Positions 1 through 64,000 of a stretch of 64,000 nt of DNA are shown piece by piece (the stretch's first letter is position 1; every line of letters starts with the position of its first letter). The translations under genes and the position numbers were made by a program. The notes beneath the pieces were generated by a model that saw nothing but the letters and a program-made list of their open reading frames with translations, had not been told where the DNA came from and did no database searches. This DNA is from Natronospira bacteriovora (GTDB lineage: Bacteria > Pseudomonadota > Gammaproteobacteria > Natronospirales > Natronospiraceae). The stretch covers positions 62,001 through 126,000 of the forward strand of contig NZ_JAVDDT010000002.1 of assembly GCF_030848495.1 (NCBI RefSeq), in the 5' to 3' direction.

Positions 1-1
1 C

Positions 2-535
2 GATGCCCTGGAACCCTTCCACCCGGACCGGGTGGCCTCGCGCATCCTCGGCATGGGCGATGTGCTCAGCCTGGTGGATGAGGTTCAGCGCAAGGTTGAT
101 CAGGAAAAGGCCGACAAGCTCGGCAAGAAGCTCAAGAAGGGCAAGGGTTTCTCCCTGGCGGATTTCCGCGACCAGCTGGAGCAGATGCAGAACATGGGTG
201 GGGTCGGCGCCCTGCTCGACAAGCTGCCCGGCGCCGGAAAGCTGCCGCCCGGTGCGGCCAGCCAGTTCGATGACCGAGCCATTCGCCGCCAGGTTGCCAT
301 CATCAATTCCATGACCCGGGAAGAACGGCGCAAGCCGGCCGTGATCAATGGCTCCCGCAAGCGCCGGATTGCCCGTGGTTCCGGGGTGGAAGTCCAGGAC
401 GTCAACAAGCTTCTCAAGCAGTTCACCCAGGCCCAGAAAATGATGCGAAAGATGGGCAAGAAGGGGGGCATGAAGAAGATGATGCGCGGCCTGCAGGGCA
501 AGATGCCCCCGGGCATGGGTTTTCCCGGCCAGTAG
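2..535 (+). CDS. ffh: Signal recognition particle protein Ffh, C-terminal part
   Basis: This is the end of Ffh, the GTPase subunit of the signal recognition particle that binds 4.5S RNA and the signal sequences of nascent membrane proteins. The frame enters from the left edge already open (LEPFHPDR, then SRILGMGD), so the N domain and most of the G domain lie outside the window. What remains is the methionine-rich M domain with the RNA-binding helix-turn-helix segment SRKRRIARGSGVEVQDVN and a flexible Met/Gly/Pro tail (KMPPGMGFPGQ). It lies directly upstream of rpsP in the same direction, a common gammaproteobacterial order. Identification is firm; only the 5' end is missing. Confidence 0.97.
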   Translation, partial: DALEPFHPDRVASRILGMGDVLSLVDEVQRKVDQEKADKLGKKLKKGKGFSLADFRDQLEQMQNMGGVGALLDKLPGAGKLPPGAASQFDDRAIRRQVAIINSMTREERRKPAVINGSRKRRIARGSGVEVQDVNKLLKQFTQAQKMMRKMGKKGGMKKMMRGLQGKMPPGMGFPGQ

Positions 536-540
536 GCCGG

Positions 541-756
541 GAGCTTCAAACGACAAGCTTCACGCTGCAAGCGACCCCTGTCGGCCGCCGGTTTGTCGTT
601 AGTTGGTTGAATTACATGGTTTTTTCAAGCTGGTAGTTTGCCGTTTTCCCTTTGCTTGGAGCACGGCATCAGCGGCGGCCCGGAGCAGCTTGTCGCTTGC
701 GCCTTGAAGCTTGCAGCTGCCCGGCTATGCCGGGCGCCTTGAGCTTGTAGCTTTTA
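541..756. repeat. Inverted repeat built from AGCTTCA-like short units (family E)
   Basis: The 309-base ffh-rpsP spacer holds no gene. Its left part (541-575) reads as units such as AGCTTCAA, CAAGCTTCA and GCAAGCGAC. Its right part (686-756) carries the same units in reverse complement (GCTTGTCGCTTGCG, CTTGAAGCTTGCAGCT, GAGCTTGTAGCTT). The arms are imperfect, and a small hairpin GCCCGGC-TAT-GCCGGGC lies inside the right arm at about 717-733. The design (degenerate short units arranged as facing arms) matches other spacers in this window, although the unit sequence is different. Confidence 0.7.
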
Positions 757-773
757 TCTCCTTCGCGTAAAAT
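745..773 (+). promoter_or_regulatory. Candidate sigma-70 promoter of the rpsP operon
   Basis: A -10-like TAAAAT (768-773) follows a -35-like TTGTAG (745-750) after a 17-base spacer, about 72 bases before the rpsP start. The -35 box lies inside the right arm of the AGCTT repeat, so the repeat would supply part of the promoter. The -10 match is good and the -35 match is weak (3 of 6). Confidence 0.4.
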
Positions 774-844
774 GCCCGGTTTACCGTCGCAGCGGTAGGG
801 CTGGCGGCGGGCAGGGATTTCTCACAGAACCGAAGAGTAACGGC

Positions 845-1111
845 ATGGTCACGATTCGTCTTGCTCGGGGCGGCATGAAAAAGCGTCCCTTTTATCATCT
901 GGTTGTCACCGACAGCCGTAACAGCCGTGATGGCCGCTTTGTCGAGCGCCTGGGGTTCTTCAACCCCGTGGCTCGCGGCAATGAAGAGAAGCTGCGCGTG
1001 GATCTGGAGCGGGCCGATTACTGGCTGTCCCAGGGCGCCCAGCCTTCCGAGCGTGCTGCCAAGCTGCTGAAGCAGGGCCGCAAGCAGGCGGAAGCCCAGG
1101 CTGAAGCCTGA
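845..1111 (+). CDS. rpsP: 30S ribosomal protein S16
   Basis: Ribosomal protein S16 (88 residues) is needed for assembly of the 30S subunit body. The N terminus ([20 protein letters not shown]) and the conserved [14 protein letters not shown] segment are typical of bS16, and the length is normal for the family. It is the first gene of the classic rpsP-rimM-trmD-rplS block, all on the plus strand, with rimM starting 11 bases after its stop. Expression is probably driven from the promoter in the spacer behind ffh. Confidence 0.98.
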
Positions 1112-1122
1112 TTCCTGCCGCC

Positions 1123-1689
1123 ATGGCTGAGCGCTCACCCAGTCGGGGTTCGGCGGGCGAAGCGGACCGTCATGGCGGTCAGACGCAGGCGACCGGAATG
1201 GTCACCCTGGGCCGGATATCCGGCCTGTTTGGTGTCAAGGGCTGGGTCAAGGTCTATTCCCACGCCCGGCCAAGAGAGTCGATCGTCGACTTCGACACCT
1301 GGTATCTGCGTCATCGTGGTGAATGGCAGCCCTTCCGGGTACTGGAGGGGAGAAAGCACGGCAAGGGTGTGGTTGCCCGGCTCGAAGGCATTGAGGACCG
1401 GGATCAGGCAGCGGCCCTGATTCAGCGGGACATCGCCATTCCCCGCGAAACCATGCCCGCCACCCAGGCGGATGAGTTTTACTGGGTGGACCTGATCGGC
1501 CTTTCCGTCAGGAATCTGGAAGGCGTCGAGTTCGGTGAAGTGACCGGGCTGCTGGAAACCGGGGCCAATGACGTGATGGTGGTCCAGGGTGACCGGGAAA
1601 GGCTGCTGCCCTTCGTGCAGGGCCAGTTCGTGAAATCCGTGGACCTGGAAGTCGGCCTGATCCTGGTGGACTGGGATCCGGACTTCTGA
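1123..1689 (+). CDS. rimM: Ribosome maturation factor RimM
   Basis: RimM binds S19 and helps the 30S head mature. The 188-residue product has the N-terminal RimM beta-barrel ([20 protein letters not shown] from about residue 26) and a C-terminal PRC-barrel ([11 protein letters not shown], then GANDVMVV and LLPFV). The first 25 residues are low-complexity and charged and precede the usual family start, so translation may instead begin at the ATG at 1198. The stop overlaps the trmD start by one base, which points to translational coupling. Confidence 0.95.
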
Positions 1690-2447
1690 TGCAGGTCTCG
1701 GTGGTGACATTGTTTCCGGAGCGGGTCGCGGCAGTGACCGGCTTCGGGGTGACGGGCCGCGCCGCGGAGCGTGGCCTTCTGCGTCTGGATACCTGGAATC
1801 CGCGGGACTTTGCCCGCGACCGTCATCGCACGGTGGATGACAGGGCTTACGGCGGCGGTCCCGGCATGGTCATGCGGGTCGAGCCCCTGGGCGAAACCAT
1901 ACGTACGGCGCGGGCGGCCATGCCGGCCGGCAGCCGGACAATCTACCTCAGCCCCCAGGGGCGCCTGCTGGATCAGGCCCTGGTGGAAGAGCTTGCGACC
2001 CTGCCGGGCCTGTTGCTGGTTTCGGGGCGCTACGAAGGCGTCGATGAGCGGCTTCTGGAGCGTGAGGTGGATGAAGAGATTTCCATTGGGGACTATGTCC
2101 TCAGTGGGGGAGAGCTTCCGGCCATGGTGCTGATCGACGCAGTGGCAAGGCTGCTGCCCGGGGCGCTGGGGCATGCGGAGTCGGCCGAGCAGGATTCTTT
2201 CTCGGCCGATGGTCTTCTGGACCATCCGCATTACACCCGGCCGGAGGTGGTGGACGATCAGGCTGTTCCGCCGGTACTGCTGGGTGGCGATCATGAGGCC
2301 ATCCGGCAGTGGCGTCTCAAGCAGGCCCTGGGCAGGACGTGGCAGCGTCGTCCGGATCTGCTGGCGCAGCGGGAGCTGAGTGAAGAGGAGCGCCGCCTGC
2401 TGGATGAGTTCATCCGCGAGCAGGGCGGAGATCATGGGGCGGTCTAG
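1689..2447 (+). CDS. trmD: tRNA (guanine-N1)-methyltransferase TrmD
   Basis: TrmD uses S-adenosylmethionine to make m1G37 next to the anticodon, which prevents +1 frameshifting. The 252-residue protein shows the SPOUT trefoil-knot signatures: [10 protein letters not shown] near residue 55, the [10 protein letters not shown] segment, and [18 protein letters not shown]. Its ATG overlaps the rimM stop, so the two are coupled. It is followed by a strong hairpin (2448-2489) and then rplS. Confidence 0.98.
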
Positions 2448-2489
2448 CCCTGCCCCCTGTCCATGGGGTTCCGTGGGCAGAGGGCAGGG
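2448..2489 (+). other. Hairpin between trmD and rplS
   Basis: The arms CCCTGCCCCCTGTCCA (2448-2463) and TGGGCAGAGGGCAGGG (2474-2489) pair over 16 bases with two mismatches and leave a 10-base loop. No T-run follows, so it is not an ordinary terminator. It begins at the trmD stop codon and ends 42 bases before rplS. It could stabilise or process the mRNA between a lowly and a highly needed product; that role is inference. Confidence 0.55.
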
Positions 2490-2531
2490 TTGAACTCTCC
2501 GGTAAATTCGAAAGACTGAGCAGGTGAAGTC

Positions 2532-2876
2532 ATGAGCGACATCATCCAGGAACTGGAAAAAGAACAGATGAAGACCGACGTGCCGGAGTTTGGTCCCGGC
2601 GATACGGTCCTGGTGCAGGTGCGTGTGAAGGAAGGCGACCGTGAGCGTCTGCAGCCCTTCGAAGGCGTGGTGATCGCCAAGCGCAACCGGGGTCTGAACT
2701 CCGCGTTCACCGTGCGCAAGACCACCCACGGTGAAGGTGTGGAGCGAGTCTTCCAGACCCACAGCCCGAACGTGGCCGAGATCACCGTGAAGCGTCGCGG
2801 TGATGTGCGTCGCGCCAAGCTGTACTATCTGCGCGAGCGTCAGGGCAAGTCTGCCCGAATCAAGGAAAAGGTCTGA
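2532..2876 (+). CDS. rplS: 50S ribosomal protein L19
   Basis: L19 (114 residues) sits at the interface of the two ribosomal subunits. The [20 protein letters not shown] motif and the end segment [19 protein letters not shown] are diagnostic of bL19. It closes the rpsP operon and is followed within 35 bases by a strong intrinsic terminator. The ATG has an upstream GCAGGTGAAG-type ribosome binding site. Confidence 0.98.
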
Positions 2877-2909
2877 TTGCACGGGGTCTTCTGCCCCGTT
2901 CCGCCAGAC

Positions 2910-2948
2910 AAAACGGCCTCCGGCACAACCGGGGGCCGTTTTTTTTTG
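2910..2948 (+). terminator. Rho-independent terminator after rplS
   Basis: A 12-pair stem (AACGGCCTCCGG with CCGGGGGCCGTT, one wobble) with loop CACAA is followed by a run of T residues to 2947. A smaller hairpin (ACGGGG...CCCCGT, 2881-2899) precedes it. Confidence 0.9.
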
Positions 2949-2996
2949 GTTCTTCGTGGAAAAGCGGGGAGGAAATTCGGGCGTGGTTGCCGGGGC

Positions 2997-3098
2997 GGGT
3001 CTTGGTGGCCCTGACCAGAACACGCCGTGAATACATCCCTGTAGGCTCGAGGGAAACATCCCTGTTTCCCACGGTTCTGGTCAGGGCCACCAAGACCC
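2997..3098. repeat. Structured palindromic element B1: 25-bp arms around a two-hairpin core
   Basis: The arms 2997-3021 and 3074-3098 are perfect reverse complements over 25 bases (GGGTCTTGGTGG...). The 52-base interior can form two hairpins with the identical loop ATCCCT: TAC-ATCCCT-GTA (3032-3043) and GGGAAAC-ATCCCT-GTTTCCC (3051-3070). Overall this is a three-way junction. The interior matches the cores at 41571-41624 (reverse strand) and 41325-41366, but the arms do not. It lies in the gene-free spacer after the rplS terminator. Confidence 0.8.
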
Positions 3099-3139
3099 TT
3101 TCCAGAGCGGTGATTCGGCGGGCAGTGGTTCCAAACAGG

Positions 3140-3185
3140 ACGTTGATTACGCAGCCTACAGGGACGTACTCGCGGCGGTTCCGGG
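3140..3185. repeat. Degenerate, armless copy of the B core
   Basis: On the minus strand this reads CGCCGCGAGTACGTCCCTGT followed by AGGCTGCG. It contains the hairpins TAC-GTCCCT-GTA and AAC-GTCCT-GTT in the same order as element B1, 40 bases away. I could not find complementary outer arms, so it looks like a decayed or partial copy. The rest of the spacer up to 3393 (3186-3381) shows nothing I recognise apart from the ribosome binding site of the next gene. Confidence 0.55.
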
Positions 3186-3393
3186 CACGCCCCCACCAAC
3201 CCGACGCCCCCTAACCGCTCGGCACTCCCCGCTTTTCCGCGATGAGTCGTTCTTGTGTTGACGTGGGATTCCTGCTCTGTTCCGCCACTCCTGGCAACGG
3301 AGTTCCGGTCTGGTCCGCGGGGCTGATCTTCCGGCGCCGTTCGGCGGGATTTGTGGCAACATTGTGGCCCTGGGCGCTTTCAGGAGAGGGATA

Positions 3394-5166
3394 TTGAGAT
3401 TGCGTGGGTTTAAAGCCGGCCTGCTGGGCCTGGCGGTCATCACATCGCCGCTGTCTGCGGCCGACCTCGCCGAGATCAGCACCCTGGCGCGAGGCGGTGC
3501 CACCGGGCTGGCGCTGGAGCTGATGGATCGCCATCAGCCGCCGCTGGCCGAGGACCCGGTGACCTGGATTCGCTGGGAACGGGAGCGCGTTTTTCTCTAC
3601 CGCAGTCGCCAGCAATGGGCGGCAATGGATGCCCGCGTGGCGGCCTATCCTGAGCATGCGCCGGTGGAGTTTTCCCGCTGGGCGCGCACCCAGCAGGCTC
3701 AGGCCCTGTTGGCCCTCGGCGATGACGTCAAGGCGCGGCAGGTGCTGCGTGGCCTGATCTGGCAGGACGATGCGCCCTCCGGCGAGCGGCTGCGGGAATG
3801 GCGCCGTCTCGTCCTCGAAAGCCAGGTCGAGGCCGGCAACGCAGACGCGGCCCGGACCGCCCTCCGGCGATTCCGTCAGGATTACGGTGACGACAGCGGC
3901 GAGACTCGCGTGATCGAAGCGCGTCTCTATCTGCAGCAGGGGCAGGGCAGCGAGGCGCTCAGGGCACTGGATGGCCTGCCGGAGAATCAGTATCGCCCGC
4001 TGCGTCTGCTGGCCCGGCTGCAGGCGGACCAGGGAAATGCCGGCCGGGTTCTGAGTGCGGCCATCGAGCTGGGTTTTGATGAAGATGCCGCCATCGCCGA
4101 TCGGCGAATGGCCTGGTCCGTGGCGGTGCGCGCCGCCGATGTTACCGGCAACCGTTCAGCCCGTGTCGGCGCGCTGGAGCGTGGCCTGGCCTACCGCGGC
4201 GACGAGCTGCGCGCGGACCCGGTCTTTCAACTGATGCCGGAAATGCTGTGGTCGGCCTACGAGGCTTTCGGCCGGCAGCTTGGCAATGAGGCGCGCATAC
4301 TGGTGGGGGATGACCCCATGTGGTTCGAGCACGCCGATGACTTCCTGGCCAGCGAGCCGGTCAAGGGCCGCGCCATGCTGGCGGTCATTGCCCTGCACAG
4401 TTTTGAACGGGATGCCCGTCAGCGGGCCCATGGCCTGTTGACTGACAGTCTTGCCAATCAGCGCAATGGTCCGGCCCTGATCCGGCGCCTGTATCTGGAC
4501 AGTGACCGCTTCCCGGAGATCGACGCTATCCCCCTCCCAGTACGTTATCGACTGGCCGACATGGCCCTGGCCGAGGCGGATATTCCGCTGGCGTCACGGC
4601 TCATGAGCGCCCTGACCGAAGCACCGGCGGGTGCGGATCCCGAGGAATGGGGGTTGCGCCGTGCCCGGGTACTGCTTCTGGGGGGGCAGCGCGAGGAAGG
4701 GCTGCTGGCCCTGGAGGGCGTCCTGCTGGAGGCCGAGGACGAGCTCAATGTGGGGCGTTTCCTGCAGGTGATCTTTGATCTGCAGAACATGAACGATCAC
4801 GAGGCGGCCATGGATTTTCTGCGGCGTCTGCAGGCACTGGACCTGGAAGGGCAGCAGCGGCGGGAGATTCTTTTCTGGGCAGCGGAATCCGCCGAGGGCC
4901 TGAATGACCCCCTTGAGGCCGCACGCCTGTACCTGCGCTCGGCGGGCTTTCATGACCCCTTTTCCATGGATCAGTGGGCTCAGACGGCCCGGTATCGGGC
5001 GGCGGATGCCCTGGCCGAAGCCGGTCTGGCGGCGGATGCCCGGCGTCTCTATCAGTCTCTGCTCAATGCCACCGATGATGAGGCTCGGCGCTCGGTACTG
5101 CGCAATCGCATTCAGCGATTGCAGACCCGTCCCCTGGACGGACAGCGGGAGCGCCCCGAGCCATGA
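3394..5166 (+). CDS. Exported TPR-like repeat protein, function unknown
   Basis: This is a roughly 590-residue protein made almost entirely of helical pairs with TPR-like spacing (for example ARTQQAQALLALGDDVKARQ, LYLQQGQGSEALRALDGLPE and RYRAADALAEAGLAADARR). I prefer the TTG at 3394: it has GGAGAGGG seven bases upstream and gives a clean signal peptide (MRLRGFKAG, then LLGLAVITSPLSA before ADL), whereas the GTG at 3364 would add ten residues in front of it. It probably acts as a periplasmic or outer-membrane scaffold. Its stop overlaps the next gene (ATGA), so the pair is co-translated. No enzymatic motif is visible. Confidence 0.8.
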   Translation: MRLRGFKAGLLGLAVITSPLSAADLAEISTLARGGATGLALELMDRHQPPLAEDPVTWIRWERERVFLYRSRQQWAAMDARVAAYPEHAPVEFSRWARTQQAQALLALGDDVKARQVLRGLIWQDDAPSGERLREWRRLVLESQVEAGNADAARTALRRFRQDYGDDSGETRVIEARLYLQQGQGSEALRALDGLPENQYRPLRLLARLQADQGNAGRVLSAAIELGFDEDAAIADRRMAWSVAVRAADVTGNRSARVGALERGLAYRGDELRADPVFQLMPEMLWSAYEAFGRQLGNEARILVGDDPMWFEHADDFLASEPVKGRAMLAVIALHSFERDARQRAHGLLTDSLANQRNGPALIRRLYLDSDRFPEIDAIPLPVRYRLADMALAEADIPLASRLMSALTEAPAGADPEEWGLRRARVLLLGGQREEGLLALEGVLLEAEDELNVGRFLQVIFDLQNMNDHEAAMDFLRRLQALDLEGQQRREILFWAAESAEGLNDPLEAARLYLRSAGFHDPFSMDQWAQTARYRAADALAEAGLAADARRLYQSLLNATDDEARRSVLRNRIQRLQTRPLDGQRERPEP

Positions 5167-5639
5167 GTCCGCGTGCTCACCATGCCCTGCGCTGGCCCTT
5201 CGGGTGGCTGGACGTGGTTCTGGACGGGGACATGATCGTTGCACTGGACATGCGGGCGCAGCCGCATCCCGACAGCCTCATGGATTCCTCCCATCCCTCC
5301 GTGATACTGGTTCGGCGCTGGCTGGATGGTGACTTCAGCGTGGCTGATTCGGCACCGATCCGCCTGGAGGGAAGTGCCTTCCAGCGTCGGGTCTGGAGTG
5401 GCATGCGCACGATTCCGGCCGGGGAGATCCGATCCTACGGTGATCTGGCGCGAGCGCTGGGCTCCAGTCCGCGCGCGGTTGCCGGTGCCTGCCGACGCAA
5501 TCCCGTCGCCTTGCTGGTGCCCTGTCACCGGGTGGTGTCGGCTACCGGCATCGGTGGCTATGCCGGGGCGACGCAGGGTGAACCGGTGGCGCGCAAGCGA
5601 TGGCTGCTTGCCCGTGAAGGGGTGCATTTCCCGTCGTAA
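5163..5639 (+). CDS. ogt: Methylated-DNA-protein cysteine S-methyltransferase (Ogt/MGMT family)
   Basis: This suicide repair protein transfers a methyl group from O6-methylguanine to its own cysteine. The C-terminal half has the family signatures: FQRRVWSGMRTIPAGEIRSY, the DNA-binding helix RAVAGACRRNP with the arginine finger, and the acceptor motif PCHRVV. At 158 residues it is a compact, Ogt-like form with a short, divergent N-terminal domain. It overlaps the upstream TPR gene by four bases. There is no Ada-type regulatory domain. Confidence 0.9.
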   Translation: MSPRAHHALRWPFGWLDVVLDGDMIVALDMRAQPHPDSLMDSSHPSVILVRRWLDGDFSVADSAPIRLEGSAFQRRVWSGMRTIPAGEIRSYGDLARALGSSPRAVAGACRRNPVALLVPCHRVVSATGIGGYAGATQGEPVARKRWLLAREGVHFPS

Positions 5640-5660
5640 GGCCACGTGGCCCCTGTGGCC

Positions 5661-5688
5661 CTTGAAACCGAGCGGAACGCCCCCATTT
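5661..5688 (+). promoter_or_regulatory. Heat-shock (sigma-32) promoter of htpG
   Basis: CTTGAAA (5661-5667) and CCCCATTT (5681-5688) are separated by 13 bases. Both boxes match the sigma-32 consensus CTTGAAA / CCCCATNT exactly. The position, about 75 bases before the htpG start, agrees with a heat-shock gene. Confidence 0.8.
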
Positions 5689-5760
5689 CAGTGATCGCTG
5701 CCCGCCGCAGCCAATCCGAATCCCGTCGAACCGAAGAAACCGAGGAGGCTCAGCTTCGTC

Positions 5761-7617
5761 ATGGCGACCGCCAATGCCCAGACTCGACCCTTCGAGGCCG
5801 AGGTCAAGCAGCTCCTGCAGCTGATGATCCATTCCCTCTACTCCAATCGCGAGATCTTCCTGCGGGAACTGGTCTCCAATGCATCCGATGCCTGTGATCG
5901 CCTGCATTTTGCCGCCCTGCAGGACGAAACGCTGCTGCAAGGTGACGGCGACCTGCAGATTCGGATCAGTGTCGATCCCGAGGCGCGCACCCTCACCATT
6001 GCCGACAACGGTATCGGCATGAGCGAACAGGAAGTGGTCGAGAACCTGGGCACCATCGCCCGTTCCGGTACCCGGCGTTTTCTGGATTCCCTGTCGGGAG
6101 ACCAGCGCAAGGATGCCCAGCTGATCGGCCAGTTCGGGGTCGGCTTCTATTCCAGTTTCATCGTTGCCGAGCAGGTAACCGTGAATACCCGCCGGGCCGA
6201 TGAAAAACAGGGTGTGCGCTGGCAGTCCGACGGGGGTGGCGAATTCAGCATCGAGACCATCGAGCGGGCCGAACGCGGCACCGAGGTGATTCTCAAGCTG
6301 CGCGAGGATGCCGACGAGTTTCTCGAGCCGGCCCGCCTGCGACACATCATCCGCCGCTATTCCGATCACATCGGTCGGCCGATCCTGATGCCGGCCGGGG
6401 AAGGCGAGGAGTGGGAGACCGTCAACAGCGCCTCCGCCCTCTGGACCCGGGGCCGGGACGAACTCAAGGACGAGGATTACCAGGGCTTCTACCAGCATCT
6501 CAGCCATGACAGCGAGAAGCCGCTGGCCTGGACCCACAATCACGTGGAAGGACGCCAGCGCTACAGCATGCTGCTCTACATTCCCGCCCGCGCCCCCTTT
6601 GACCTCTGGGATCGGGAGCGCCGGCGTGGCGTGCGCCTCTATGTGCGCCGCGTGTTCATCATGGACGAGGCCGATCAGCTGATGCCCGGCTGGCTGCGTT
6701 TCGTGAGAGGGGTGATCGATTCCGATGATCTGCCCCTCAATGTCTCCCGCGAGATTCTCCAGGACAATCGCCTGGTGCGCAGCATTCGCGCCGGTGCCGT
6801 GAAGAAGGTGCTGGGGCTGCTGGAGGACATGGCGAAGAATCGGCCGGAAGACTATGCCCGCTTCTGGGAGCAGTTCGGTGCGGTGATCAAGGAAGGCCCG
6901 GCGGAAGACCCGGACAATGCCGAGCGCATTGCCGGCCTCCTGCGTTTCGCTTCCACCCGGCATCCGGAAAGCCAGACGGTCTCCCTGCAGGACTACGTCG
7001 ACCGCATGCAGCCGGACCAGAAGGCCATCTATTACCTGACCGCGGACAATCACGCCACGGCCATGAGCAGCCCGCACCTGGAGGCCTTCCGCAAGAAGGA
7101 CATTGAAGTGCTGCTGCTGTCGGACCGGGTGGACGAATGGCTGGTGGCGCATCTGCCGGAGTTTGACGGCAAGCCGCTGAAATCAGTGGCCCAGGCTGAC
7201 AGCGCCGAGGAGGAGATCGACTCGGAGAAGGACGCCGAGCAGCAGGCAGAGCAGCACAAGGACCTGCTCGAGCGCTTGCGGAAAGCCCTGGACGGACAGG
7301 CCAGCGACGTGCGCGTTTCACGGCGTCTGGTGGATTCGCCGGCCTGCCTGGTCTCCGAACAGGGCGGTCTCAGCCTGAATCTGCAACGACTGCTCAAGGA
7401 GGCGGGACAGAGTGTGCCGGAGCTGCACCCCATCCTGGAGATCAATCCAGAACACCCCCTGCTGTCGCGGCTGGAAGGACAGAGCGATGACGCACGTTTT
7501 GCGGACTGGGCCCAGGTGCTGTTCGATCAGGCCCTGCTCGCCGAAGGTGGCCAGCTCAGTGATCCGGCGGCGTTCGTCAAGCGCCTGAACAGCATGCTGG
7601 TGCAGCAGGGCGACTAG
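5761..7617 (+). CDS. htpG: Molecular chaperone HtpG (Hsp90)
   Basis: HtpG is a homodimeric ATP-driven chaperone of the cytoplasm. The 618-residue length is normal. The N-terminal ATPase has [13 protein letters not shown], the DNGIGM loop and [11 protein letters not shown]. The middle domain has [12 protein letters not shown] with the catalytic arginine region, and the C-terminal dimerisation domain ends in the NPEHPLL segment. The promoter in front matches the heat-shock consensus. An AGGAGG lies 12 bases before the ATG, slightly far but usable. The next gene is transcribed separately. Confidence 0.98.
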
Positions 7618-7646
7618 TGGTGCTCCGGGCCCTGACGGAGCGGTAG

Positions 7647-7712
7647 ATAGCTTCAGGCAATGAGTCGGATAGAAAAACTTCGGTTGATCCCGGGGTCCAA
7701 ATCGGTTTAAAT
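7647..7712 (+). promoter_or_regulatory. Candidate OxyR site and sigma-70 promoter of ahpC
   Basis: The tetramers ATAG (7647), CAAT (7658) and ATAG (7669) fall at the 11-base spacing of an OxyR site (ATAG-N7-CTAT-N7-ATAG-N7-CTAT); the fourth, at 7680, does not match. The site would abut a -35-like TTGATC (7684-7689), followed after 17 bases by TTAAAT (7707-7712). Activation by OxyR from directly upstream of -35 is known for peroxide genes. The match is partial, so this is a suggestion. Confidence 0.35.
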
Positions 7713-7786
7713 AGCGCCCGTTAATCGAAATCGGAACTTCGATAGCAATTAACTTCGTTTGTCAATCCAACCTAGGAGAAAAAATA

Positions 7787-8326
7787 ATGCTGGGAAACGG
7801 CGAAAAGTTTCCGGAATTTTCCGTGAACGCCACTGTGTCCACTGATGCGAAGAATGCCTTCGAGGAAATCAACAATAAGAGCTTCCCGGGCAAGTGGACC
7901 ATCTACATGTTCTATCCCAAGGACTTCACCTTCGTCTGCCCGACGGAGATCCAGTCCTTCGGTGACATGGCCGATGAGTTCGAGGACCGTGACGCCCAGC
8001 TGATGGTTGCCAGCACCGACAGCGAGTTCGTGCACCTGGCCTGGCGCACCCATGACGAGCGCCTGCAGAACCTGCCCGTTCCCATGCTGGCAGACCTGAA
8101 TCGCAAGCTGGTCAGCGAACTGGGCATTCAGGACAAGGAAGAAGGTGTTGCCCAGCGTGCCACCTACATCGTTGATCCGGACGGCATCATTCGTCATGTC
8201 TCCGTCAACGACATGAGCGTGGGCCGCAACCCGAACGAAATCCTGCGTGTCCTCGATGCCCTGCAGACGGACGAACTCTGCCCCTGTAACTGGGAGAAGG
8301 GTGACGAGACGTTGAACGCTGCCTGA
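7787..8326 (+). CDS. ahpC: Two-cysteine peroxiredoxin (AhpC type)
   Basis: This enzyme reduces hydrogen peroxide and organic hydroperoxides. In 179 residues it shows the peroxidatic Cys51 in YPKDFTFVCPTE and C-terminal cysteines 165 and 167 in ELCPCNWEKG, one of them the resolving residue. The AGGAGA site 10 bases upstream defines the ATG. It sits in front of ahpD, so reduction is expected through AhpD rather than the AhpF flavoprotein, as in actinobacteria. A UUCG-capped terminator separates the two genes. Confidence 0.93.
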   Translation: MLGNGEKFPEFSVNATVSTDAKNAFEEINNKSFPGKWTIYMFYPKDFTFVCPTEIQSFGDMADEFEDRDAQLMVASTDSEFVHLAWRTHDERLQNLPVPMLADLNRKLVSELGIQDKEEGVAQRATYIVDPDGIIRHVSVNDMSVGRNPNEILRVLDALQTDELCPCNWEKGDETLNAA

Positions 8327-8351
8327 TCCGGCCGCGTATCCGATGAACCGG

Positions 8352-8377
8352 CGGGGCCCTTCGGGGCCCCGTTTTTT
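8352..8377 (+). terminator. Intrinsic terminator between ahpC and ahpD with a UUCG tetraloop
   Basis: An eight-pair stem CGGGGCCC / GGGCCCCG is closed by TTCG and followed by six T residues. It sits 25 bases after ahpC and 57 bases before the ahpD start, so it should reduce rather than abolish read-through if the genes share a promoter. Confidence 0.9.
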
Positions 8378-8434
8378 AGGCGGGGACCGCTGACCACAGC
8401 GGTATCTGCCTGACTGAATCCCTGAGGTGTTGTG

Positions 8435-8965
8435 ATGAGCGTGAGCGATCTCAAGCAGGCATTGCCTGATTATGCCAAGGACATTCGACTGAATCTGTCC
8501 TCGGTGCTGAAGAAGGAAGGGGCACCGGGCCTGAGCCAGGAACAGGTGTACGGCGTCGCCGTGGCGTCGGCCTATGCCTCGGACAACGTGGACTTCGCCC
8601 GTCAGGTGGAAGCCATGGTGCAGGACGAGGTGGAGGAGGCCACCATCAATGCCGCCAAGGCCGCAGCCTCGATCATGGCCATGAACAATGTCTACTACCG
8701 CTTCCTGCACCTGGTCGGTGACGAGGAGTACGGTCGCATGCCGGCGAACCTGCGCATGAATGTCATTGGCCGTCCCGGTGTGGAGAAGACTGATTTTGAA
8801 CTCTATTCCCTGGCGGTTTCCGCCATCAACGGCTGCGGGCTGTGCGTGGAGAACCACGAAAAGGCTCTACGCAGGGCGGATGTCAGCCGCGAAGCCATCC
8901 AGAGTGCGGTGCGCATTGCTGCCGTGGTCAAGGCAGCGGCCACCACCACCCGCTACGCGGCCTGA
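8435..8965 (+). CDS. ahpD: Alkyl hydroperoxide reductase partner AhpD (carboxymuconolactone decarboxylase fold)
   Basis: AhpD is a thiol-disulfide adaptor that re-reduces AhpC. The 176-residue product carries the CxxC-x3-H motif NGCGLCVENHEK (Cys134, Cys137, His141), essentially the arrangement known from mycobacterial AhpD. I chose the ATG at 8435, which has GAGG seven bases upstream; a GTG directly before it is also possible. The physical link to ahpC supports a common redox role. Confidence 0.93.
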   Translation: MSVSDLKQALPDYAKDIRLNLSSVLKKEGAPGLSQEQVYGVAVASAYASDNVDFARQVEAMVQDEVEEATINAAKAAASIMAMNNVYYRFLHLVGDEEYGRMPANLRMNVIGRPGVEKTDFELYSLAVSAINGCGLCVENHEKALRRADVSREAIQSAVRIAAVVKAAATTTRYAA

Positions 8966-9255
8966 TTGACCGGGAAGCAGGAATCTCAGGAGCCCACCGA
9001 CGCGAATTCAGCGGTGGGCCACCTGCCAATTTTGGCCGACATGCGGTGCAAAAAATGGGACTGGGCGGCCATGCCGGGTGGTTGCGCCATTCGTATCCCG
9101 ATATTACAATTTCGTATGACTGCGTGGTTTTTACGCATCATCGATTTTGCATAATGCAGTCACAGCCCATTGTTCGGGGGGCGGTTTTCAATGGGTTGGG
9201 AGGGAATCAAGTGATTTCGGCTCCAACAGATATTTTACATAAGAGAGATCCCGCC

Positions 9256-10038
9256 ATGACTGACAACGGAAACCTCGCACGCGCACTGGCGACCTTCCTC
9301 CGCCCACTGGCGCGGCTGTTGCTCCGCAACGGCATGAGTTACAAGGCGTTTGCAGAACTGGCGAAGCGTGTCTTCGTGGAAGTGGCCCGTGACGAGTTTC
9401 GGATTCCCGGCCGCAAGCAAAGTGATTCCCGGGTCTCCGTCATTACTGGTCTTTCCCGAAAGGAGGTCAAACGGGTTCAGTCCGATGCTGCGCATCAGCC
9501 CGACAGTGAATTGCGCCTGCACAATCGGGCGGCACGTGTCATTCATGGCTGGGTCAATGATCCGGATTTTCAGGATCGAACGGGTGAGCCCGATCGCCTG
9601 CCCATGGAGAACGGTGGCCGCAGTTTCACCGCCCTGGTGCGGCGATACAGTGGTGATGCCCCGCCCCGTGCCGTGCTGGATGAACTCGATCGGGTGCATG
9701 CGGTTGAACGGCATGATGACGGCAGGCTGTCGTTGATTGCCCGGGACTACCGGCCACCAGCCGATGTCTCGCCGGAGAAGCTGGATTACCTGGCTGAAGC
9801 CATGGCCGGACTGATCAGCAGCGTGGACGGTCACTGGCAGAACGGCGAGCTGACCCATTTCCAGGGGCATGCCGCCGTGACTCTTTCATCGGAGGAACTG
9901 GCCGAGTTCCGTTCCCGGGCACGGATTGAAGGGGTCGAGCTGCTGGACAAGGCAAAAGCCTGGTTGCCGGCAACCTCGCAGGCGGCCGGCAAGGAGAAGT
10001 ATACGGCCGGCATCGTCCTCTACACCTACGAAAAATGA
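9256..10038 (+). CDS. DUF6502-family protein, possible DNA-binding regulator
   Basis: This is a 260-residue soluble protein. The N-terminal segment LLLRNGMSYKAFAELAKRVFVEVA and the following SDSRVSVITGLSRKEVKR match what I recall of the DUF6502 family and look like a helix-turn-helix (SYKAFAELAKRVF as one helix pair, VSVITGLSRKEV as the second). No function is established. The ATG at 9256 fits the conserved family start; upstream in-frame codons reach into the ahpD region and are not credible. The 290-base spacer before it holds an inverted repeat GCCCACCG...CGGTGGGC (8991-9019) and AT-rich sequence that may include a promoter. Confidence 0.75.
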   Translation: MTDNGNLARALATFLRPLARLLLRNGMSYKAFAELAKRVFVEVARDEFRIPGRKQSDSRVSVITGLSRKEVKRVQSDAAHQPDSELRLHNRAARVIHGWVNDPDFQDRTGEPDRLPMENGGRSFTALVRRYSGDAPPRAVLDELDRVHAVERHDDGRLSLIARDYRPPADVSPEKLDYLAEAMAGLISSVDGHWQNGELTHFQGHAAVTLSSEELAEFRSRARIEGVELLDKAKAWLPATSQAAGKEKYTAGIVLYTYEK

Positions 10039-10243
10039 TCTTCCAATGGTGGTGGGCCGGAGTGCGGCCCATCACCATGCCACCAATTCCCCGTTTTCCC
10101 GCCTCCATCTAGCAGGTATAGTCAGCTCTTTCCCGCCGGCTTTGTCAGGCATGGCCTGAAGTCACGGGCGGATTGGGGGTGCATGTGACGGCGACGTGCA
10201 TGAGCCCGCATCGTCAAGGATGTCGCAAGGGGAGCATTGTTCA

Positions 10244-12097
10244 ATGAGCGATACACAACGAACCGGGGTATTGGGACGCGTGCTTCGCGGATTCGACCTC
10301 ACCCGCCGGGTTGTCGTCAATCTGCTGTTCCTGATAGTTGTTCTGGTCATACTGGTGTTGGCCTTTTCGTCCCCGGACAAACCGGAAGTGGAGCGTGATG
10401 TTGCGCTGGTGCTGAACCCATCCGGTCTGCTCGTTGACCAGAAGTCGGGTACTGTGGTCGACCGGGCCATGGATCGCCTGATGGGTCAGGAACGGCCGGA
10501 GACTCTGGTCCGGGATGTGGTTCGCGCGATTCGCCTGGCCGCGGATGATGACCGCGTCAGCGCGCTGGTGCTGAATCTGAACAATCTCCACGGTGGTGGT
10601 CTCAGCAAGCTTCAGACCGTCGCCGATGAATTGAGTGCTTTTCGGGACACCGGTAAACCGGTCTACGCCCTCGGGGATCGCTTTACCCAGTCCCAGTATT
10701 TCCTCGCTGCCCAGGCCGACGAAATCTTCATGCATCCGGGTGGCATGGTGTTGCTGACCGGTTTCGAGACCTATCGCAATTACTACAAGGGCGCCATCGA
10801 CATGCTGGACGCGGAGTGGAATATCTTCCGTGTCGGTGAATACAAATCCTTCGTTGAACCCTACATGCGTGCGGACATGTCGGATGAAGACCGGGAGGCT
10901 CGCCTGACCTATCTGACCTCCCTGTGGGATGCCTGGCTGGAAGATGTGGCCGAGCGGCGTGGCATGGGGTCGGATGACATCCAGAATTACATCAACGGCT
11001 TCCCGGAGCGTCTTCAGGGGGTGGACGGTGATTATGCCCGTCTGACGCTTGAGCTCGGTCTGGTGGATGCCCTTCTCCCGCGCGACGCCATGCGGGATCG
11101 TGTCATGGAGGTCACCGGCAAGGACGAGAACAACGGCAGTTTCCGCCAGATCAGCATGGGCAACTACCTGGAAGCCATGGAGGATCGCAAGAAGCGTCGT
11201 CGTGGTGGCCAGATTGCCGTCATCCCGGCCGTGGGCCCGATCATGGATGGGTTTCATCCACCGGGCACCGTGGGTGGGGATTCAACGGCGGCTCTCATTC
11301 GTGAGGCACGACGCGATGATTCGGTGAAGGCCGTGGTTTTGCTGGTGGACAGCCCTGGCGGTTCTGCGTTTGCCTCGGACGTCATCCTGCGCGAGCTGGA
11401 ACTGGTGCAGGAGGCCGGCAAACCGGTGGTGGCTTCCATGGGCAGTGTTGCCGCCTCGGGAGGTTACTGGATTTCCATGGCGGCGGATGAGATCTGGGCA
11501 CACCCAACCACGGTGACCGGTTCCATCGGCATTCTTTCCATGTTCCCTACTTTCGAGGGCACCCTGGACAAGATCGGCATCACCACTGATGGGGTCGGTA
11601 CTACGGAGATGTCCGGCGCCTTCCGTGCCGATCGCACCATGGAAGAACCCATGCGCCGGATCCTCCAGCAGGGCATTGAGCACGGTTATCGGGAGTTCAT
11701 CGAGAAGGTGGCACATCACCGGGAAATGTCCCTCTCGGAAGTGGATGCCGTGGCACGTGGACGGGTCTGGAGCGGCGTGGACGCTCATCGTGCCGGCCTG
11801 GTGGATCATCTGGGTAAGCTGGAACAGGCCATTGAAAGCGCGGCCGCCTTAGCGGAACTGGATGAATGGCATGTCCGTTATCGCGAGCGCGAGCCCACGT
11901 GGCGAGAGCAGCTGATTGCGGATTTCCTCGGTGGCGCAGGTGCCGAAATGCTGGATTTCACCGAACGCCGCCTGCATCAGGCGCCCCATCGCCGGGTGCT
12001 GGAACAACTGCGACGGGATCTGGAACAGCTTGATGCTTTCAATGATCCCAACCATCTGTATTACTACTGTGATGCCTGCGTGATTCGGGATTACTGA
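10244..12097 (+). CDS. sppA: Signal peptide peptidase SppA, 67 kDa type (protease IV)
   Basis: SppA is an inner-membrane serine protease facing the periplasm that degrades cleaved signal peptides. The protein (617 residues from the ATG at 10244, with AAGGGGAG upstream) has one N-terminal membrane helix (VVVNLLFLIVVLVILVLAF) and two tandem ClpP-like domains. The catalytic dyad is visible: Lys201 in GEYKSFVEPYMR of the first domain and Ser405 in GSVAASGGYW of the second. The length is almost identical to E. coli SppA. A very strong terminator follows. Confidence 0.97.
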   Translation: MSDTQRTGVLGRVLRGFDLTRRVVVNLLFLIVVLVILVLAFSSPDKPEVERDVALVLNPSGLLVDQKSGTVVDRAMDRLMGQERPETLVRDVVRAIRLAADDDRVSALVLNLNNLHGGGLSKLQTVADELSAFRDTGKPVYALGDRFTQSQYFLAAQADEIFMHPGGMVLLTGFETYRNYYKGAIDMLDAEWNIFRVGEYKSFVEPYMRADMSDEDREARLTYLTSLWDAWLEDVAERRGMGSDDIQNYINGFPERLQGVDGDYARLTLELGLVDALLPRDAMRDRVMEVTGKDENNGSFRQISMGNYLEAMEDRKKRRRGGQIAVIPAVGPIMDGFHPPGTVGGDSTAALIREARRDDSVKAVVLLVDSPGGSAFASDVILRELELVQEAGKPVVASMGSVAASGGYWISMAADEIWAHPTTVTGSIGILSMFPTFEGTLDKIGITTDGVGTTEMSGAFRADRTMEEPMRRILQQGIEHGYREFIEKVAHHREMSLSEVDAVARGRVWSGVDAHRAGLVDHLGKLEQAIESAAALAELDEWHVRYREREPTWREQLIADFLGGAGAEMLDFTERRLHQAPHRRVLEQLRRDLEQLDAFNDPNHLYYYCDACVIRDY

Positions 12098-12117
12098 GTT
12101 ATTCGGTATGGCAAACC

Positions 12118-12238
<121 letters not shown>

Positions 12239-12271
12239 TCAACGTCTCTTTAGCTTCGGCGTTTCGGGGCG

Positions 12272-13546
12272 TTACTCAACCCCCATCTCCCTCAACGCCT
12301 CCCTCGCCTGACCGCCGGCATCCGATTCGGATTGGGCCGCTACCCGATAATGCTCGATGGCGGCTGCACGCTGGCCGGCGCGGCGCTCGATGTGGCCGAG
12401 CTGCAGGTGGGCGGTGGCGGTAGGCAGTAGTTCGAGGCTGCGATTGAGGGCCGCTCGGGCCTGGCTGTCGCGTTCCCGCTCGGCTTCGAGCAGGCCGATC
12501 ATCAGATGGTGATGGAAATAGCCGTCTTCCCGCCGGCGGGCCTCCTGATAGTGCTCCAGGGCCGTGTCGGTCTCGCCCCGCTGATGGTGGATGTCGCCCA
12601 CCAGGGCATGGAAGCGGGCTTCGCGGGGAACAGCATCACGGGCTTCACGGGCCAAGCGCAATGCCTGTCCGGTATCACCTTCACGCAGGCGTGAGCGGGC
12701 CTCACCGGCCTTGTCGTAGGCCGGTTTGTGTTCCCGCAATGTGGCCAGAGCCTGCTCGAAGCGCTCCCGGCCCCATTCGCCCTCACGCCCCAGGCGTGCG
12801 GCCGTGCGCTGGTTGGCCTGCACCCGCTCACGGGATGGAGGGTGGCTGGCGAACAGCCCTTCCAGCCAGTTCGGGTTGCGTCCTTCGGACAGCTGCACGA
12901 ATCGCTCCATAAGCTGTACAGCGCCGTCCGGGTGGTAACCGGCACGATGCATGTAGAGGGTGCCGAACTCGTCCGCTTCCAGCTCCGCGCTACGACTGAA
13001 GCGCTGGCCGATCAGGCCGGCACCGATCATGGCCGAGCCGACAATGGCTCCGGCATAGCGGCTGTCCGAACTGGCCGCGGCAATGGCGATGACACCGGTC
13101 TGCAGGAGGAGCTGGCGCTCTATCTGCTGGGCGCTGTGGCGTGCGGCGGAATGAACAATCTCATGGCCCAGCACGGCGGCCAGTTCCGCCTCGCTCTCGA
13201 ACTCGGTCAACAGGCCCCGGTTGATGGCAATCTTGCCGCCCGGCAGGGCCCAGGCATTGGGCACATCACTGTTGATGACCGTGAATTCGTAGGGCAGGCG
13301 AGGGCGGTCACTTTCCCGGGCCACCCGCTGGCCGACGCGGTTCACATAGCGAAGCAGTTCCGGGTCGACCTGATATTCCCCGCCCTGCATTTGCTTGAGC
13401 GGCGCGTAGTTCTGCTCGCCCAGTCGGATCTCCTCGCTTTCCGAGATCAACCGCAATTCCCGCTCCCCCGTCACCGGATTCACGGCGCAGGCGGTCAACA
13501 GCCAGGAAGTGAGCAACAAGAGGGCAGGCGTGCACAGTCGACGCAT
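12272..13546 (-). CDS. M48-family metalloprotease lipoprotein with TPR tail (BepA-like)
   Basis: This is a periplasmic zinc protease anchored as a lipoprotein (lipobox LLTAC near residue 20). The HEIVH motif (HExxH) supplies the zinc ligands and catalytic glutamate, and the later ELEADEFG supplies the third ligand. The C-terminal third is TPR-like (LVGDIHHQRGETDTALEHY and others). This is the architecture of BepA/YfgC, which serves outer-membrane protein quality control. I place the start at 13546, since GGAG lies eight bases upstream; the GTG two codons earlier is too close to it. The product is 424 residues. Confidence 0.9.
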   Translation of the reverse strand: MRRLCTPALLLLTSWLLTACAVNPVTGERELRLISESEEIRLGEQNYAPLKQMQGGEYQVDPELLRYVNRVGQRVARESDRPRLPYEFTVINSDVPNAWALPGGKIAINRGLLTEFESEAELAAVLGHEIVHSAARHSAQQIERQLLLQTGVIAIAAASSDSRYAGAIVGSAMIGAGLIGQRFSRSAELEADEFGTLYMHRAGYHPDGAVQLMERFVQLSEGRNPNWLEGLFASHPPSRERVQANQRTAARLGREGEWGRERFEQALATLREHKPAYDKAGEARSRLREGDTGQALRLAREARDAVPREARFHALVGDIHHQRGETDTALEHYQEARRREDGYFHHHLMIGLLEAERERDSQARAALNRSLELLPTATAHLQLGHIERRAGQRAAAIEHYRVAAQSESDAGGQAREALREMGVE

Positions 13547-13638
13547 GATCACATCTCCAGTGGGTGTTCGCCGATTCTAGCACCCGCCCTCATCACGCCA
13601 ATACAGGCCAGCGCACGGAGCAGACCCTCAATCGGGAA

Positions 13639-13665
13639 ACAAAAAACCGGCCAAAAGGCCGGTTT
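13639..13665 (-). terminator. Terminator on the minus strand, upstream of the M48 gene
   Basis: On the minus strand the stem AAACCGGCC / GGCCGGTTT with a four-base loop runs into TTTTTT. It probably ends transcription coming from kbl-tdh before the M48 gene. Confidence 0.8.
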
Positions 13666-13743
13666 CTATAATGCCGAAAAAGCGCCCTGACAACCGTCAA
13701 AGCCGCCTGCCGATTCACTCGAAAGCCGAAAAGCCGAAAAGCC

Positions 13744-13773
13744 GACAACGACAACGACAACGACAACGACACA
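13744..13773. repeat. Single arm of the GACAAC hexamer repeat (family C)
   Basis: Four exact GACAAC units (13744-13767) follow three copies of an AAAGCCG-type unit. This is the reverse complement of the GTTGTC...GGCTTT arm at 12154-12190, 1.6 kb away on the other side of the M48 gene. No facing arm is seen here. Confidence 0.75.
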
Positions 13774-13882
13774 AATGCGTCGGGAGCGTATTTGAACTCG
13801 TGCTTTGCACGAGGCCCCGACCGCAGGGAGGGGTGAGTCTCATGGATGAGACGAATAACGACAACGAGCGGCACTGCCTACT

Positions 13883-13910
13883 CAGCACTCAGAACTCAGC
13901 ACTCAGAACT
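13883..13910. repeat. Tandem 14-base direct repeat next to the tdh stop
   Basis: Two exact copies of CAGCACTCAGAACT sit seven bases from the tdh stop codon. No reverse-complement partner is present nearby. The remainder of this 370-base spacer holds the terminator and hexamer arm listed separately. Confidence 0.8.
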
Positions 13911-13916
13911 CAAACC

Positions 13917-14942
13917 TCACCCCCAATCCAGAACCACCTTTCCGGACTGCCCCGAGCGCATGATGTCAAAACCCTTCTGGTATTCATCCGCGCCCAGTTC
14001 ATGGGTGAGCACGGGGGAGATATCCAGGCCGGAATCCAGCATGGCCAGCATCTTGTACCACGTCTCGAACATTTCCCGGCCATACACGCCCTTCAGGAAC
14101 AGACCCTTGAAGATGACTTCGTTCCAGTCAATGGCGGTGTCGGAAGGTGGGATGCCCAGCAGGGCCACCCGGCCGCCATTGGTCATGGCGGAAATCAGCT
14201 GGCGAAAGGCAGGGCCGGCGCCGGACATTTCCATACCCACGTCAAAGCCTTCCTTCATGCCCATCTCGGACATGACCTGACGCAGATTTTCATTGCCCAC
14301 ATTCACCGTCCGTGTCGCCCCCATGGTTCTGGCCAGATCCAGGCGGTAATCGTTCATGTCGGTGACCACCACATGGCGGGCGCCGGCATGCTTGGCAATG
14401 CCGGCCGCCATCATGCCGATGGGCCCGGCGCCGGTGATCAATACATCCTCACCCACCAGGTCGAAGGAGAGGGCGGTGTGAGTGGCATTGCCGAAGGGAT
14501 CCAGGAAAGCCGCAATCTCGTCGGGCAGGGAATCCGGGAGGGGATAGGCATTTTCCGCCGGGATCACCAGGTACTCGGCGAAGCAGCCCGGGCGATTCAC
14601 CCCCACGCCCACGGTATTGGGGCAGAGATGACGACGGCCGGCCCGGCAGTTGCGGCAATGGCCGCAGGTGATATGGCCTTCACCGGAGACCCGCTGGCCC
14701 TTCTCATAACCTCGGACCTCGGAACCCATGTCCACCACTACACCGGAGAACTCATGGCCCACGGTCATGGGCACCGGAATGGTTTTCTGCGCCCACTCAT
14801 CCCAGTTGTAGATATGGATGTCCGTCCCGCAGATGGCGGTCTTCTTCACCTGGATGAGCAGATCGTTCGGCCCCGGCTCCGGCACCGGCACCTCTTCCAT
14901 CCAGATCCCTTCCTCGGCGTGTTTCTTCACCAGCGCGCGCAT
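13917..14942 (-). CDS. tdh: L-threonine 3-dehydrogenase
   Basis: This enzyme oxidises L-threonine to 2-amino-3-ketobutyrate with NAD+. The 341-residue medium-chain zinc dehydrogenase shows the catalytic site [24 protein letters not shown], the structural zinc cysteines [15 protein letters not shown] and the Rossmann motif GAGPIGMMA. It follows kbl on the minus strand, so both steps of threonine-to-glycine conversion are together. An AAGGA stands eight bases upstream of the ATG. The 240-base gap to kbl is unusually wide for this pair and is filled by a palindromic repeat. Confidence 0.97.
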
Positions 14943-14973
14943 AAGTCATCCTTAATCGACATGTTGAAAACCT

Positions 14974-15171
14974 GGAACCACCGAAGACACCGAAAGAAAC
15001 AAAAGCATTAACGCAGAAAGCAATTCAAATGACGTTCACGCGGCAGGCGAACCGCCTCTCATCAGCCAGTTACTAACCTGAGACACAAAAAATTTCTCCG
15101 TGTTCTCTGCCTTCTCCGGGCTAAAGCGTTTCCTCTTTTTTTTCGGTGTATTCGGCGTCTTCGGTGGTTCC
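14974..15171. repeat. Palindromic repeat A1 (CACCGAAGA units) between kbl and tdh
   Basis: The arm 14974-14994 (GGAACCACCGAAGACACCGA...) pairs with 15151-15171 with one mismatch. The right side carries one more nine-base unit (TTCGGTGTA, 15142-15150). The 156-base interior shows no gene. It is one of three copies of the same arm type within 5.2 kb. Confidence 0.8.
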
Positions 15172-15182
15172 CATGTTTGCTC

Positions 15183-16379
15183 TTACTTGATGATACCCAT
15201 CTCACGGCCCACCTTGGCGAAGGCCGCCACCGCGCGATCCAGGTGTTCGCGGCTGAGGCCGGCGGACATCTGGGTGCGGATTCGGGCCTTGCCTCGTGGC
15301 ACCACGGGGAAGGAGAAACCAATCACGTAGACGCCTTCGGCAAGCAGGCGATCGGCCATTTCACTGGCCACCTTGGCGTCACCCAGCATCACCGGAATGA
15401 TCGGGGTCTCGCCGGGCAGCAGTTCAAAGCCGAGCTTCTCCATTTCCTGGCGGAAATAACGGGTGTTGTCCCACAGGCGTTCACGGAAACTGTCGTCGCT
15501 GGAGAGTATGTCAATCACGCGGATGGAGGTCTGGGCAATGACCGGCGCCAGGGTGTTGGAAAAGAGATAGGGCCGGGAGCGCTGTCTCAGCCACTCCACG
15601 ATTTCCTTTTTTGCCGAGGTGTAGCCACCGGAGGCGCCGCCCAGGGCCTTGCCCAGGGTGCCGGTGAGGATATCCACCCGGCCCATCACATCACAGTGTT
15701 CATGGGTGCCACGGCCGCCCTTGCCCAGAAAACCGGTGGCGTGACAGTCATCCACCATGACCAGGGCATTGTACTGGTCGGCCAGGTCACAGATGGTCTT
15801 GAGATCGGCGATGTAGCCGTCCATGGAGAAGACGCCATCGGTGGCAATCAGCTTGAAGCGCGCCCCCTGCTCGTCGGCTTCCTTGAGCTTGGCTTCCAGG
15901 TCCGCCATGTCGTTGTTGCGATAGCGGAAGCGCTTGGCCTTGCACAGACGAATACCGTCAATGATGGAGGCGTGGTTGAGCTCATCGGAGATCACCGCGT
16001 CCTCGGGGCCCAGCAGGGTCTCGAACAGGCCGCCATTGGCATCGAAGGCAGAGGGGTAGAGGATGGTGTCTTCCTGGCCCAGGAACTCGGATATCTTCTT
16101 TTCCAGGTCCTTGTGGATGTCCTGGGTGCCGCAGATGAAGCGCACCGAAGACATGCCAAAGCCATGCTCGTCCAGTGCCTGGTGGGCCGCCTTGACCAGT
16201 TCCGGGTGATTGGACAGGCCCAGGTAATTGTTGGCGCAGAGGTTGATGACCTGCTTGCCATCGGCCAGGGCGATTTCCGCCTCCTGCGGGGTGGTGATCA
16301 CCCGTTCGGCCTTGTACAGGCCTTCCTCGCGGAGCGTGTCCAGTTCCTTGCGGAGATGATCCAGGATGTCCGAGTTCAC
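15183..16379 (-). CDS. kbl: Glycine C-acetyltransferase (2-amino-3-ketobutyrate CoA ligase)
   Basis: Kbl is a PLP enzyme that splits 2-amino-3-ketobutyrate with CoA into glycine and acetyl-CoA. The 398-residue protein has [16 protein letters not shown], the cofactor segment [11 protein letters not shown] and the PLP lysine in [13 protein letters not shown]. Translation starts with GTG, supported by GGAGG six bases upstream. It is the first gene of the minus-strand kbl-tdh unit and diverges from the lipid-methyltransferase operon. Confidence 0.97.
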
Positions 16380-16465
16380 GTGCTGCCTCCGGATTGATTG
16401 AAAGGTTCCGGATTATAACAGTCCGGGTGCCTTCCCCGGCCAGCGGGGGAGTGGCGTGCAAAAAA

Positions 16466-16496
16466 TTGTAGCTGTTTTGTACAAATATTGTATAAT
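16466..16496 (+). promoter_or_regulatory. MerR-type promoter of the lipid-modification operon
   Basis: A -35-like TTGTAG (16466-16471) and a perfect TATAAT (16491-16496) are 19 bases apart. The 10-base dyad TTTGTACAAA (16476-16485) is centred in that over-long spacer. This geometry is typical of MerR-family control, where the regulator untwists the spacer. The neighbouring genes resemble targets of LitR/CarH-type (B12, light-responsive) MerR regulators, but no regulator gene is in the window. Confidence 0.6.
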
Positions 16497-16531
16497 AGGT
16501 GGCGAAAGTGAACTCGCCCTCTGGAGGCACC

Positions 16532-17578
16532 ATGCAATCGTTGATCACCCTGGTCGAGAAAGGCCTCATGCCGGATGTGCTTACCCGATTCGGCATCCGG
16601 CAACTGCTTCGAGAGCGGGCCGACCGTCAGCGTCCCAGCCAGGCCGAAACCCGCAGCGTGGCCATTGAACGCCTTCTGGCCGCCATGCGCGAAGGACCGA
16701 TCGCCGTCGCCACGGACAGCGCCAATGAGCAGCATTACGAAGTTCCCAGCGCCTTCTTCCAGCAGGTTCTCGGCCCTCACCTCAAGTACTCCTGCTGCCT
16801 GTGGGAGCCGGGTACGAGGGATCTGGCCCAGGCCGAGGCCGCCATGCTGGCCTTGTCCTGTGAACGGGCGGATTTGGCCGACGGGCAGGAGATCCTCGAA
16901 CTGGGCTGTGGCTGGGGTGCTCTCACCCTGTGGATGGCGGAACACTACCCCGCCGCCCGGATCACGGCACTGTCCAACTCGGCCTCCCAGCGGGCCTTGA
17001 TCGAGGAGCGCGCTCGTGAACGCGGCCTGGATAATCTCCAGGTCATCACCGCCGACATCAACGACTTCCAGACCGCAAAGCACTTTGATCGGGTGGTGTC
17101 CCTGGAAATGTTCGAGCACATGCGAAACTGGGGTGAGCTGACCCGCCGGGTGGGGCAATGGCTGCGGCCCGGGGGCAAGCTGTTCATGCATATCTTCTGT
17201 CACCGGGATTTCCCCTACTTCTTCGAAACCGATGGTGAGCGGGACTGGATGGCACGCCATTTCTTTACCGGTGGCCTGATGCCCTCCGATGAACTGCCCG
17301 CCCGCTTTCAGGATCACTTCCGTCTGCAACAGCGCTGGCGCGTGAATGGCCGTCACTACGCCCGTACCTGCGGTGCCTGGCTGGCCAACCAGGATGCCCG
17401 GCGCGGGCAGCTGATGCCGATCATGGAAGCCAGCTACGGCAAGAGGCAGGCCCGTATCTGGTTCAACCGCTGGCGCATGTTCTTCATGGCCAGTGAAGAA
17501 TTCTTCGGTTTCAGGAGAGGGGAAGAGTGGTGGGTCTCCCATTACCTCTTCCGCAAACCCGGGGAGGGTGAGCAATGA
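16532..17578 (+). CDS. Cyclopropane-fatty-acid-synthase-like SAM methyltransferase
   Basis: This 348-residue member of the CFA synthase family methylates or cyclopropanates membrane acyl chains. Visible motifs are HYEVPSAFFQQVLGPHLKYS, the SAM loop LELGCGWGALTLWMAEHYP and SLEMFEHMRNW. It lacks the extended N terminus of E. coli Cfa, so the exact product (cyclopropane, methyl or furan fatty acid) is open. The ATG at 16532 has GGAGG four bases upstream. Its stop overlaps the next ATG (ATGA), giving a coupled operon with a DUF1295 and a chalcone-isomerase-like gene. Confidence 0.88.
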   Translation: MQSLITLVEKGLMPDVLTRFGIRQLLRERADRQRPSQAETRSVAIERLLAAMREGPIAVATDSANEQHYEVPSAFFQQVLGPHLKYSCCLWEPGTRDLAQAEAAMLALSCERADLADGQEILELGCGWGALTLWMAEHYPAARITALSNSASQRALIEERARERGLDNLQVITADINDFQTAKHFDRVVSLEMFEHMRNWGELTRRVGQWLRPGGKLFMHIFCHRDFPYFFETDGERDWMARHFFTGGLMPSDELPARFQDHFRLQQRWRVNGRHYARTCGAWLANQDARRGQLMPIMEASYGKRQARIWFNRWRMFFMASEEFFGFRRGEEWWVSHYLFRKPGEGEQ

Positions 17579-18396
17579 TCATCGACAGTGTGGCAATGAC
17601 CGCGGTGGCCGGCCTGGGGGTGGCCCTGGGCATTATGTTCCTCATCTGGCTTGCCAGCCTCCTGCTTCGGGACGCCAGTCTGGTGGATCGCTTCTGGGGC
17701 TTCGGCTTCGTGCTGCTGGCCTGGTTCTGGTGGTGGAGTGGCAGTCGCGATGCCATCGCCCTGATTCCCGTCGTGCTGGTGTCCCTGTGGGGCCTGCGGC
17801 TGTCAACCTATCTCAGCTGGCGCAACTGGGGTCATGGCGAGGATTATCGCTATCGGGAAATGCGCGACAAGCACCGAGGCCATTTCTGGTGGGTCAGCCT
17901 GTTCACCGTGTTCGTGCTTCAGGGCGTGATCATGTGGGTGGTGGCCATGCCCCTCATGGTGATCGGCCATGCTGCTCCCGACATGAGCGGACCGTGGCCG
18001 CTCGTCTTCCTCATTGCCGTGATGCTCTGGGCCACCGGTTTCATCTTCGAATCCGTCGGCGACTGGCAACTGGCGCGCTTCAAGGCCGATCCGGCCAACC
18101 GGGGGCGGGTCATGGACCGTGGCCTCTGGCGCTATACCCGGCACCCCAATTACTTCGGTGACATCTGTGTCTGGTGGGCTTACTGGCTGATGAGTCTGCC
18201 CGCCGGCGGTTGGTGGACGATCTTCGGCCCGGCCCTGATGACGTTTGCCATCATCCGTTTCTCCGGGGTCATGCTGCTGGAGAAAGGGCTGAATGACAGA
18301 AAGCCGGAGTACGCCGACTATGTTCGCCGTACCAACGCTCTGATTCCGGGGCGGCCGAGAACTTCCATGTCTCGGAACGAGGGGGAAGAATCATGA
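17575..18396 (+). CDS. DUF1295 membrane protein (steroid-reductase / isoprenylcysteine methyltransferase fold)
   Basis: This is a 273-residue inner-membrane protein with at least six hydrophobic helices and the C-terminal signature RYTRHPNYFGDICVWWAYW typical of the DUF1295 family, which is related to NAD(P)H-dependent 5-alpha reductases and to ICMT methyltransferases. It overlaps both neighbours by four bases (ATGA at each end), so all three proteins are probably made together. A role in modifying an unsaturated lipid after the CFA-like enzyme is inference from context. Confidence 0.85.
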   Translation: MIIDSVAMTAVAGLGVALGIMFLIWLASLLLRDASLVDRFWGFGFVLLAWFWWWSGSRDAIALIPVVLVSLWGLRLSTYLSWRNWGHGEDYRYREMRDKHRGHFWWVSLFTVFVLQGVIMWVVAMPLMVIGHAAPDMSGPWPLVFLIAVMLWATGFIFESVGDWQLARFKADPANRGRVMDRGLWRYTRHPNYFGDICVWWAYWLMSLPAGGWWTIFGPALMTFAIIRFSGVMLLEKGLNDRKPEYADYVRRTNALIPGRPRTSMSRNEGEES

Positions 18397-18917
18397 GAGC
18401 CCTATTGTCGGCACTGGTGCTTTCGCTCCTGTTTCCCTTCAATCTTCATGCAGACGGAGTGGGGGAGCTGCCCGCCGAGATCCGTGAAAGCAGTGACTGG
18501 CAGGTGAAGGGAACGGCCCGTCTGCGGGCTTATCTCTTCCACGTCTACGACGGTGCCCTTTGGACCACCAACGGTGAATGGGGTTGGGATGAGCCATTCG
18601 TGCTGGATTTTCGCTATGCCAGGCGCCTGAACGGAGCTGACATTGCCGAGCGGGGCGCAAAGGAAATGCAGGCCCTCGGCCACTGTGAGGAGCTAAAGGA
18701 TTGCTGGCTGGAGGAGCAGAAGAAGGCCTTTCCCGATGTCGCCGACGGTGACCGCATTACCGGATGGTACCGGCCGGGTCAGCCAACCCGCTTTTATTTC
18801 AACGGCGAGTTTCACCACCAGGTGGACGATCCGGATTTCGCTCGCCCCTTCTTCGAAATCTGGATGAGCGAAGACACCAGTGAACCTGCCTTCCGGCGGC
18901 GTCTGCTGGGACTGTGA
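18393..18917 (+). CDS. Exported chalcone-isomerase-like protein
   Basis: The 174-residue product begins with a signal peptide (ALLSALVLSLLFPFNLHA), followed by a domain I assign to the bacterial chalcone-isomerase-like family (GTARLRAYLFHVYDGALW; then FVLDFRYARRLNGADIAERGAKEM). These proteins seldom act on flavonoids; binding of fatty acids is a common suggestion. It is the last gene of the three-gene operon. Its stop codon lies inside the left arm of palindromic repeat A2. Confidence 0.82.
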   Translation: MRALLSALVLSLLFPFNLHADGVGELPAEIRESSDWQVKGTARLRAYLFHVYDGALWTTNGEWGWDEPFVLDFRYARRLNGADIAERGAKEMQALGHCEELKDCWLEEQKKAFPDVADGDRITGWYRPGQPTRFYFNGEFHHQVDDPDFARPFFEIWMSEDTSEPAFRRRLLGL

Positions 18918-19071
18918 AAACCTGGAACCACCGAAAACGCCGAAGACACCGAAGGACCCATTGTGTGCCACGGGTGCCGCCCTTGCCCCGAGCCATTGAT
19001 ATTCTCTGAGGCCCACTATGATTGCATTTTACTGTCGGTGTCTTCGGCGTTTTCAGTGGTTCCAGGGTTTC
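18916..19071. repeat. Palindromic repeat A2 (CACCGAAGA units)
   Basis: The arms 18916-18952 and 19035-19071 are complementary over 37 bases with two mismatches (GGAACCACCGAAAACGCCGA...). The interior is 82 bases. The first base of the left arm is already in the stop codon region of the upstream gene. The unit order differs from A3, but each arm matches its own partner. Confidence 0.87.
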
Positions 19072-19116
19072 GCTCCAGCGCCCAGACTATCCCGTGCACC
19101 CTGATAGAATGTCCCC

Positions 19117-19497
19117 ATGAGTGAAGTCAGAATCGATAAGTGGTTGTGGGCGGCGCGCTTCTTCAAGACCCGGTCCATGGCGCAGCAGGCCGTGGCTGGT
19201 GGCAAGGTGCATGTGAACGGCCATCGGGTAAAGCCGGCTCATGGACTGAAGATCGGGGATGAGGTGCGTGTCACCAAAGGGCCGCAGCAGTTCGAGCTCG
19301 TCGTTCATGGCTTATCCGAGAAGCGCGGCCCGGCAAAGGTGGCCGAGACGCTTTACGAAGAGACCCTGGAGAGCCTCGAGCGGCGGGAGAAAGAATCCGA
19401 AATCCGCAAGATGGAACGCCTCGCTCGCCCCATTCCCGAGCGGCGCCCGGACAAGAAACAACGCCGGGTGTTGCGGCGCATGACCGGCAAGGATTGA
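19117..19497 (+). CDS. hslR: Ribosome-associated heat shock protein Hsp15 (S4 domain)
   Basis: Hsp15 binds 50S subunits that carry a blocked nascent tRNA and helps recycle them. The 126-residue protein has the S4 RNA-binding domain (VRIDKWLWAARFFKTRSMAQ, GGKVHVNGHRVKPAHGLKIG) and the charged, helical C-terminal tail typical of HslR. I do not see a sigma-32 promoter in front of it. It is followed by a NUDIX gene 40 bases downstream. Confidence 0.93.
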   Translation: MSEVRIDKWLWAARFFKTRSMAQQAVAGGKVHVNGHRVKPAHGLKIGDEVRVTKGPQQFELVVHGLSEKRGPAKVAETLYEETLESLERREKESEIRKMERLARPIPERRPDKKQRRVLRRMTGKD

Positions 19498-19537
19498 TCC
19501 TGTTATTCTCGAAGCGCACAGGCCGACAGGAGTCCCC

Positions 19538-19993
19538 ATGCCGAAACCCCAGACCCCCTTGTTGACGGTGGATGTGGTCATCGAGAAGCCGGATCGCAAT
19601 GACGGGCGGATCGTGCTCATCGAGCGGCACCATGAACCCCTGGGCTGGGCATTGCCCGGTGGTTTCGTGGACGTGGGTGAGACAGTGGAGCGGGCCGCCA
19701 TGCGTGAGGTCTGGGAAGAAACCGGCCTGGATGTCCGTCTGGTGGCTTTGCTCGGTGTCTACTCCGATCCCCGCCGGGATCCGCGCGGTCACAATGTCAG
19801 CATCACCTATGTCGGTCGTGCCGTGGGTACCCCCCGGGCCGGTGACGACGCTCGGGCCATCCAGCTGGCGGATCCCGCCAAGCCGCCCCCCCTGGCCTTC
19901 GACCACGGCCTCATCCTGCACGACTACCTGCGCTGGCGCGACAAGGGCGAATGCGCCCCCGTCCGGCCCCTGCCCGTGCCGGACAAGCCCTGA
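19538..19993 (+). CDS. NUDIX hydrolase
   Basis: This 151-residue hydrolase cleaves a nucleoside diphosphate linked to some group. The Nudix box is complete (GGFVDVGETVERAAMREVWE, then ETGL), with all Mg2+ ligands. The strand LLGVYSDPRRDPRGHNVSIT resembles ADP-ribose or nicotinamide-nucleotide pyrophosphatases, but the substrate cannot be fixed. Start: ATG with CAGGAG upstream. The stop codon lies at the start of palindromic repeat A3. Confidence 0.88.
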   Translation: MPKPQTPLLTVDVVIEKPDRNDGRIVLIERHHEPLGWALPGGFVDVGETVERAAMREVWEETGLDVRLVALLGVYSDPRRDPRGHNVSITYVGRAVGTPRAGDDARAIQLADPAKPPPLAFDHGLILHDYLRWRDKGECAPVRPLPVPDKP

Positions 19994-20182
19994 AAACCTT
20001 GTAACCACCGAAGACGCCGAAAACACCGAAGAAGACCCGAAAGATCAAGCACGTAGACAAAGTAAAGCGGCAGTGCTCAAGTGCTTGAACCCTCCATACA
20101 TCCGGTGTTCTCTGTAGTTGACGGTTTTTCGCCCTTGAATTTCTTCGGTGTTTTCGGCGTCTTCGGTGGTTACAAGGTTTTC
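19992..20182. repeat. Palindromic repeat A3 (CACCGAAGA units), perfect 42-bp arms
   Basis: The arms 19992-20033 and 20141-20182 are perfect complements over 42 bases. Compared with A1 and A2 the arm has TTGTAACC in place of CTGGAACC, and the facing arm has GGTTACAAG in place of GGTTCCAG, so the changes are compensatory. The 107-base interior has no gene. Confidence 0.92.
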
Positions 20183-20298
20183 GCGGCTAGCCCGGCGCCG
20201 GGAAATCGTGGTCGGATTTCGGTATAATGGACGTTTTTTCGCCCCCGGCCATGCGCTCGGGGGCGGCTTCGTATTGTCAAAACTCCAAGGAGCACTCC

Positions 20299-21543
<1,245 letters not shown>

Positions 21544-21571
21544 TTGGCGTCGGTTTCGAGTCTGTCACAGG

Positions 21572-21606
21572 AAGCCGCCTTCCCTCCGGGGAGGGCGGCT
21601 TTTTTG
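21572..21606 (+). terminator. Rho-independent terminator after icd
   Basis: AGCCGCC...GGCGGCT with an inner CCCT/AGGG stem runs into TTTTTT. The rest of the spacer up to putA (21607-21918) shows no gene, repeat or clear promoter. Confidence 0.85.
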
Positions 21607-21918
21607 AGCGCGAATGAATTGATTTGAGCTGCCTTGGTGCTGATGCGGATTTGAGACGCCGCTCTCTCGCTCGTGTCGCCAAACGCGGTGCAAGCAGAAA
21701 ACCGCTGCAGGAACAAACCCCTGCGTGTCGAATTCCAACAACTGTCGACAGCGGCACGGGCTGTCAGCGGACGCGCATTCCGCTAGAATGGGGGTTTGAC
21801 CGTTGTCCGGACGATTCGACGCGGCGTGTCGTGCGGAGAGCGGTTTCAATCAGTCTGTCCCGGCATCGGGCTTGTCGGGTTTATCTCAATTAATTCAACA
21901 CCTTGCGGGAGTCTTATC

Positions 21919-24900
21919 GTGGCACTACCCGAACGCAGCCAGCCGGCAACCACCCCCTTCGTTTTCGAACGCGGCCGTCCCGCCGTGGACGATTTGCGGG
22001 CGGAGATGAACAAGCTGTACCTGGCCGACGAGGCCGAGTGCATGGAGCGTCTGCTGCCCTTGGCGAAGCTGGATGACGCCACCCGCCGACGCATCGTGGC
22101 CAAGGCGGAATCCCTGGTGGAAGTGGTGCGCAAGAAGGGTGGCAAGAAGGGCGGAATTTCCGCCTTCATGCAGCAGTACGATCTGTCCTCCCAGGAGGGC
22201 GTGGTACTGATGTGCCTGTCCGAGGCCCTGATTCGTGTGCCGGACTCCATCACCGCCGACAAACTCATTCAGGACAAGATCGCCTCCGGCGACTGGCGTT
22301 CCCATCTGGGGGAAAGTGATTCCCTCTTCGTCAATGCCTCCACCTGGGGCCTGATGCTTACCGGTGGCGTCGTCAAGGTGGACAAGCGTATCCGCAAGGA
22401 CGTTTCCGGCTTCATGGGCCGTCTGACTGCCCGTCTGGGCGAGCCCATGATTCGCGCCGCCATGCGCCAGACCATGAAGATCCTGGGTTTCGAGTTTGTC
22501 ATGGGCCGCACCATCGAAGAGGCCCTCAAGCGGGCTCGCGGCAAGGAACATCGCAGCTACCGTCACAGCTTCGACATGCTGGGCGAAGCGGCCCTGACCT
22601 GGGCCGATGCGGATCGCTACTTCGAGGCCTATGCCGATGCCATCGACAAGACTGGCCAGGCGGTGGGCAAGGATGAAACCATCTGGCAGGCCCACAGCAT
22701 CTCGGTCAAGCTCTCCGCCCTGCATCCGCGTTACGAATATGCCAACCGCGAAGCGGTGCTGGCCGAGCTCACCCCCCGTCTGCTGCGCCTGGCCGAACGC
22801 GCCCGGGACGCCGGCATTCAGTTGACGGTGGACGCCGAGGAGGCCGACCGCCTGGATCTGTCCCTGGAAGTCATCGAAGGCGTGTATCGTTCGCCCTCCC
22901 TGGAAGGCTGGGAAGGTTTTGGCCTGGCCATTCAGGCCTATCAGAAGCGCTGCATTCGCCTGATCGACTGGCTCAAGGCCCTGACCACCGACGTGGGTCG
23001 GCGCATGCCGGTGCGCCTGGTCAAGGGCGCCTATTGGGACAATGAAATCAAATGGGCGCAGATGGAAGGTGAGCACGGCTACCCGGTGTTCACCCGCAAG
23101 ATCAACACCGACGTGTCCTATCTGGCCTGCGCGAAGAAACTGCTGCAGGAGTGCGACCTGATCTATCCCCAGTTCGCTACCCACAATGCCCATACCCTGG
23201 CCAGCATTCTGGAAATGGCCAATGGCAGCACGGATTATGAATTCCAGCGTCTGCATGGCATGGGCGAAGAGCTCTACGGCGAAGTCATGAGCGAGAACGC
23301 GGGCATTTCCTGCCGCGTCTATGCCCCGGTGGGCCGGCACAAGGAGCTGCTGCCCTATCTGGTGCGTCGTCTGCTGGAGAATGGTGCCAACACCTCCTTC
23401 GTCAATCACATCATGGATCCCAAGGTGCCGGTCAGCCAGATCACCCGTGATCCGGTGGCCGAAGTAGAGAAGCTGACCCAGTTCTCGCACCCGAAGATTG
23501 CCCTGCCCAAGGACATGTATCGCGCCTTTGGCCAGGAGCGGGAAAACTCCGCCGGCGTGAACCTGACCGACCCGGACGAACTGACGCCCCTGGCCGAGTC
23601 CATGGACAAGGCCATGCAGCAGCACTGGGAGGCCCGGGCCATCATCGGTGGCAAGATTCATGGCGGTGGCAAGGAAGTGCGTGCCACGGATCCCACCGAT
23701 AATCGGCGTTCCCCGGGTGTGTATTACGAGCCGGAAGAAGACGCCATTCGCGAGGCCATTGATATTGCCCATCGCGCCCAGCCGGCCTGGGACGCCACCC
23801 CGGCCACGGAGCGTGCGGCCATCCTGCGCAAGGCGGCGGACCTGTACGAAGAGCACATGGGCGAGCTGATGGCCCTGTGTACCCGTGAAGCGGGCAAGAC
23901 CATCCCTGACGGGGTGGCGGAAGTGCGCGAAGCGGTGGATTTCCTGCGCTATTACGCCAACCAGTGTGAAGAGAAGTTCGGCGCTGAAATGCCCCTGCCG
24001 GGGCCCACCGGCGAAAAGAATACCCTGCGCCTGACGGGCAAGGGCGTGTTCGTCTGCATCAGCCCCTGGAACTTCCCCCTGGCCATCTTCACCGGCCAGG
24101 TCACGGCGGCCCTGGCGGCCGGTAATGCCGTCTTGGCCAAGCCGGCCGAGCAGACCTCGCTGATCGGTTCTCTGGCGGTCAAGCTCCTGCACAAGGCCGG
24201 CATCCCCGGTGATGTGCTGCATTTCCTGCCCTGTCGCGGCAGCACCATCGGCAAGATCGTGACGCCGGATGAACGCATCAGCGGTGTCGCCTTCACCGGC
24301 TCCACCGAGACCGCCCAGCTGGTCAACCGCACCCTGGCCGATCGCAAGGGCGTGATCCCCACCCTGATTGCCGAGACCGGCGGCCAGAACGCCATGATCG
24401 TGGACAGCTCGGCCCTGCCGGAACAGGTGGCCGACGACGTGGTGCAGTCGGCCTTTCACAGTGCCGGTCAGCGCTGTTCCGCCCTGCGCGTGCTGTTCCT
24501 GCAGGAGGAAATCGCGCCGCGGGTTCTGGATATCCTCAGTGGTTACATGGACACCCTCAAGCTGGGTGATCCGGGCCTGCTGAGTACCGACATCGGCCCG
24601 GTGATTGACGAAAAAGCGCTCAAGGGTCTGAAAGAACACGTGGAGTGGATCAAGACCAAGGGCAAGCTGATCAAGGAAGCCCCCCTGGGGCCGGAGTGCG
24701 CTCACGGCACCTTCCTGGCACCGGTGGCCATCGAGATTGATGACATTGGCGTGCTGGAGCGGGAACAGTTCGGCCCGGTGCTGCATGTGGTGCGTTACAA
24801 GGCCAAGGATCTGGACAAGGTCATCGAGGCGGTGAACAACACCGGTTACGGCCTGACCCTGGGCATTCACACCCGCATTGACAGCGAGGCCGATTACATT

Positions 24901-25116
24901 CAGCGTCGCATCCGGGTGGGCAATGCCTATGTGAACCGCAACATGGTGGGCGCCGTGGTGGGCGTACAGCCCTTTGGTGGCCAGGGCCTCTCCGGCACCG
25001 GCCCCAAGGCCGGCGGCCCCCACTACATGCTGCGTTTTGCCAATGAGCGTACCCTGACCATCAACACCGCCGCCGTCGGCGGCAACGCCAGCCTGCTGGC
25101 CTTGTCGGACGACTAA
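21919..25116 (+). CDS. putA: Bifunctional proline dehydrogenase / L-glutamate-gamma-semialdehyde dehydrogenase
   Basis: PutA oxidises proline to glutamate in two steps with channelling between domains. The 1065-residue protein has the PRODH barrel (SVKLSALHPRYE, RLVKGAYWDNEIKWAQ, ATHNAHTLASI) and the aldehyde dehydrogenase domain (ISPWNFPLAIFTGQ, GAGQ-like SAGQRCSALRVLFL with the catalytic cysteine, EQFGPVLHVV). The N-terminal ribbon-helix-helix DNA-binding domain of enterobacterial PutA is absent, so it should not repress itself. GTG at 21919 is preferred, with GCGGGAG about eight bases upstream. Confidence 0.96.
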   Translation: MALPERSQPATTPFVFERGRPAVDDLRAEMNKLYLADEAECMERLLPLAKLDDATRRRIVAKAESLVEVVRKKGGKKGGISAFMQQYDLSSQEGVVLMCLSEALIRVPDSITADKLIQDKIASGDWRSHLGESDSLFVNASTWGLMLTGGVVKVDKRIRKDVSGFMGRLTARLGEPMIRAAMRQTMKILGFEFVMGRTIEEALKRARGKEHRSYRHSFDMLGEAALTWADADRYFEAYADAIDKTGQAVGKDETIWQAHSISVKLSALHPRYEYANREAVLAELTPRLLRLAERARDAGIQLTVDAEEADRLDLSLEVIEGVYRSPSLEGWEGFGLAIQAYQKRCIRLIDWLKALTTDVGRRMPVRLVKGAYWDNEIKWAQMEGEHGYPVFTRKINTDVSYLACAKKLLQECDLIYPQFATHNAHTLASILEMANGSTDYEFQRLHGMGEELYGEVMSENAGISCRVYAPVGRHKELLPYLVRRLLENGANTSFVNHIMDPKVPVSQITRDPVAEVEKLTQFSHPKIALPKDMYRAFGQERENSAGVNLTDPDELTPLAESMDKAMQQHWEARAIIGGKIHGGGKEVRATDPTDNRRSPGVYYEPEEDAIREAIDIAHRAQPAWDATPATERAAILRKAADLYEEHMGELMALCTREAGKTIPDGVAEVREAVDFLRYYANQCEEKFGAEMPLPGPTGEKNTLRLTGKGVFVCISPWNFPLAIFTGQVTAALAAGNAVLAKPAEQTSLIGSLAVKLLHKAGIPGDVLHFLPCRGSTIGKIVTPDERISGVAFTGSTETAQLVNRTLADRKGVIPTLIAETGGQNAMIVDSSALPEQVADDVVQSAFHSAGQRCSALRVLFLQEEIAPRVLDILSGYMDTLKLGDPGLLSTDIGPVIDEKALKGLKEHVEWIKTKGKLIKEAPLGPECAHGTFLAPVAIEIDDIGVLEREQFGPVLHVVRYKAKDLDKVIEAVNNTGYGLTLGIHTRIDSEADYIQRRIRVGNAYVNRNMVGAVVGVQPFGGQGLSGTGPKAGGPHYMLRFANERTLTINTAAVGGNASLLALSDD

Positions 25117-25121
25117 GGCAC

Positions 25122-25293
25122 GTGAACAGTGAACAGATGAAAGTGAACAGTGGGCCGTGCTCTCGAAAATGCTATACCGATTCAGCGGGATTTCTGCACG
25201 CTCTTGGTTCCGGTTGGTAACGGCCATTCAGAAAACAGTGGGCAGTTGAGTGGGCAGGGCCCGCTGTTCACTGGGAACTGTTCACTTTCATCT
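25122..25293. repeat. Inverted repeat with GTGAACAGT units (family D)
   Basis: The segment 25135-25151 (AGATGAAAGTGAACAGT) is an exact complement of 25277-25293. Additional GTGAACAGT-like units lie beside each arm (25122-25131; 25264-25271). The repeat fills most of the 196-base putA-sda spacer and ends 19 bases before the sda start codon. Confidence 0.75.
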
Positions 25294-25312
25294 CAAAAAC
25301 GGAGTTTTCATC

Positions 25313-26683
25313 GTGGCAGTCAGCGTCTTTGACATGTTCAAGATCGGGATCGGGCCGTCCAGCTCCCATACCGTGGGACCCATGCGGGCGGCTCTGGCTT
25401 TTTGTGAGGACATGGTGGAGAAGGGCGTGCTGGAGGATGCCAGCGATGTGGTGGTCAAGCTATACGGTTCCCTGGCCCTGACCGGTGTGGGCCACGGCAC
25501 GGACAAGGCCGTGATCCTGGGTCTGCTGGGCGAGACGCCGAGGGAGGTAAATCCGGACGCCATCGAGGGCATGCTGGATCAGGTCAAGGGCGACCGGCGT
25601 ATTGCTCTGATGGGCCGGCATGAAATCGATTTCGATCCGGCGGTGAAGATTGAATTCCACAACGATGAACGCCTGCCTCGTCATTCCAACGGCATGGGCA
25701 TGGTGGCCTTCGACGCGAATGGTCAGTTGCTCCACGAAGAGATCTTCTACTCCATTGGCGGTGGTTTCATCGTGCGTGAGCATGAGGATGACGGCGATGG
25801 GGATGCCGATGAAAGTTCCCGCATCCCCCATCCTTTCAGTACCGCGGAAGACCTGCTGGGCGAATGCCGTCGGCATAAGGTTTCCATCTGGCAGCTGATG
25901 CTGGAGAACGAGAAGACCTGGCGTGAAGAAGCCACGGTTTGCGAAGAGCTTCTGGCGATCTGGCAGGTAATGCAGGAATGCACCCAGCGCGGGTTCCGGG
26001 TGGAAGGCAATCTGCCCGGGGGGCTGGAAGTACGACGCCGTGCGCCCAGGCTCTATCGTGAACTGCAGGAACAGAATGCCGATGAGCATCTGGACCTGCT
26101 TGACTGGGTCAACGTCTTCGCCCTGGCCGTGAACGAAGAGAATGCAGCGGGCGGCCAGGTGGTCACTGCACCCACCAATGGTGCTGCCGGCATCATTCCG
26201 GCCGTGCTGCATTATTACAATCGTTTTGTTGACGATGCCTCGGAGGAGGGTGTGATCCGCTTCCTGCTGACGGCCGGTGCCATCGGCATTCTCTACAAGA
26301 AGAACGCCGGCATATCCGGGGCGGAAATGGGCTGTCAGGGCGAGGTCGGCGTGGCCTGTTCCATGGCTGCGGCAGGTCTTACCGAAGCCATCGGCGGCAG
26401 TCTCGAACAAGTGGAGAATGCAGCCGAGATCGGCATGGAACACAACCTGGGACTGACCTGTGATCCGGTGGGCGGACTGGTGCAGATTCCCTGCATCGAG
26501 CGCAATGCCATGGGCGCACTCAAGGCCATCAACGCCTCGCGCATGGCCATGCGCGGCGATGGGCAGCACAAGGTCTCCCTGGATCAGGTCATCCGCACCA
26601 TGCGCCAGACCGGCGAAGACATGAAGTCCATTTACAAGGAAACCTCCCTGGGCGGGCTGGCTGTCAATGTTCCGGAATGTTGA
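25313..26683 (+). CDS. sdaA: L-serine ammonia-lyase (iron-sulfur L-serine dehydratase)
   Basis: This enzyme deaminates L-serine to pyruvate using a [4Fe-4S] cluster. The 456-residue single-chain form joins the beta domain ([20 protein letters not shown] at the start) and the alpha domain ([54 protein letters not shown]), with the conserved cluster cysteines in these motifs. GTG at 25313 has CGGAG eight bases upstream. With putA, kbl and tdh it indicates amino-acid catabolism. The next gene overlaps its end. Confidence 0.96.
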
Positions 26684-27860
26684 CCTCCGCCTGACAGGCC
26701 TGCTTCCACTTTTCTTCCTGCTTCTGGGCTGCGGCCATACCGCCCAGCCGGACCAGGTGCCCACTCGGGGCCAGCTGTCCGACCAGGACATCATGGTGCC
26801 GCTGGACAGGGAGATCGCCCGCTACTACGTGGAGGATTATCCGGCGGAGCATCCGGAGGGCTGGCACGAGCGTTTGCAGTCCTATGACGAGATCATTGGC
26901 AGCGGGCGCATGGATCAGCGCTTCCTGGCCGATGTGGCCGAGCGATATGATTCAGTGGACCTGGCCGCCCTGATGTTCATGCGCCATGTTTTCGAGGATC
27001 AGACCAACCGTGAATGGCAGGCCTGTCTCGGCCGGGTTTCCCGTGATCTGCGACTGGGCGACCGCAACAACCTGCCATCCCTGGAGCCGGATGCGAACGA
27101 CTGGAAAGTGGTCTTCATGCCCGGTTGGCTCTACAAGGATCACGCCCACACGGAAGCGGATTTTTCTCGTACTCGCCGGGCGCTGGATTCCATTGGCTTT
27201 CCCTACCGTTTTGTCGAAACACCGCAGGATGGCACGGTGGAAGAGAATGCGCAGGTGCTGGCTGACGTTCTGCGCGAGTATGACGGCCGGGCCCAACAGC
27301 TGATTCTCGTCAGTGCCAGCAAGTCGGCGGCCGAGGTGCATTGGGCCCTGGGGCATTTGCTTGAGCCGGAAGAAACGGAAGCGGTTGCGGCCTGGATCAA
27401 TGCCGGAGGGGTGATCGGCGGCACGCCGCTGGCGGATCATTGGTCCCGCTTTCCTCGAAACCTCTTTGCCCGTTCCGTTTTCCTCTGGAAAGGCTGGTCC
27501 TTCGCCAGCCTGAAGTCATTGAGAACGGAAGACAGTCAGGCCCGTCTTGAACAGGCCCGTCTGCCCGACCACGTCCTGGTGGTGAATTACGTCGCCGTGC
27601 CCATGGGTTATCAGGTCTCCCAGGCCGCCCGCAATCGTTACCAGCTTCTGAGTCGGCAAGGGCCCAGTGACGGTCTCGCCCCCCTCTGGCACAGCAAGAT
27701 GCCCGGCGGTGTGACCCTGGTCGAGTTGGGTGCCGACCATTATTTCCTGACCGTGGACATCAGTAACCGAACATTGGCGCTGACGGAGATGGTCCTGGCC
27801 TGGCTGGCGTCCGGTCAATGCCCGGATGCCCCGGCGAACGCTTCCGACTTCGTGGTGTAG
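26667..27860 (+). CDS. Uncharacterised lipoprotein, possible alpha/beta-hydrolase fold
   Basis: The 397-residue product has a lipoprotein signal ([12 protein letters not shown]) and is predicted to sit in the periplasm or outer membrane. I do not recognise a named family. A central strand-turn [17 protein letters not shown] resembles a nucleophile elbow without a canonical GxSxG, and VVFMPGWLY followed by a late GADHYF could be the matching elements of an alpha/beta hydrolase. The gene starts 17 bases inside sdaA in another frame, so it depends on that transcript. Confidence 0.7.
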
Positions 27861-28026
27861 GATCCGGCACCACGCGCCCGGATCAAGGGCTGGCCGGAGC
27901 CTCGCGGGAGGACGAATCCCGTCGGCGTTGAGCGCGAACGGATTAATCGGAGGTTCCGTGAGCTGAAATCTCCGGGAAATGCTTTAGACTGAGTGATATG
28001 GAGCCCATGAATCGCCAGTCTGGAGA

Positions 28027-31000
28027 ATGCAGCCGCAGCCGGGAGTGGCCGCCGGTGCATTCCGTGCTGATACCGTGACGGGGGGCAGGGTATTGCTATT
28101 GCTCAAGGGCGGTTTCCAGACTCTGCCCAGGAATCTCGTCCTCGGCTTGATTCTGGGGGGCATGTTGCTTGTCAGCCTGGGCGCCTGGCGCCTGGCGCTT
28201 GATGCAGAGCGGGTGGAGCTGCAGAGTGAGCTCCACGCACGCCTGGGGGATATCAGCCGCGAGATTGAAACCCAGATGGGGCGGTATTTTTCCCTGCTCC
28301 GTGCCGGCAGTGCGACGCTGGCATTGATCGATGATCTGGAAGCCTCTGACTGGGAGCGATTCGTCGCCGGCCTGTCGCTTGCGCGTCACTATCCGAATAT
28401 TACCAGCCTGCATTACATCACCCGGGTACCGCGCGACCAGGCAGACAGCTTCGAAGCGAACATGCGAGCCGGTGCCTACCCGGAATTTCGCATCCGCAGT
28501 GAATCCAGCCTGGGTTATTTCTGCGTACTCACCCACTCGGCCCTGGATACCGGGGCCGCACGCGGTTTCGATGCCTGCCAGAATCCGACACCCCGGGCGC
28601 TTCTGGCGGCTGCGACCCAACAGGCTACACCGCTCATCTCCGGGCGCCTGGTATTCACTCCGGCAGATCGGCCCGGTGCCATCGGTGATCCCATCGACGA
28701 TGCGGGTTTCATACTCGTTGTGCCGGTGTACTCAGCCGCGTCCATGGCGCGTGGTGTGCCCAGCGGCTGGCTCGGGATTGTCTTGCGTGTCGACGCTGCA
28801 TTTCGGGAGTTGGGTGACTGGCACGGTGATTATCATCTGCGGGTCGTGGATATCAGCGACGATGCCGCAGGTAGTGTGATCATTGACACCAATCCCGCCG
28901 AGCAACGGGGTTATCGGATCGAAGCCAGTCAATCTCTCCCGCTGGGCAACCGGGATTGGCTCATTCAACTGTCCCATCATCATTCGGCCAGCTTGTTCCC
29001 ATGGACTGTTCTCGCTTCCGGTCTTTCCATCAGTTTTCTGCTTTTCTTTCTCTTTCGGGGAAATTATCTCACCCGCTCCCGGGCTGAAGCCCTGGCGGAT
29101 CAAATGACCCGTGCCTACCGTGAAAGCGAACGCCGAAGGCAGCGGACCGAAGAGATTTCCCTGATCATGGTGACTCACCTTGATGCTGACGGTCTCTGGC
29201 TCAAGGTACCACCACGCCTGCCAGAGCTCCTTGACCTGTCAGAGGCGGAGCTGCTTGGCCGTCCAGCGCGGGATTCGGTCTATCCGCTGGATGTCTCCAT
29301 TCTGGACGAGGCAATGTCCCACCTGCTTGACGGGAAGGAGGAGTCTGCTCAGATCGAGCTCCGATTGCAGTCACAGTCGGGTCGGGCAGTCTGGGTGGAG
29401 ATGAGTCTTTCCAGCGTTGCCGCTCACGACGGTCAGCCCAGGTATTTTCTGGCGTTCCTTCAGGATGTGAGCGAGCGCAAGCAGTGGGAGCAGGAGCTGG
29501 AGAATCGGGATCGCCTGCTGGAAGCAATCTCAAGGAGCCTGGATGATCTGATTGCGCCGGGCCAGTTCGGCCCGTCCGTCAACAAGGCACTGGAGACCAT
29601 TGCCGAAGCCATGGATGTGGATCGTGCCTACATCTTTACCAACCATCCTCATTCCACCAGTGGCTTGCCCGCCCATAGCATGCGCTATGAGTGGGTGCGG
29701 GAGGGGATTACCGCCGAGATCGAGAACCCCCGCATGCAGAATCTTCCCTATGCGGATTTCCCCGAGTTCTGGTATGACCGCCTCAATACCGGAAGACCGG
29801 TCATTGCCCGGCCTCGGGAGCTGTCCGGCGAGGCCCGGGCACTGCTGGAGGCACAGAGCATCCAGTCTCTACTGCTGGTGCCCATCATGATGCGGGGAGG
29901 TTTTTTCGGTTTTGTTGGTCTGGATGATTGTCGTAGCGAGCGCCTGTGGCCTGACAGCCAGCTCACTGCATTGCTGGCCGCTGCCGCCAGTCTGGGTAAT
30001 GCCTTTGAGCGCCAGGAAACCGAAGAGGCGCTCGAGCATAACCGACGTCTACTGAGTTCCATCACCGACAATATCTCGGAAGGAATCTACCGCAGCACGC
30101 CAGCGGGGCATTTGGAGTACGTGAACTCGGCTCTGGCGGGCATGTTCGGTTACGACAGCCCGGAAGAGATGATGCGGGTACCCGCACCCATTCATTATGT
30201 GTCGCCGGGGCGTCGCCGTGAGCTCCAGCAGCTGGTCACCGAACAGGGAGGTTACCGGGATGAGGAGGTGGAGTTCCTGCGGCGGGATGGCTCCCGTTTC
30301 GTAGCACTGAACAGTGCGGTGGCCATCCATGATGAAGTAGAAGGTGTCACGTACCTGGACGGTGTGATTTCCGACATCACAGAGCGCAAGGAAGCTGAAA
30401 AGAAGATCAATTATCTGGCCCATTACGACACCTTGACGGGCCTTCCCAACCGTACCTTGTTGCGGGATCGCATGGAACAGGCCATCGCCAAGGCCAGACG
30501 CGACAATACCTATCTTGCGGTTCTGTTCATTGATCTTGACCGCTTCAAGAACGTCAATGATTCCCTGGGGCATGCGGTGGGTGATCGCCTGCTGGAGGAA
30601 GTTGCTCGACGCCTGAAGCGGGATACCCGTGCCGAAGATACCGTCAGTCGACAGGGCGGGGATGAATTCATCGTACTCTTGCCGGGCATCGAGGAAGCCA
30701 ACCGGGCGGCACAGGTGGCCACCAAACTCCTGAGCAGCCTCGGCCAGCCCTACCGGGTGGGCAATCATGAATTGCATGTCACCCCCAGTATCGGCATCAG
30801 TCTCTATCCCAATGATGCCGAAGATCTGGATGAGCTGATCCGCAATGCCGACGCGGCCATGTACCAGGCCAAGGAGCGTGGTCGTTACAACTTCCAGTTC
30901 TTTACCCACGATCTGAGTATTCAGGCCTGGGAACGACTGTCCCTGGAAAACCAGTTGCGCCGGGCCATCCAGCGCAATGAATTCGTGTTGTATTACCAGC

Positions 31001-31716
31001 CCCAGGTAAGCCTGGAAACGGGAGAGATCGTGGGAGTGGAGGCACTGGTGCGCTGGCGGCATGAAGGGCGGTTGATCTCCCCCGCGGTATTCATTCCCGT
31101 GGCCGAGCAGACCGGCATGATCATCGAGATTGGTGACTGGGTTCTGCATGAGGCCTGTCAGCAAATGCGTAGCTGGATGGACGAAGGTCTGGCTTCTTTG
31201 CCCATTTCAGTCAACCTGTCCGCGCTGCAGTTTCGCCGTCGTGATATCCGCTCTCATATCCAGGAAGCACTGACGGCAACCGGCCTGCCGCCGGATTTGC
31301 TGGAGCTGGAATTGACCGAAAGCACGGTGATGGAAGAAGTGGAAGAAAGCGTGCGCATGCTCGGCCAGCTCAGTCGCCTGGGTGTTGGCCTCTGCATTGA
31401 TGATTTCGGTACCGGATATTCCAGTCTGAGCTATCTCAAGCGCTTCCCCATCGACAAGCTCAAGATTGACCAGTCATTCGTATCCGATATTCCCGATGAT
31501 TCGGATGATGCTGCCATTACCGGCGCCGTGATCGATCTCGGGCATAACCTCAATCTGCGAATCTGTGCGGAAGGGGTGGAGACAAGGGAGCAGCTTCATT
31601 TCCTGCGCGACCGCGGCTGTCAGGAAATGCAGGGCTTTCTGTTCAGCCGGCCCATTCCGGCCAGCGCCATGGCGGATATGCTGCGGGAGCAGGCCCGTCT
31701 GGATGTGGCCTCCTGA
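28027..31716 (+). CDS. Membrane GGDEF-EAL protein with CHASE, PAS and GAF domains
   Basis: This is a 1229-residue cyclic-di-GMP enzyme. The order is: membrane helix (about 37-55), periplasmic CHASE domain (GYFCVLTHSALDTGAARGFD), second helix (about 325-345), PAS, GAF (about 505-665), PAS, GGDEF and EAL. The cyclase motif RQGGDEF is intact (GGDEF at 877-881). The phosphodiesterase motifs are intact too: EALVRW (from 1005), ELTES, DDFGTGYSSL, KIDQSF and EGVET. Either activity is possible. The start is uncertain: the ATG at 28027 has GGAG only one base away, and GTG 28075 or TTG 28099 are alternatives. Confidence 0.9.
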   Translation: MQPQPGVAAGAFRADTVTGGRVLLLLKGGFQTLPRNLVLGLILGGMLLVSLGAWRLALDAERVELQSELHARLGDISREIETQMGRYFSLLRAGSATLALIDDLEASDWERFVAGLSLARHYPNITSLHYITRVPRDQADSFEANMRAGAYPEFRIRSESSLGYFCVLTHSALDTGAARGFDACQNPTPRALLAAATQQATPLISGRLVFTPADRPGAIGDPIDDAGFILVVPVYSAASMARGVPSGWLGIVLRVDAAFRELGDWHGDYHLRVVDISDDAAGSVIIDTNPAEQRGYRIEASQSLPLGNRDWLIQLSHHHSASLFPWTVLASGLSISFLLFFLFRGNYLTRSRAEALADQMTRAYRESERRRQRTEEISLIMVTHLDADGLWLKVPPRLPELLDLSEAELLGRPARDSVYPLDVSILDEAMSHLLDGKEESAQIELRLQSQSGRAVWVEMSLSSVAAHDGQPRYFLAFLQDVSERKQWEQELENRDRLLEAISRSLDDLIAPGQFGPSVNKALETIAEAMDVDRAYIFTNHPHSTSGLPAHSMRYEWVREGITAEIENPRMQNLPYADFPEFWYDRLNTGRPVIARPRELSGEARALLEAQSIQSLLLVPIMMRGGFFGFVGLDDCRSERLWPDSQLTALLAAAASLGNAFERQETEEALEHNRRLLSSITDNISEGIYRSTPAGHLEYVNSALAGMFGYDSPEEMMRVPAPIHYVSPGRRRELQQLVTEQGGYRDEEVEFLRRDGSRFVALNSAVAIHDEVEGVTYLDGVISDITERKEAEKKINYLAHYDTLTGLPNRTLLRDRMEQAIAKARRDNTYLAVLFIDLDRFKNVNDSLGHAVGDRLLEEVARRLKRDTRAEDTVSRQGGDEFIVLLPGIEEANRAAQVATKLLSSLGQPYRVGNHELHVTPSIGISLYPNDAEDLDELIRNADAAMYQAKERGRYNFQFFTHDLSIQAWERLSLENQLRRAIQRNEFVLYYQPQVSLETGEIVGVEALVRWRHEGRLISPAVFIPVAEQTGMIIEIGDWVLHEACQQMRSWMDEGLASLPISVNLSALQFRRRDIRSHIQEALTATGLPPDLLELELTESTVMEEVEESVRMLGQLSRLGVGLCIDDFGTGYSSLSYLKRFPIDKLKIDQSFVSDIPDDSDDAAITGAVIDLGHNLNLRICAEGVETREQLHFLRDRGCQEMQGFLFSRPIPASAMADMLREQARLDVAS

Positions 31717-31724
31717 CGCGGATC

Positions 31725-32378
31725 TCAGTCCAGAATGTCGGCGATTTCGTCAAAGCCCTGATCAACGGCAATTTCCGCAGCTCGCAAGCCCTTCTGGTTG
31801 CGCATTTCCCGGTTGGCGCCGTGGTCGATCAGCAATTCGATCATTTCGATCTGCCCGGTGGCGGCGGCGGCCATCAGTGAGGTCAGTCCATCACCCTGGC
31901 GCGCATCCACAAAGGCGCCCGCATCCAGCAGCAGTTCCGCACTTTCCAGACTGGCGCCGGCAATGGCGGCATGCAGTGGCGTGAAGGCCAGGGGATTCTC
32001 ACTGACATGGTCGGGCGCCGCCCCCCTTTCCAGCAACAGCGCCGTCGCCTCCGCTTGATCGAATCGGGCGGCAAAGTGCAGCGGCGTCATGCCGTCAGCA
32101 CTGACGTGCATGGCGGCATCGGGATCCATTTCCAGACTGCGCTCGATATGACCACACAGACCCAGCGCCGCCGCCTCGAAGATGTCCAGCCCGTCGCGAT
32201 GATCGGCGATGGCCCGTGCCAGACGGCGCTGGCCGGTGTACAGCGCCAGCATGAGTGCGCTGACGCCGGCATCCGTTCGTGTATCCGCCAGTGCCGGGTT
32301 CGCGGCGAGCAGCGAGGACAGCGTTTCACTGTCGCGAGCCTGGATCGCCTGTACGACGGCTTCTTCCTGCGGGCTCAT
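31725..32378 (-). CDS. Ankyrin-repeat protein
   Basis: The 217-residue protein contains about five ankyrin repeats (VSALMLALYTGQRRLARAI, MTPLHFAARFDQAEATALLL, FTPLHAAIAGASLESAELLL, LTSLMAAAATGQIEMIELLI, LRAAEIAVDQGFDEIADIL). No signal peptide is seen, so it is probably cytoplasmic and binds another protein. The ATG at 32378 has GGGAG six bases upstream. It converges with the GGDEF-EAL gene, with eight bases between stops. Confidence 0.88.
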   Translation of the reverse strand: MSPQEEAVVQAIQARDSETLSSLLAANPALADTRTDAGVSALMLALYTGQRRLARAIADHRDGLDIFEAAALGLCGHIERSLEMDPDAAMHVSADGMTPLHFAARFDQAEATALLLERGAAPDHVSENPLAFTPLHAAIAGASLESAELLLDAGAFVDARQGDGLTSLMAAAATGQIEMIELLIDHGANREMRNQKGLRAAEIAVDQGFDEIADILD

Positions 32379-32447
32379 GGCATCTCCCCGAAAAGTGTGA
32401 TCAGGGCATAGTATCGGCAATTTGGCTTTGAGCCGAAACCGGGCGAC

Positions 32448-32475
32448 AAAAAAGCCCCGCCGGAGCGGGGCTTTT
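32448..32475 (-). terminator. Terminator after the DUF4168 gene
   Basis: The 11-pair stem AAAAGCCCCGC / GCGGGGCTTTT with a four-base loop ends in a T-run on the minus strand. A second hairpin (CGAAAGAC...GTCTTTCG, about 32476-32498) lies between it and the gene. Confidence 0.85.
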
Positions 32476-32523
32476 CCGAAAGACGATTGGGTCTTTCGCG
32501 AGCCTTTTATCCGTGGCTACGGA

Positions 32524-32910
32524 TTAAAGGGCGCCACGTTCTTCCAGCATGGTGGTGACCTGCTCGCGCACTTCGGCGTCGGCATTCACGGCCATGGCCA
32601 CCTGCTGGTACTCCTCGATGCTCAGGCCGCTGTCTTCGATGGCGGCCGTCATGGCGTCATTGGCTTCCTGCTGCAGTTCCTGGGCTTCTTCCTGACTATC
32701 GGCTTCCTGCAGTCGCGCCGTGTATTCCTCGCGCACTTCACTCACGGCAACGTAGGCGTCCACGAAGGCATTGATCTGCTCATCGCTGACATCCGGCGCT
32801 TCCTGCTGCTGGGGCATGGGCTGGGCCTGTTGCTGACCCTGGGCCATGGCCATGGGGGCAGCGAGGAAGGCGGCGGTCATGAAAGAAATGAGTACGTTAC
32901 GGATCTTCAT
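32524..32910 (-). CDS. Secreted DUF4168 protein
   Basis: The 128-residue protein has a signal peptide ending in APMAMA, a Gln/Pro-rich linker and one DUF4168 domain (VSDEQINAFVDAYVAVSEVR; YQQVAMAVNADAEVREQV). The function of the family is unknown; it is helical and acidic and is likely periplasmic or secreted. The ATG at 32910 has AGGAGA seven bases upstream. A near-consensus sigma-54 promoter sits about 50 bases upstream, and the divergent neighbours are a sensor kinase and a sigma-54 activator, so it is probably their target. Confidence 0.88.
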   Translation of the reverse strand: MKIRNVLISFMTAAFLAAPMAMAQGQQQAQPMPQQQEAPDVSDEQINAFVDAYVAVSEVREEYTARLQEADSQEEAQELQQEANDAMTAAIEDSGLSIEEYQQVAMAVNADAEVREQVTTMLEERGAL

Positions 32911-32958
32911 GGTTTTCTCCTGTTCAGAGTACAAGGACATTGATTCGCATTTATTCGA

Positions 32959-32974
32959 TGCAGGCAGCGTGCCA
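32959..32974 (-). promoter_or_regulatory. Sigma-54 promoter of the DUF4168 gene
   Basis: On the minus strand TGGCAC-GCTGC-CTGCA matches the sigma-54 consensus TGGCAC-N5-TTGCA at 10 of 11 fixed positions, with correct GG-to-GC spacing. The transcript would start about 38 bases before the ATG at 32910. Confidence 0.75.
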
Positions 32975-33070
32975 AGACCGCCGAATCGGGGAATGTTTTG
33001 TAACGCATTGAAATTCATGAAAGTAAGGTGAATTGGAGTCTGCCGCCGTTTTTGCATGGGTTTGTTTTGG

Positions 33071-33094
33071 GTGTCACAATATTGGACATGACAC
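33071..33094. promoter_or_regulatory. Candidate activator site GTGTCA-N12-TGACAC
   Basis: The dyad GTGTCA / TGACAC, with the inner palindrome CAATATTG (33077-33084), lies about 110 bases upstream of the sigma-54 promoter and 26 bases before the kinase gene. That is a usual distance for an enhancer bound by an NtrC-type regulator. Confidence 0.5.
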
Positions 33095-33119
33095 GTCCTG
33101 CGACAATTTGGATGCTCCC

Positions 33120-34645
33120 ATGAAGCTGCTTTCACGCTTCCCGCGACATTTCGGACTCAGCCTTCGTGTGCGCCTGCTGCTGGGAATCGTGTTTCCCCTG
33201 CTGCTGGCCGTGCTGCTGACCATGACGGTGGTGCTGGCCACCATCGAGCAGCGGGCGGAGCAGCGCATGCAACAGGATATCGAACTGATCGCCCAGGCGA
33301 TTCAGCTGCCGGTCAGTTACAGCATGGAACGTGATCGCCGTGGCTCCGTTCACCAGGCACTGGAATCGGTCTTTCAGCTGGATCAGGTCTACGGGGCCTA
33401 TGTCTATGACGCTGAAGGGGCACAGATTGCCGCGGTGGGCGCCGTCCGGCCTCGCCAGGAACCTGAAATCGTCCAGGACATCACCGTGACCGGAGAGGAC
33501 GAAACCGGGCAGTATGAGGAGATTGACGGTCGCGACGTCTATTCCCATTACGTTGCCCTTACGGATGAAGCAACCGGCCAGATCATCGGCTGGCTGCAGG
33601 TAACCCGCCGCGCCAGCGATTTCGAGGAGCATCTGCAACAGATCCAGCAACAAATGGCTCTGGGGCTGGCCGGCGGCACCTTGCTGGTGATTCTTCTGGT
33701 GCTGTTTGGTCACCACCGAGCCGTCGGGCATCATCTCGGCCGTTTGAGTGACACCATGGCCCGCATTGAACGGGGTCAGCGCGGTGTGCGCGCCGAACCA
33801 GACGGCCCGCGGGAATTGTCGCAGCTGGCCACGGCCCTCAATACCATGCTGGACGCCATCGAGCAGGCCGAGCAGGAAATTCAGCAGCGGCGAAATACCC
33901 AGCTGGAACTGGAAGAGCGCTTGCGTCATTCCGAGAAACTGGCCGCCATCGGTCGCCTGGCCGCCGGGATTGCCCATGAGCTGGGTGCGCCACTGTCAGT
34001 AGTGGATGGCCGTGCCCGCCGGGTATTGAAACTGGATGGAATCGATCAATCGGCCCGCGGCAACCTGGAGGATATTCGGGGCGAAGTGCAGCGCATGAGC
34101 CATATCGTCCGGCAGCTGCTGGACTTCGGTCGTGCCTCGAGTCGGGAGCGGCGTTCAGTCTCCAGTGCCCAGCTGGCGAGTACGGCCCGGGGGCAGGTTC
34201 AGGAGCTGGCCGTCGAGCGATCCGTGAAGTTGGCGGTATCCGGGGAGGAGCCCGCGCCCGAACTGGTGGTGGACCCCATTCGTATCGAGCAGGTGCTGGT
34301 CAATCTCCTGCGCAATGGCATACAGGCCAATGGCGTGAAGCGGATGGAATTGAATTGGATGAGCCACGCGAACGGTGTGGAGTTCCAGGTTCATGATGAT
34401 GGTGAGGGGGTGGCATCCGCGGATCGAACCCGCCTGTTCGAACCCTTCTTTACCACCAAGACCGTGGGGGAAGGGACGGGCCTGGGCCTGGCCGTGGCGC
34501 ATGGCATCATCAGTGAGCATCGTGGCTGGATTACCGTGGAAGACAGTCCGCTCGGCGGGGCCTGTTTCCGTTTCTGGCTGCCCTTTGAATCCCCCGAGTT
34601 GCCGGTCAATGACGACACTGAAACCGAACAGACCGAGGAAAAGGC

Positions 34646-34649
<4 letters not shown>
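33120..34649 (+). CDS. Membrane sensor histidine kinase
   Basis: This is a 509-residue kinase with two membrane helices (about 16-40 and 180-202), a periplasmic sensor domain between them, a HAMP-like linker, the phosphorylated His286 in GIAHELGAPLS, and the ATP-binding N, G1, F and G2 boxes (VNLLRNGIQA, DDGEGV, LFEPFFTTK, GTGLGLAVAHGI). The response-regulator gene overlaps its stop (ATGA), so the pair forms one two-component system. The signal sensed is unknown. The start has only a weak ribosome binding site. Confidence 0.93.
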
Positions 34650-36025
<1,376 letters not shown>

Positions 36026-36040
36026 GGGTCATTCCGGCCC

Positions 36041-36106
36041 GTAATCGTAGTCGTAATCGTAATCGGCTTTCTCGCACCCTGGCTAAAGGCCGATTACGAC
36101 TACGAG
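36041..36106. repeat. Hexamer inverted repeat with GTAATC/GTAGTC units (family C)
   Basis: Units GTAATC-GTAGTC-GTAATC-GTAATC (36041-36064) followed by GGCTTT face GGCC-GATTAC-GACTAC-GA (36088-36105). As at 12154, the left arm runs into GGCTTT and the right arm opens with CGATTACGAC. It sits between the response regulator and the SOS boxes of lexA, where it may act as a terminator-like barrier. Confidence 0.75.
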
Positions 36107-36139
36107 ACAACCCCTTCTCCCCTTGCCCTCTCCGAATTA

Positions 36140-36174
36140 CTGTATATACTGACAGTAACTGTCGGAATATACAG
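36140..36174 (+). promoter_or_regulatory. Two tandem LexA (SOS) boxes in front of lexA
   Basis: CTGTATATACTGACAG (36140-36155) and CTGTCGGAATATACAG (36159-36174) both fit CTGT-N8-ACAG, with three bases between them. They lie 16 bases before the lexA ATG and allow autoregulation of lexA and control of imuA-imuB. Confidence 0.9.
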
Positions 36175-36189
36175 TCCCGGAGGTGGGCA

Positions 36190-36798
36190 ATGAGCGAATT
36201 GACAGCACGTCAGGCGGAGGTACTCGAGCTGATCCGCCAGGTGATCGAGAATACCGGCCGGCCGCCGACCCGGGCCGAGATTGCCGAACATCTCGGCTTC
36301 AGCTCGGCCAATGCGGCGGAAACCCATCTGCGGGCCCTGGCGCGCAAGGGCGTGATCGAGCTCTCGCCGGGCTCTTCCCGGGGCATTCGTCTGGTGGAAG
36401 AGGAAGAACCGGGGCTGCCCGTGGTCGGGCGGGTCGCGGCCGGTACCCCCATTCTCGCCGAAGAGCATGTGGAGACCCGCTATCGGATGGATCCGGAAGT
36501 CTTTCAGCCCCGTGCCCATTACCTGCTGCAGGTGAAGGGCATGAGCATGAAGGATGCCGGCATCTTCGAGGGTGACCTGGTGGCCGTGCACCGGGCCACG
36601 GATGTGCGCAACGGCCAGATCGTGGTCGCCCGCCTGGATGATGAAGTCACCGTGAAGCGTTTCCGTCAGCGGGGGCGCCAGATCTGGCTGCTGCCGGAGA
36701 ACGAGGAATTCGAGCCCATCGAGGTGGACCTGGCAACCCAGAGCCTGGTGCTGGAAGGCGTGGTGGTAGGCGTCATCCGCAACGGGCGTATTCAGTGA
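36190..36798 (+). CDS. lexA: LexA repressor
   Basis: LexA represses the SOS regulon and cleaves itself when RecA is activated. The 202-residue protein has the winged-helix domain ([20 protein letters not shown]), the cleavage site Ala84-Gly85 in GRVAAGTP, the nucleophile Ser119 in KGMSMKDAG and the general base Lys156 in EVTVKRF; all three positions equal those of E. coli LexA. GGAGG precedes the ATG, and two SOS boxes overlap the promoter region. It heads a unit with imuA and imuB, interrupted by a palindromic element. Confidence 0.97.
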
Positions 36799-36803
36799 GG
36801 TAG

Positions 36804-36965
36804 GGAAGCACGGGTGGACTCCCGGCTGCACGCTTCCGCGTCTGTGGACTGCAGCTCCTGCGTTGCAGCACTTGCCCGTAGCGCTGCTACTGTGCGGCGT
36901 GCTGCGCCTTGGATCAGCAGCCCACAGACGCGGAATCGCACAGTCGGGAGCCCACCCGTGCTTCC
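36804..36965. repeat. Structured palindromic element F1 between lexA and imuA
   Basis: The arms 36804-36848 and 36921-36965 pair over 45 bases with about six mismatches (GGAAGCACGGGTGG...). The core 36862-36913 (GTTGCAGCACTTGCCCGTAG, then GCTACTGTGC and GCTGCGCCTTGGA) recurs at 41222-41273. Inside the core GCAGCA pairs with TGCTGC and GTAG with CTAC. The element would put a long hairpin into the lexA-imuA mRNA. Confidence 0.85.
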
Positions 36966-36994
36966 AGCCGGTGATCTCTTTTCGGGGATGTAGC

Positions 36995-37606
36995 GTGTCG
37001 GGGCTGGATGAGCTGTTGCGGGATCCGCGGGTCTTTCGGCCGCGGCGGGGCGGGGCATCGCTGACGCCAAGCCAGGCGACCGGTTTTGCCGCCCTGGATG
37101 CCCTGCTGCCTGGCGGCGGTTGGCCCCGGGGGGCGCTGGTGGAACTGCTGGGCGATGAGCAGGGCATAGGCGAGCTGCGCCTTTTGCTGCCGGCCTTGTG
37201 CGAATGCCAACGGCAGGGGCAGTGGCTGCTCTGGGTTTCACCGCCTTATCTGCCCTATGCGCCGGCCCTGAGAGCGCACGGGTTGGCGCCCCATCGTTGC
37301 GTGATTACCCGCCCCGAAGGCGTGGAAGAACAGGTCTGGACACTGGAGCAGGGCCTGCGCTCCGGTGCCTGTGGCGCCGTGCTGGGCTGGCCTCGACAGC
37401 TTTCAGGTCGTCATGTCCGGCGTCTTCAGCTGGCCGCGGAATCCACCCGGAGCCTGGCCTTCCTGTTTCGTCCGGGGGCCATGGCCATTCAGCGATCGCC
37501 GGCGGCCCTGCGGCTGGCCCTGAGTGGCCAGCCGGAAGGATTGGGGGTCGAGTTGATCAAGTCGCGTGGAGCGGCGGTCGGGCAGCGCATCTCGCTGCCG
37601 CTGTAG
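36995..37606 (+). CDS. imuA: Translesion synthesis protein ImuA
   Basis: ImuA (203 residues) is a RecA/SulA-like accessory protein of the ImuA-ImuB-DnaE2 mutasome. The central segment TGFAALDALLPGGGWPRGALVELLG is the RecA-like core as seen in ImuA, and the rest (GQWLLWVSPPYLPYAPALRA, STRSLAFLFRPGA) fits. The GTG start at 36995 has GGGG a few bases upstream; longer in-frame extensions would run into the palindromic element. It is followed after 36 bases by imuB and is presumably induced with lexA. Confidence 0.9.
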   Translation: MSGLDELLRDPRVFRPRRGGASLTPSQATGFAALDALLPGGGWPRGALVELLGDEQGIGELRLLLPALCECQRQGQWLLWVSPPYLPYAPALRAHGLAPHRCVITRPEGVEEQVWTLEQGLRSGACGAVLGWPRQLSGRHVRRLQLAAESTRSLAFLFRPGAMAIQRSPAALRLALSGQPEGLGVELIKSRGAAVGQRISLPL

Positions 37607-37642
37607 AGCCGTCGCGCCGGCCATTGGCGGAGTGTACTGGCA

Positions 37643-39163
37643 ATGACCCTGCCCCTGTTTCCCGAACTGGACCCCGGAACAGATGCAGCGCGAGCCAAGA
37701 CGCTGCCGGCTCTGTCCCTGGCTCGCCCGACGCCGCGTCCGCTCCGGCGCCGGCCACCGTTGCTCTGGCTGTGTCTGCACTTTCCCGATCTGATCCTGGA
37801 GGCCCTTGAGCCTTCGCAAGCGCAGCCCTGTCTTGTCGTGGACGGGGAGGGCGGTTCGGCCCGTGTGGTGGCCGCGGACCATCAGGCCTGCTCCGCCGGT
37901 GTTCGGATTGGCATGCGCCTGTCGGCGGCCCTGGCCTGCGTGGACCTTCCCTGCCTCTTGCGGCGAAAGCCGGTCATGGAGCGGGACTGCCTGTATGCGG
38001 CGGCGGATGCGGCCATGGCCTTCAGTGACCGGGTCAGTCTGTTGCCGGGGGAGGGGCTGCTGCTGGAAGTGCGCGGCAGCCTGCGGCTCTTTGGGGGTCT
38101 GGATATCCTGCGTGAACAGTTGCTGCAGCGTCTGCGTGAGAGGGGGCATCGCTGCCACTGGGCGGTTGCTCCCACGCCACTGGCCGCGGAGTGGCTGTGT
38201 CGTGCGGCTCCGGCTTCGGAGGTGACCTCCCTGTCCGAATTGTCCGCTCGTCTGGGTACGCTGCCCCTTGCCTGCATGCAACTGCCGCCTGAGCCCTTGG
38301 CGCAGCTCAGCGGCATGGGCCTGCGCCGGATGGAGGATCTCTTTCGTCTGCCCCGGGCCGGGCTCAGCCGTCGTTGGGGGCCGGCCTTGTGTCATTCCCT
38401 GGACCGGGCACTGGGACGTGTACCCGATCCACGGCCCTGCTGGCGGGGGGCCATACGTTTCCATGCCCGGGATGAGCTGCCCCGGGAATCGGACAAGCGT
38501 TCCTTTCTGCTTCGATTTCTGAGGCGTCAGCTGGAATCGCTGCTGCGTTTTCTTCGGCGCCACGACAGCCAGATCGCCTGGCTGCAGTGTCGCTTTCATC
38601 ATCATCGGGCTCCGACCACGGTGGTGGAGATACAGCTGCTCGCCGCCGTGGCCACGGTGGATGAACTGTCAACGCTGCTGGAGATTCGCCTGGAAAGCAT
38701 TCGTTTCCCGGAGCCGGTGCTGGTAGTGGAGATCGTGACCGCCCCCCTGCGGGCCCGGCAGGTGGCCAGCCATGCCCTGTTTCCCGGGGTGGCGGATGCC
38801 GGCCGCGAGCAGCGTCTGCTGGAGCGCCTGCGTACGCGCCTGGGCCCGGAGCGGGTCTTTGCCATGGCCAGTTTCCCCGAACACCGGCCGGAAGCCAGCT
38901 GGCGGGTTGCCGAGCCAGGACCGGAAGCCAGTGACTATGCGCGCCCTGATCGCCCTCTCTGGTTGCTGCCTCGGCCAAGGCCTCTGTCCAGGCCCGAGTG
39001 TTTCCGGCCCCTCGCCGGGCCGGAACGCATTGAAACCGGCTGGTGGGAAGGCAGGGACATTCAGAGAGACTATTATCGGGTCATGGATGCGCAGGGGCAT
39101 GAAGCCTGGGTGTTTCGTGACCGCCGATTGAAACGCTGGTTTCTGCATGGCCTGTTTGCCTGA
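37643..39163 (+). CDS. imuB: ImuB, Y-family polymerase homologue
   Basis: ImuB is an inactive Y-family polymerase that links ImuA, DnaE2 and the sliding clamp. The 506-residue protein opens the palm domain with WLCLHFPDLILEAL, where active polymerases have catalytic acidic residues, and continues with VVAADHQACSAGVRIGM and AFSDRVSLL. The helix-hairpin-helix region is near LSGMGLRRMEDLFRLPRAGL. The very N terminus reads TLPLF, similar to the clamp-binding consensus QLxLF; in known ImuB proteins the clamp motif is usually further C-terminal. The tail is Arg-rich. Confidence 0.93.
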   Translation: MTLPLFPELDPGTDAARAKTLPALSLARPTPRPLRRRPPLLWLCLHFPDLILEALEPSQAQPCLVVDGEGGSARVVAADHQACSAGVRIGMRLSAALACVDLPCLLRRKPVMERDCLYAAADAAMAFSDRVSLLPGEGLLLEVRGSLRLFGGLDILREQLLQRLRERGHRCHWAVAPTPLAAEWLCRAAPASEVTSLSELSARLGTLPLACMQLPPEPLAQLSGMGLRRMEDLFRLPRAGLSRRWGPALCHSLDRALGRVPDPRPCWRGAIRFHARDELPRESDKRSFLLRFLRRQLESLLRFLRRHDSQIAWLQCRFHHHRAPTTVVEIQLLAAVATVDELSTLLEIRLESIRFPEPVLVVEIVTAPLRARQVASHALFPGVADAGREQRLLERLRTRLGPERVFAMASFPEHRPEASWRVAEPGPEASDYARPDRPLWLLPRPRPLSRPECFRPLAGPERIETGWWEGRDIQRDYYRVMDAQGHEAWVFRDRRLKRWFLHGLFA

Positions 39164-39200
39164 CCAGGCCAGCAGAAAACGACAGACAGGGAGACGATGC

Positions 39201-40088
39201 TTGAAGCCCCACAATCGACTGTTTCTGGTTCTGATATTGCTCTGCATGGGCGCCTGCGCCAGCTACCAGGGCCATATCGGTGATCGGCGCCCTCTCGATC
39301 TCGTTGCCTTCGATACGCTTGAACCCCAGGTCTATACACCCCCGCACTGGCCACAGGCACTGGAAGCCCGCGTTCGGATTCCCCGCACCCAGGGCCCGCA
39401 CCCGGCCGTCCTTCTGGTGCATGGGGGCGGTTGGCAGCGGGGCTCACCCGGCAGCATGGAGGGCATTGCCCGCCGCCTGGCCCGCCAGGGGCTTGTCACC
39501 GTCAACGTGGATTATCGTTTTGCCCCGGCGCATCGCTTTCCGGCACAGCTCCATGACCTGCAGCTGGCCATGCACTGGCTCCACGAGCAGGCGGATGAGC
39601 TCGACATTAATCCGAACCGTATCGCTGCCTTCGGCTTTTCCTCCGGCGGCCACCTGGTCAGCCTGCTGACCGTAGTGGCCGGGCAGGGCGGGGAGCTGGA
39701 CCAGCAATGGGGCGGGCCGCGCACCCGCCCGGCGGCGGTGGTACTGGGCGGAAGTCCCAGCGATCTGCGTCTCTGGGAGGATGGGCGCTTAGTGGTGGAT
39801 TTTCTTGGTGGTACCCGGGCGGAAATGCCGGAGACTTACGCTCAGGCCTCACCGCTGGTGCATGTCCACGACAATGGTCTGCCGCCTTTCTTCCTGTTCC
39901 ATGCCACCCGGGATCGCATTGTTTCCCCGGAGCATTCGGAACAGTTTCACGCCCGGCTCCAGGAAAAGGGGGTGCCGAGCGAACTTCACTACCAGTGCTG
40001 TCGTGGTCACTTCAGTGGTTTCATCTTCCGCCGAGTGGCCATGATGGAGCTGGAGGCCTTCCTGCTTCGGGAACTGGCCGGGCCCTGA
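39201..40088 (+). CDS. Lipoprotein alpha/beta hydrolase (esterase/lipase-like)
   Basis: The 295-residue enzyme carries a lipoprotein signal (lipobox MGAC), so it acts at the outer or inner membrane surface. The hormone-sensitive-lipase-like motifs are the oxyanion HGGGW, the nucleophile Ser147 in GFSSGG, the acid in ATRDRIV and the histidine in CRGHFSGF. TTG at 39201 is preferred since GGGAG lies seven bases upstream and the signal peptide then starts with MKPHNR. Its stop codon abuts the stop of the convergent fxsA (TGATCA). The substrate is unknown. Confidence 0.88.
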   Translation: MKPHNRLFLVLILLCMGACASYQGHIGDRRPLDLVAFDTLEPQVYTPPHWPQALEARVRIPRTQGPHPAVLLVHGGGWQRGSPGSMEGIARRLARQGLVTVNVDYRFAPAHRFPAQLHDLQLAMHWLHEQADELDINPNRIAAFGFSSGGHLVSLLTVVAGQGGELDQQWGGPRTRPAAVVLGGSPSDLRLWEDGRLVVDFLGGTRAEMPETYAQASPLVHVHDNGLPPFFLFHATRDRIVSPEHSEQFHARLQEKGVPSELHYQCCRGHFSGFIFRRVAMMELEAFLLRELAGP

Positions 40089-40568
40089 TCAGTCGCGGCG
40101 TTCGTAATCGCCTTCGAGGGTGCGCCGGCCTTTGTCACCGCTTTGCCCCCGGTGTTGCTGCCAGGCCGGCCCCACGGTGACGTTCATGCGCGCCAGACTG
40201 CGGCGGATGAGCGTCCGCCGCAGGGGCGGCAGCAGGAGCAGAAAGCCGAACAGATCCGTGGCAAAACCCGGTGTCAGCAGCAGCAGGCCGGCCAGTGCCA
40301 GGGCAACACCTTCCAGCATCTCCAGTGCCGGCGCCATGCCCTGCTCCATGTTGCGCCGTGCACGCATCAGCGTGCCCAGGCCCTGCAGGCGGATCAGCCC
40401 AGCCCCCAGCACTGCCGTGAGCACACACAGCAGGATCGTGGGCAGGGCGCCCAGGGACTGGCCCACCTGGATGAGAATATAGAGTTCAAACAGGGGAACC
40501 CCGACAAACAGCAGCAGAAGGATGAAAGGCAAGGCAGACCTCACGATGGGCAGAATGGATTGATTCAA
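40089..40568 (-). CDS. fxsA: FxsA-family membrane protein
   Basis: FxsA is a small inner-membrane protein; its overproduction in E. coli interferes with phage T7 exclusion by F plasmids. The protein (up to 159 residues) has the conserved start of the family (FVGVPLFELYILIQVGQSLG), a second hairpin of helices (ILLCVLTAVLGAGLIRLQGL) and LLLLTPGFATDLFGFLLLLPP. The usual neighbour groES is not here. The start is uncertain: TTG 40568 and GTG 40544 both lack a good ribosome binding site. Confidence 0.88.
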   Translation of the reverse strand: MNQSILPIVRSALPFILLLLFVGVPLFELYILIQVGQSLGALPTILLCVLTAVLGAGLIRLQGLGTLMRARRNMEQGMAPALEMLEGVALALAGLLLLTPGFATDLFGFLLLLPPLRRTLIRRSLARMNVTVGPAWQQHRGQSGDKGRRTLEGDYERRD

Positions 40569-40614
40569 AGTTTCTATACACTGGTGGCGCTTCTACAGGA
40601 GTTCAAGGCTTTTC

Positions 40615-40920
40615 ATGGAACCTTCCCGGCAATCAGTCTGGTGGCTTTATCTTCTCGATTGCGACGGTCGCCTGTATACCGGCGTTACCACCGACGTGGA
40701 CCGGCGTCTGTCCGAGCACCGACAGGGCCAATCCCGTGGCGCCCGCTTCACTCGCGGCGCCGGGCGAATCGAGCTCGTCTATCAGATCGCGCTCAATGAT
40801 CGTAGCGAGGCCTTGCGTGCCGAGGCCCGTCTGCGGCGCCTGCGACGTCCGGAGAAGCTGGCCGTCGTTGAGGCGGATTTGGGGCGTGTCGCGTTGTTGG
40901 CGCGGCTTGGTCTTGGTTGA
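40615..40920 (+). CDS. GIY-YIG nuclease-family protein (YhbQ-like)
   Basis: This 101-residue single-domain protein has the GIY-YIG fold: VWWLYLLDCDGRLYTGVTTDVDRRLSEH contains the LYLL...LYTG version of the GIY-YIG motif and the catalytic arginine, followed by GARFTRGAGRIELVY. Small proteins of this group bind or nick DNA; the exact role is unsettled. It is transcribed away from fxsA. Its end overlaps the outer part of the palindrome cluster that precedes dnaE2. Confidence 0.9.
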   Translation: MEPSRQSVWWLYLLDCDGRLYTGVTTDVDRRLSEHRQGQSRGARFTRGAGRIELVYQIALNDRSEALRAEARLRRLRRPEKLAVVEADLGRVALLARLGLG

Positions 40921-41085
40921 GGGGGCTTCGATGGGGGTGTGAATCTTTCCAGATCGGTGGAGGGTTTGGCTTCGGATAGGCGCTGGACCCTTCGGCGACG
41001 GTAACGGGGCGTCTCGGCCTGGGGTCAGTCGGGGGCTTTGCAGGGACGCCGTGAGGGCCCCTACCTTCGCCCCCAACGAACCCGC

Positions 41086-41187
41086 GACCGCACGTATTTC
41101 GTCTCTCGTGCGGCGCGCCGAGCGTGGTGTAGCCGCTGTGCTACATAAGCGAGGCGCAACAAAGCGAGAGACGAAATACGTGCGGTC
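41086..41187. repeat. Palindromic element P4: 23-bp arms, F core in reverse orientation
   Basis: The arms 41086-41108 and 41165-41187 are perfect complements (GACCGCACGTATTTCGTCTC...). On the minus strand the interior begins GTTGCGCC and contains GTAGC-ACAGCG-GCTAC, the same plan as the cores at 36862 and 41222, with substantial sequence divergence. Confidence 0.8.
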
Positions 41188-41194
41188 CCTCCGG

Positions 41195-41294
41195 GTTCAC
41201 AGTGAGATCCGCCGCTCCGGTGTTGCAGTGCTTGCCCGTAGTCGAACTACTGTGCTGCGCACTGCGCCTTGGAGCGACGAATCTCACTGTGAAC
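41195..41294. repeat. Palindromic element P5: 24-bp arms, F core
   Basis: The arms 41195-41218 and 41271-41294 pair with two mismatches (GTTCACAGTGAGAT at the outside is exact). The core 41222-41273 matches that of element F1 over 52 bases with 10 differences. GCAGTG/CACTGC replaces GCAGCA/TGCTGC, so both sides of the stem changed together. Confidence 0.82.
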
Positions 41295-41407
41295 GCGGGT
41301 TCGTTGGGGGCGAAGGTAGGGGCCTAATCCCTGGAGGCTCTGGTCGCGACGTCCTGTCGCTCACAGCCCTGCAAAGCCCCCGACTGACCCCAGGCCTAAT
41401 GTTGGGT

Positions 41408-41530
41408 GGTGTCACCTTTGCCGTGCCTGCGGAAAGCAACGTTCAGGCTTTAACTTGAAGAGCCGTTCCTCAAAGCCGCGTGCACTGCCGCCTGAACACA
41501 ACCCTCGGTTGGCACCAGCGAGGTGACACC
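41408..41530. repeat. Weak palindrome P7
   Basis: GGTGTCACCT (41408-41417) faces AGGTGACACC (41521-41530), and GTTCAGG (41441-41447) faces CCTGAAC (41491-41497). The remainder does not pair well. It may be an older, decayed element. Confidence 0.5.
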
Positions 41531-41541
41531 CTCCTAGAGGA

Positions 41542-41653
41542 GGTCCTGTATCGGGTGGGCTTGCTCAGGGCTGTGAGCGACATGGATGTCGCGACCAGAG
41601 CCTCCAGGGATGGATTTACGGCGTCCCTGAGCAAGCCCACCCGATACAGGACC
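41542..41653. repeat. Palindromic element P6 (B2): perfect 29-bp arms, intact B core in reverse orientation
   Basis: The arms 41542-41570 and 41625-41653 are perfect complements (GGTCCTGTATCGGGTGGGCT...). Read on the minus strand, the interior has ACGCCGTAAATCCATCCCTG and then hairpins TCC-ATCCCT-GGA and GCGAC-ATCCAT-GTCGC, as in element B1 at 3.0 kb but with different stem bases. Confidence 0.85.
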
Positions 41654-41794
41654 GGAACGCCCCCCGTCACCGACTTAGAAGGGTCCAAACCTCATCGAAG
41701 CCATACCCCATCACCAAGACCAAAGGGCCCAACGCCGACGGAAGCCATCCACCCCGAAAACACCACCCCAGATATCTTGCGATCAACAGCAATA

Positions 41795-41810
41795 CTGTGT
41801 TTTTATACAG
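41795..41810 (+). promoter_or_regulatory. LexA (SOS) box of dnaE2
   Basis: CTGTGTTTTTATACAG fits CTGT-N8-ACAG and lies 24 bases before the dnaE2 start, so dnaE2 should be induced with lexA-imuA-imuB although it is 2.7 kb away. Confidence 0.85.
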
Positions 41811-41834
41811 TCCCTATAAGCCGGGTACTGCCCC

Positions 41835-44800
41835 ATGCCCTACGCCGAACTCCATTGCCTGAGCAACTTCAGCTTCCTGCGCGGGGCCTCCCACGCCGGG
41901 GAACTGGTAGCGCGTGCGGCGGAGCTGGGGTATCGGGCTCTGGCCATCACCGACGAGTGCTCGGTGGCCGGTGCAGTGCGGGCCCACCAGGCAGCCCGGC
42001 AGCAGGGTCTGCCCCTGATTCATGGCAGTGAATTCCGTCTCGACGACGGTCTGCGTTTCGTCGCCCTGGTCAGTGACCGTCGGGCCTGGGCCCGGCTGTG
42101 TGCCCTGATCACCACCGGCCGGCGGGCGGCAGGGAAGGGCAGTTACCACCTCACGCGCAAGGATGTGATGGAGAACGGCCTGGCGGGCTGCCTCATCCTG
42201 TGGCTGCCCGGGCAGACAGCGGAAGAGGGCGAACTGGCCTGGCTGCGACAGCATTTTCACGACCGCCTGTGGATCACCGTGGAGCTGCTGGCGGAGGGGG
42301 ATGATCGTCGGCGATGTGATGCCCTCATGGCGCTGGGAGAGTCCAGCGGTGTGCCCTGCGTGGCGGCGGGGGATGTGCACATGCACCTGCGGGAACGCCG
42401 GACCCTGCAGGATACCCTGACGGCCCTGCGTCATCGTGTTCCCCTGGCCGATGCCGGCCTGGCCCTCTTTCCCAGTGGCGAGCGGCATCTGCGCCCCCTG
42501 AGTCGCCTGGCCCGCCTTTATCCCGCCGCTCTGATGGAAGAGACCGTGCGCATCGTCCGGCGCTGCGCCTTCAGCCTGGCGGAACTGCGTTACGAGTATC
42601 CGGCCGAGCTGGTGCCTGAGGGCGAAACAGCAGCCAGTTACCTGCGCAAGCGTGTACTGTCGGGCATGCAGCGGCGCTGGCCCCGGGGCGTGGCGTTTCG
42701 CCTGAAGCGCCAGATCGTGCGTGAACTCCAGCTCATTCATGAAATGGCCTATGAACCTTTCTTTCTCACCGTGGATGATGTCGTCGCCTTTGCCCGCTCC
42801 CGCGGCATTCTCTGCCAGGGGCGGGGGTCGGCCGCCAATTCCGTGGTCTGTTTCTGTCTCGGCATCACCGAGGTGGACCCGGCGCGCATGAACGTGCTGT
42901 TCGAACGCTTCATCTCGAAGGAACGAGGTGAGCCACCGGATATCGACGTGGATTTCGAACACGAACGCCGCGAAGAAGTCATCCAGTACATCTACGGCAA
43001 GTATGGGCGGGCCCGTGCCGCGCTGGCGGCCACGGTGATTGCCTATCGCCCGCGTTCCGCCGTGCGCGATGTGGGGCGGGCGCTGGGGCTGGATTCGGCC
43101 CGGCTGGATCGTCTGGCCTCTGCCTTCCAGTGGTGGGATGGTCTCAAGGCCCGGCGGGAAAGACTGCAGGAAGCCGGGGAAGACCCGGACAATCCGGTGA
43201 TTCGTCGACTGATGGTGCTGGTCAACACCCTGATCGGCTTTCCCCGGCATCTGTCCCAGCATGTGGGCGGCTTCGTCATTTCCGACGGGCCGCTGCATGA
43301 ACTGGTGCCGGTGGAGAATGCGGCCATGTCGGATCGCACCGTGATCCAGTGGGACAAGGATGATCTGGAAGCGCTGGGGCTGCTCAAGGTGGATATTCTG
43401 GCCCTGGGCATGCTCACGGCCATTCGCCGCTGCTTTGCACTGATCGGGCAATGGTCCGGTCATCACTGGGAGCTGGCCGATATCCCGGCCGAGGACGGCC
43501 GGGTCTATGACATGCTCTGCCGGGCGGACACCATGGGCGTCTTCCAGATCGAGTCCCGCGCCCAGATGGCCATGCTGCCCCGCTTGCGGCCTCGCACCTT
43601 CTACGATCTGGTCATCGAGGTGGCCATTGTGCGCCCGGGCCCCATCCAGGGCGACATGGTGCACCCTTACCTCAGTCGACGCTGTGGCGAAGAGCCGGTG
43701 GACTACCCCAGCCCGGAAGTGAAGGCCGTGCTGGAGCGCACGCTGGGGGTTCCCATCTTCCAGGAGCAGGTCATGCAGCTGGCCATCGTGGCCGCCGGTT
43801 TCAGCCCCGGGGAGGCCGACCAGCTGCGACGCTCCATGGCCGCCTGGAAGAAGCGCGGTGGCCTGGGGCATTTCGAGGATCGTCTCATCAACGGCATGCG
43901 CGAACGGGGTTACAGCGAGGATTTTGCCCGCCGGGTCTTCAAGCAGATTCAGGGTTTTGGCGAATACGGTTTTCCCGAATCCCATTCCGCCAGCTTTGCC
44001 CTGCTGGTGTACGTCTCGGCCTGGCTCAAGTGCCATGAACCGGCTGCCTTCTGTGCGGCGCTGCTCAACAGCCAGCCCATGGGGTTCTACGCCCCGGCCC
44101 AGCTGGTCCGTGATGCCCGGGAGCACGGCGTGACGGTGTATCCGGTGGATGTGCGTCACAGTCAGTGGGAATGCACCCTGGAACCCGATGAAGACGGTGC
44201 CCCGGCCCTGCGACTGGGCCTCAACCGGATCAAGGGCCTGGCCCGGGAGGTGGGGGAAAGGGTGGCAAGGGTCATGACGGCCGTGGACGGTGCGATCGGC
44301 AGTGTGGATGAGCTCCGGCACCGGGCCGGGCTGGATCGGCGGGCGGTGGATGCCCTGGCGGATGCCGGGGCTCTGGCTTCACTGGCCGGTCACCGTCACC
44401 GGGCCCGCTGGGCAGCGGCCGGCATTGAAGCGCCCACCCCCCTGTTTGCCTCAGGTGCCGTGGCGGAAGCGGAACCCATGCTGAGAAAACCCCGTGAAGG
44501 GGAGGACCTGCTGGCCGATTACGGGCGCCTGGGCCTGAGTCTCGGGCGGCACCCCCTGGCCCTGCTGCGGGATCGCCTGGAAGGCTGGCAGACCGCGGCC
44601 GACCTCTGGCAATGCCCCGCCGACAGTCCGGTATTGACCGGCGGGCTGGTGATCAATCGCCAGCGCCCGGGCAGTGCCCGGGGGGTGACCTTCATGACCC
44701 TGGAAGATGAAACGGGCAACATCAACCTCATCTGCTGGCGCCGGCTGGCGGAACAGTATCGCCCCGTGGTGCTCAATGCCCGCCTGCTCATGGTGGTCGG

Positions 44801-44906
44801 CACGGTACAGCGGGAGCATGGTGTCCAGCATGTCATTGCCCGCCACCTGGAGGACTGGGGCCATCTGCTTGGACGCCTCATGCACCGCTCACGGGATTTT
44901 CGCTGA
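41835..44906 (+). CDS. dnaE2: Error-prone DNA polymerase DnaE2 (ImuC)
   Basis: DnaE2 is the C-family polymerase that copies past lesions in the ImuA-ImuB-DnaE2 pathway. The 1023-residue protein has the N-terminal PHP domain (AELHCLSNFSFLRGASHAGE, TDECSVAGAVRAH), the palm with catalytic aspartates in PDIDVDFEHERR (369, 371 and 373), FIQWDKDD-like VIQWDKDDLEALGLLKVDIL, the helix-hairpin-helix part and a C-terminal OB fold (GGLVINRQRPGSARGVTFMT). The shorter length and lack of the tau-binding tail separate it from the replicative DnaE. Its own SOS box is upstream. Confidence 0.96.
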   Translation: MPYAELHCLSNFSFLRGASHAGELVARAAELGYRALAITDECSVAGAVRAHQAARQQGLPLIHGSEFRLDDGLRFVALVSDRRAWARLCALITTGRRAAGKGSYHLTRKDVMENGLAGCLILWLPGQTAEEGELAWLRQHFHDRLWITVELLAEGDDRRRCDALMALGESSGVPCVAAGDVHMHLRERRTLQDTLTALRHRVPLADAGLALFPSGERHLRPLSRLARLYPAALMEETVRIVRRCAFSLAELRYEYPAELVPEGETAASYLRKRVLSGMQRRWPRGVAFRLKRQIVRELQLIHEMAYEPFFLTVDDVVAFARSRGILCQGRGSAANSVVCFCLGITEVDPARMNVLFERFISKERGEPPDIDVDFEHERREEVIQYIYGKYGRARAALAATVIAYRPRSAVRDVGRALGLDSARLDRLASAFQWWDGLKARRERLQEAGEDPDNPVIRRLMVLVNTLIGFPRHLSQHVGGFVISDGPLHELVPVENAAMSDRTVIQWDKDDLEALGLLKVDILALGMLTAIRRCFALIGQWSGHHWELADIPAEDGRVYDMLCRADTMGVFQIESRAQMAMLPRLRPRTFYDLVIEVAIVRPGPIQGDMVHPYLSRRCGEEPVDYPSPEVKAVLERTLGVPIFQEQVMQLAIVAAGFSPGEADQLRRSMAAWKKRGGLGHFEDRLINGMRERGYSEDFARRVFKQIQGFGEYGFPESHSASFALLVYVSAWLKCHEPAAFCAALLNSQPMGFYAPAQLVRDAREHGVTVYPVDVRHSQWECTLEPDEDGAPALRLGLNRIKGLAREVGERVARVMTAVDGAIGSVDELRHRAGLDRRAVDALADAGALASLAGHRHRARWAAAGIEAPTPLFASGAVAEAEPMLRKPREGEDLLADYGRLGLSLGRHPLALLRDRLEGWQTAADLWQCPADSPVLTGGLVINRQRPGSARGVTFMTLEDETGNINLICWRRLAEQYRPVVLNARLLMVVGTVQREHGVQHVIARHLEDWGHLLGRLMHRSRDFR

Positions 44907-45052
44907 CGTTCGTCGGCTTTTCCATCAGGACAGCTTTTCTTCACCCATTTGGGTGAGGTGGTTTCTGGTTTATTCCCATAAGCTTTTCCTCAAGCGGAGC
45001 GAACTCCGCCCCGTCTTGGGTGTGTTTGACATAAAACATGAGGGCTCTGGTT

Positions 45053-45409
45053 ATGACAAAACGATATCCGTGGTTGCTTCTGCTCCCGCTTTTGCTGCTG
45101 GGGTTGGCCTTGACCGGTTGTCTTGGCGATGACGACGATGACGGTGGTTCCTCCCATACGCTGACGGTTCAGAACAACAGCTCCCACACCGTCTGGTACC
45201 TCTACGTTTCACCGGTCACGGACGATTACTGGGGGAGTGATGTGCTCGGGAGCAGTGTGATTTCCCCAGGCGGCAGCTTCGACCATGAAGTCCGCAATTG
45301 TGGACAGAATCATGACATGCGTGCGGAGGACAGTGGCAGCGGCTTCTGGCAACGCTGGGATGTGGCCATGCCCTGTGATTCATCCAGTACCTGGACATTG
45401 GTGGACTGA
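45053..45409 (+). CDS. Small lipoprotein, function unknown
   Basis: The 118-residue product has a lipoprotein signal (LLLLGLALTGC) followed by an acidic run DDDDD and a compact beta-rich domain (LTVQNNSSHTVWYLYVSPVT, WGSDVLGSSVISPGGSF) with two cysteines, CGQNHDMRAED and MPCDSS. I have seen the motif of a short Asn/Ser strand plus WGxDxLG in exported proteins of unknown role. The ATG at 45053 is chosen (GAGGG eight bases upstream); an ATG five codons earlier is possible. Confidence 0.7.
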   Translation: MTKRYPWLLLLPLLLLGLALTGCLGDDDDDGGSSHTLTVQNNSSHTVWYLYVSPVTDDYWGSDVLGSSVISPGGSFDHEVRNCGQNHDMRAEDSGSGFWQRWDVAMPCDSSSTWTLVD

Positions 45410-45437
45410 GACGTTTGTGAGTCGAGGAGAATACATT

Positions 45438-45692
45438 ATGAAAATCATGCACAAGATGGCGGTGTTGACTGCAGCCGGTACTTTGATGGTGGCCGGTTTG
45501 GTTTCCGCCCAGGAGACCCCGGTGCATCCGATTACCGATACCGCCCCTGCGGTTGGTGAAAAGGGCAAGGTCATGCTGTATGGGGTGATTATCGAGAAGG
45601 CACCTGAGTCACAGCGTGTCAACGACCCCCATGACACTCGTCAGTCCCTTGAGCGGAGCGGTAAGGCCGAGCAGAAATCGGACTCGGATTGA
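45438..45692 (+). CDS. Small exported protein, function unknown
   Basis: The 84-residue protein has a signal peptide (MAVLTAAGTLMVAGLVSAQ) and a mature part of about 60 residues that is polar and without recognisable domain (VMLYGVIIEKAPESQRVNDP). The ATG has GAGGAGA seven bases upstream. It follows the lipoprotein gene by 28 bases, so the two may be co-transcribed. Confidence 0.65.
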   Translation: MKIMHKMAVLTAAGTLMVAGLVSAQETPVHPITDTAPAVGEKGKVMLYGVIIEKAPESQRVNDPHDTRQSLERSGKAEQKSDSD

Positions 45693-45901
45693 GCGCTTCC
45701 CGGGTTGGAGTCAGGCTCGCGAGCTGAGGCTGACTCCGGCCCGGGTAACTGCATGAGCCCACCGGGCCATCCATTTTCATGGCAGCGGCATGTGAGTGAC
45801 TGTTGCCGGATGGCCGTCGGGGGGCTGGTATTGCGACAGATTCCCTGCGATCATTCGACCATTGACCGTATCAAGATCGGGCACTGCCCTGGAGGTTGGT
45901 C

Positions 45902-46144
45902 ATGGTAAGAAATGCGGCACGCTTGATGGCTGTGATCGTGATGTCCTTGATGTTCGTGGCCCCCGTATGGGCGAAGAAGCCGCCGGAGCCTGAAGATATC
46001 CCTGTCTTGTCTCCGGAGGCTGAGCAGAAGATCAAGCAGTCAGCTGCTGAACGCGAAGCCAGGCAGGCTGAAATCGAGGCCAGGCGGGAGGCGGCATCTC
46101 GGAACAAAGATCGGGGACAGACCCCCCGCCAACGTAACCGTTGA
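45902..46144 (+). CDS. Small exported charged protein, function unknown
   Basis: The 80-residue protein has a signal peptide (LMAVIVMSLMFVAPVWA) and a mature part of about 57 residues that is rich in Glu, Arg and Lys and likely a single helix (SPEAEQKIKQSAAEREARQA). GGAGG lies six bases before the ATG. A terminator follows 50 bases after the stop. The 209-base spacer before it shows nothing I recognise. Confidence 0.65.
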   Translation: MVRNAARLMAVIVMSLMFVAPVWAKKPPEPEDIPVLSPEAEQKIKQSAAEREARQAEIEARREAASRNKDRGQTPRQRNR

Positions 46145-46193
46145 TAGATAGCAAGGGGTTCCGTATTCGGCTCAACTTTGCAACCAGACCACC

Positions 46194-46219
46194 GGGGCGC
46201 CCTTCAAGGGCGCCTTTTT
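46194..46219 (+). terminator. Rho-independent terminator after the small-protein genes
   Basis: GGCGCCC / GGGCGCC with a TTCAA loop is followed by five T residues (46215-46219). Confidence 0.88.
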
Positions 46220-46314
46220 CATGGCGTCTGTTACAAGGCGTGAGCGACACTCCCAGCTTGATTCGTGCCGTTCATTTGGCATGGTAATATCCCTGTGTGT
46301 GCAGGGGAGATGTA

Positions 46315-47262
46315 ATGGGAATTGATCCGATCATTCTGTTTTTCATTCTTGGGATCCTGGCGGGTGCCGTGAAAGCGGATCTTCACCTGCCCAAGGCCGT
46401 ATACGAGCTCCTCACGGTTCTGCTGCTGCTTTCCATTGGTCTGAAGGGGGGCGTGGAGCTGGCGGACAGCGACCTGCTGAGCATCCTGCCCGGTCTCGGT
46501 GTGATCGCCATCAAGGGGGTGATTCTCGGACTGATTGCCTTTGCCATGCTGCGTCTGTCGCGTAAGTTGCCCCGCGCGGATGCTGCCTCCATCGCCGCCC
46601 ATTACGGTTCAGTCAGTGTGGGTACCTTTGCCGTTGCCATGGCCTATCTGGAACATCAGGGCATTCCCTTCGAGGCCCATGCCGCTGCTTGGGTGGTGGT
46701 GCTTGAGGTACCCGCTATTCTGCTGGGGGTCGTACTGGTTCGGGGCCTGCGCCCGGCCATGGGATGGGCCGGTCTCTCCCGGGAGGTATTCCTTGGCAAG
46801 GGTGTGGTCCTGTTGTTGGGAGGGCTTTTCATCGGCCTACTGGCTGGGCCTGCGGCCATGCAGCCCCTGGAACCGCTGTTCTTCGACGCCTTCCGGGGTG
46901 TGCTTGCGCTGTTCCTGCTGGAGATGGGTCTCGTGGCTGCCAGCCGGGCTGGTGCCCTGCGTGAACACGGGCTGTTCATTGCCGCCTTCGGTCTGGTGTT
47001 TCCTCTGGTCGGCGCCGCGGTTGGTACTCTCTTTGCCTGGATGCTGGGGCTCAGCCTGGGTGGGGCGGTTCTTCTTGTTACCCTGAGTGCCAGCGCCTCT
47101 TACATCGCGGCCCCTGCGGCCATGCGTTTATCCGTTCCGGAGGCTAATCCGAGCTTGTCGCTCACTGCCTCCCTGGCATTGACCTTCCCCTTCAATGTCA
47201 TCGTTGGAATCCCCCTGTATCACTACATTCTTTCGCTTTTCTATCCGGGTTCCGGAGGCTGA
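46315..47262 (+). CDS. sbtA: Sodium-dependent bicarbonate permease, SbtA family
   Basis: SbtA takes up bicarbonate with sodium. The 315-residue protein has about ten membrane helices in two inverted halves, with the family motifs KADLHLPKAVYELLTVLLLL and SIGLKGGVELA in the first half and SASASYIAAPAAMRLSVPEA in the second. It is shorter than the roughly 370-residue cyanobacterial form. The ATG at 46315 has GGGGAG upstream. The PII-like sbtB starts two bases after its stop, which supports the assignment. Confidence 0.9.
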   Translation: MGIDPIILFFILGILAGAVKADLHLPKAVYELLTVLLLLSIGLKGGVELADSDLLSILPGLGVIAIKGVILGLIAFAMLRLSRKLPRADAASIAAHYGSVSVGTFAVAMAYLEHQGIPFEAHAAAWVVVLEVPAILLGVVLVRGLRPAMGWAGLSREVFLGKGVVLLLGGLFIGLLAGPAAMQPLEPLFFDAFRGVLALFLLEMGLVAASRAGALREHGLFIAAFGLVFPLVGAAVGTLFAWMLGLSLGGAVLLVTLSASASYIAAPAAMRLSVPEANPSLSLTASLALTFPFNVIVGIPLYHYILSLFYPGSGG

Positions 47263-47263
47263 C

Positions 47264-47557
47264 ATGCGCCGTAAACTGTTGACTGTGATTACTGAAGAGG
47301 CGCTGGAACGCCCCCTGGTCAAGATCATCAGGGATTGTGGTGCGAGGGGTTATACCATCACGGAGGCTCGTGGTGCGGGGCGCCGGGGTGCCAGAGCACC
47401 GGGTGTGGAGCAGGGTGCGAACATTCGGGTAGAGGTCATCTGTGAAGAGCAGATTGCCTGGCAGATTGCCGAGCTGCTCCATCAGAAATATTTCAAGGAC
47501 TTCGCCATGGTTCTGTATCTGGCGGAAGTGGACGTCATTCGGGGTGAGAAATTCTAG
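47264..47557 (+). CDS. sbtB: PII-like regulator of the bicarbonate permease, SbtB type
   Basis: The 97-residue protein has the PII/DUF190-like fold: a first strand (KLLTVITEEALERPLVKIIR), a Gly/Arg-rich T-loop region (EARGAGRRGARAPGV) and a second repeat (IRVEVICEEQIAWQIAELL). SbtB binds adenine nucleotides, including cAMP, and gates SbtA. The C-terminal CGPxGC redox extension of many cyanobacterial SbtB proteins is absent. The gene is directly coupled to sbtA. Confidence 0.87.
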   Translation: MRRKLLTVITEEALERPLVKIIRDCGARGYTITEARGAGRRGARAPGVEQGANIRVEVICEEQIAWQIAELLHQKYFKDFAMVLYLAEVDVIRGEKF

Positions 47558-47674
47558 CCAAAGCCTGGCCTTCATCGCACGGGAGTCGCCACAACTTCTG
47601 TCAAACCGGTCAGTCTTTCTTTGCCCCGCGGTGCCGTAACTTGCCGACAACGCCGGAGGCGCTTCCCCATGCCA

Positions 47675-48553
47675 TTAGCTGCGAAGCGTGTTGTGGAAGG
47701 CTTTCAACAGGGGTGAAAGCTTGTCCGCCGACTCGAACTGCGGCGCATGGCCCAGTTTTCCGATCATTTCCCGCCGCAAATCCGGTAGCGCCCGACGAAA
47801 GGCCGCTTCCAGACGGTGGCCGGCCACTGGATCTTCCGGGCCGGCAACCAGACGCAGGGGGCGGCGGGTTTCTCTCAATGCACGAACCCATCGTTTGCTG
47901 CGTTTCATCAGTTCCTGGTGATAGCGGGCGTGGGCAGGCAGTATCCAGCGACCTTCATTCCGTTTCAGCAATTGCCAAAGCTGCTTTACCTCCATCGGTG
48001 TAGGTCGACTGTATGGGCCGGAGAGCTCGTTTAGGTACTGCCAGAAAAGATTTCTGCTAGCGACAAACTTCAGCAACTCCCCGAACTGGCTTGCCAGCCA
48101 ACGTTCAGCGCGAGGTGGTTCCGATAGTTCCGGGAAGATGGGTGCATTGATCAGGAACAGACTCAGCGGGTTGATGCGCGGATCAAGTTCTTCCGCTTCA
48201 CGGCCTTCGGCACGTGCCATCAACTCAAGCCCGATCATGGCCCCCAGGCCCTGGCCCATGACATGGAAATCACGAATATCCAGCGCCTTGAGCAGATCTT
48301 CCATGCGATCACTGTGGGCAACCACTGAGTAGCGTGCATCGCCGGGCTTGTCGGAATGACCGAAGCCGAGCAGATCGGGGGCAATGACCCGAAACCCATC
48401 CAGGTGGGGCATGAGCTTGTGCCAGCTCCATGATGCACCGGGCAGGCCATGCAGACAGAGCAGCACCGGGCCATCGCCCACGTCGTGGACGTAAAGGCGC
48501 TGCCCCCCGAGATCAATGAGCTGCTGTGGCTGGTACCACTGTGATGGTTTCAT
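47675..48553 (-). CDS. Alpha/beta-hydrolase-fold protein lacking the usual nucleophile
   Basis: The 292-residue protein has the standard elements of the fold: the oxyanion strand LLCLHGLPGASWSWHKLMPH, DLLGFGHSDKP, the acid loop GPEDPVAG and the histidine in KLGHAPQFE. At the nucleophile elbow it reads VMGQGLGAMIG, so Gly stands where Ser, Asp or Cys is expected. It may be inactive, use another residue, or bind a ligand. It follows pdxH by seven bases on the minus strand. There is no signal peptide. Confidence 0.82.
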   Translation of the reverse strand: MKPSQWYQPQQLIDLGGQRLYVHDVGDGPVLLCLHGLPGASWSWHKLMPHLDGFRVIAPDLLGFGHSDKPGDARYSVVAHSDRMEDLLKALDIRDFHVMGQGLGAMIGLELMARAEGREAEELDPRINPLSLFLINAPIFPELSEPPRAERWLASQFGELLKFVASRNLFWQYLNELSGPYSRPTPMEVKQLWQLLKRNEGRWILPAHARYHQELMKRSKRWVRALRETRRPLRLVAGPEDPVAGHRLEAAFRRALPDLRREMIGKLGHAPQFESADKLSPLLKAFHNTLRS

Positions 48554-48560
48554 GAAAATC

Positions 48561-49172
48561 TCAGGGATAGAGCCGCTCGGTCAGCCACTGCTGGCCCTGG
48601 CGACGGTAAACGATGCGGTCATGCAGGCGGTGAGCACCATCGTCCCAGAACTCGATCTCGTGTGGAACGACCCGAAAGCCACCCCAGTGCAACGGACGGG
48701 TGATGGGGCCGTCACCAAACTCCTTCTCCAGTTCCGCCACTCGCTGGCTCAGGGTATCCCGGCTGTCCAGGGGGCGGCTCTGCTGGGAGGCCCAGGCGCC
48801 GATCTGGCTGCCTCGCGGGCGGCTGGCAAAATAGGCGTCCGATTCCTGTTCCGGCAGTTTCTCCACCGGCCCCTGAACACGAATCTGGCGGCGCAGCTTG
48901 TCCCACCAGAAGAGCAGGGAAGCCCAGGGGTTCTCCAGTAGTTCACGGCCCTTGCGGCTGTTGTAGTTGGTGAAGAAGGTAAAGCCGCGTCGATCCCAGT
49001 ATTTCAGCAGAACGATGCGGTTTGACGGTCGACCCTCGGCGTCCGCCGTGGCCAGGCTCATGCCGGTGGGCTCATTCATGCCGGAGCGGGCCTGAGCGTC
49101 GTCCCACCAGATGCGGAACTGCTCGAAGGGGTCGTTGGCGGCGCTGTCTTCGTGAATGCCTGTCTGACTCAT
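48561..49172 (-). CDS. pdxH: Pyridoxamine 5'-phosphate oxidase
   Basis: PdxH uses FMN and oxygen to make pyridoxal 5'-phosphate from the pyridoxine or pyridoxamine form. The 203-residue length is normal. Motifs are RIVLLKYWDRRGFTFFTNYN, SRKGRELLENPWASLLFWW, RQIRVQGPVEKL, ASQQSRPLDSR and the C-terminal YRRQGQQWLTERLYP. I chose ATG 49172 because GGGAG lies six bases upstream; longer in-frame starts overlap the arsJ end. Several enzymes in the window (kbl, for example) need its product. Confidence 0.96.
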   Translation of the reverse strand: MSQTGIHEDSAANDPFEQFRIWWDDAQARSGMNEPTGMSLATADAEGRPSNRIVLLKYWDRRGFTFFTNYNSRKGRELLENPWASLLFWWDKLRRQIRVQGPVEKLPEQESDAYFASRPRGSQIGAWASQQSRPLDSRDTLSQRVAELEKEFGDGPITRPLHWGGFRVVPHEIEFWDDGAHRLHDRIVYRRQGQQWLTERLYP

Positions 49173-49242
49173 CGTGGCTCCCGTGATCGAAGGGTAAGAC
49201 CTGCATGATGGCCTCGAGAGCGTAATTCTACCTTGATTGACG

Positions 49243-50490
49243 TCAGCTTTGGCAGCGACGCTCGCTCGGTGCTGCCGGCTTTGGCAGCGCCGTGGCAATC
49301 AGTGAGGACAGCAAAATGAAGGCGAGTGCTGCCAGCAGACAGCCACTCAGGCCATGGAACTGGTACACCAGCCCCGACAACAGGGTACCCACCAGGCGGC
49401 CGGCGGCATTGGCCATGTAGTAGAAACCCACGTCCAGCGAGACGCCGTCGCCCCGGGCGTATTCCAGGATCAGCCAGGAGTGCAGGGAGGAGTTGATGGC
49501 GAACAGGAAGCCGAACAGGCCAAGCCCGATGATCAGGGTTGCCGCCGGCGAGAAACCCGCATCAAGGGCGACCACCATCAGGGCGAGGGACAGGGCCAGT
49601 GCAATGGCCCAGGCAATGGCGGCGCGTCGTCCGCCGTGGGCGGAGTCCCGGCCCTGCAGGCGGGCGAAGCGTGGTGCCAGTGACTGCACCACACCGTAGC
49701 CGATCACCCAGAGCGCCATGAAGGTCCCCACCTGCACGTGGCTCCAGCCCAGTACGCCCTGCAGGAAAACCGGCAGGGCCACCACGAACCAGATATCCCG
49801 CGCGCCGAAAAGGAAGAAGCGGGCAGCCGACAGATAGTTGACGGCGCGGCTCTTGGAGAGAATCTGCCGGAAGGGCGTCTTGCCACTGGCCTGGCCCATG
49901 CCGCGCCGCAGCAGGATCAGGCTGAGCAGGAAGAACACGGCAATCCAGACCGCCATGGCCAGCACGCCGACCTGAAAGCCGATGGTGCCCAACAGGGCGC
50001 TGCCCACGAAGAACCCCACCCCCTTGAGCGCGTTCTTGGATCCGGTCAGGGCGGCCACCCACTTGAACAGTCGGCCGCTTTCTCCGGCCGGCACCAGCAG
50101 CTTTACGCTGCTCTTGGCGCTCATCTTGTTGAGGTCCTTGGCGATCCCCGACAGTGCCTGGGCCAGCATCACGTAGATCACGCCCAGCCAGGCCTCCGGC
50201 ACGGTGAGCATCAGCAGCGCCACCACCTGCAGGAACATCCCCGCAAACAGCGTCCGATGGAGACCGAAGCGTGCCCCGATCCAGCCCCCCAGCAGATTCG
50301 TGATTACACCGAACAGTTCGTAGAGCACGAACAGCATGGCCACTTCGAAGGGCGAGTAACCCAGCTGGTAGAAATACAGCAGCACCAGCATGCGAAGCGC
50401 ACCATCGGTGATGGTGAAGGACCAGTAGGCCATGGTGACCACCATGTACTGGCGGATGGCTTCCGGAAGTTGTCTTACACGCTCCATCAT
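49243..50490 (-). CDS. arsJ: Organoarsenical efflux MFS transporter ArsJ
   Basis: ArsJ exports 1-arseno-3-phosphoglycerate, the unstable product that a partner GAPDH makes from arsenate. The protein (about 415 residues from ATG 50490) has 12 hydrophobic helices and the ArsJ-like segment SGIAKDLNKMSAKSSVKLLV near residue 125. Its position directly behind the GAPDH gene and an arsR-type regulator is the characteristic arsR-gapdh-arsJ arrangement. An upstream TTG is in frame but less likely. Identification rests on sequence plus context. Confidence 0.93.
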   Translation of the reverse strand: MMERVRQLPEAIRQYMVVTMAYWSFTITDGALRMLVLLYFYQLGYSPFEVAMLFVLYELFGVITNLLGGWIGARFGLHRTLFAGMFLQVVALLMLTVPEAWLGVIYVMLAQALSGIAKDLNKMSAKSSVKLLVPAGESGRLFKWVAALTGSKNALKGVGFFVGSALLGTIGFQVGVLAMAVWIAVFFLLSLILLRRGMGQASGKTPFRQILSKSRAVNYLSAARFFLFGARDIWFVVALPVFLQGVLGWSHVQVGTFMALWVIGYGVVQSLAPRFARLQGRDSAHGGRRAAIAWAIALALSLALMVVALDAGFSPAATLIIGLGLFGFLFAINSSLHSWLILEYARGDGVSLDVGFYYMANAAGRLVGTLLSGLVYQFHGLSGCLLAALAFILLSSLIATALPKPAAPSERRCQS

Positions 50491-50552
50491 CCCTTCAATC
50501 TTCCATCCACAGTCATGATTGTCGCCGGTGGTCAACGCTCAATGAGTGAAAG

Positions 50553-51548
50553 TCAGGAAGTCCTGATGCGATCCACCAGATCAAGCATCCGGCAGACATA
50601 GCCCGTCTCATTGTCATACCAGGCCACCACCTTCAATTGAGTGCCATCCACCACCATGGTCGACAGGCCATCCACGATGGATGACCGGGTATCCCCGCGA
50701 TAATCGCTGGAGACCAGTGGCCGATCTTCGTAGCCCAGCACGCCATTCAGCTCACCCTCGGCAGCGGCCTTCAGTGCCGCATTGACTTCCTCCTCGCTGA
50801 CGGCCCGCTCCAGCTCGAACACGGCGTCGGTCAGTGAGGCATTGAGTATGGGGACCCGCACGGCCATGCCGTTCAGGCGGCCTTCCAGTTCGGGGAAAAT
50901 CACCGTGATGGCTTTGGCGGAACCGGTCGTGGTCGGTATCAGGTTCTCGCCGGTGGCCCGGGCACGACGAAAATCCCGGTGGGCGGAATCGATGACGCGC
51001 TGGGTATTGGTTGCATCATGAATGGTGGTGATGGCGCCATGACGGATCCCGAATGCCTCGTGGACAACCTTGACCACGGGGGCAAGGCAGTTGGTGGTAC
51101 AGGAAGCGGCAGAGACCACCCGGTCCCGGCTGGGGTCGAAGTCGCTGTCATTGACGCCGACAACCACATTGGGTGCACCACCCTTGACCGGGGCCGATAC
51201 CACGCAGTGGGCACTGAGCTGCTGCCAGGGGCCAAGGGCTTCGGCATCACGGTAGCGGCCCGAGCATTCCAGGGCGATGTCCGCCGAAGCGAAGCGGGCC
51301 AGCTCCGTCAGTGAGGCGGCCTGGCTGAAGGCAATTCGCTGCTTCCCGATGATGAGGTGGTCACCATCACTGTCGACCGCATGATGCCAGCGACCATGAA
51401 TGGAATCGAAGGCCAACAGGTGGGCGGCCAGGTCGGCATCCATGTTCGGGTCGTTGATGCGGATGAAGTTCATGCCCGGGCGGTCGAAGCCGTGGCGAAG
51501 CGCCAGGCGGCCCATGCGGCCGAAGCCATTGATGATGATGGAGCTCAC
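50553..51548 (-). CDS. ArsJ-associated glyceraldehyde-3-phosphate dehydrogenase
   Basis: This GAPDH can use arsenate instead of phosphate to form 1-arseno-3-phosphoglycerate for ArsJ. The protein has the NAD motif INGFGRMGRLALR, the catalytic cysteine in SAASCTTNCLAP, the HDATNTQRVIDSAHRD segment and the C-terminal VAWYDNETGY. I prefer GTG 51548 (331 residues, AGGA upstream); an ATG at 51593 would add 15 residues and overlap arsR. It is a second, specialised GAPDH rather than the glycolytic one, judging by its neighbours. Confidence 0.93.
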   Translation of the reverse strand: MSSIIINGFGRMGRLALRHGFDRPGMNFIRINDPNMDADLAAHLLAFDSIHGRWHHAVDSDGDHLIIGKQRIAFSQAASLTELARFASADIALECSGRYRDAEALGPWQQLSAHCVVSAPVKGGAPNVVVGVNDSDFDPSRDRVVSAASCTTNCLAPVVKVVHEAFGIRHGAITTIHDATNTQRVIDSAHRDFRRARATGENLIPTTTGSAKAITVIFPELEGRLNGMAVRVPILNASLTDAVFELERAVSEEEVNAALKAAAEGELNGVLGYEDRPLVSSDYRGDTRSSIVDGLSTMVVDGTQLKVVAWYDNETGYVCRMLDLVDRIRTS

Positions 51549-51579
51549 GGTGTCGTCCTGTGCTTGGGTGCGGGGTCGT

Positions 51580-51924
51580 TCATTGGGGTTCATGATTCTG
51601 CCGAAGACGGGTGATCAGCCCTTCCGGGCAGGCCGCGGGGTTGCCCTCGCAGCAGTCCTCGAAGAGATAGGCCATGAGCGCATTCATGGTGACCAGGCGG
51701 GCCTGGTACAGGCGGCTGCGCCCCTGGCGGCGATGCTGGATCAGGCCTGCCCGTTCCAGGGTCGCCAGATGAAAGCTGAGCGTGGCCGGTGCCAGCCCGA
51801 GTGCATCGCCGATCTCACCGGCCGAGGCGGGGTTGGGGTGGCGTCTGACCAGCCAGCGGAACAGGGTGAGGCGGCTGTCCTGGGCGAGGGCCGACAGGGC
51901 ATTGATGGCATCGTTCTTTTCCAT
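51580..51924 (-). CDS. arsR: ArsR-family repressor
   Basis: The 114-residue winged-helix repressor (ALAQDSRLTLFRWLVRRHP, LGLAPATLSFHLATLERAGL, GRSRLYQARL) is likely to release DNA on binding arsenite. The usual ELCVCDL site of plasmid ArsR is missing; instead there is a C-terminal cysteine cluster Cys91, Cys92 and Cys99 (EDCCEGNPAACPE), as in the Acidithiobacillus-type ArsR. It heads the arsR-gapdh-arsJ operon. A dyad lies just upstream. Confidence 0.93.
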   Translation of the reverse strand: MEKNDAINALSALAQDSRLTLFRWLVRRHPNPASAGEIGDALGLAPATLSFHLATLERAGLIQHRRQGRSRLYQARLVTMNALMAYLFEDCCEGNPAACPEGLITRLRQNHEPQ

Positions 51925-51930
51925 GCTTCC

Positions 51931-51949
51931 AATATTATCGAAATATATT
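51931..51949. promoter_or_regulatory. Candidate ArsR operator
   Basis: AATATTATCGAAATATATT is an AT-rich imperfect dyad centred on TCGA, seven bases upstream of the arsR start. ArsR operators commonly look like this. It would also overlap the ribosome binding region. Confidence 0.5.
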
Positions 51950-52003
51950 CATGGCTTCCATCGCATTCTCCGCCCGGGCCGACGTCACGGTTCGCTGTTG
52001 AAA

Positions 52004-52034
52004 AAGGCCGGTGCCTCTGGGTACCATTTTTTTT
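52004..52034 (+). terminator. Terminator-like hairpin in front of the Sel1 lipoprotein gene
   Basis: GGTGCC-TCTG-GGTACC (52010-52025) is followed by eight T residues, on the same strand as the next gene and 33 bases before its start. It might attenuate a leader transcript or end an antisense one. The stem is only six pairs, including a G-T. Confidence 0.4.
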
Positions 52035-52067
52035 CTGGGGAATCATTGACCAAAACAAGGGGGGATA

Positions 52068-52796
52068 ATGTCCGAACTCGCGCCTGGTGCCGCCAGCCGG
52101 CGGCTGACTGTTTGCCTCGTTTTCGTTGCTGTCCTGTTTACGGCCTGCGCCAGCGGCCCCGACTATTTCGAGGGCCCGGCGGCACCCAGCTACGAGAACA
52201 CGCCGTCCAGTGCCCAGCTTCAGCGTGCCCAGGAGGCCTACCGTGCCGGTCGTTATGCCACGGCGCTGGAGTACTACAAGCTGGCCGCCTACTGGGCGGA
52301 CAAGTTCGCCCAGTACAACGTCGCTGTGATGTACCTCCAGGGAAAGGGCATGGAACGTGATCTGGCGCGTGGCTGGGCCTGGCTGGAACTGTCAGCCGAG
52401 CGTGGCTATCCACAGATGGCCGGCCCCGCCGGCGACATCTATCCACTGCTCGACGAGGAAATTCGGCAGGAGGCGAGGCAGATACTGGGAGAAGAGCTGT
52501 TACCGGAATACGGCGACGAGGTGGCCATCGAACGAACGGCAAGGCGCATGGACCGCAATCGCCGCGTGGCCACGGGTAGCAACACTGGTTCAACGGCCGG
52601 TCTTGGACGGTTGACCGTCATTGACGGTCGCGGTGTTCACAGTGGTACCCAGTATTACGATGACAGCCGCTGGGATTTTGAACAGATCGTGGAGGCGGAA
52701 ACGCGTTTCATGTTCAACTGGGCCCGCGGCACCATCGGCCTCGGCGAGATGGAACTTCATGATGACGAGCCCGAAGGCGAGGGCGAGCAACGATAG
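52068..52796 (+). CDS. Lipoprotein with Sel1-like/TPR repeats
   Basis: The 242-residue protein has a lipoprotein signal (CLVFVAVLFTAC). The middle shows Sel1-like repeats (AQEAYRAGRYATALEYYKLA, AQYNVAVMYLQGKGMERDLA, GWAWLELSAERGYPQM), which mediate protein contacts. The C-terminal part is polar, with no known domain. The ribosome binding site is AAGGGGGG. It converges with the DUF1499 gene and has no evident partner in the arsenic operon next to it. Confidence 0.82.
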   Translation: MSELAPGAASRRLTVCLVFVAVLFTACASGPDYFEGPAAPSYENTPSSAQLQRAQEAYRAGRYATALEYYKLAAYWADKFAQYNVAVMYLQGKGMERDLARGWAWLELSAERGYPQMAGPAGDIYPLLDEEIRQEARQILGEELLPEYGDEVAIERTARRMDRNRRVATGSNTGSTAGLGRLTVIDGRGVHSGTQYYDDSRWDFEQIVEAETRFMFNWARGTIGLGEMELHDDEPEGEGEQR

Positions 52797-52816
52797 CCCT
52801 CGCCGTCGGTGGTGCC

Positions 52817-53602
52817 TCAGGGCATATCTTCCTGCAGTCGCGCCTCGAGCCGGGCTCGGAACTCACGAATGCGTTCCGCATTGGCGCCCACGTCCGAACG
52901 ACCCACCCGGGATTTGGAGCGAATGTCCAGTTCACTGCCCCGGGTGGTTTCCCGGATGCGGATGACCACATCGTCCTTGAAGCCGAACCAGCGGGTAGTG
53001 GCCGTCGCCTCGATCCGGCCTTCGGGGGCGTCCACGTCCACCAGTATCCAGCGCATGGACTGCGCCACATGGACGGCGGCTTCCACGGCCGTGTTCCTGT
53101 CCACATTCAGGATCATTGTCTCCAGGTCAGGGTAGGCCTCCCGTTGCTGCCGGGCCGTTTCCTCACCGGCGTACGCCACCGGATTGGGGGCATCCGCCCG
53201 CAATGGTGCGATGGCCTCGAAGGCCGGAGGCTCCTCGGTGTCGGTGCTGATATCGTGAATGGGCGGGACGGAGCGGGCTTTCTGCAGCCAGCTGTAGGGA
53301 AGCCCCACGCTGATGGCGCCAATCAGCAATGCAATCAGGGCCACCGCCAGACTCTGATGTGCCCGACCCAGCCAGAGGCAGAGTCCGGCCACGGGCAGGG
53401 CAAGCAGTGCCACCAGCAGGCCGGTCCACGCGCCGTACCGGAACAGGCCGAAGGCGCTGGACAGCTCCAGCAGTCCACTGCGATACGCAGGCCCGGCAAG
53501 GGCAAGCAGAGCCAGAGCCACGATGGCAGCGGCCAGCAGCAGCCAGGCAGCCACGGGTAGCCATTGACGAACACGGTCGGTGGAAACCCGAAGCATGGCC
53601 AT
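52817..53602 (-). CDS. Membrane protein with DUF1499 domain
   Basis: The 261-residue protein has three or four N-terminal membrane helices (about 15-105) and a C-terminal DUF1499 domain (YPDLETMILNVDRNTAVEAA, STRG-like RIRETTRGSELDIRSKSRVG, GANAERIREF). The family is of unknown function, but it is often found in short operons with metabolic enzymes. It lies 23 bases downstream of arsS on the same strand, so co-transcription is likely. Confidence 0.85.
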   Translation of the reverse strand: MAMLRVSTDRVRQWLPVAAWLLLAAAIVALALLALAGPAYRSGLLELSSAFGLFRYGAWTGLLVALLALPVAGLCLWLGRAHQSLAVALIALLIGAISVGLPYSWLQKARSVPPIHDISTDTEEPPAFEAIAPLRADAPNPVAYAGEETARQQREAYPDLETMILNVDRNTAVEAAVHVAQSMRWILVDVDAPEGRIEATATTRWFGFKDDVVIRIRETTRGSELDIRSKSRVGRSDVGANAERIREFRARLEARLQEDMP

Positions 53603-53625
53603 TCTCCTCGCAGGATGATCCCTTC

Positions 53626-54615
53626 TCAGCCGTTGATGATAGCAGGCCTTTCAGCGCTGTTATCGCTGAGCGCGCCGCCGCAGCTGGAGCCCTGCCCGGC
53701 GGTACAGCCGTAACAGTGTCCGGAGACCCGGATCGGATGGCCTTCAAGGTTCCTGTCCAGGAGGTCGGCCAGGTGAACGCGCTCGCCGCCCAGGCCCAGT
53801 TCCAGCATCTGGTTGAAGTCGCAGTCGTAGACAAAGCCTTGCCAGTCCACGCTGATCAGGTCACGGCACATGACGCCAGCCAGATTTTCGGGGCGGTGCG
53901 ACTGGCGCAGGGTGTCCATGTAGTCATCGAACTGTCCGGTGGACAGCAGCAGGCTGCCCCAGCGCTTGATGGGCATGTTGGCCAGCGCGAACAGACGGTT
54001 GAAGCGAAGACCGAATTCATGCTCCAGAAACGCCCGGTAGTCCTGCTCCAGCTGAGACTGTTCAGGCGGCAGGTGCGCCCCCACCGGGTTGTACACCAGA
54101 TCCAGTTCCAGCCCGGAATCCGGATCACCGTAACCCAGCTCATTCAGCTTCTGCAGGCCGCGAATGCTTTTGTCAAAGCTGCCCTTTCCGCGCTGTTTTT
54201 CCACATTGTCGGACTGATAGCAGGGCAGGGAGGCCACCACCTGAACCCGATGCTCCGCGAGAAAGCCGGGAATCCAGTCAAAGCCGGCTTCCTCGATGAT
54301 GGTGGGGTTGCAGCGATCCATGAGGTGAACGCCCAGCTCATGGGCGGCCTGGAACAACCGGCGGAAATGCGGGTTCATTTCCGGGGACCCCCCGGTCACG
54401 TCCAGGGTGCGGATCTTCTGCCGCTCCATGAATGCCAGTGCGGTTTCCATGGTGCCCCAGTCCATGAGTTCGGTACGATTGGGGCCGGCGGCCACATGAC
54501 AATGAACGCAGGACAGGTTGCAGAGGTAGCCCAGGTTCATCTGCAGCGTGTCCAGCCGGGCACGCCGGAGACCGGGGAAGGGGATCTTTTCCAGCTTGGG
54601 CAATGTATCGCGCAT
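53626..54615 (-). CDS. arsS: Arsenosugar biosynthesis radical SAM protein ArsS
   Basis: ArsS is a radical SAM enzyme that joins the 5'-deoxyadenosyl group to dimethylarsenite on the way to arsenosugars. The 329-residue protein has the cluster motif CNLSCVHC (Cys32, Cys36, Cys39), the GGSPEMNPHF segment and the C-terminal cysteine-rich end CYGCTAGQGSSCGG seen in this family. Some homologues carry selenocysteine; here all positions are cysteine. No arsM methyltransferase is in the window. The start at 54615 is chosen from the conserved N terminus. Confidence 0.9.
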   Translation of the reverse strand: MRDTLPKLEKIPFPGLRRARLDTLQMNLGYLCNLSCVHCHVAAGPNRTELMDWGTMETALAFMERQKIRTLDVTGGSPEMNPHFRRLFQAAHELGVHLMDRCNPTIIEEAGFDWIPGFLAEHRVQVVASLPCYQSDNVEKQRGKGSFDKSIRGLQKLNELGYGDPDSGLELDLVYNPVGAHLPPEQSQLEQDYRAFLEHEFGLRFNRLFALANMPIKRWGSLLLSTGQFDDYMDTLRQSHRPENLAGVMCRDLISVDWQGFVYDCDFNQMLELGLGGERVHLADLLDRNLEGHPIRVSGHCYGCTAGQGSSCGGALSDNSAERPAIING

Positions 54616-54675
54616 GCGGAGCCTGCTTCGCTTGGGTGATGTCTGGAATGTAACAGCTCGCCAGGGTGGGCGTCT

Positions 54676-54723
54676 TCCCACTCAAGGCCCCTCCGATTTG
54701 AATCCGAGGGGCCATGAGTGGGA
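54676..54723. repeat. Long hairpin between the divergent arsS and TVP38-FAD genes
   Basis: The arms 54676-54698 and 54701-54723 pair over 23 bases with two mismatches and a two-base gap (TCCCACTCAAGGCCCCTCC faces GAGGGGCCATGAGTGGGA). An outer TGTAACAG (54649-54656) faces CTGTTACA (54740-54747). There is no T-run. It may be an operator or a cruciform-prone element. Confidence 0.7.
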
Positions 54724-54804
54724 CGGTGGATCTCGGCCACTGTTACAGCCCTCTGGGCAAAATCAAGGGAACCTCGGGTTCCTGAGAACACCAAGGAGTG
54801 TTGA

Positions 54805-56937
54805 GTGATCAAGCGCATCCTGCTGATCGCGGTCGTGATCTCACTGATCGCCGCTTTTTTCCTCTCGGGTCTGGATCGTTATCTGGATTTCGAGTTCCTC
54901 CAGGCCCAGCGGGAGGCGCTCCAGCGGCTCATTGTCGAGCAGCCGCTGCTGACCATGGGGGGGTATTTTCTCCTCTACGTGCTGGTGACGGCCCTGTCCA
55001 TTCCGGGCGCGGCCGTCATGACCCTGGCCGGTGGTTTCATCTTCGGCCTGCTCTGGGGAACCCTGCTGGTTTCGGTGGCCTCCACCCTCGGTGCAACCGC
55101 GGCTTTCCTGATCGCCCGTTTTCTCTTCCGTGACAGCGTCCAGCAGCGTTACGGGGACCGCCTTCGGGCCGTCAATCGTGGCATCGAGCGGGAAGGGGCC
55201 TTCTACCTCTTTGCCCTGCGCCTGGTGCCGGTCTTTCCCTTCTTCGTCATCAACATCGCCATGGGTCTGACCCCCATACGGACCCTGACCTTTCTGCTGG
55301 TCAGCTGGGCGGGCATGTTGCCGGCCACCATCGTCTACGTGAATGCCGGCACCCAGCTGGCCCGTATTGACGGGCCGGGAGACGTGTTGTCGCCGGCCCT
55401 GATCGCTTCTTTCGTCCTGTTGGGTCTTTTCCCCCTGGTCGCCCGTCGCCTGCTGGCCATTTTCAAGCGTCGCAAGGCCCTGCGGGGCTGGAAGAAACCG
55501 AAGCGCTTCGATCGCAATCTGATTGTCATCGGCGCCGGCTCCGGTGGTCTGGTCGCCGCCCTGATTGCCGCCGCGGTACGCGCCAGGGTCAGCCTGATCG
55601 AGCGCGACCGCATGGGCGGTGACTGCCTCAATACCGGCTGTGTGCCGTCCAAGGCCTTGATACGTTCGGCGACGTTCAAGGCCGCCGTGGAACATTCCGG
55701 GAAGCTCGGTTTTCCCGAAGCCAGCGCACCCGTTGATTTCCCGGCCGTGATGGAACGGGTGCAGCGGGTCATTCGCACCATTGAGCCGCATGATTCGGTG
55801 GAACGATTCGAATCCCTCGGGGTGGATTGTATCCAGGGGGAGGCGAAGATTGTTTCACCCTGGGAAGTGGCGGTGAACGGCCGGCATCTGAGCAGCCGGC
55901 ATATCATCATCGCCACGGGTTCGTCCCCGCTGATTCCCCCCATCCCCGGCCTGAAGGATGTGGATTACCTGACCAGTGACACGCTCTGGTCCCTGCGGGA
56001 GCAGCCCCGTCGGCTGGTGGTGCTGGGGGGCGGGCCCATCGGCTGTGAGCTGTCGCAGGCCTTCGCCCGGCTGGGCTCGCAGGTCACTCAGGTGGAAATG
56101 GCGTCGCACCTACTGGGGCGGGAAGACGCGGATGTGGCCGACTACACTCGCCGAATCCTGGAACGGGACGGTGTCGATGTCCGCCTTGGCCACAAGGCAG
56201 TGAAGTGCGAGCAGCGTCCCGAGGGCGGCTTTGGGCTGATCACGGAAGTGGATGGCGAGGAAGTGACCATTGAGGGGGACCGGCTGCTGGTGGCCGTGGG
56301 GCGCAAACCGGTCACCGAGGGCCTGGGTCTGGAAGAACTGGGTGTGCGTCTCAACGCCAACGGCACCATCGAGACCGATGAGTTCCTGCGCAGCTCGATC
56401 CCGACCATCCACGCCTGTGGTGACGTGGCCGGCCCTTTTCAGTTCACCCATGCCGCCTCCCATCAGGCCTGGCATGCGGCGGTCAATGCCCTGTTTGGCT
56501 GGGCAAGGCGATTCCGGGTGGACTATCGTTTCCTGCCCTGGGTGACCTTTACCGATCCGCAGGTCGCCCGCCTGGGGCTGAATGAACACAATGCCCGTGA
56601 GCAGGGCGTGGCCCACGAAGTGACCCGTTACGATTTCGAAGGCCTTGATCGTGCCATCGTCGACGAATCCGCCGAAGGCTTCATCAAGGTTCTGACACCG
56701 CCAGGAAAGGATCGCATTCTGGGCGTGACCATTGTCGGTCCACAGGCGGGGGAGCTGATCAGCCAGTTCACGCTGGCCATGAAAAACGGGATCGGGCTCA
56801 ACAGGCTGTTGTCGACGATCTACCCCTACCCCACGTTCAGTGAGGCCAACAAGTTTGCGGCGGGCAACTGGAAGAAGGCCCATGCCCCCGAGGGTGTGCT
56901 GCGCTGGCTGGAGCGCCTTCACGCCTGGCGGCGATAG
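54805..56937 (+). CDS. Fusion of a TVP38/DedA-like membrane domain with an FAD disulfide oxidoreductase
   Basis: The 710-residue protein joins two usually separate proteins. Residues 1-235 are a TVP38/TMEM64-type membrane domain (LSIPGAAVMTLAGGFIFGLLW; ARFLFRDSVQQRYGDR; FALRLVPVFPFFVINIAMGL). Residues 245-710 are a flavin pyridine-nucleotide oxidoreductase with FAD motif IGAGSGG, the redox pair Cys274/Cys279 in GGDCLNTGC, the NAD motif GGGPIGCE and IHACGDVAG. GTG 54805 has AAGGAG six bases upstream. It is divergent from arsS, and such genes tend to accompany arsS, so an arsenic-linked redox role is possible. Confidence 0.9.
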   Translation: MIKRILLIAVVISLIAAFFLSGLDRYLDFEFLQAQREALQRLIVEQPLLTMGGYFLLYVLVTALSIPGAAVMTLAGGFIFGLLWGTLLVSVASTLGATAAFLIARFLFRDSVQQRYGDRLRAVNRGIEREGAFYLFALRLVPVFPFFVINIAMGLTPIRTLTFLLVSWAGMLPATIVYVNAGTQLARIDGPGDVLSPALIASFVLLGLFPLVARRLLAIFKRRKALRGWKKPKRFDRNLIVIGAGSGGLVAALIAAAVRARVSLIERDRMGGDCLNTGCVPSKALIRSATFKAAVEHSGKLGFPEASAPVDFPAVMERVQRVIRTIEPHDSVERFESLGVDCIQGEAKIVSPWEVAVNGRHLSSRHIIIATGSSPLIPPIPGLKDVDYLTSDTLWSLREQPRRLVVLGGGPIGCELSQAFARLGSQVTQVEMASHLLGREDADVADYTRRILERDGVDVRLGHKAVKCEQRPEGGFGLITEVDGEEVTIEGDRLLVAVGRKPVTEGLGLEELGVRLNANGTIETDEFLRSSIPTIHACGDVAGPFQFTHAASHQAWHAAVNALFGWARRFRVDYRFLPWVTFTDPQVARLGLNEHNAREQGVAHEVTRYDFEGLDRAIVDESAEGFIKVLTPPGKDRILGVTIVGPQAGELISQFTLAMKNGIGLNRLLSTIYPYPTFSEANKFAAGNWKKAHAPEGVLRWLERLHAWRR

Positions 56938-56961
56938 GCGCCTCCGGCGACAGCCGGTGGC

Positions 56962-57564
56962 TTACCAGCGTACCCGTGCACCGAGGCGCCACTGGCGGCT
57001 TTCTTCGCGATAGTCGTAACTGCCACTCAAGGCAACCCTATCAGACAGATCAAAAACGCCCTGCACCCGCATGCTCCATTCATGGTCGTCCGGGTCGAGG
57101 CGGTGGCGACCGTCCAGCCGCGGGCCGCCACCCAGCTCGAAGCGTGGGCTGATGCGGGTCCGGATGCCGACGGCGAACACCACCGAACGGACAGTGGCTT
57201 CCTGTCGAAGATGGCTGAAGCTGGGGCCCGCTTCAACATAAGCCATGCCACGGTCGGTGATCATCTGACCGGCGCCAAAGAGCAGGGCGTTGTATTCCAG
57301 GCCGAGACGGCTGTCGTCATCAAATTCTTCGCTGGAGAGGCTTTCCCGTTCCAGGGCCACCCAGCTGTGTTCCGCAATCGACAGGTTGAGGCGCCCGGCC
57401 AGGCCGGTGAGGGTCGTGCCCTGGAGGGCCGTATCCCGGTCGGGGTTCAGGCGCGTATAGGAAAGCGACAGATAGTCATGACCGAAGCCCGGTTCCGCGT
57501 GCGCCGACGGTGGAGCGAGGACGGACAGGGCAAGGACAAGAAGGCCGAATTGCAGCTGGCGCAT
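56962..57564 (-). CDS. Outer-membrane beta-barrel protein
   Basis: The 200-residue protein has a signal peptide (GLLVLALSVLAPPSAHA) and a pattern of alternating strands (HDYLSLSYTRLNPDRD, LGLEYNALLFGAGQM, VALSGSYDYREESRQWRLGA) ending in an aromatic residue (RVRW), typical of a small outer-membrane barrel. No ligand can be assigned. It lies downstream of a terminator on the minus strand, so it has its own promoter. Confidence 0.78.
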   Translation of the reverse strand: MRQLQFGLLVLALSVLAPPSAHAEPGFGHDYLSLSYTRLNPDRDTALQGTTLTGLAGRLNLSIAEHSWVALERESLSSEEFDDDSRLGLEYNALLFGAGQMITDRGMAYVEAGPSFSHLRQEATVRSVVFAVGIRTRISPRFELGGGPRLDGRHRLDPDDHEWSMRVQGVFDLSDRVALSGSYDYREESRQWRLGARVRW

Positions 57565-57610
57565 GACACCATCTCCCCGGGGAACCGCTTTTCAAGGGTT
57601 CCTGATACTG

Positions 57611-57639
57611 AAAAACACTCCCCGCTCAAGGCGGGGAGT
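57611..57639 (-). terminator. Terminator after the PA3496-like gene
   Basis: On the minus strand the stem ACTCCCCGC / GCGGGGAGT is followed by G and TTTTT. It separates the small gene at 57724 from the barrel gene. Confidence 0.85.
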
Positions 57640-57723
57640 CGGAAAAGCAGTCAAGCCCCGATCAACCGGGCACATTCACGGAACCTCTGCAGGTTCCTTG
57701 GATCGTTTTCCCTGGAGTATGCC

Positions 57724-57951
57724 TCATTCTTCCTCGTCGAAGCCGTAATGCTTCAGCTCATCCTGGAGGCGGCGGGCCTCCATGTATTCCTCGACGGAGC
57801 GCCATTGACTCTTTCGCTGGCTGTTGCGGGCGGCGGGGGGGCGGTTGGCCGGTTCCGTTGCCGCGAACAGCTTTTCCAGGTCACCGGCCTCGTCCAGATC
57901 CAGTTCATCGTCAAAGTCATGCTCTTCCAGCGATTTCTTCTTTCCGGCCAT
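57724..57951 (-). CDS. PA3496-family small acidic protein
   Basis: This is a 75-residue, very acidic, soluble protein (FDDELDLDEAGDLEKLF) with the C-terminal signature SQWRSVEEYMEARRLQDELK found in the PA3496 family of putative envelope-integrity proteins. The cellular role is not established. I place the start at 57951; ATG codons at 57966 and 57978 are in frame and also possible. Confidence 0.75.
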   Translation of the reverse strand: MAGKKKSLEEHDFDDELDLDEAGDLEKLFAATEPANRPPAARNSQRKSQWRSVEEYMEARRLQDELKHYGFDEEE

Positions 57952-58101
57952 CGTTTGCTCGTCCTCCATGCCAGGCACGCTTGCAGGCTGACGGGGTCAA
58001 TGGTGCCCCCATTTTTCAGCGCAGCCTTTTATAGGGATTTTGACCGTGAAAAGAAAGCCCTTTCTGCAAAAAAACTTCGCCGGGAACCGTGAAACTGCCG
58101 A

Positions 58102-58770
58102 TCAATCCACCCGCGTACCCGGAGCCTCTTGCATCAGGCCGTGCTCGTCCAGGGGCGGGTAGGGGAGTCGCTTGTCCCGGCAGTATCGGGCAATGCGCGG
58201 ATAGGCCCACTCGAACAACAGCTGTCGGTAGCGTTCCGGCGGCAGGCGGCAATGCTCATACAGGCCGGCCGCCAGTCGCTGCCGTTGCGCTTCGTAGAGG
58301 ATCAGGGCCGCGGCTACCGAGACATTGAGCGAAGCCACCATGCCCAGCATGGGAATGATAACGTGCTCGTCGGCCAGCGCGCTGCCCTGTTCGCTGACGC
58401 CGCTGAGTTCATTCCCCAGCAACAGGGCCGTTGGGCGGGTGTAGTCCACCTCGCGAAAATCCCGGGCACGGGGGGAGAAGTGGGCAGCCACGATGCGATG
58501 GCCACTGGCCTTGAGCTTGTCGGCGGCGGTGGGGATGTCCGGGTGAATATGGGTTGCCACCCATTTTCGACTACCACCGGACATGATGCGGTAGCGCTGC
58601 ACGGAACGGTCCGGGGAAACGGCGTGAATATCCTGGATCCCCACCGCGTCCGCGGTGCGCATTACGGCGGAGAGATTGTGGCTCTTGTGGACATCATCCA
58701 TCAGCACGGTCAGGTCCGGCTGTCGCCGGTTCAGGGTGTCGTGCAGTTTCTGCAGTCGTTCCGGTGTCAT
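58102..58770 (-). CDS. trmH: tRNA (guanosine-18-2'-O)-methyltransferase
   Basis: TrmH methylates G18 in the D-loop of tRNA. The 222-residue protein has the SPOUT signatures of this family: VLMDDVHKSHNLSAVMRTAD, TALLLGNELSGVSEQ and IPMLGMVASLNVSVAAALIL, followed by a basic C-terminal extension (RIARYCRDKRLPYPPLDEHG) as in E. coli TrmH. The ATG at 58770 gives the usual length; an in-frame extension upstream is not conserved. Confidence 0.95.
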   Translation of the reverse strand: MTPERLQKLHDTLNRRQPDLTVLMDDVHKSHNLSAVMRTADAVGIQDIHAVSPDRSVQRYRIMSGGSRKWVATHIHPDIPTAADKLKASGHRIVAAHFSPRARDFREVDYTRPTALLLGNELSGVSEQGSALADEHVIIPMLGMVASLNVSVAAALILYEAQRQRLAAGLYEHCRLPPERYRQLLFEWAYPRIARYCRDKRLPYPPLDEHGLMQEAPGTRVD

Positions 58771-58869
58771 GGATTCGCGCCAGATCACTGTCGTTTGCCG
58801 GTGGTGGACGGTTATCATACCGGCTTGAGAGAAACGCTGAACACGATCTGGCCGTGAACGGGAGTATCC

Positions 58870-59277
58870 ATGTTCCGCAAACAGCTGGCGTTGGAGTTTT
58901 CCGGGCGGGAGATGCGCGATATCACCCGCCTGCTGAATGATCTGGTGTCCCAGAGTGGTGTTCAGCAGGGCTTGTGCCATCTGCTCTGCCTGCACACCAG
59001 TGCTTCACTGCTAATCTGTGAGAATGCCGATCCGGACGTGCCAGCGGACATGGAGCGATTTCTGGCCCGGCTGGTGCCTGACGGTGATCCCCTTTTCGTT
59101 CATGACGCGGAAGGGCCGGATGATATGCCCGCTCACGTGCGCAGCATGCTGACCCAGCCGGCGATGACGCTGCCCGTGGAGGCCGGTCGCCTGCTGCTGG
59201 GCACCTGGCAGGGGGTTTTTCTCTGTGAGCACCGAACGTGCCCCCAGCGCCGTCGTGTGGTGGTTACCATCTGCTAG
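58870..59277 (+). CDS. YjbQ/UPF0047-family protein
   Basis: The 135-residue protein belongs to the YjbQ family, which can show weak thiamine-phosphate synthase activity. The conserved metal or active-site region is visible in CLHTSASLLICENADPDVPA and RLLLGTWQGVFLCEHR. It is divergent from trmH. The next gene begins 36 bases downstream. Confidence 0.9.
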   Translation: MFRKQLALEFSGREMRDITRLLNDLVSQSGVQQGLCHLLCLHTSASLLICENADPDVPADMERFLARLVPDGDPLFVHDAEGPDDMPAHVRSMLTQPAMTLPVEAGRLLLGTWQGVFLCEHRTCPQRRRVVVTIC

Positions 59278-59313
59278 GGAAGCTCTGTACAGCGGTTTCC
59301 CCAGGGAGCTGTC

Positions 59314-59859
59314 GTGAATCTGTGGTTGAGAATGATTCGGGTCGTGCTGAGAGCCCTGCTGGGGCAGCGCCTGGCACCGCTGGACACCTCACGGGTTTAC
59401 TTTCGCGTCTGGCCCCATGATCTTGATATCAACCTGCACATGAACAATGGTCGTTATCTGACCCTGATGGATCTGGGGCGGCTGGATCTCATGCTGCGTA
59501 CCGGCATGGGGCGGGTCATCTTTCAGGAGAAGTGGATGCCCGTGGTGGCCACCGCCATGGTGCGCTTCAAGCGCTCCCTCCTGCCGTTCCAGTTTTTCCG
59601 GCTCGAGAGCCGGGTCATTTGCTGGGATGAGAAATGGTTCTATCTGGAACAGAAACTTCTGCGGGGTGATCGTGAAGTGGCCCATGCCATCATGAAAGGC
59701 TGCATCCGCCGATCGGGGGGTGTTGTGCCGCCGGCAGAGATCTTTGAACGGGTGCTCGGTGAGGCGGTCGAATCCCCCGCCATGCCCGACAGCATCAGGC
59801 ACTGGCAGGACAGTGAGGAAAGCCTGCGTGCTGGTTACGAGGGAGAGGGCAATGACTGA
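59314..59859 (+). CDS. Acyl-CoA-thioesterase-like hotdog protein
   Basis: The 181-residue protein resembles the THEM6/FcbC-type thioesterase group: WPHDLDINLHMNNGRYLTLMDLGR carries the Asp/Asn-His-Met-Asn region of the hotdog active site. A hydrophobic N terminus (LWLRMIRVVLRALL) may hold it at the membrane. Translation starts at GTG (GGGAGC upstream). It overlaps the GNAT gene by eight bases, so the pair is coupled. Confidence 0.83.
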   Translation: MNLWLRMIRVVLRALLGQRLAPLDTSRVYFRVWPHDLDINLHMNNGRYLTLMDLGRLDLMLRTGMGRVIFQEKWMPVVATAMVRFKRSLLPFQFFRLESRVICWDEKWFYLEQKLLRGDREVAHAIMKGCIRRSGGVVPPAEIFERVLGEAVESPAMPDSIRHWQDSEESLRAGYEGEGND

Positions 59860-60337
59860 AGAGCTGATTCATATCCGCCAGGCACGTCCAGGCGATGAAG
59901 CTGTCATCGTCGAGTTCAACATGGAGCTGGCGAGAGAATCCGAAGGTCTGGTGCTGGATCCGGTGGACGTGCGGCCGGGTGTTCGGGCCGTCCTCAATGA
60001 CCCCGGGCGGGGCTGCTACTACCTTTCCGAACTGGGCAATCGGGTGGTCGGGCAGATTGGCCTGACCTTCGAGTGGAGTGACTGGCGCAATGGCTTCTTC
60101 TGGTGGATCCAGAGCGTGTACGTTCGCCCGGACGCCCGTCGCGGCGGCGTCTTCCGGGCCCTCTACCATCATGTGGAGGCCATGGCTCTGGAAGATCCGG
60201 GCTGCACCGGGCTGAGGTTGTATGTGGAGCCCGAGAACGAGTCCGCCATTGCCACCTACCATGCCCTGGGTCTGGGTGATGCCCCCTATCGCATGCTGGA
60301 GCTGGATTTCTCCGAACCCGAACGGAGTGGTGAGTAG
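59852..60337 (+). CDS. GNAT-family N-acetyltransferase
   Basis: The 161-residue protein is a one-domain GNAT enzyme with the acetyl-CoA loop region WWIQSVYVRPDARRGGVFRA and the C-terminal strand-helix LRLYVEPENESAIATYHALGL. The substrate cannot be told. GGGAGAGG lies a few bases before the ATG. It overlaps the upstream thioesterase gene, suggesting a common process. Confidence 0.85.
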   Translation: MTEELIHIRQARPGDEAVIVEFNMELARESEGLVLDPVDVRPGVRAVLNDPGRGCYYLSELGNRVVGQIGLTFEWSDWRNGFFWWIQSVYVRPDARRGGVFRALYHHVEAMALEDPGCTGLRLYVEPENESAIATYHALGLGDAPYRMLELDFSEPERSGE

Positions 60338-60433
60338 GTGCGGGTGCCTGCCCTTGCTCTGCTGGCGAAGCGTTGGGCTGGGTGCTAGAATCCACGCCTC
60401 ATCCCGCCACGTGGCGGTGATGGTCCACAACAC

Positions 60434-60509
60434 GGGGCCGTAGCTCAGTTGGGAGAGCGCAGCAATCGCACTGCTGAGGTCAGGGGTTCGACTCCCCTCG
60501 GCTCCACCA
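60434..60509 (+). tRNA. tRNA-Ala, anticodon CGC
   Basis: The 76-base gene folds into a cloverleaf: acceptor GGGGCCG / CGGCTCC with the G3-T70 pair that marks alanine tRNAs, D arm GCTC...GAGC, anticodon stem CAGCA / TGCTG with loop ATCGCAC (anticodon CGC), T arm AGGGG-TTCGACT-CCCCT, discriminator A and an encoded CCA. It would read GCG codons. A terminator follows eight bases later. Confidence 0.96.
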
Positions 60510-60516
60510 TCTTCCG

Positions 60517-60544
60517 AAAATGCCGGGCCTCGCCCGGCATTTTT
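60517..60544 (+). terminator. Rho-independent terminator after tRNA-Ala
   Basis: TGCCGGGC-CTC-GCCCGGCA is flanked by AAAA and followed by TTTTT. Confidence 0.92.
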
Positions 60545-60636
60545 CATGGGCCTCTCTCCGCCTGTTTTCCCCGGCTTGATCCGGCGCTATGCTGGCCTCC
60601 AGTGGGTTGGTGCCCGAGCGGGCCGGGAGGTGACGC

Positions 60637-61212
60637 ATGACGTCGGAATTCAGTCGCCGCACGATTCTGCGTGGCATGGCCGCCCTGTCCGTGTTGGCCA
60701 TGCCCCTGCTGCACGGGTCGGGCCGCCGTCTGCGTGCAGCCACCCTGGATGAGGAGGCCAATGCCATGAGTAAGGAGGAATTTCCGCCCGTCGATTTCAG
60801 CAAGGAAGAATGGCGCGAACGACTGGATCCGGAAGCGTTCGACATCCTGTTCCGCGAAAAGACCGAGCGGGCCTTCACCAGCCCCTTGAACGAGGAAAAG
60901 CGGGATGGCACCTATGTCTGTGCCGCCTGCTATCTGCCGCTCTTTCTGTCGGACATGAAATTCGACAGCGGAACCGGGTGGCCCAGCTTCTACACCCACA
61001 TCGAGGGTCGCATCGGAACCAAGCGGGATTTCCGCCTGATCATTCCCCGCACCGAGTACCATTGCATTCGCTGTGGCGGCCACCAGGGTCATGTCTTCAG
61101 CGACGGCCCGGAGCCGACCGGCCAGCGTTGGTGCAACAACGGCCGGGCCTTGCGTTTCGTCCCCGAGGGCGAACCCCTGCCGGCCCTGCGCGGACAACGC
61201 CAGGACGGATGA
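60637..61212 (+). CDS. msrB: Peptide methionine (R)-S-oxide reductase with Tat signal
   Basis: MsrB repairs the R form of methionine sulfoxide. The N terminus has a twin-arginine signal (SRRTILRGMAALSVLAMPLL, Arg7-Arg8), so the enzyme is exported folded to the periplasm. The zinc CxxC pairs (CAAC and CIRC) and the catalytic Cys166 in RWCNNGRAL are present, as is the GTGWPSF substrate region. The length is 191 residues. GGGAGGTG precedes the ATG. It stands behind the tRNA terminator and has its own transcription. Confidence 0.93.
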   Translation: MTSEFSRRTILRGMAALSVLAMPLLHGSGRRLRAATLDEEANAMSKEEFPPVDFSKEEWRERLDPEAFDILFREKTERAFTSPLNEEKRDGTYVCAACYLPLFLSDMKFDSGTGWPSFYTHIEGRIGTKRDFRLIIPRTEYHCIRCGGHQGHVFSDGPEPTGQRWCNNGRALRFVPEGEPLPALRGQRQDG

Positions 61213-61246
61213 TCTCTGAACACCCAATCAGCTTGAGACCGACACC

Positions 61247-62134
61247 ATGCTAAAACAGCTTTCCCTGTGTATTGCCGCTCTGTCCATTCTCATGTCCGCC
61301 TGCGATCAGTCCGGCAGTGATTACGCTGATCGGCGTGACGGGGTGGATCATGCCGACCGCTTTGAAAGCGTCAGTGAACGTGGCCACGGTCGTATCGAGG
61401 TGCTTTATGTGCCCGCCACCGGCTGGGCCTATCGGGATGATCGTGGCGAGCTGACCGGTGTCACCGTGGAGATCATGCGTGATTTCAAGCGCTGGCTGGC
61501 CAGGGAGCAGGGCCTGGACCTGGAGTTGCTGTTTGTCACCGAGCGTGACTGGCGCCGTTTCTATCAGCGGGTGGTGGATGCCGAAGGCGGGGTCTTTGGG
61601 ATTGGCAATGTCACCATTACCGAAGAGCGACGTCAGGAGCTGGCCTTCTCTCCGGCCTATCTCACCAACGTGGCCGTGTTGATCACCCATGAATCACAGG
61701 CGGAACTGCGGGCCATGGTGGACATCGCCGGCGCCTTTGAAGACCTGAGTGCGCTGGCCTTCGAAGGCACCCTGCATGAGGAGCGCCTGCAGGCCATTCG
61801 GGCGCAGTACGCACCGGAACTGACCATTGAATCCGCCCAGAGCAATGATGCAATCATCGACGGCGTGGCCGCGGGCGACTATTTTGCCTACATCGATGCC
61901 TACAACTACTGGCGTGCCCGGGAGGCCGGGCAGCCCCTGCGTCATCATCCCGTGGGTGATGATCCGGGTGAGCATTTCGGGATCATCATGCCGAGGGGCT
62001 CCGACTGGGCTCCCGTGATGGAAGCCTTCTTTCAGGCCGATGACGGCTATGTGCAGAGTGAACGCTACCGTTCCCTCCTGAAACGTCACCTGGGCGAGGA
62101 AGTGGCCGAGCTACTGCTGTCGGCCGCTGACTGA
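61247..62134 (+). CDS. Solute-binding lipoprotein (family 3 type)
   Basis: The 295-residue protein has a lipoprotein signal (ALSILMSAC) and two lobes typical of family-3 solute-binding proteins (GWAYRDDRGELTGVTVEIMR; FGIGNVTITEERRQELAFSP; YFAYIDAYNYWRAREAG; GEHFGIIMPRGSDW). No permease or ATPase is next to it, so it may deliver a ligand to a distant system or act as a sensor. The ligand is unknown, though the fold suggests an amino acid. Confidence 0.85.
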   Translation: MLKQLSLCIAALSILMSACDQSGSDYADRRDGVDHADRFESVSERGHGRIEVLYVPATGWAYRDDRGELTGVTVEIMRDFKRWLAREQGLDLELLFVTERDWRRFYQRVVDAEGGVFGIGNVTITEERRQELAFSPAYLTNVAVLITHESQAELRAMVDIAGAFEDLSALAFEGTLHEERLQAIRAQYAPELTIESAQSNDAIIDGVAAGDYFAYIDAYNYWRAREAGQPLRHHPVGDDPGEHFGIIMPRGSDWAPVMEAFFQADDGYVQSERYRSLLKRHLGEEVAELLLSAAD

Positions 62135-62141
62135 GCGCCCT

Positions 62142-63302
62142 TCAGAAACGGGCGGTCAGGCGCAGATAGATGTCTTCGAGGCGGGGACGTTGTGTCTCAT
62201 GCTCATAGTCCAGGGGTGAGCGCAGGCGGTAACGGGCTTCCATGGACAGGGCCTGACTGAAGCGTCGCTGATAGCGGATCTCGCTCAGTCGCTGGTTGTT
62301 CTGGTAATCGACTGAATGCAGCCAGCCTTGCTCGGCCAGGCCGTGAACCAGGCCGATATGGTGGCCGGGCAGAACATCGAAAAGGTTGATGGAAGCCTGC
62401 CAGGCTTGCCCGCCTGCCTTGCCAGGCGCCCCGGCCTCGAAATGGGCCGCATCCGGACGCCCCTCGGCGTAGCCCACCTCACCGGCGAGCACCAGGCGGG
62501 TGCCCCGGATGCCAACCGGCCAGTTGGCAGCCAGACTGGCGGTCAGGCTGCGGTAATCGCGTCGTGCTCCATTGTCGTTACCGGCTGGCGGCAGGGCATC
62601 CGGCAGCCAGGTCAGGGTGACCCGCTGGAGAGAGATGGGGCCCGGCCCGCCGGGGCGTTCCATCAGGCTGTTGAGGCCGGCCCGACTCCCGGAGGCGGTG
62701 TAATCCAGCGGGGCCCGCGAGACGCTGCCACTGCCCTTGCGGTGGTTATGGAAAAGACGGCTGCGGCCCCGCCATTCTCCCGCCAGCGGGTAGCGCAGTT
62801 CCACGCCGTCGGTCCAGGAGACACCCAGGTTCGAGCTGTCCTTCCGATCCAGGGCCTTGCCGGGAACGATGGGAATGCCGGCGCTCATCTGGAAGCGGCC
62901 CACGATCATGCCCCACTCGCTGCCCGGTGCCGACCAGCGCAGCTGCAGCTCATCCACGGTGGTGTCGCCGGTGGCGATGCCGCTGCGGGTGGGGGCCCGG
63001 CCCCTCAGGTAGACATCACCGCCACTCACCTCGGAACTGTAACTGCCCGCCGCGCGCAGACGAAAGGCCCAGTTGGGGGCCAGCGGACCCTGAAAGCCGG
63101 CTCTCAGTCGTGCGCGCCAGGCGTCGCTGTCGGAACGCTCACCGCCTGTGTCCCGGCTCTCACTGGCGTAATAGCCGCCACGCAGATCACCCAGGGGTTC
63201 CCATTGCGCTGGCAGCTCTTGTGTCAGCCCGATAACGGGCAGCACAAGCAAGGCGAGGAGGGCGGGGGCGGCCCGGCTTGTCGGGCGTCGGTAAGGTCGC
63301 AT
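62142..63302 (-). CDS. Porin-like outer-membrane beta-barrel protein
   Basis: The 386-residue protein has a signal peptide (APALLALLVLPVIGLTQ) and many amphipathic strands alternating with short turns (GGYYASESRDTGGER, WRARLRAGFQGPLAPNWAFR, MEARYRLRSPLDYEHETQR), ending in RLTARF with the terminal phenylalanine of outer-membrane proteins. This fits an alginate- or phosphate-porin-like barrel of about 16 strands. The start at 63302 is chosen because it begins the signal peptide; it is divergent from the creatininase gene. Confidence 0.78.
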   Translation of the reverse strand: MRPYRRPTSRAAPALLALLVLPVIGLTQELPAQWEPLGDLRGGYYASESRDTGGERSDSDAWRARLRAGFQGPLAPNWAFRLRAAGSYSSEVSGGDVYLRGRAPTRSGIATGDTTVDELQLRWSAPGSEWGMIVGRFQMSAGIPIVPGKALDRKDSSNLGVSWTDGVELRYPLAGEWRGRSRLFHNHRKGSGSVSRAPLDYTASGSRAGLNSLMERPGGPGPISLQRVTLTWLPDALPPAGNDNGARRDYRSLTASLAANWPVGIRGTRLVLAGEVGYAEGRPDAAHFEAGAPGKAGGQAWQASINLFDVLPGHHIGLVHGLAEQGWLHSVDYQNNQRLSEIRYQRRFSQALSMEARYRLRSPLDYEHETQRPRLEDIYLRLTARF

Positions 63303-63396
63303 TCTGTTAGGATACCCCCAGTCGATCGGCCTGGCATGCTTTTCATCGCCCTGAGCCATTCCCTGAGTCAATTTCGGAATCTGGACGGAGTTCATC

Positions 63397-64000
63397 GTGA
63401 AGCTGCAGCTGTGTTCCTGGCAGGAAGTGGAAAGTTATCTCGAGCGCCATCGGGGCATCATCGTGCCCATCGGTTCCACCGAGCAGCACGGTCCCAACGG
63501 TCTGGTGGGTACCGATGCCCTGTGTCCGGAAGTCATCGCCCACGGCGCCGGGGAACGGGAAGGCATCATGGTAGCCCCGACCCTGAGTATCGGCATGGCC
63601 CAGCATCACCTGTCGTTCCCGGGTTCCATGACGCTTCGGCCCCGCACGCTCATTGCCGTGGTCTACGATGTGGTCCAGTCATTGACCCGTCACGGCTTCA
63701 GCCACATCTATTTCCTCAACGGCCATGGTGGCAACATCAATACGGTGCAGGCCGCCTTTGCCGAATACTATGCCGACTACAGTCTCCACAATGCGCCGGA
63801 TTGCGAAGCCCCCGGTCATCTCAAGCTGGGCAACTGGTTCGCGGGGCAGCGGGTGAAGGCCCTGTCGGCAGAGCTGTTCGGCGACCGCGAAGGCTCCCAC
63901 GCCACCTGCTCGGAAGTGTCGTTGACCTATTACGCCTACCCCGAGGCCATCAAGCAGGTGAAGATGAGCCCGGAAATCGCTCCCAACGGCTCCTTCCGCG
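63397..64000 (+). CDS. Creatininase-family amidohydrolase, N-terminal part
   Basis: The gene runs off the right edge; 201 codons are visible. The metal-binding motifs of the family are present: PIGSTEQHGPNGLVGTDAL (Glu, His and Asp ligands), HHLSFPGSMTL and the YFLNGHGGNINTVQ segment, and EGSHATCSEVSL. Members hydrolyse creatinine or formamide derivatives. GTG 63397 has ACGGAG six bases upstream. The substrate and length cannot be determined here. Confidence 0.9.
   Translation, partial: MKLQLCSWQEVESYLERHRGIIVPIGSTEQHGPNGLVGTDALCPEVIAHGAGEREGIMVAPTLSIGMAQHHLSFPGSMTLRPRTLIAVVYDVVQSLTRHGFSHIYFLNGHGGNINTVQAAFAEYYADYSLHNAPDCEAPGHLKLGNWFAGQRVKALSAELFGDREGSHATCSEVSLTYYAYPEAIKQVKMSPEIAPNGSFR

Follow-up and report, generated by a model that had tools for sequence, protein, structure and literature searches.

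Several described systems resemble parts of the locus reported here. IS5-family MITEs are gene-less elements that share terminal inverted repeats with an autonomous insertion sequence and are flanked by 4-bp YTAR duplications, and REP and REPIN sequences with their RAYT transposases are multicopy intergenic palindromes. Inverted repeats are also reshaped during replication, since in E. coli template switching improves the match between the arms of imperfect inverted repeats (PMC7202029), and it has been proposed to create and maintain perfect stems (PMC8794818). Arms that are almost perfect and multi-base changes that come in pairs are expected from this process, which is known from reporters and RNA genes (PMC7202029; PMC8794818). 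As most stems belong to functional RNAs, it is difficult to test whether template switching or selection keeps them intact. Long perfect inverted repeats have further been described as coding palindromes in the mitochondria of Nematomorpha (PMC6649704).

The window analysed here is a stretch of 64,000 nucleotides from Natronospira bacteriovora, a soda-lake bacterium (genome G000). It contains an 830-base intergenic block (40902-41735) between a GIY-YIG gene and dnaE2, in the imuA/imuB/dnaE2 region. A sequence-only reading had described nested inverted arms in this block and every set of them was recovered (Table 1), the longest perfect inverted repeat being 31 bp compared with 8-11 bp in 30 dinucleotide-block shuffles. 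The perfect arm lengths it gave for P2, P3, P4 and P6 stand, while P5 is not a perfect 24 bp but an imperfect stem with 25 of 28 positions paired. P1 was rightly called imperfect, consisting of three stretches of 75-83% across 40907-41723 with the conserved part TGGACCCTTCG..CGGTGACGGGG, and P7 is indeed weak (about 41399-41541). The P2 core is split by P3 as described, with ACGCCGTGA before and TAATCCCTGG after it, and the unsplit core is found in P6.

Table 1. Features of the window; positions are counted from its first letter.
Feature	Position	Strand	Remarks
B' hairpin	2997..3098	+	25-bp perfect arms; one of several copies sharing arms; uninterrupted counterpart of L035
F2-type hairpin, LexA-like gene to imuA	36804..36965	+	49-nt imperfect arms
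GIY-YIG domain gene	40615..40920	+	borders the block, no part of the element
P1, outer imperfect stem of the P1/B composite	40907..41723	.	arms about 40907-41009 and 41662-41723; compared with the L031 paralogue
P2, first B hairpin, split by P3	41016..41396	+	arms 41016-41045/41367-41396, 30 bp perfect, plus B core
P3, F composite inside the P2 core	41056..41324	+	stem 41056-41086/41294-41324, 31 bp perfect, encloses two hairpins
P4, F1 hairpin of the F composite	41086..41187	+	arms 41086-41108/41165-41187, 23 bp perfect
P5, F2 hairpin of the F composite	41191..41298	+	arms 41191-41218/41271-41298, 28 bp, 89%, 25/28 paired
P7, weak central hairpin region of the P1/B composite	41397..41541	+	hosts a REP pair in several G001 copies
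P6, second B hairpin, unsplit core	41542..41653	-	arms 41542-41570/41625-41653, 29 bp perfect; orientation opposite to P2
dnaE2 (error-prone DNA polymerase III alpha type; DNA-repair polymerase)	41835..44906	+	neighbour downstream of the block

When delimited by comparing copies within the same genome, the block resolves into two composite units, P1/B and F. The P1/B composite has an imperfect outer stem around P2, P7 and then P6 in reverse orientation. Each of its B hairpins belongs to a type of about 110 bp in which 25-43-bp arms enclose a conserved core of about 53 bp with two small hairpins. The F composite, about 270 bp in total (269 bp for P3), has a 31-32-bp stem around two hairpins of about 100 bp, F1 (P4) and F2 (P5).

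Empty sites were found at several levels of this nesting. Within the same genome, a paralogue at locus L031 is 90% identical to the window composite and has identical P2 and P6 arms, but lacks P3: seven bases take the place of the 269-bp P3 and a few altered bases of the window, and the unsplit counterpart of P2, with arms identical to those of P2, lies at L031:9605-9717. Two other P1/B composites were found at L032 and a form with one B hairpin at L033, and P3 has copies at L032:9583-9851 (96% identical) and in G001 at L076 (92%). The P3 copy at L032 also lies within a first B hairpin; in G001, the composite that follows the same gene has this B hairpin unbroken. The P1/B composite that G001 carries between the GIY-YIG gene and dnaE2 is a different one: it is reversed, contains a REP pair in P7 and is without P3. 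In G002, of the same genus, only about 80 bp separate the two genes and the whole block is missing. As judged from these comparisons, the gap that is so short in G002 holds a P1/B composite in G000, and the F composite (P3) entered the core of its first B hairpin. The earlier claims that one non-coding element entered another and that the elements are mobile are thus borne out by the L031 paralogue and by relatives, where empty sites had been expected and were found both for the whole block (G002) and for P3 (the G001 counterpart of L032). Elsewhere, an F element lies within a B' hairpin at L035, a composite upstream of infA is present in G001 and missing in G000, and two B hairpins of G255 are missing from G290.

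The sequence-only reading had also credited the elements with a taste for hairpin tips, which the nested cases do not support: insertions lie in the interior (loop side) of the host hairpins, beside or between the small internal hairpins and not at their tips, with the limit that interior sites are favoured by the way nested cases are recognised. P3 has either orientation relative to B, depending on the copy, and these differences may reflect independent insertion, inversion or conversion. Other stacks and inverted repeats were noted during the search. A further Russian-doll stack with arms up to 56 bp surrounds REP-like repeats at L033:4869-5510, and G001 has a P1/B composite at this intergenic place. 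In the window, a CACCGAAGACGCCGAAAA-like motif underlies long inverted repeats at 19978-20196, 18916-19071 and 14974-15171, and the intergenic stretch of G003 that corresponds to the first of them contains a B hairpin. Facing TCGTTG/CGACAA hexamer tracts form inverted repeats at 12152-12238 of the window, L033:10576-10705 and L037:9834-9957. A hairpin with inverted flanks at L202, near a contig end, was left out as a possible assembly artefact.

Both genes that border the block were considered. A LexA-box-like sequence, TACTGTGTTTTTATACAGT, was seen by eye at window 41791-41813, between the block and dnaE2, and a similar one also lies upstream of dnaE2 in G002 and G001; its retention near dnaE2 suggests that insertion of the block left a likely SOS control intact. 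On the other side, the GIY-YIG gene could be read as an Ssn-like single-strand nuclease whose target array is formed by the hairpins next to it, for which work on Neisseria Ssn reportedly offers a precedent. This is extremely improbable, given that G002 has the GIY-YIG gene without the block and that no clear hairpin enrichment was observed near 80 GIY-YIG homologues (0.060 vs 0.048 per kb). The position of this gene beside the block appears coincidental.

The cores were predicted to recur elsewhere, and they do. A search with a covariance model of B yielded about 26 B hairpins in this genome and similar numbers in G001-G003, and of the 274 Gammaproteobacteria sampled it matched 44, of 39 genera; copies of F also occur at other loci. 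Searching with one G255 locus revealed dozens more B places in G255. No plasmid match was obtained by blastn with one F and one B element, a result that is weak for B because the B arms vary.

We then considered what moves these elements. As had been noted, no transposase is nearby, none being present among the neighbouring genes examined from 34.6 to 45 kb. For one class of F elements, those ending in GGAACC, the copies themselves are informative. Copies from unrelated loci of different species have 90-94% identity, compared with mostly about 65-86% for shared genes, and several are flanked by target duplications of CTAA at L037, CTAG at L090 and TTAG at L212 and L215, some copies having degenerate flanks. 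F copies share GGAACCTCTGATTAA ends with an IS5-family element at G000:C2:213199, the right end of which is imperfect (14/18) and which, among five genomes searched, was found with such ends only in G000. These F elements therefore have the features of IS5-type MITEs, namely no genes, terminal inverted repeats in common with a resident autonomous IS5-family relative, and YTAR duplications. Since the ends match and the duplications are of the YTAR type, an IS5-family transposase is the likely mover of the GGAACC-ended F elements. They differ from IS5-family MITEs in their long stem with two internal hairpins, their size range of 36 to about 360 bp and the paired changes in their stems. In G001, perfect palindromes of 36-38 bp at L210 and L215 consist only of two joined GGAACCTCTGATTAA ends, and the one at L215 has the TTAG duplication.

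P3 and the P1/B composite, in contrast to IS5-family MITEs, have no recognised YTAR duplication. P3 has GGCC.. ends and flanks of GTGA and TAAT, and at its junction one short target stretch is altered, not duplicated. The outer arms of the P1/B composite are alike between copies and its ends are not sharp; no target duplication was recognised by eye for P3, B or the P1/B composite. For P3 and the P1/B composite this, together with the altered stretch, counts against the explanation favoured below. A REP-type (RAYT/Y1) transposase, which the sequence-only reading had proposed to look for, is present in the genome, but the palindromes adjoining it (L045) are of the GGGAG..CTCCC type, not B or F, and it was rejected as the mover of either. 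The likeness to REP/REPIN systems is thus confined to multicopy intergenic palindromes, the REP pairs nested in P7 of G001 and the Y1 gene itself, whereas the sequences of B and F are not the REPs beside that gene and the variable arms are 25-43 bp long. In G265, a MITE of about 190 bp (L278-L284) with CAGCAATTCC ends and duplications of about 9 bp (by eye) contains a B hairpin, indicating that B can travel as a passenger.

The main oddity of the block, absent from the sequence-only reading, is that arms match within a copy and differ between copies. Within each of G000, G106 and G255, arm pairs differ by 55-61% between B copies and cores by 17-20%, and arm mismatch inside one B copy is 1.4-4.1%; it is higher, at 5-9%, in G002, G100 and G265. 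Paired changes exceed one-sided changes about 11- to 35-fold within the former three genomes, although these pairwise counts are not independent, since the same elements enter more than one of them. In a set of 28 B hairpins, both sides have changed at 23 of the 24 arm pairs, a value that almost no shuffle reached (0/500), and controls with slid partners were far lower, the signal being destroyed. The 13 F composites have 46 of 73 pairs changed on both sides; the F1 part of their alignment is one column off for the P3 group and was counted separately in the F-stem mismatch count.

Strong covariation in both B and F arms is also what functional RNAs or terminators would display, their paired changes being compensatory mutations under selection for RNA structure. 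The conserved core with two small hairpins and the broad spread among Gammaproteobacteria are consistent with such an origin. The mismatches are divided on this point. B arms comprise 2696 Watson-Crick pairs, 22 G-T pairs and 82 other mismatches, so that G-T is not favoured, unlike under RNA-stem selection, which predicts G-U pairs. G-T pairs do occur in the small core hairpins of B, and they exceed other mismatches in two of three F stems, many of them shared by descent; this excess in F agrees with the RNA reading and counts against template switching. An RNA whose 25-43-bp arms had for the most part no relation from one copy to the next within a genome would, however, be unusual, Rfam gives only hits far below the gathering score, and the same locus is empty in close relatives while elements are interrupted by others. 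We consider selection for RNA structure an unlikely explanation.

Where G000 and G001 have a B hairpin at a shared locus, the two copies differ by 14 paired and no one-sided changes in one case, and by five paired and four one-sided changes in another. These paired differences at one locus in two species argue against the arms being remade at each transposition, when one arm of a single-stranded hairpin would template the other and errors would go into both. Such remaking would yield new copies with perfect yet differing arms, but the same two arm positions are unpaired in all seven near-identical MITE copies of G265, whose sole variable arm site is one-sided, so that transposition by that route did not repair the arms. 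As no dedicated transposase was found either, arm remaking during transposition is quite unlikely.

Ectopic gene conversion among B copies, combined with selection for hairpins as DNA, would account for the right arm at L360 in G001 being the same as that at L076, an identity that counts against template switching to the extent that gene conversion also predicts it, and for the B hairpins of the window and L031 being more alike than their P7 regions, which match at 81% over a 145-bp stretch of the L031 paralogue. Copying from another copy cannot make new arm sequences, though, and arms in G255 and G106 are mostly unique to each locus. Gene conversion between copies probably contributes to the arm pattern, but as its main cause it is very unlikely.

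Changes on both arms, as expected from template switching, were found in B and in F, and in within-genome and same-locus comparisons alike. Homogenisation by template switching during replication is the most likely explanation of the paired arms. Taken together, the reading that we favour, with a probability of about 0.6, is a MITE-like stack of non-coding palindromes in which F lies inside a B core, arms are kept matched by replication template switching and mobility is provided in trans. A P1/B composite lies between the GIY-YIG gene and dnaE2, and an F composite (stem with P4 and P5) entered the core of its first B hairpin. Both arms of each long hairpin evolve jointly, presumably because the nascent strand folds back at the hairpin and copies its own arm, by which a mutation in one arm would be erased or passed on to the other. 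Mobility would be supplied in trans, putatively by an IS5-family transposase for the GGAACC-ended F elements. A bolder version, in which B is a widespread hairpin-copying mobile DNA whose core actively drives arm-to-arm copying through a host or element-linked factor for its own spread, is also quite improbable.

In literature that covered few subscription papers, neither the B core nor an arm pattern like this one was found described for bacterial mobile elements. Template switching known from reporters and RNA genes would here have left its trace in a mobile DNA family present in many genera. The Nematomorpha palindromes lie in mitochondrial protein genes (PMC6649704), whereas B and F are mobile intergenic DNA and B has a conserved core. 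B and F are variants of known palindromic mobile repeats, and what is new is the unusual clarity with which they record the paired evolution of arms, along with nested palindromic elements documented with empty sites at several levels. Paired changes by themselves are no proof of a functional RNA. The B family, which has dozens of copies per genome across many genera and whose arms of 25-43 bp look unconstrained and change in pairs, is a natural record in which to measure template switching, a little-seen copying error of replication.
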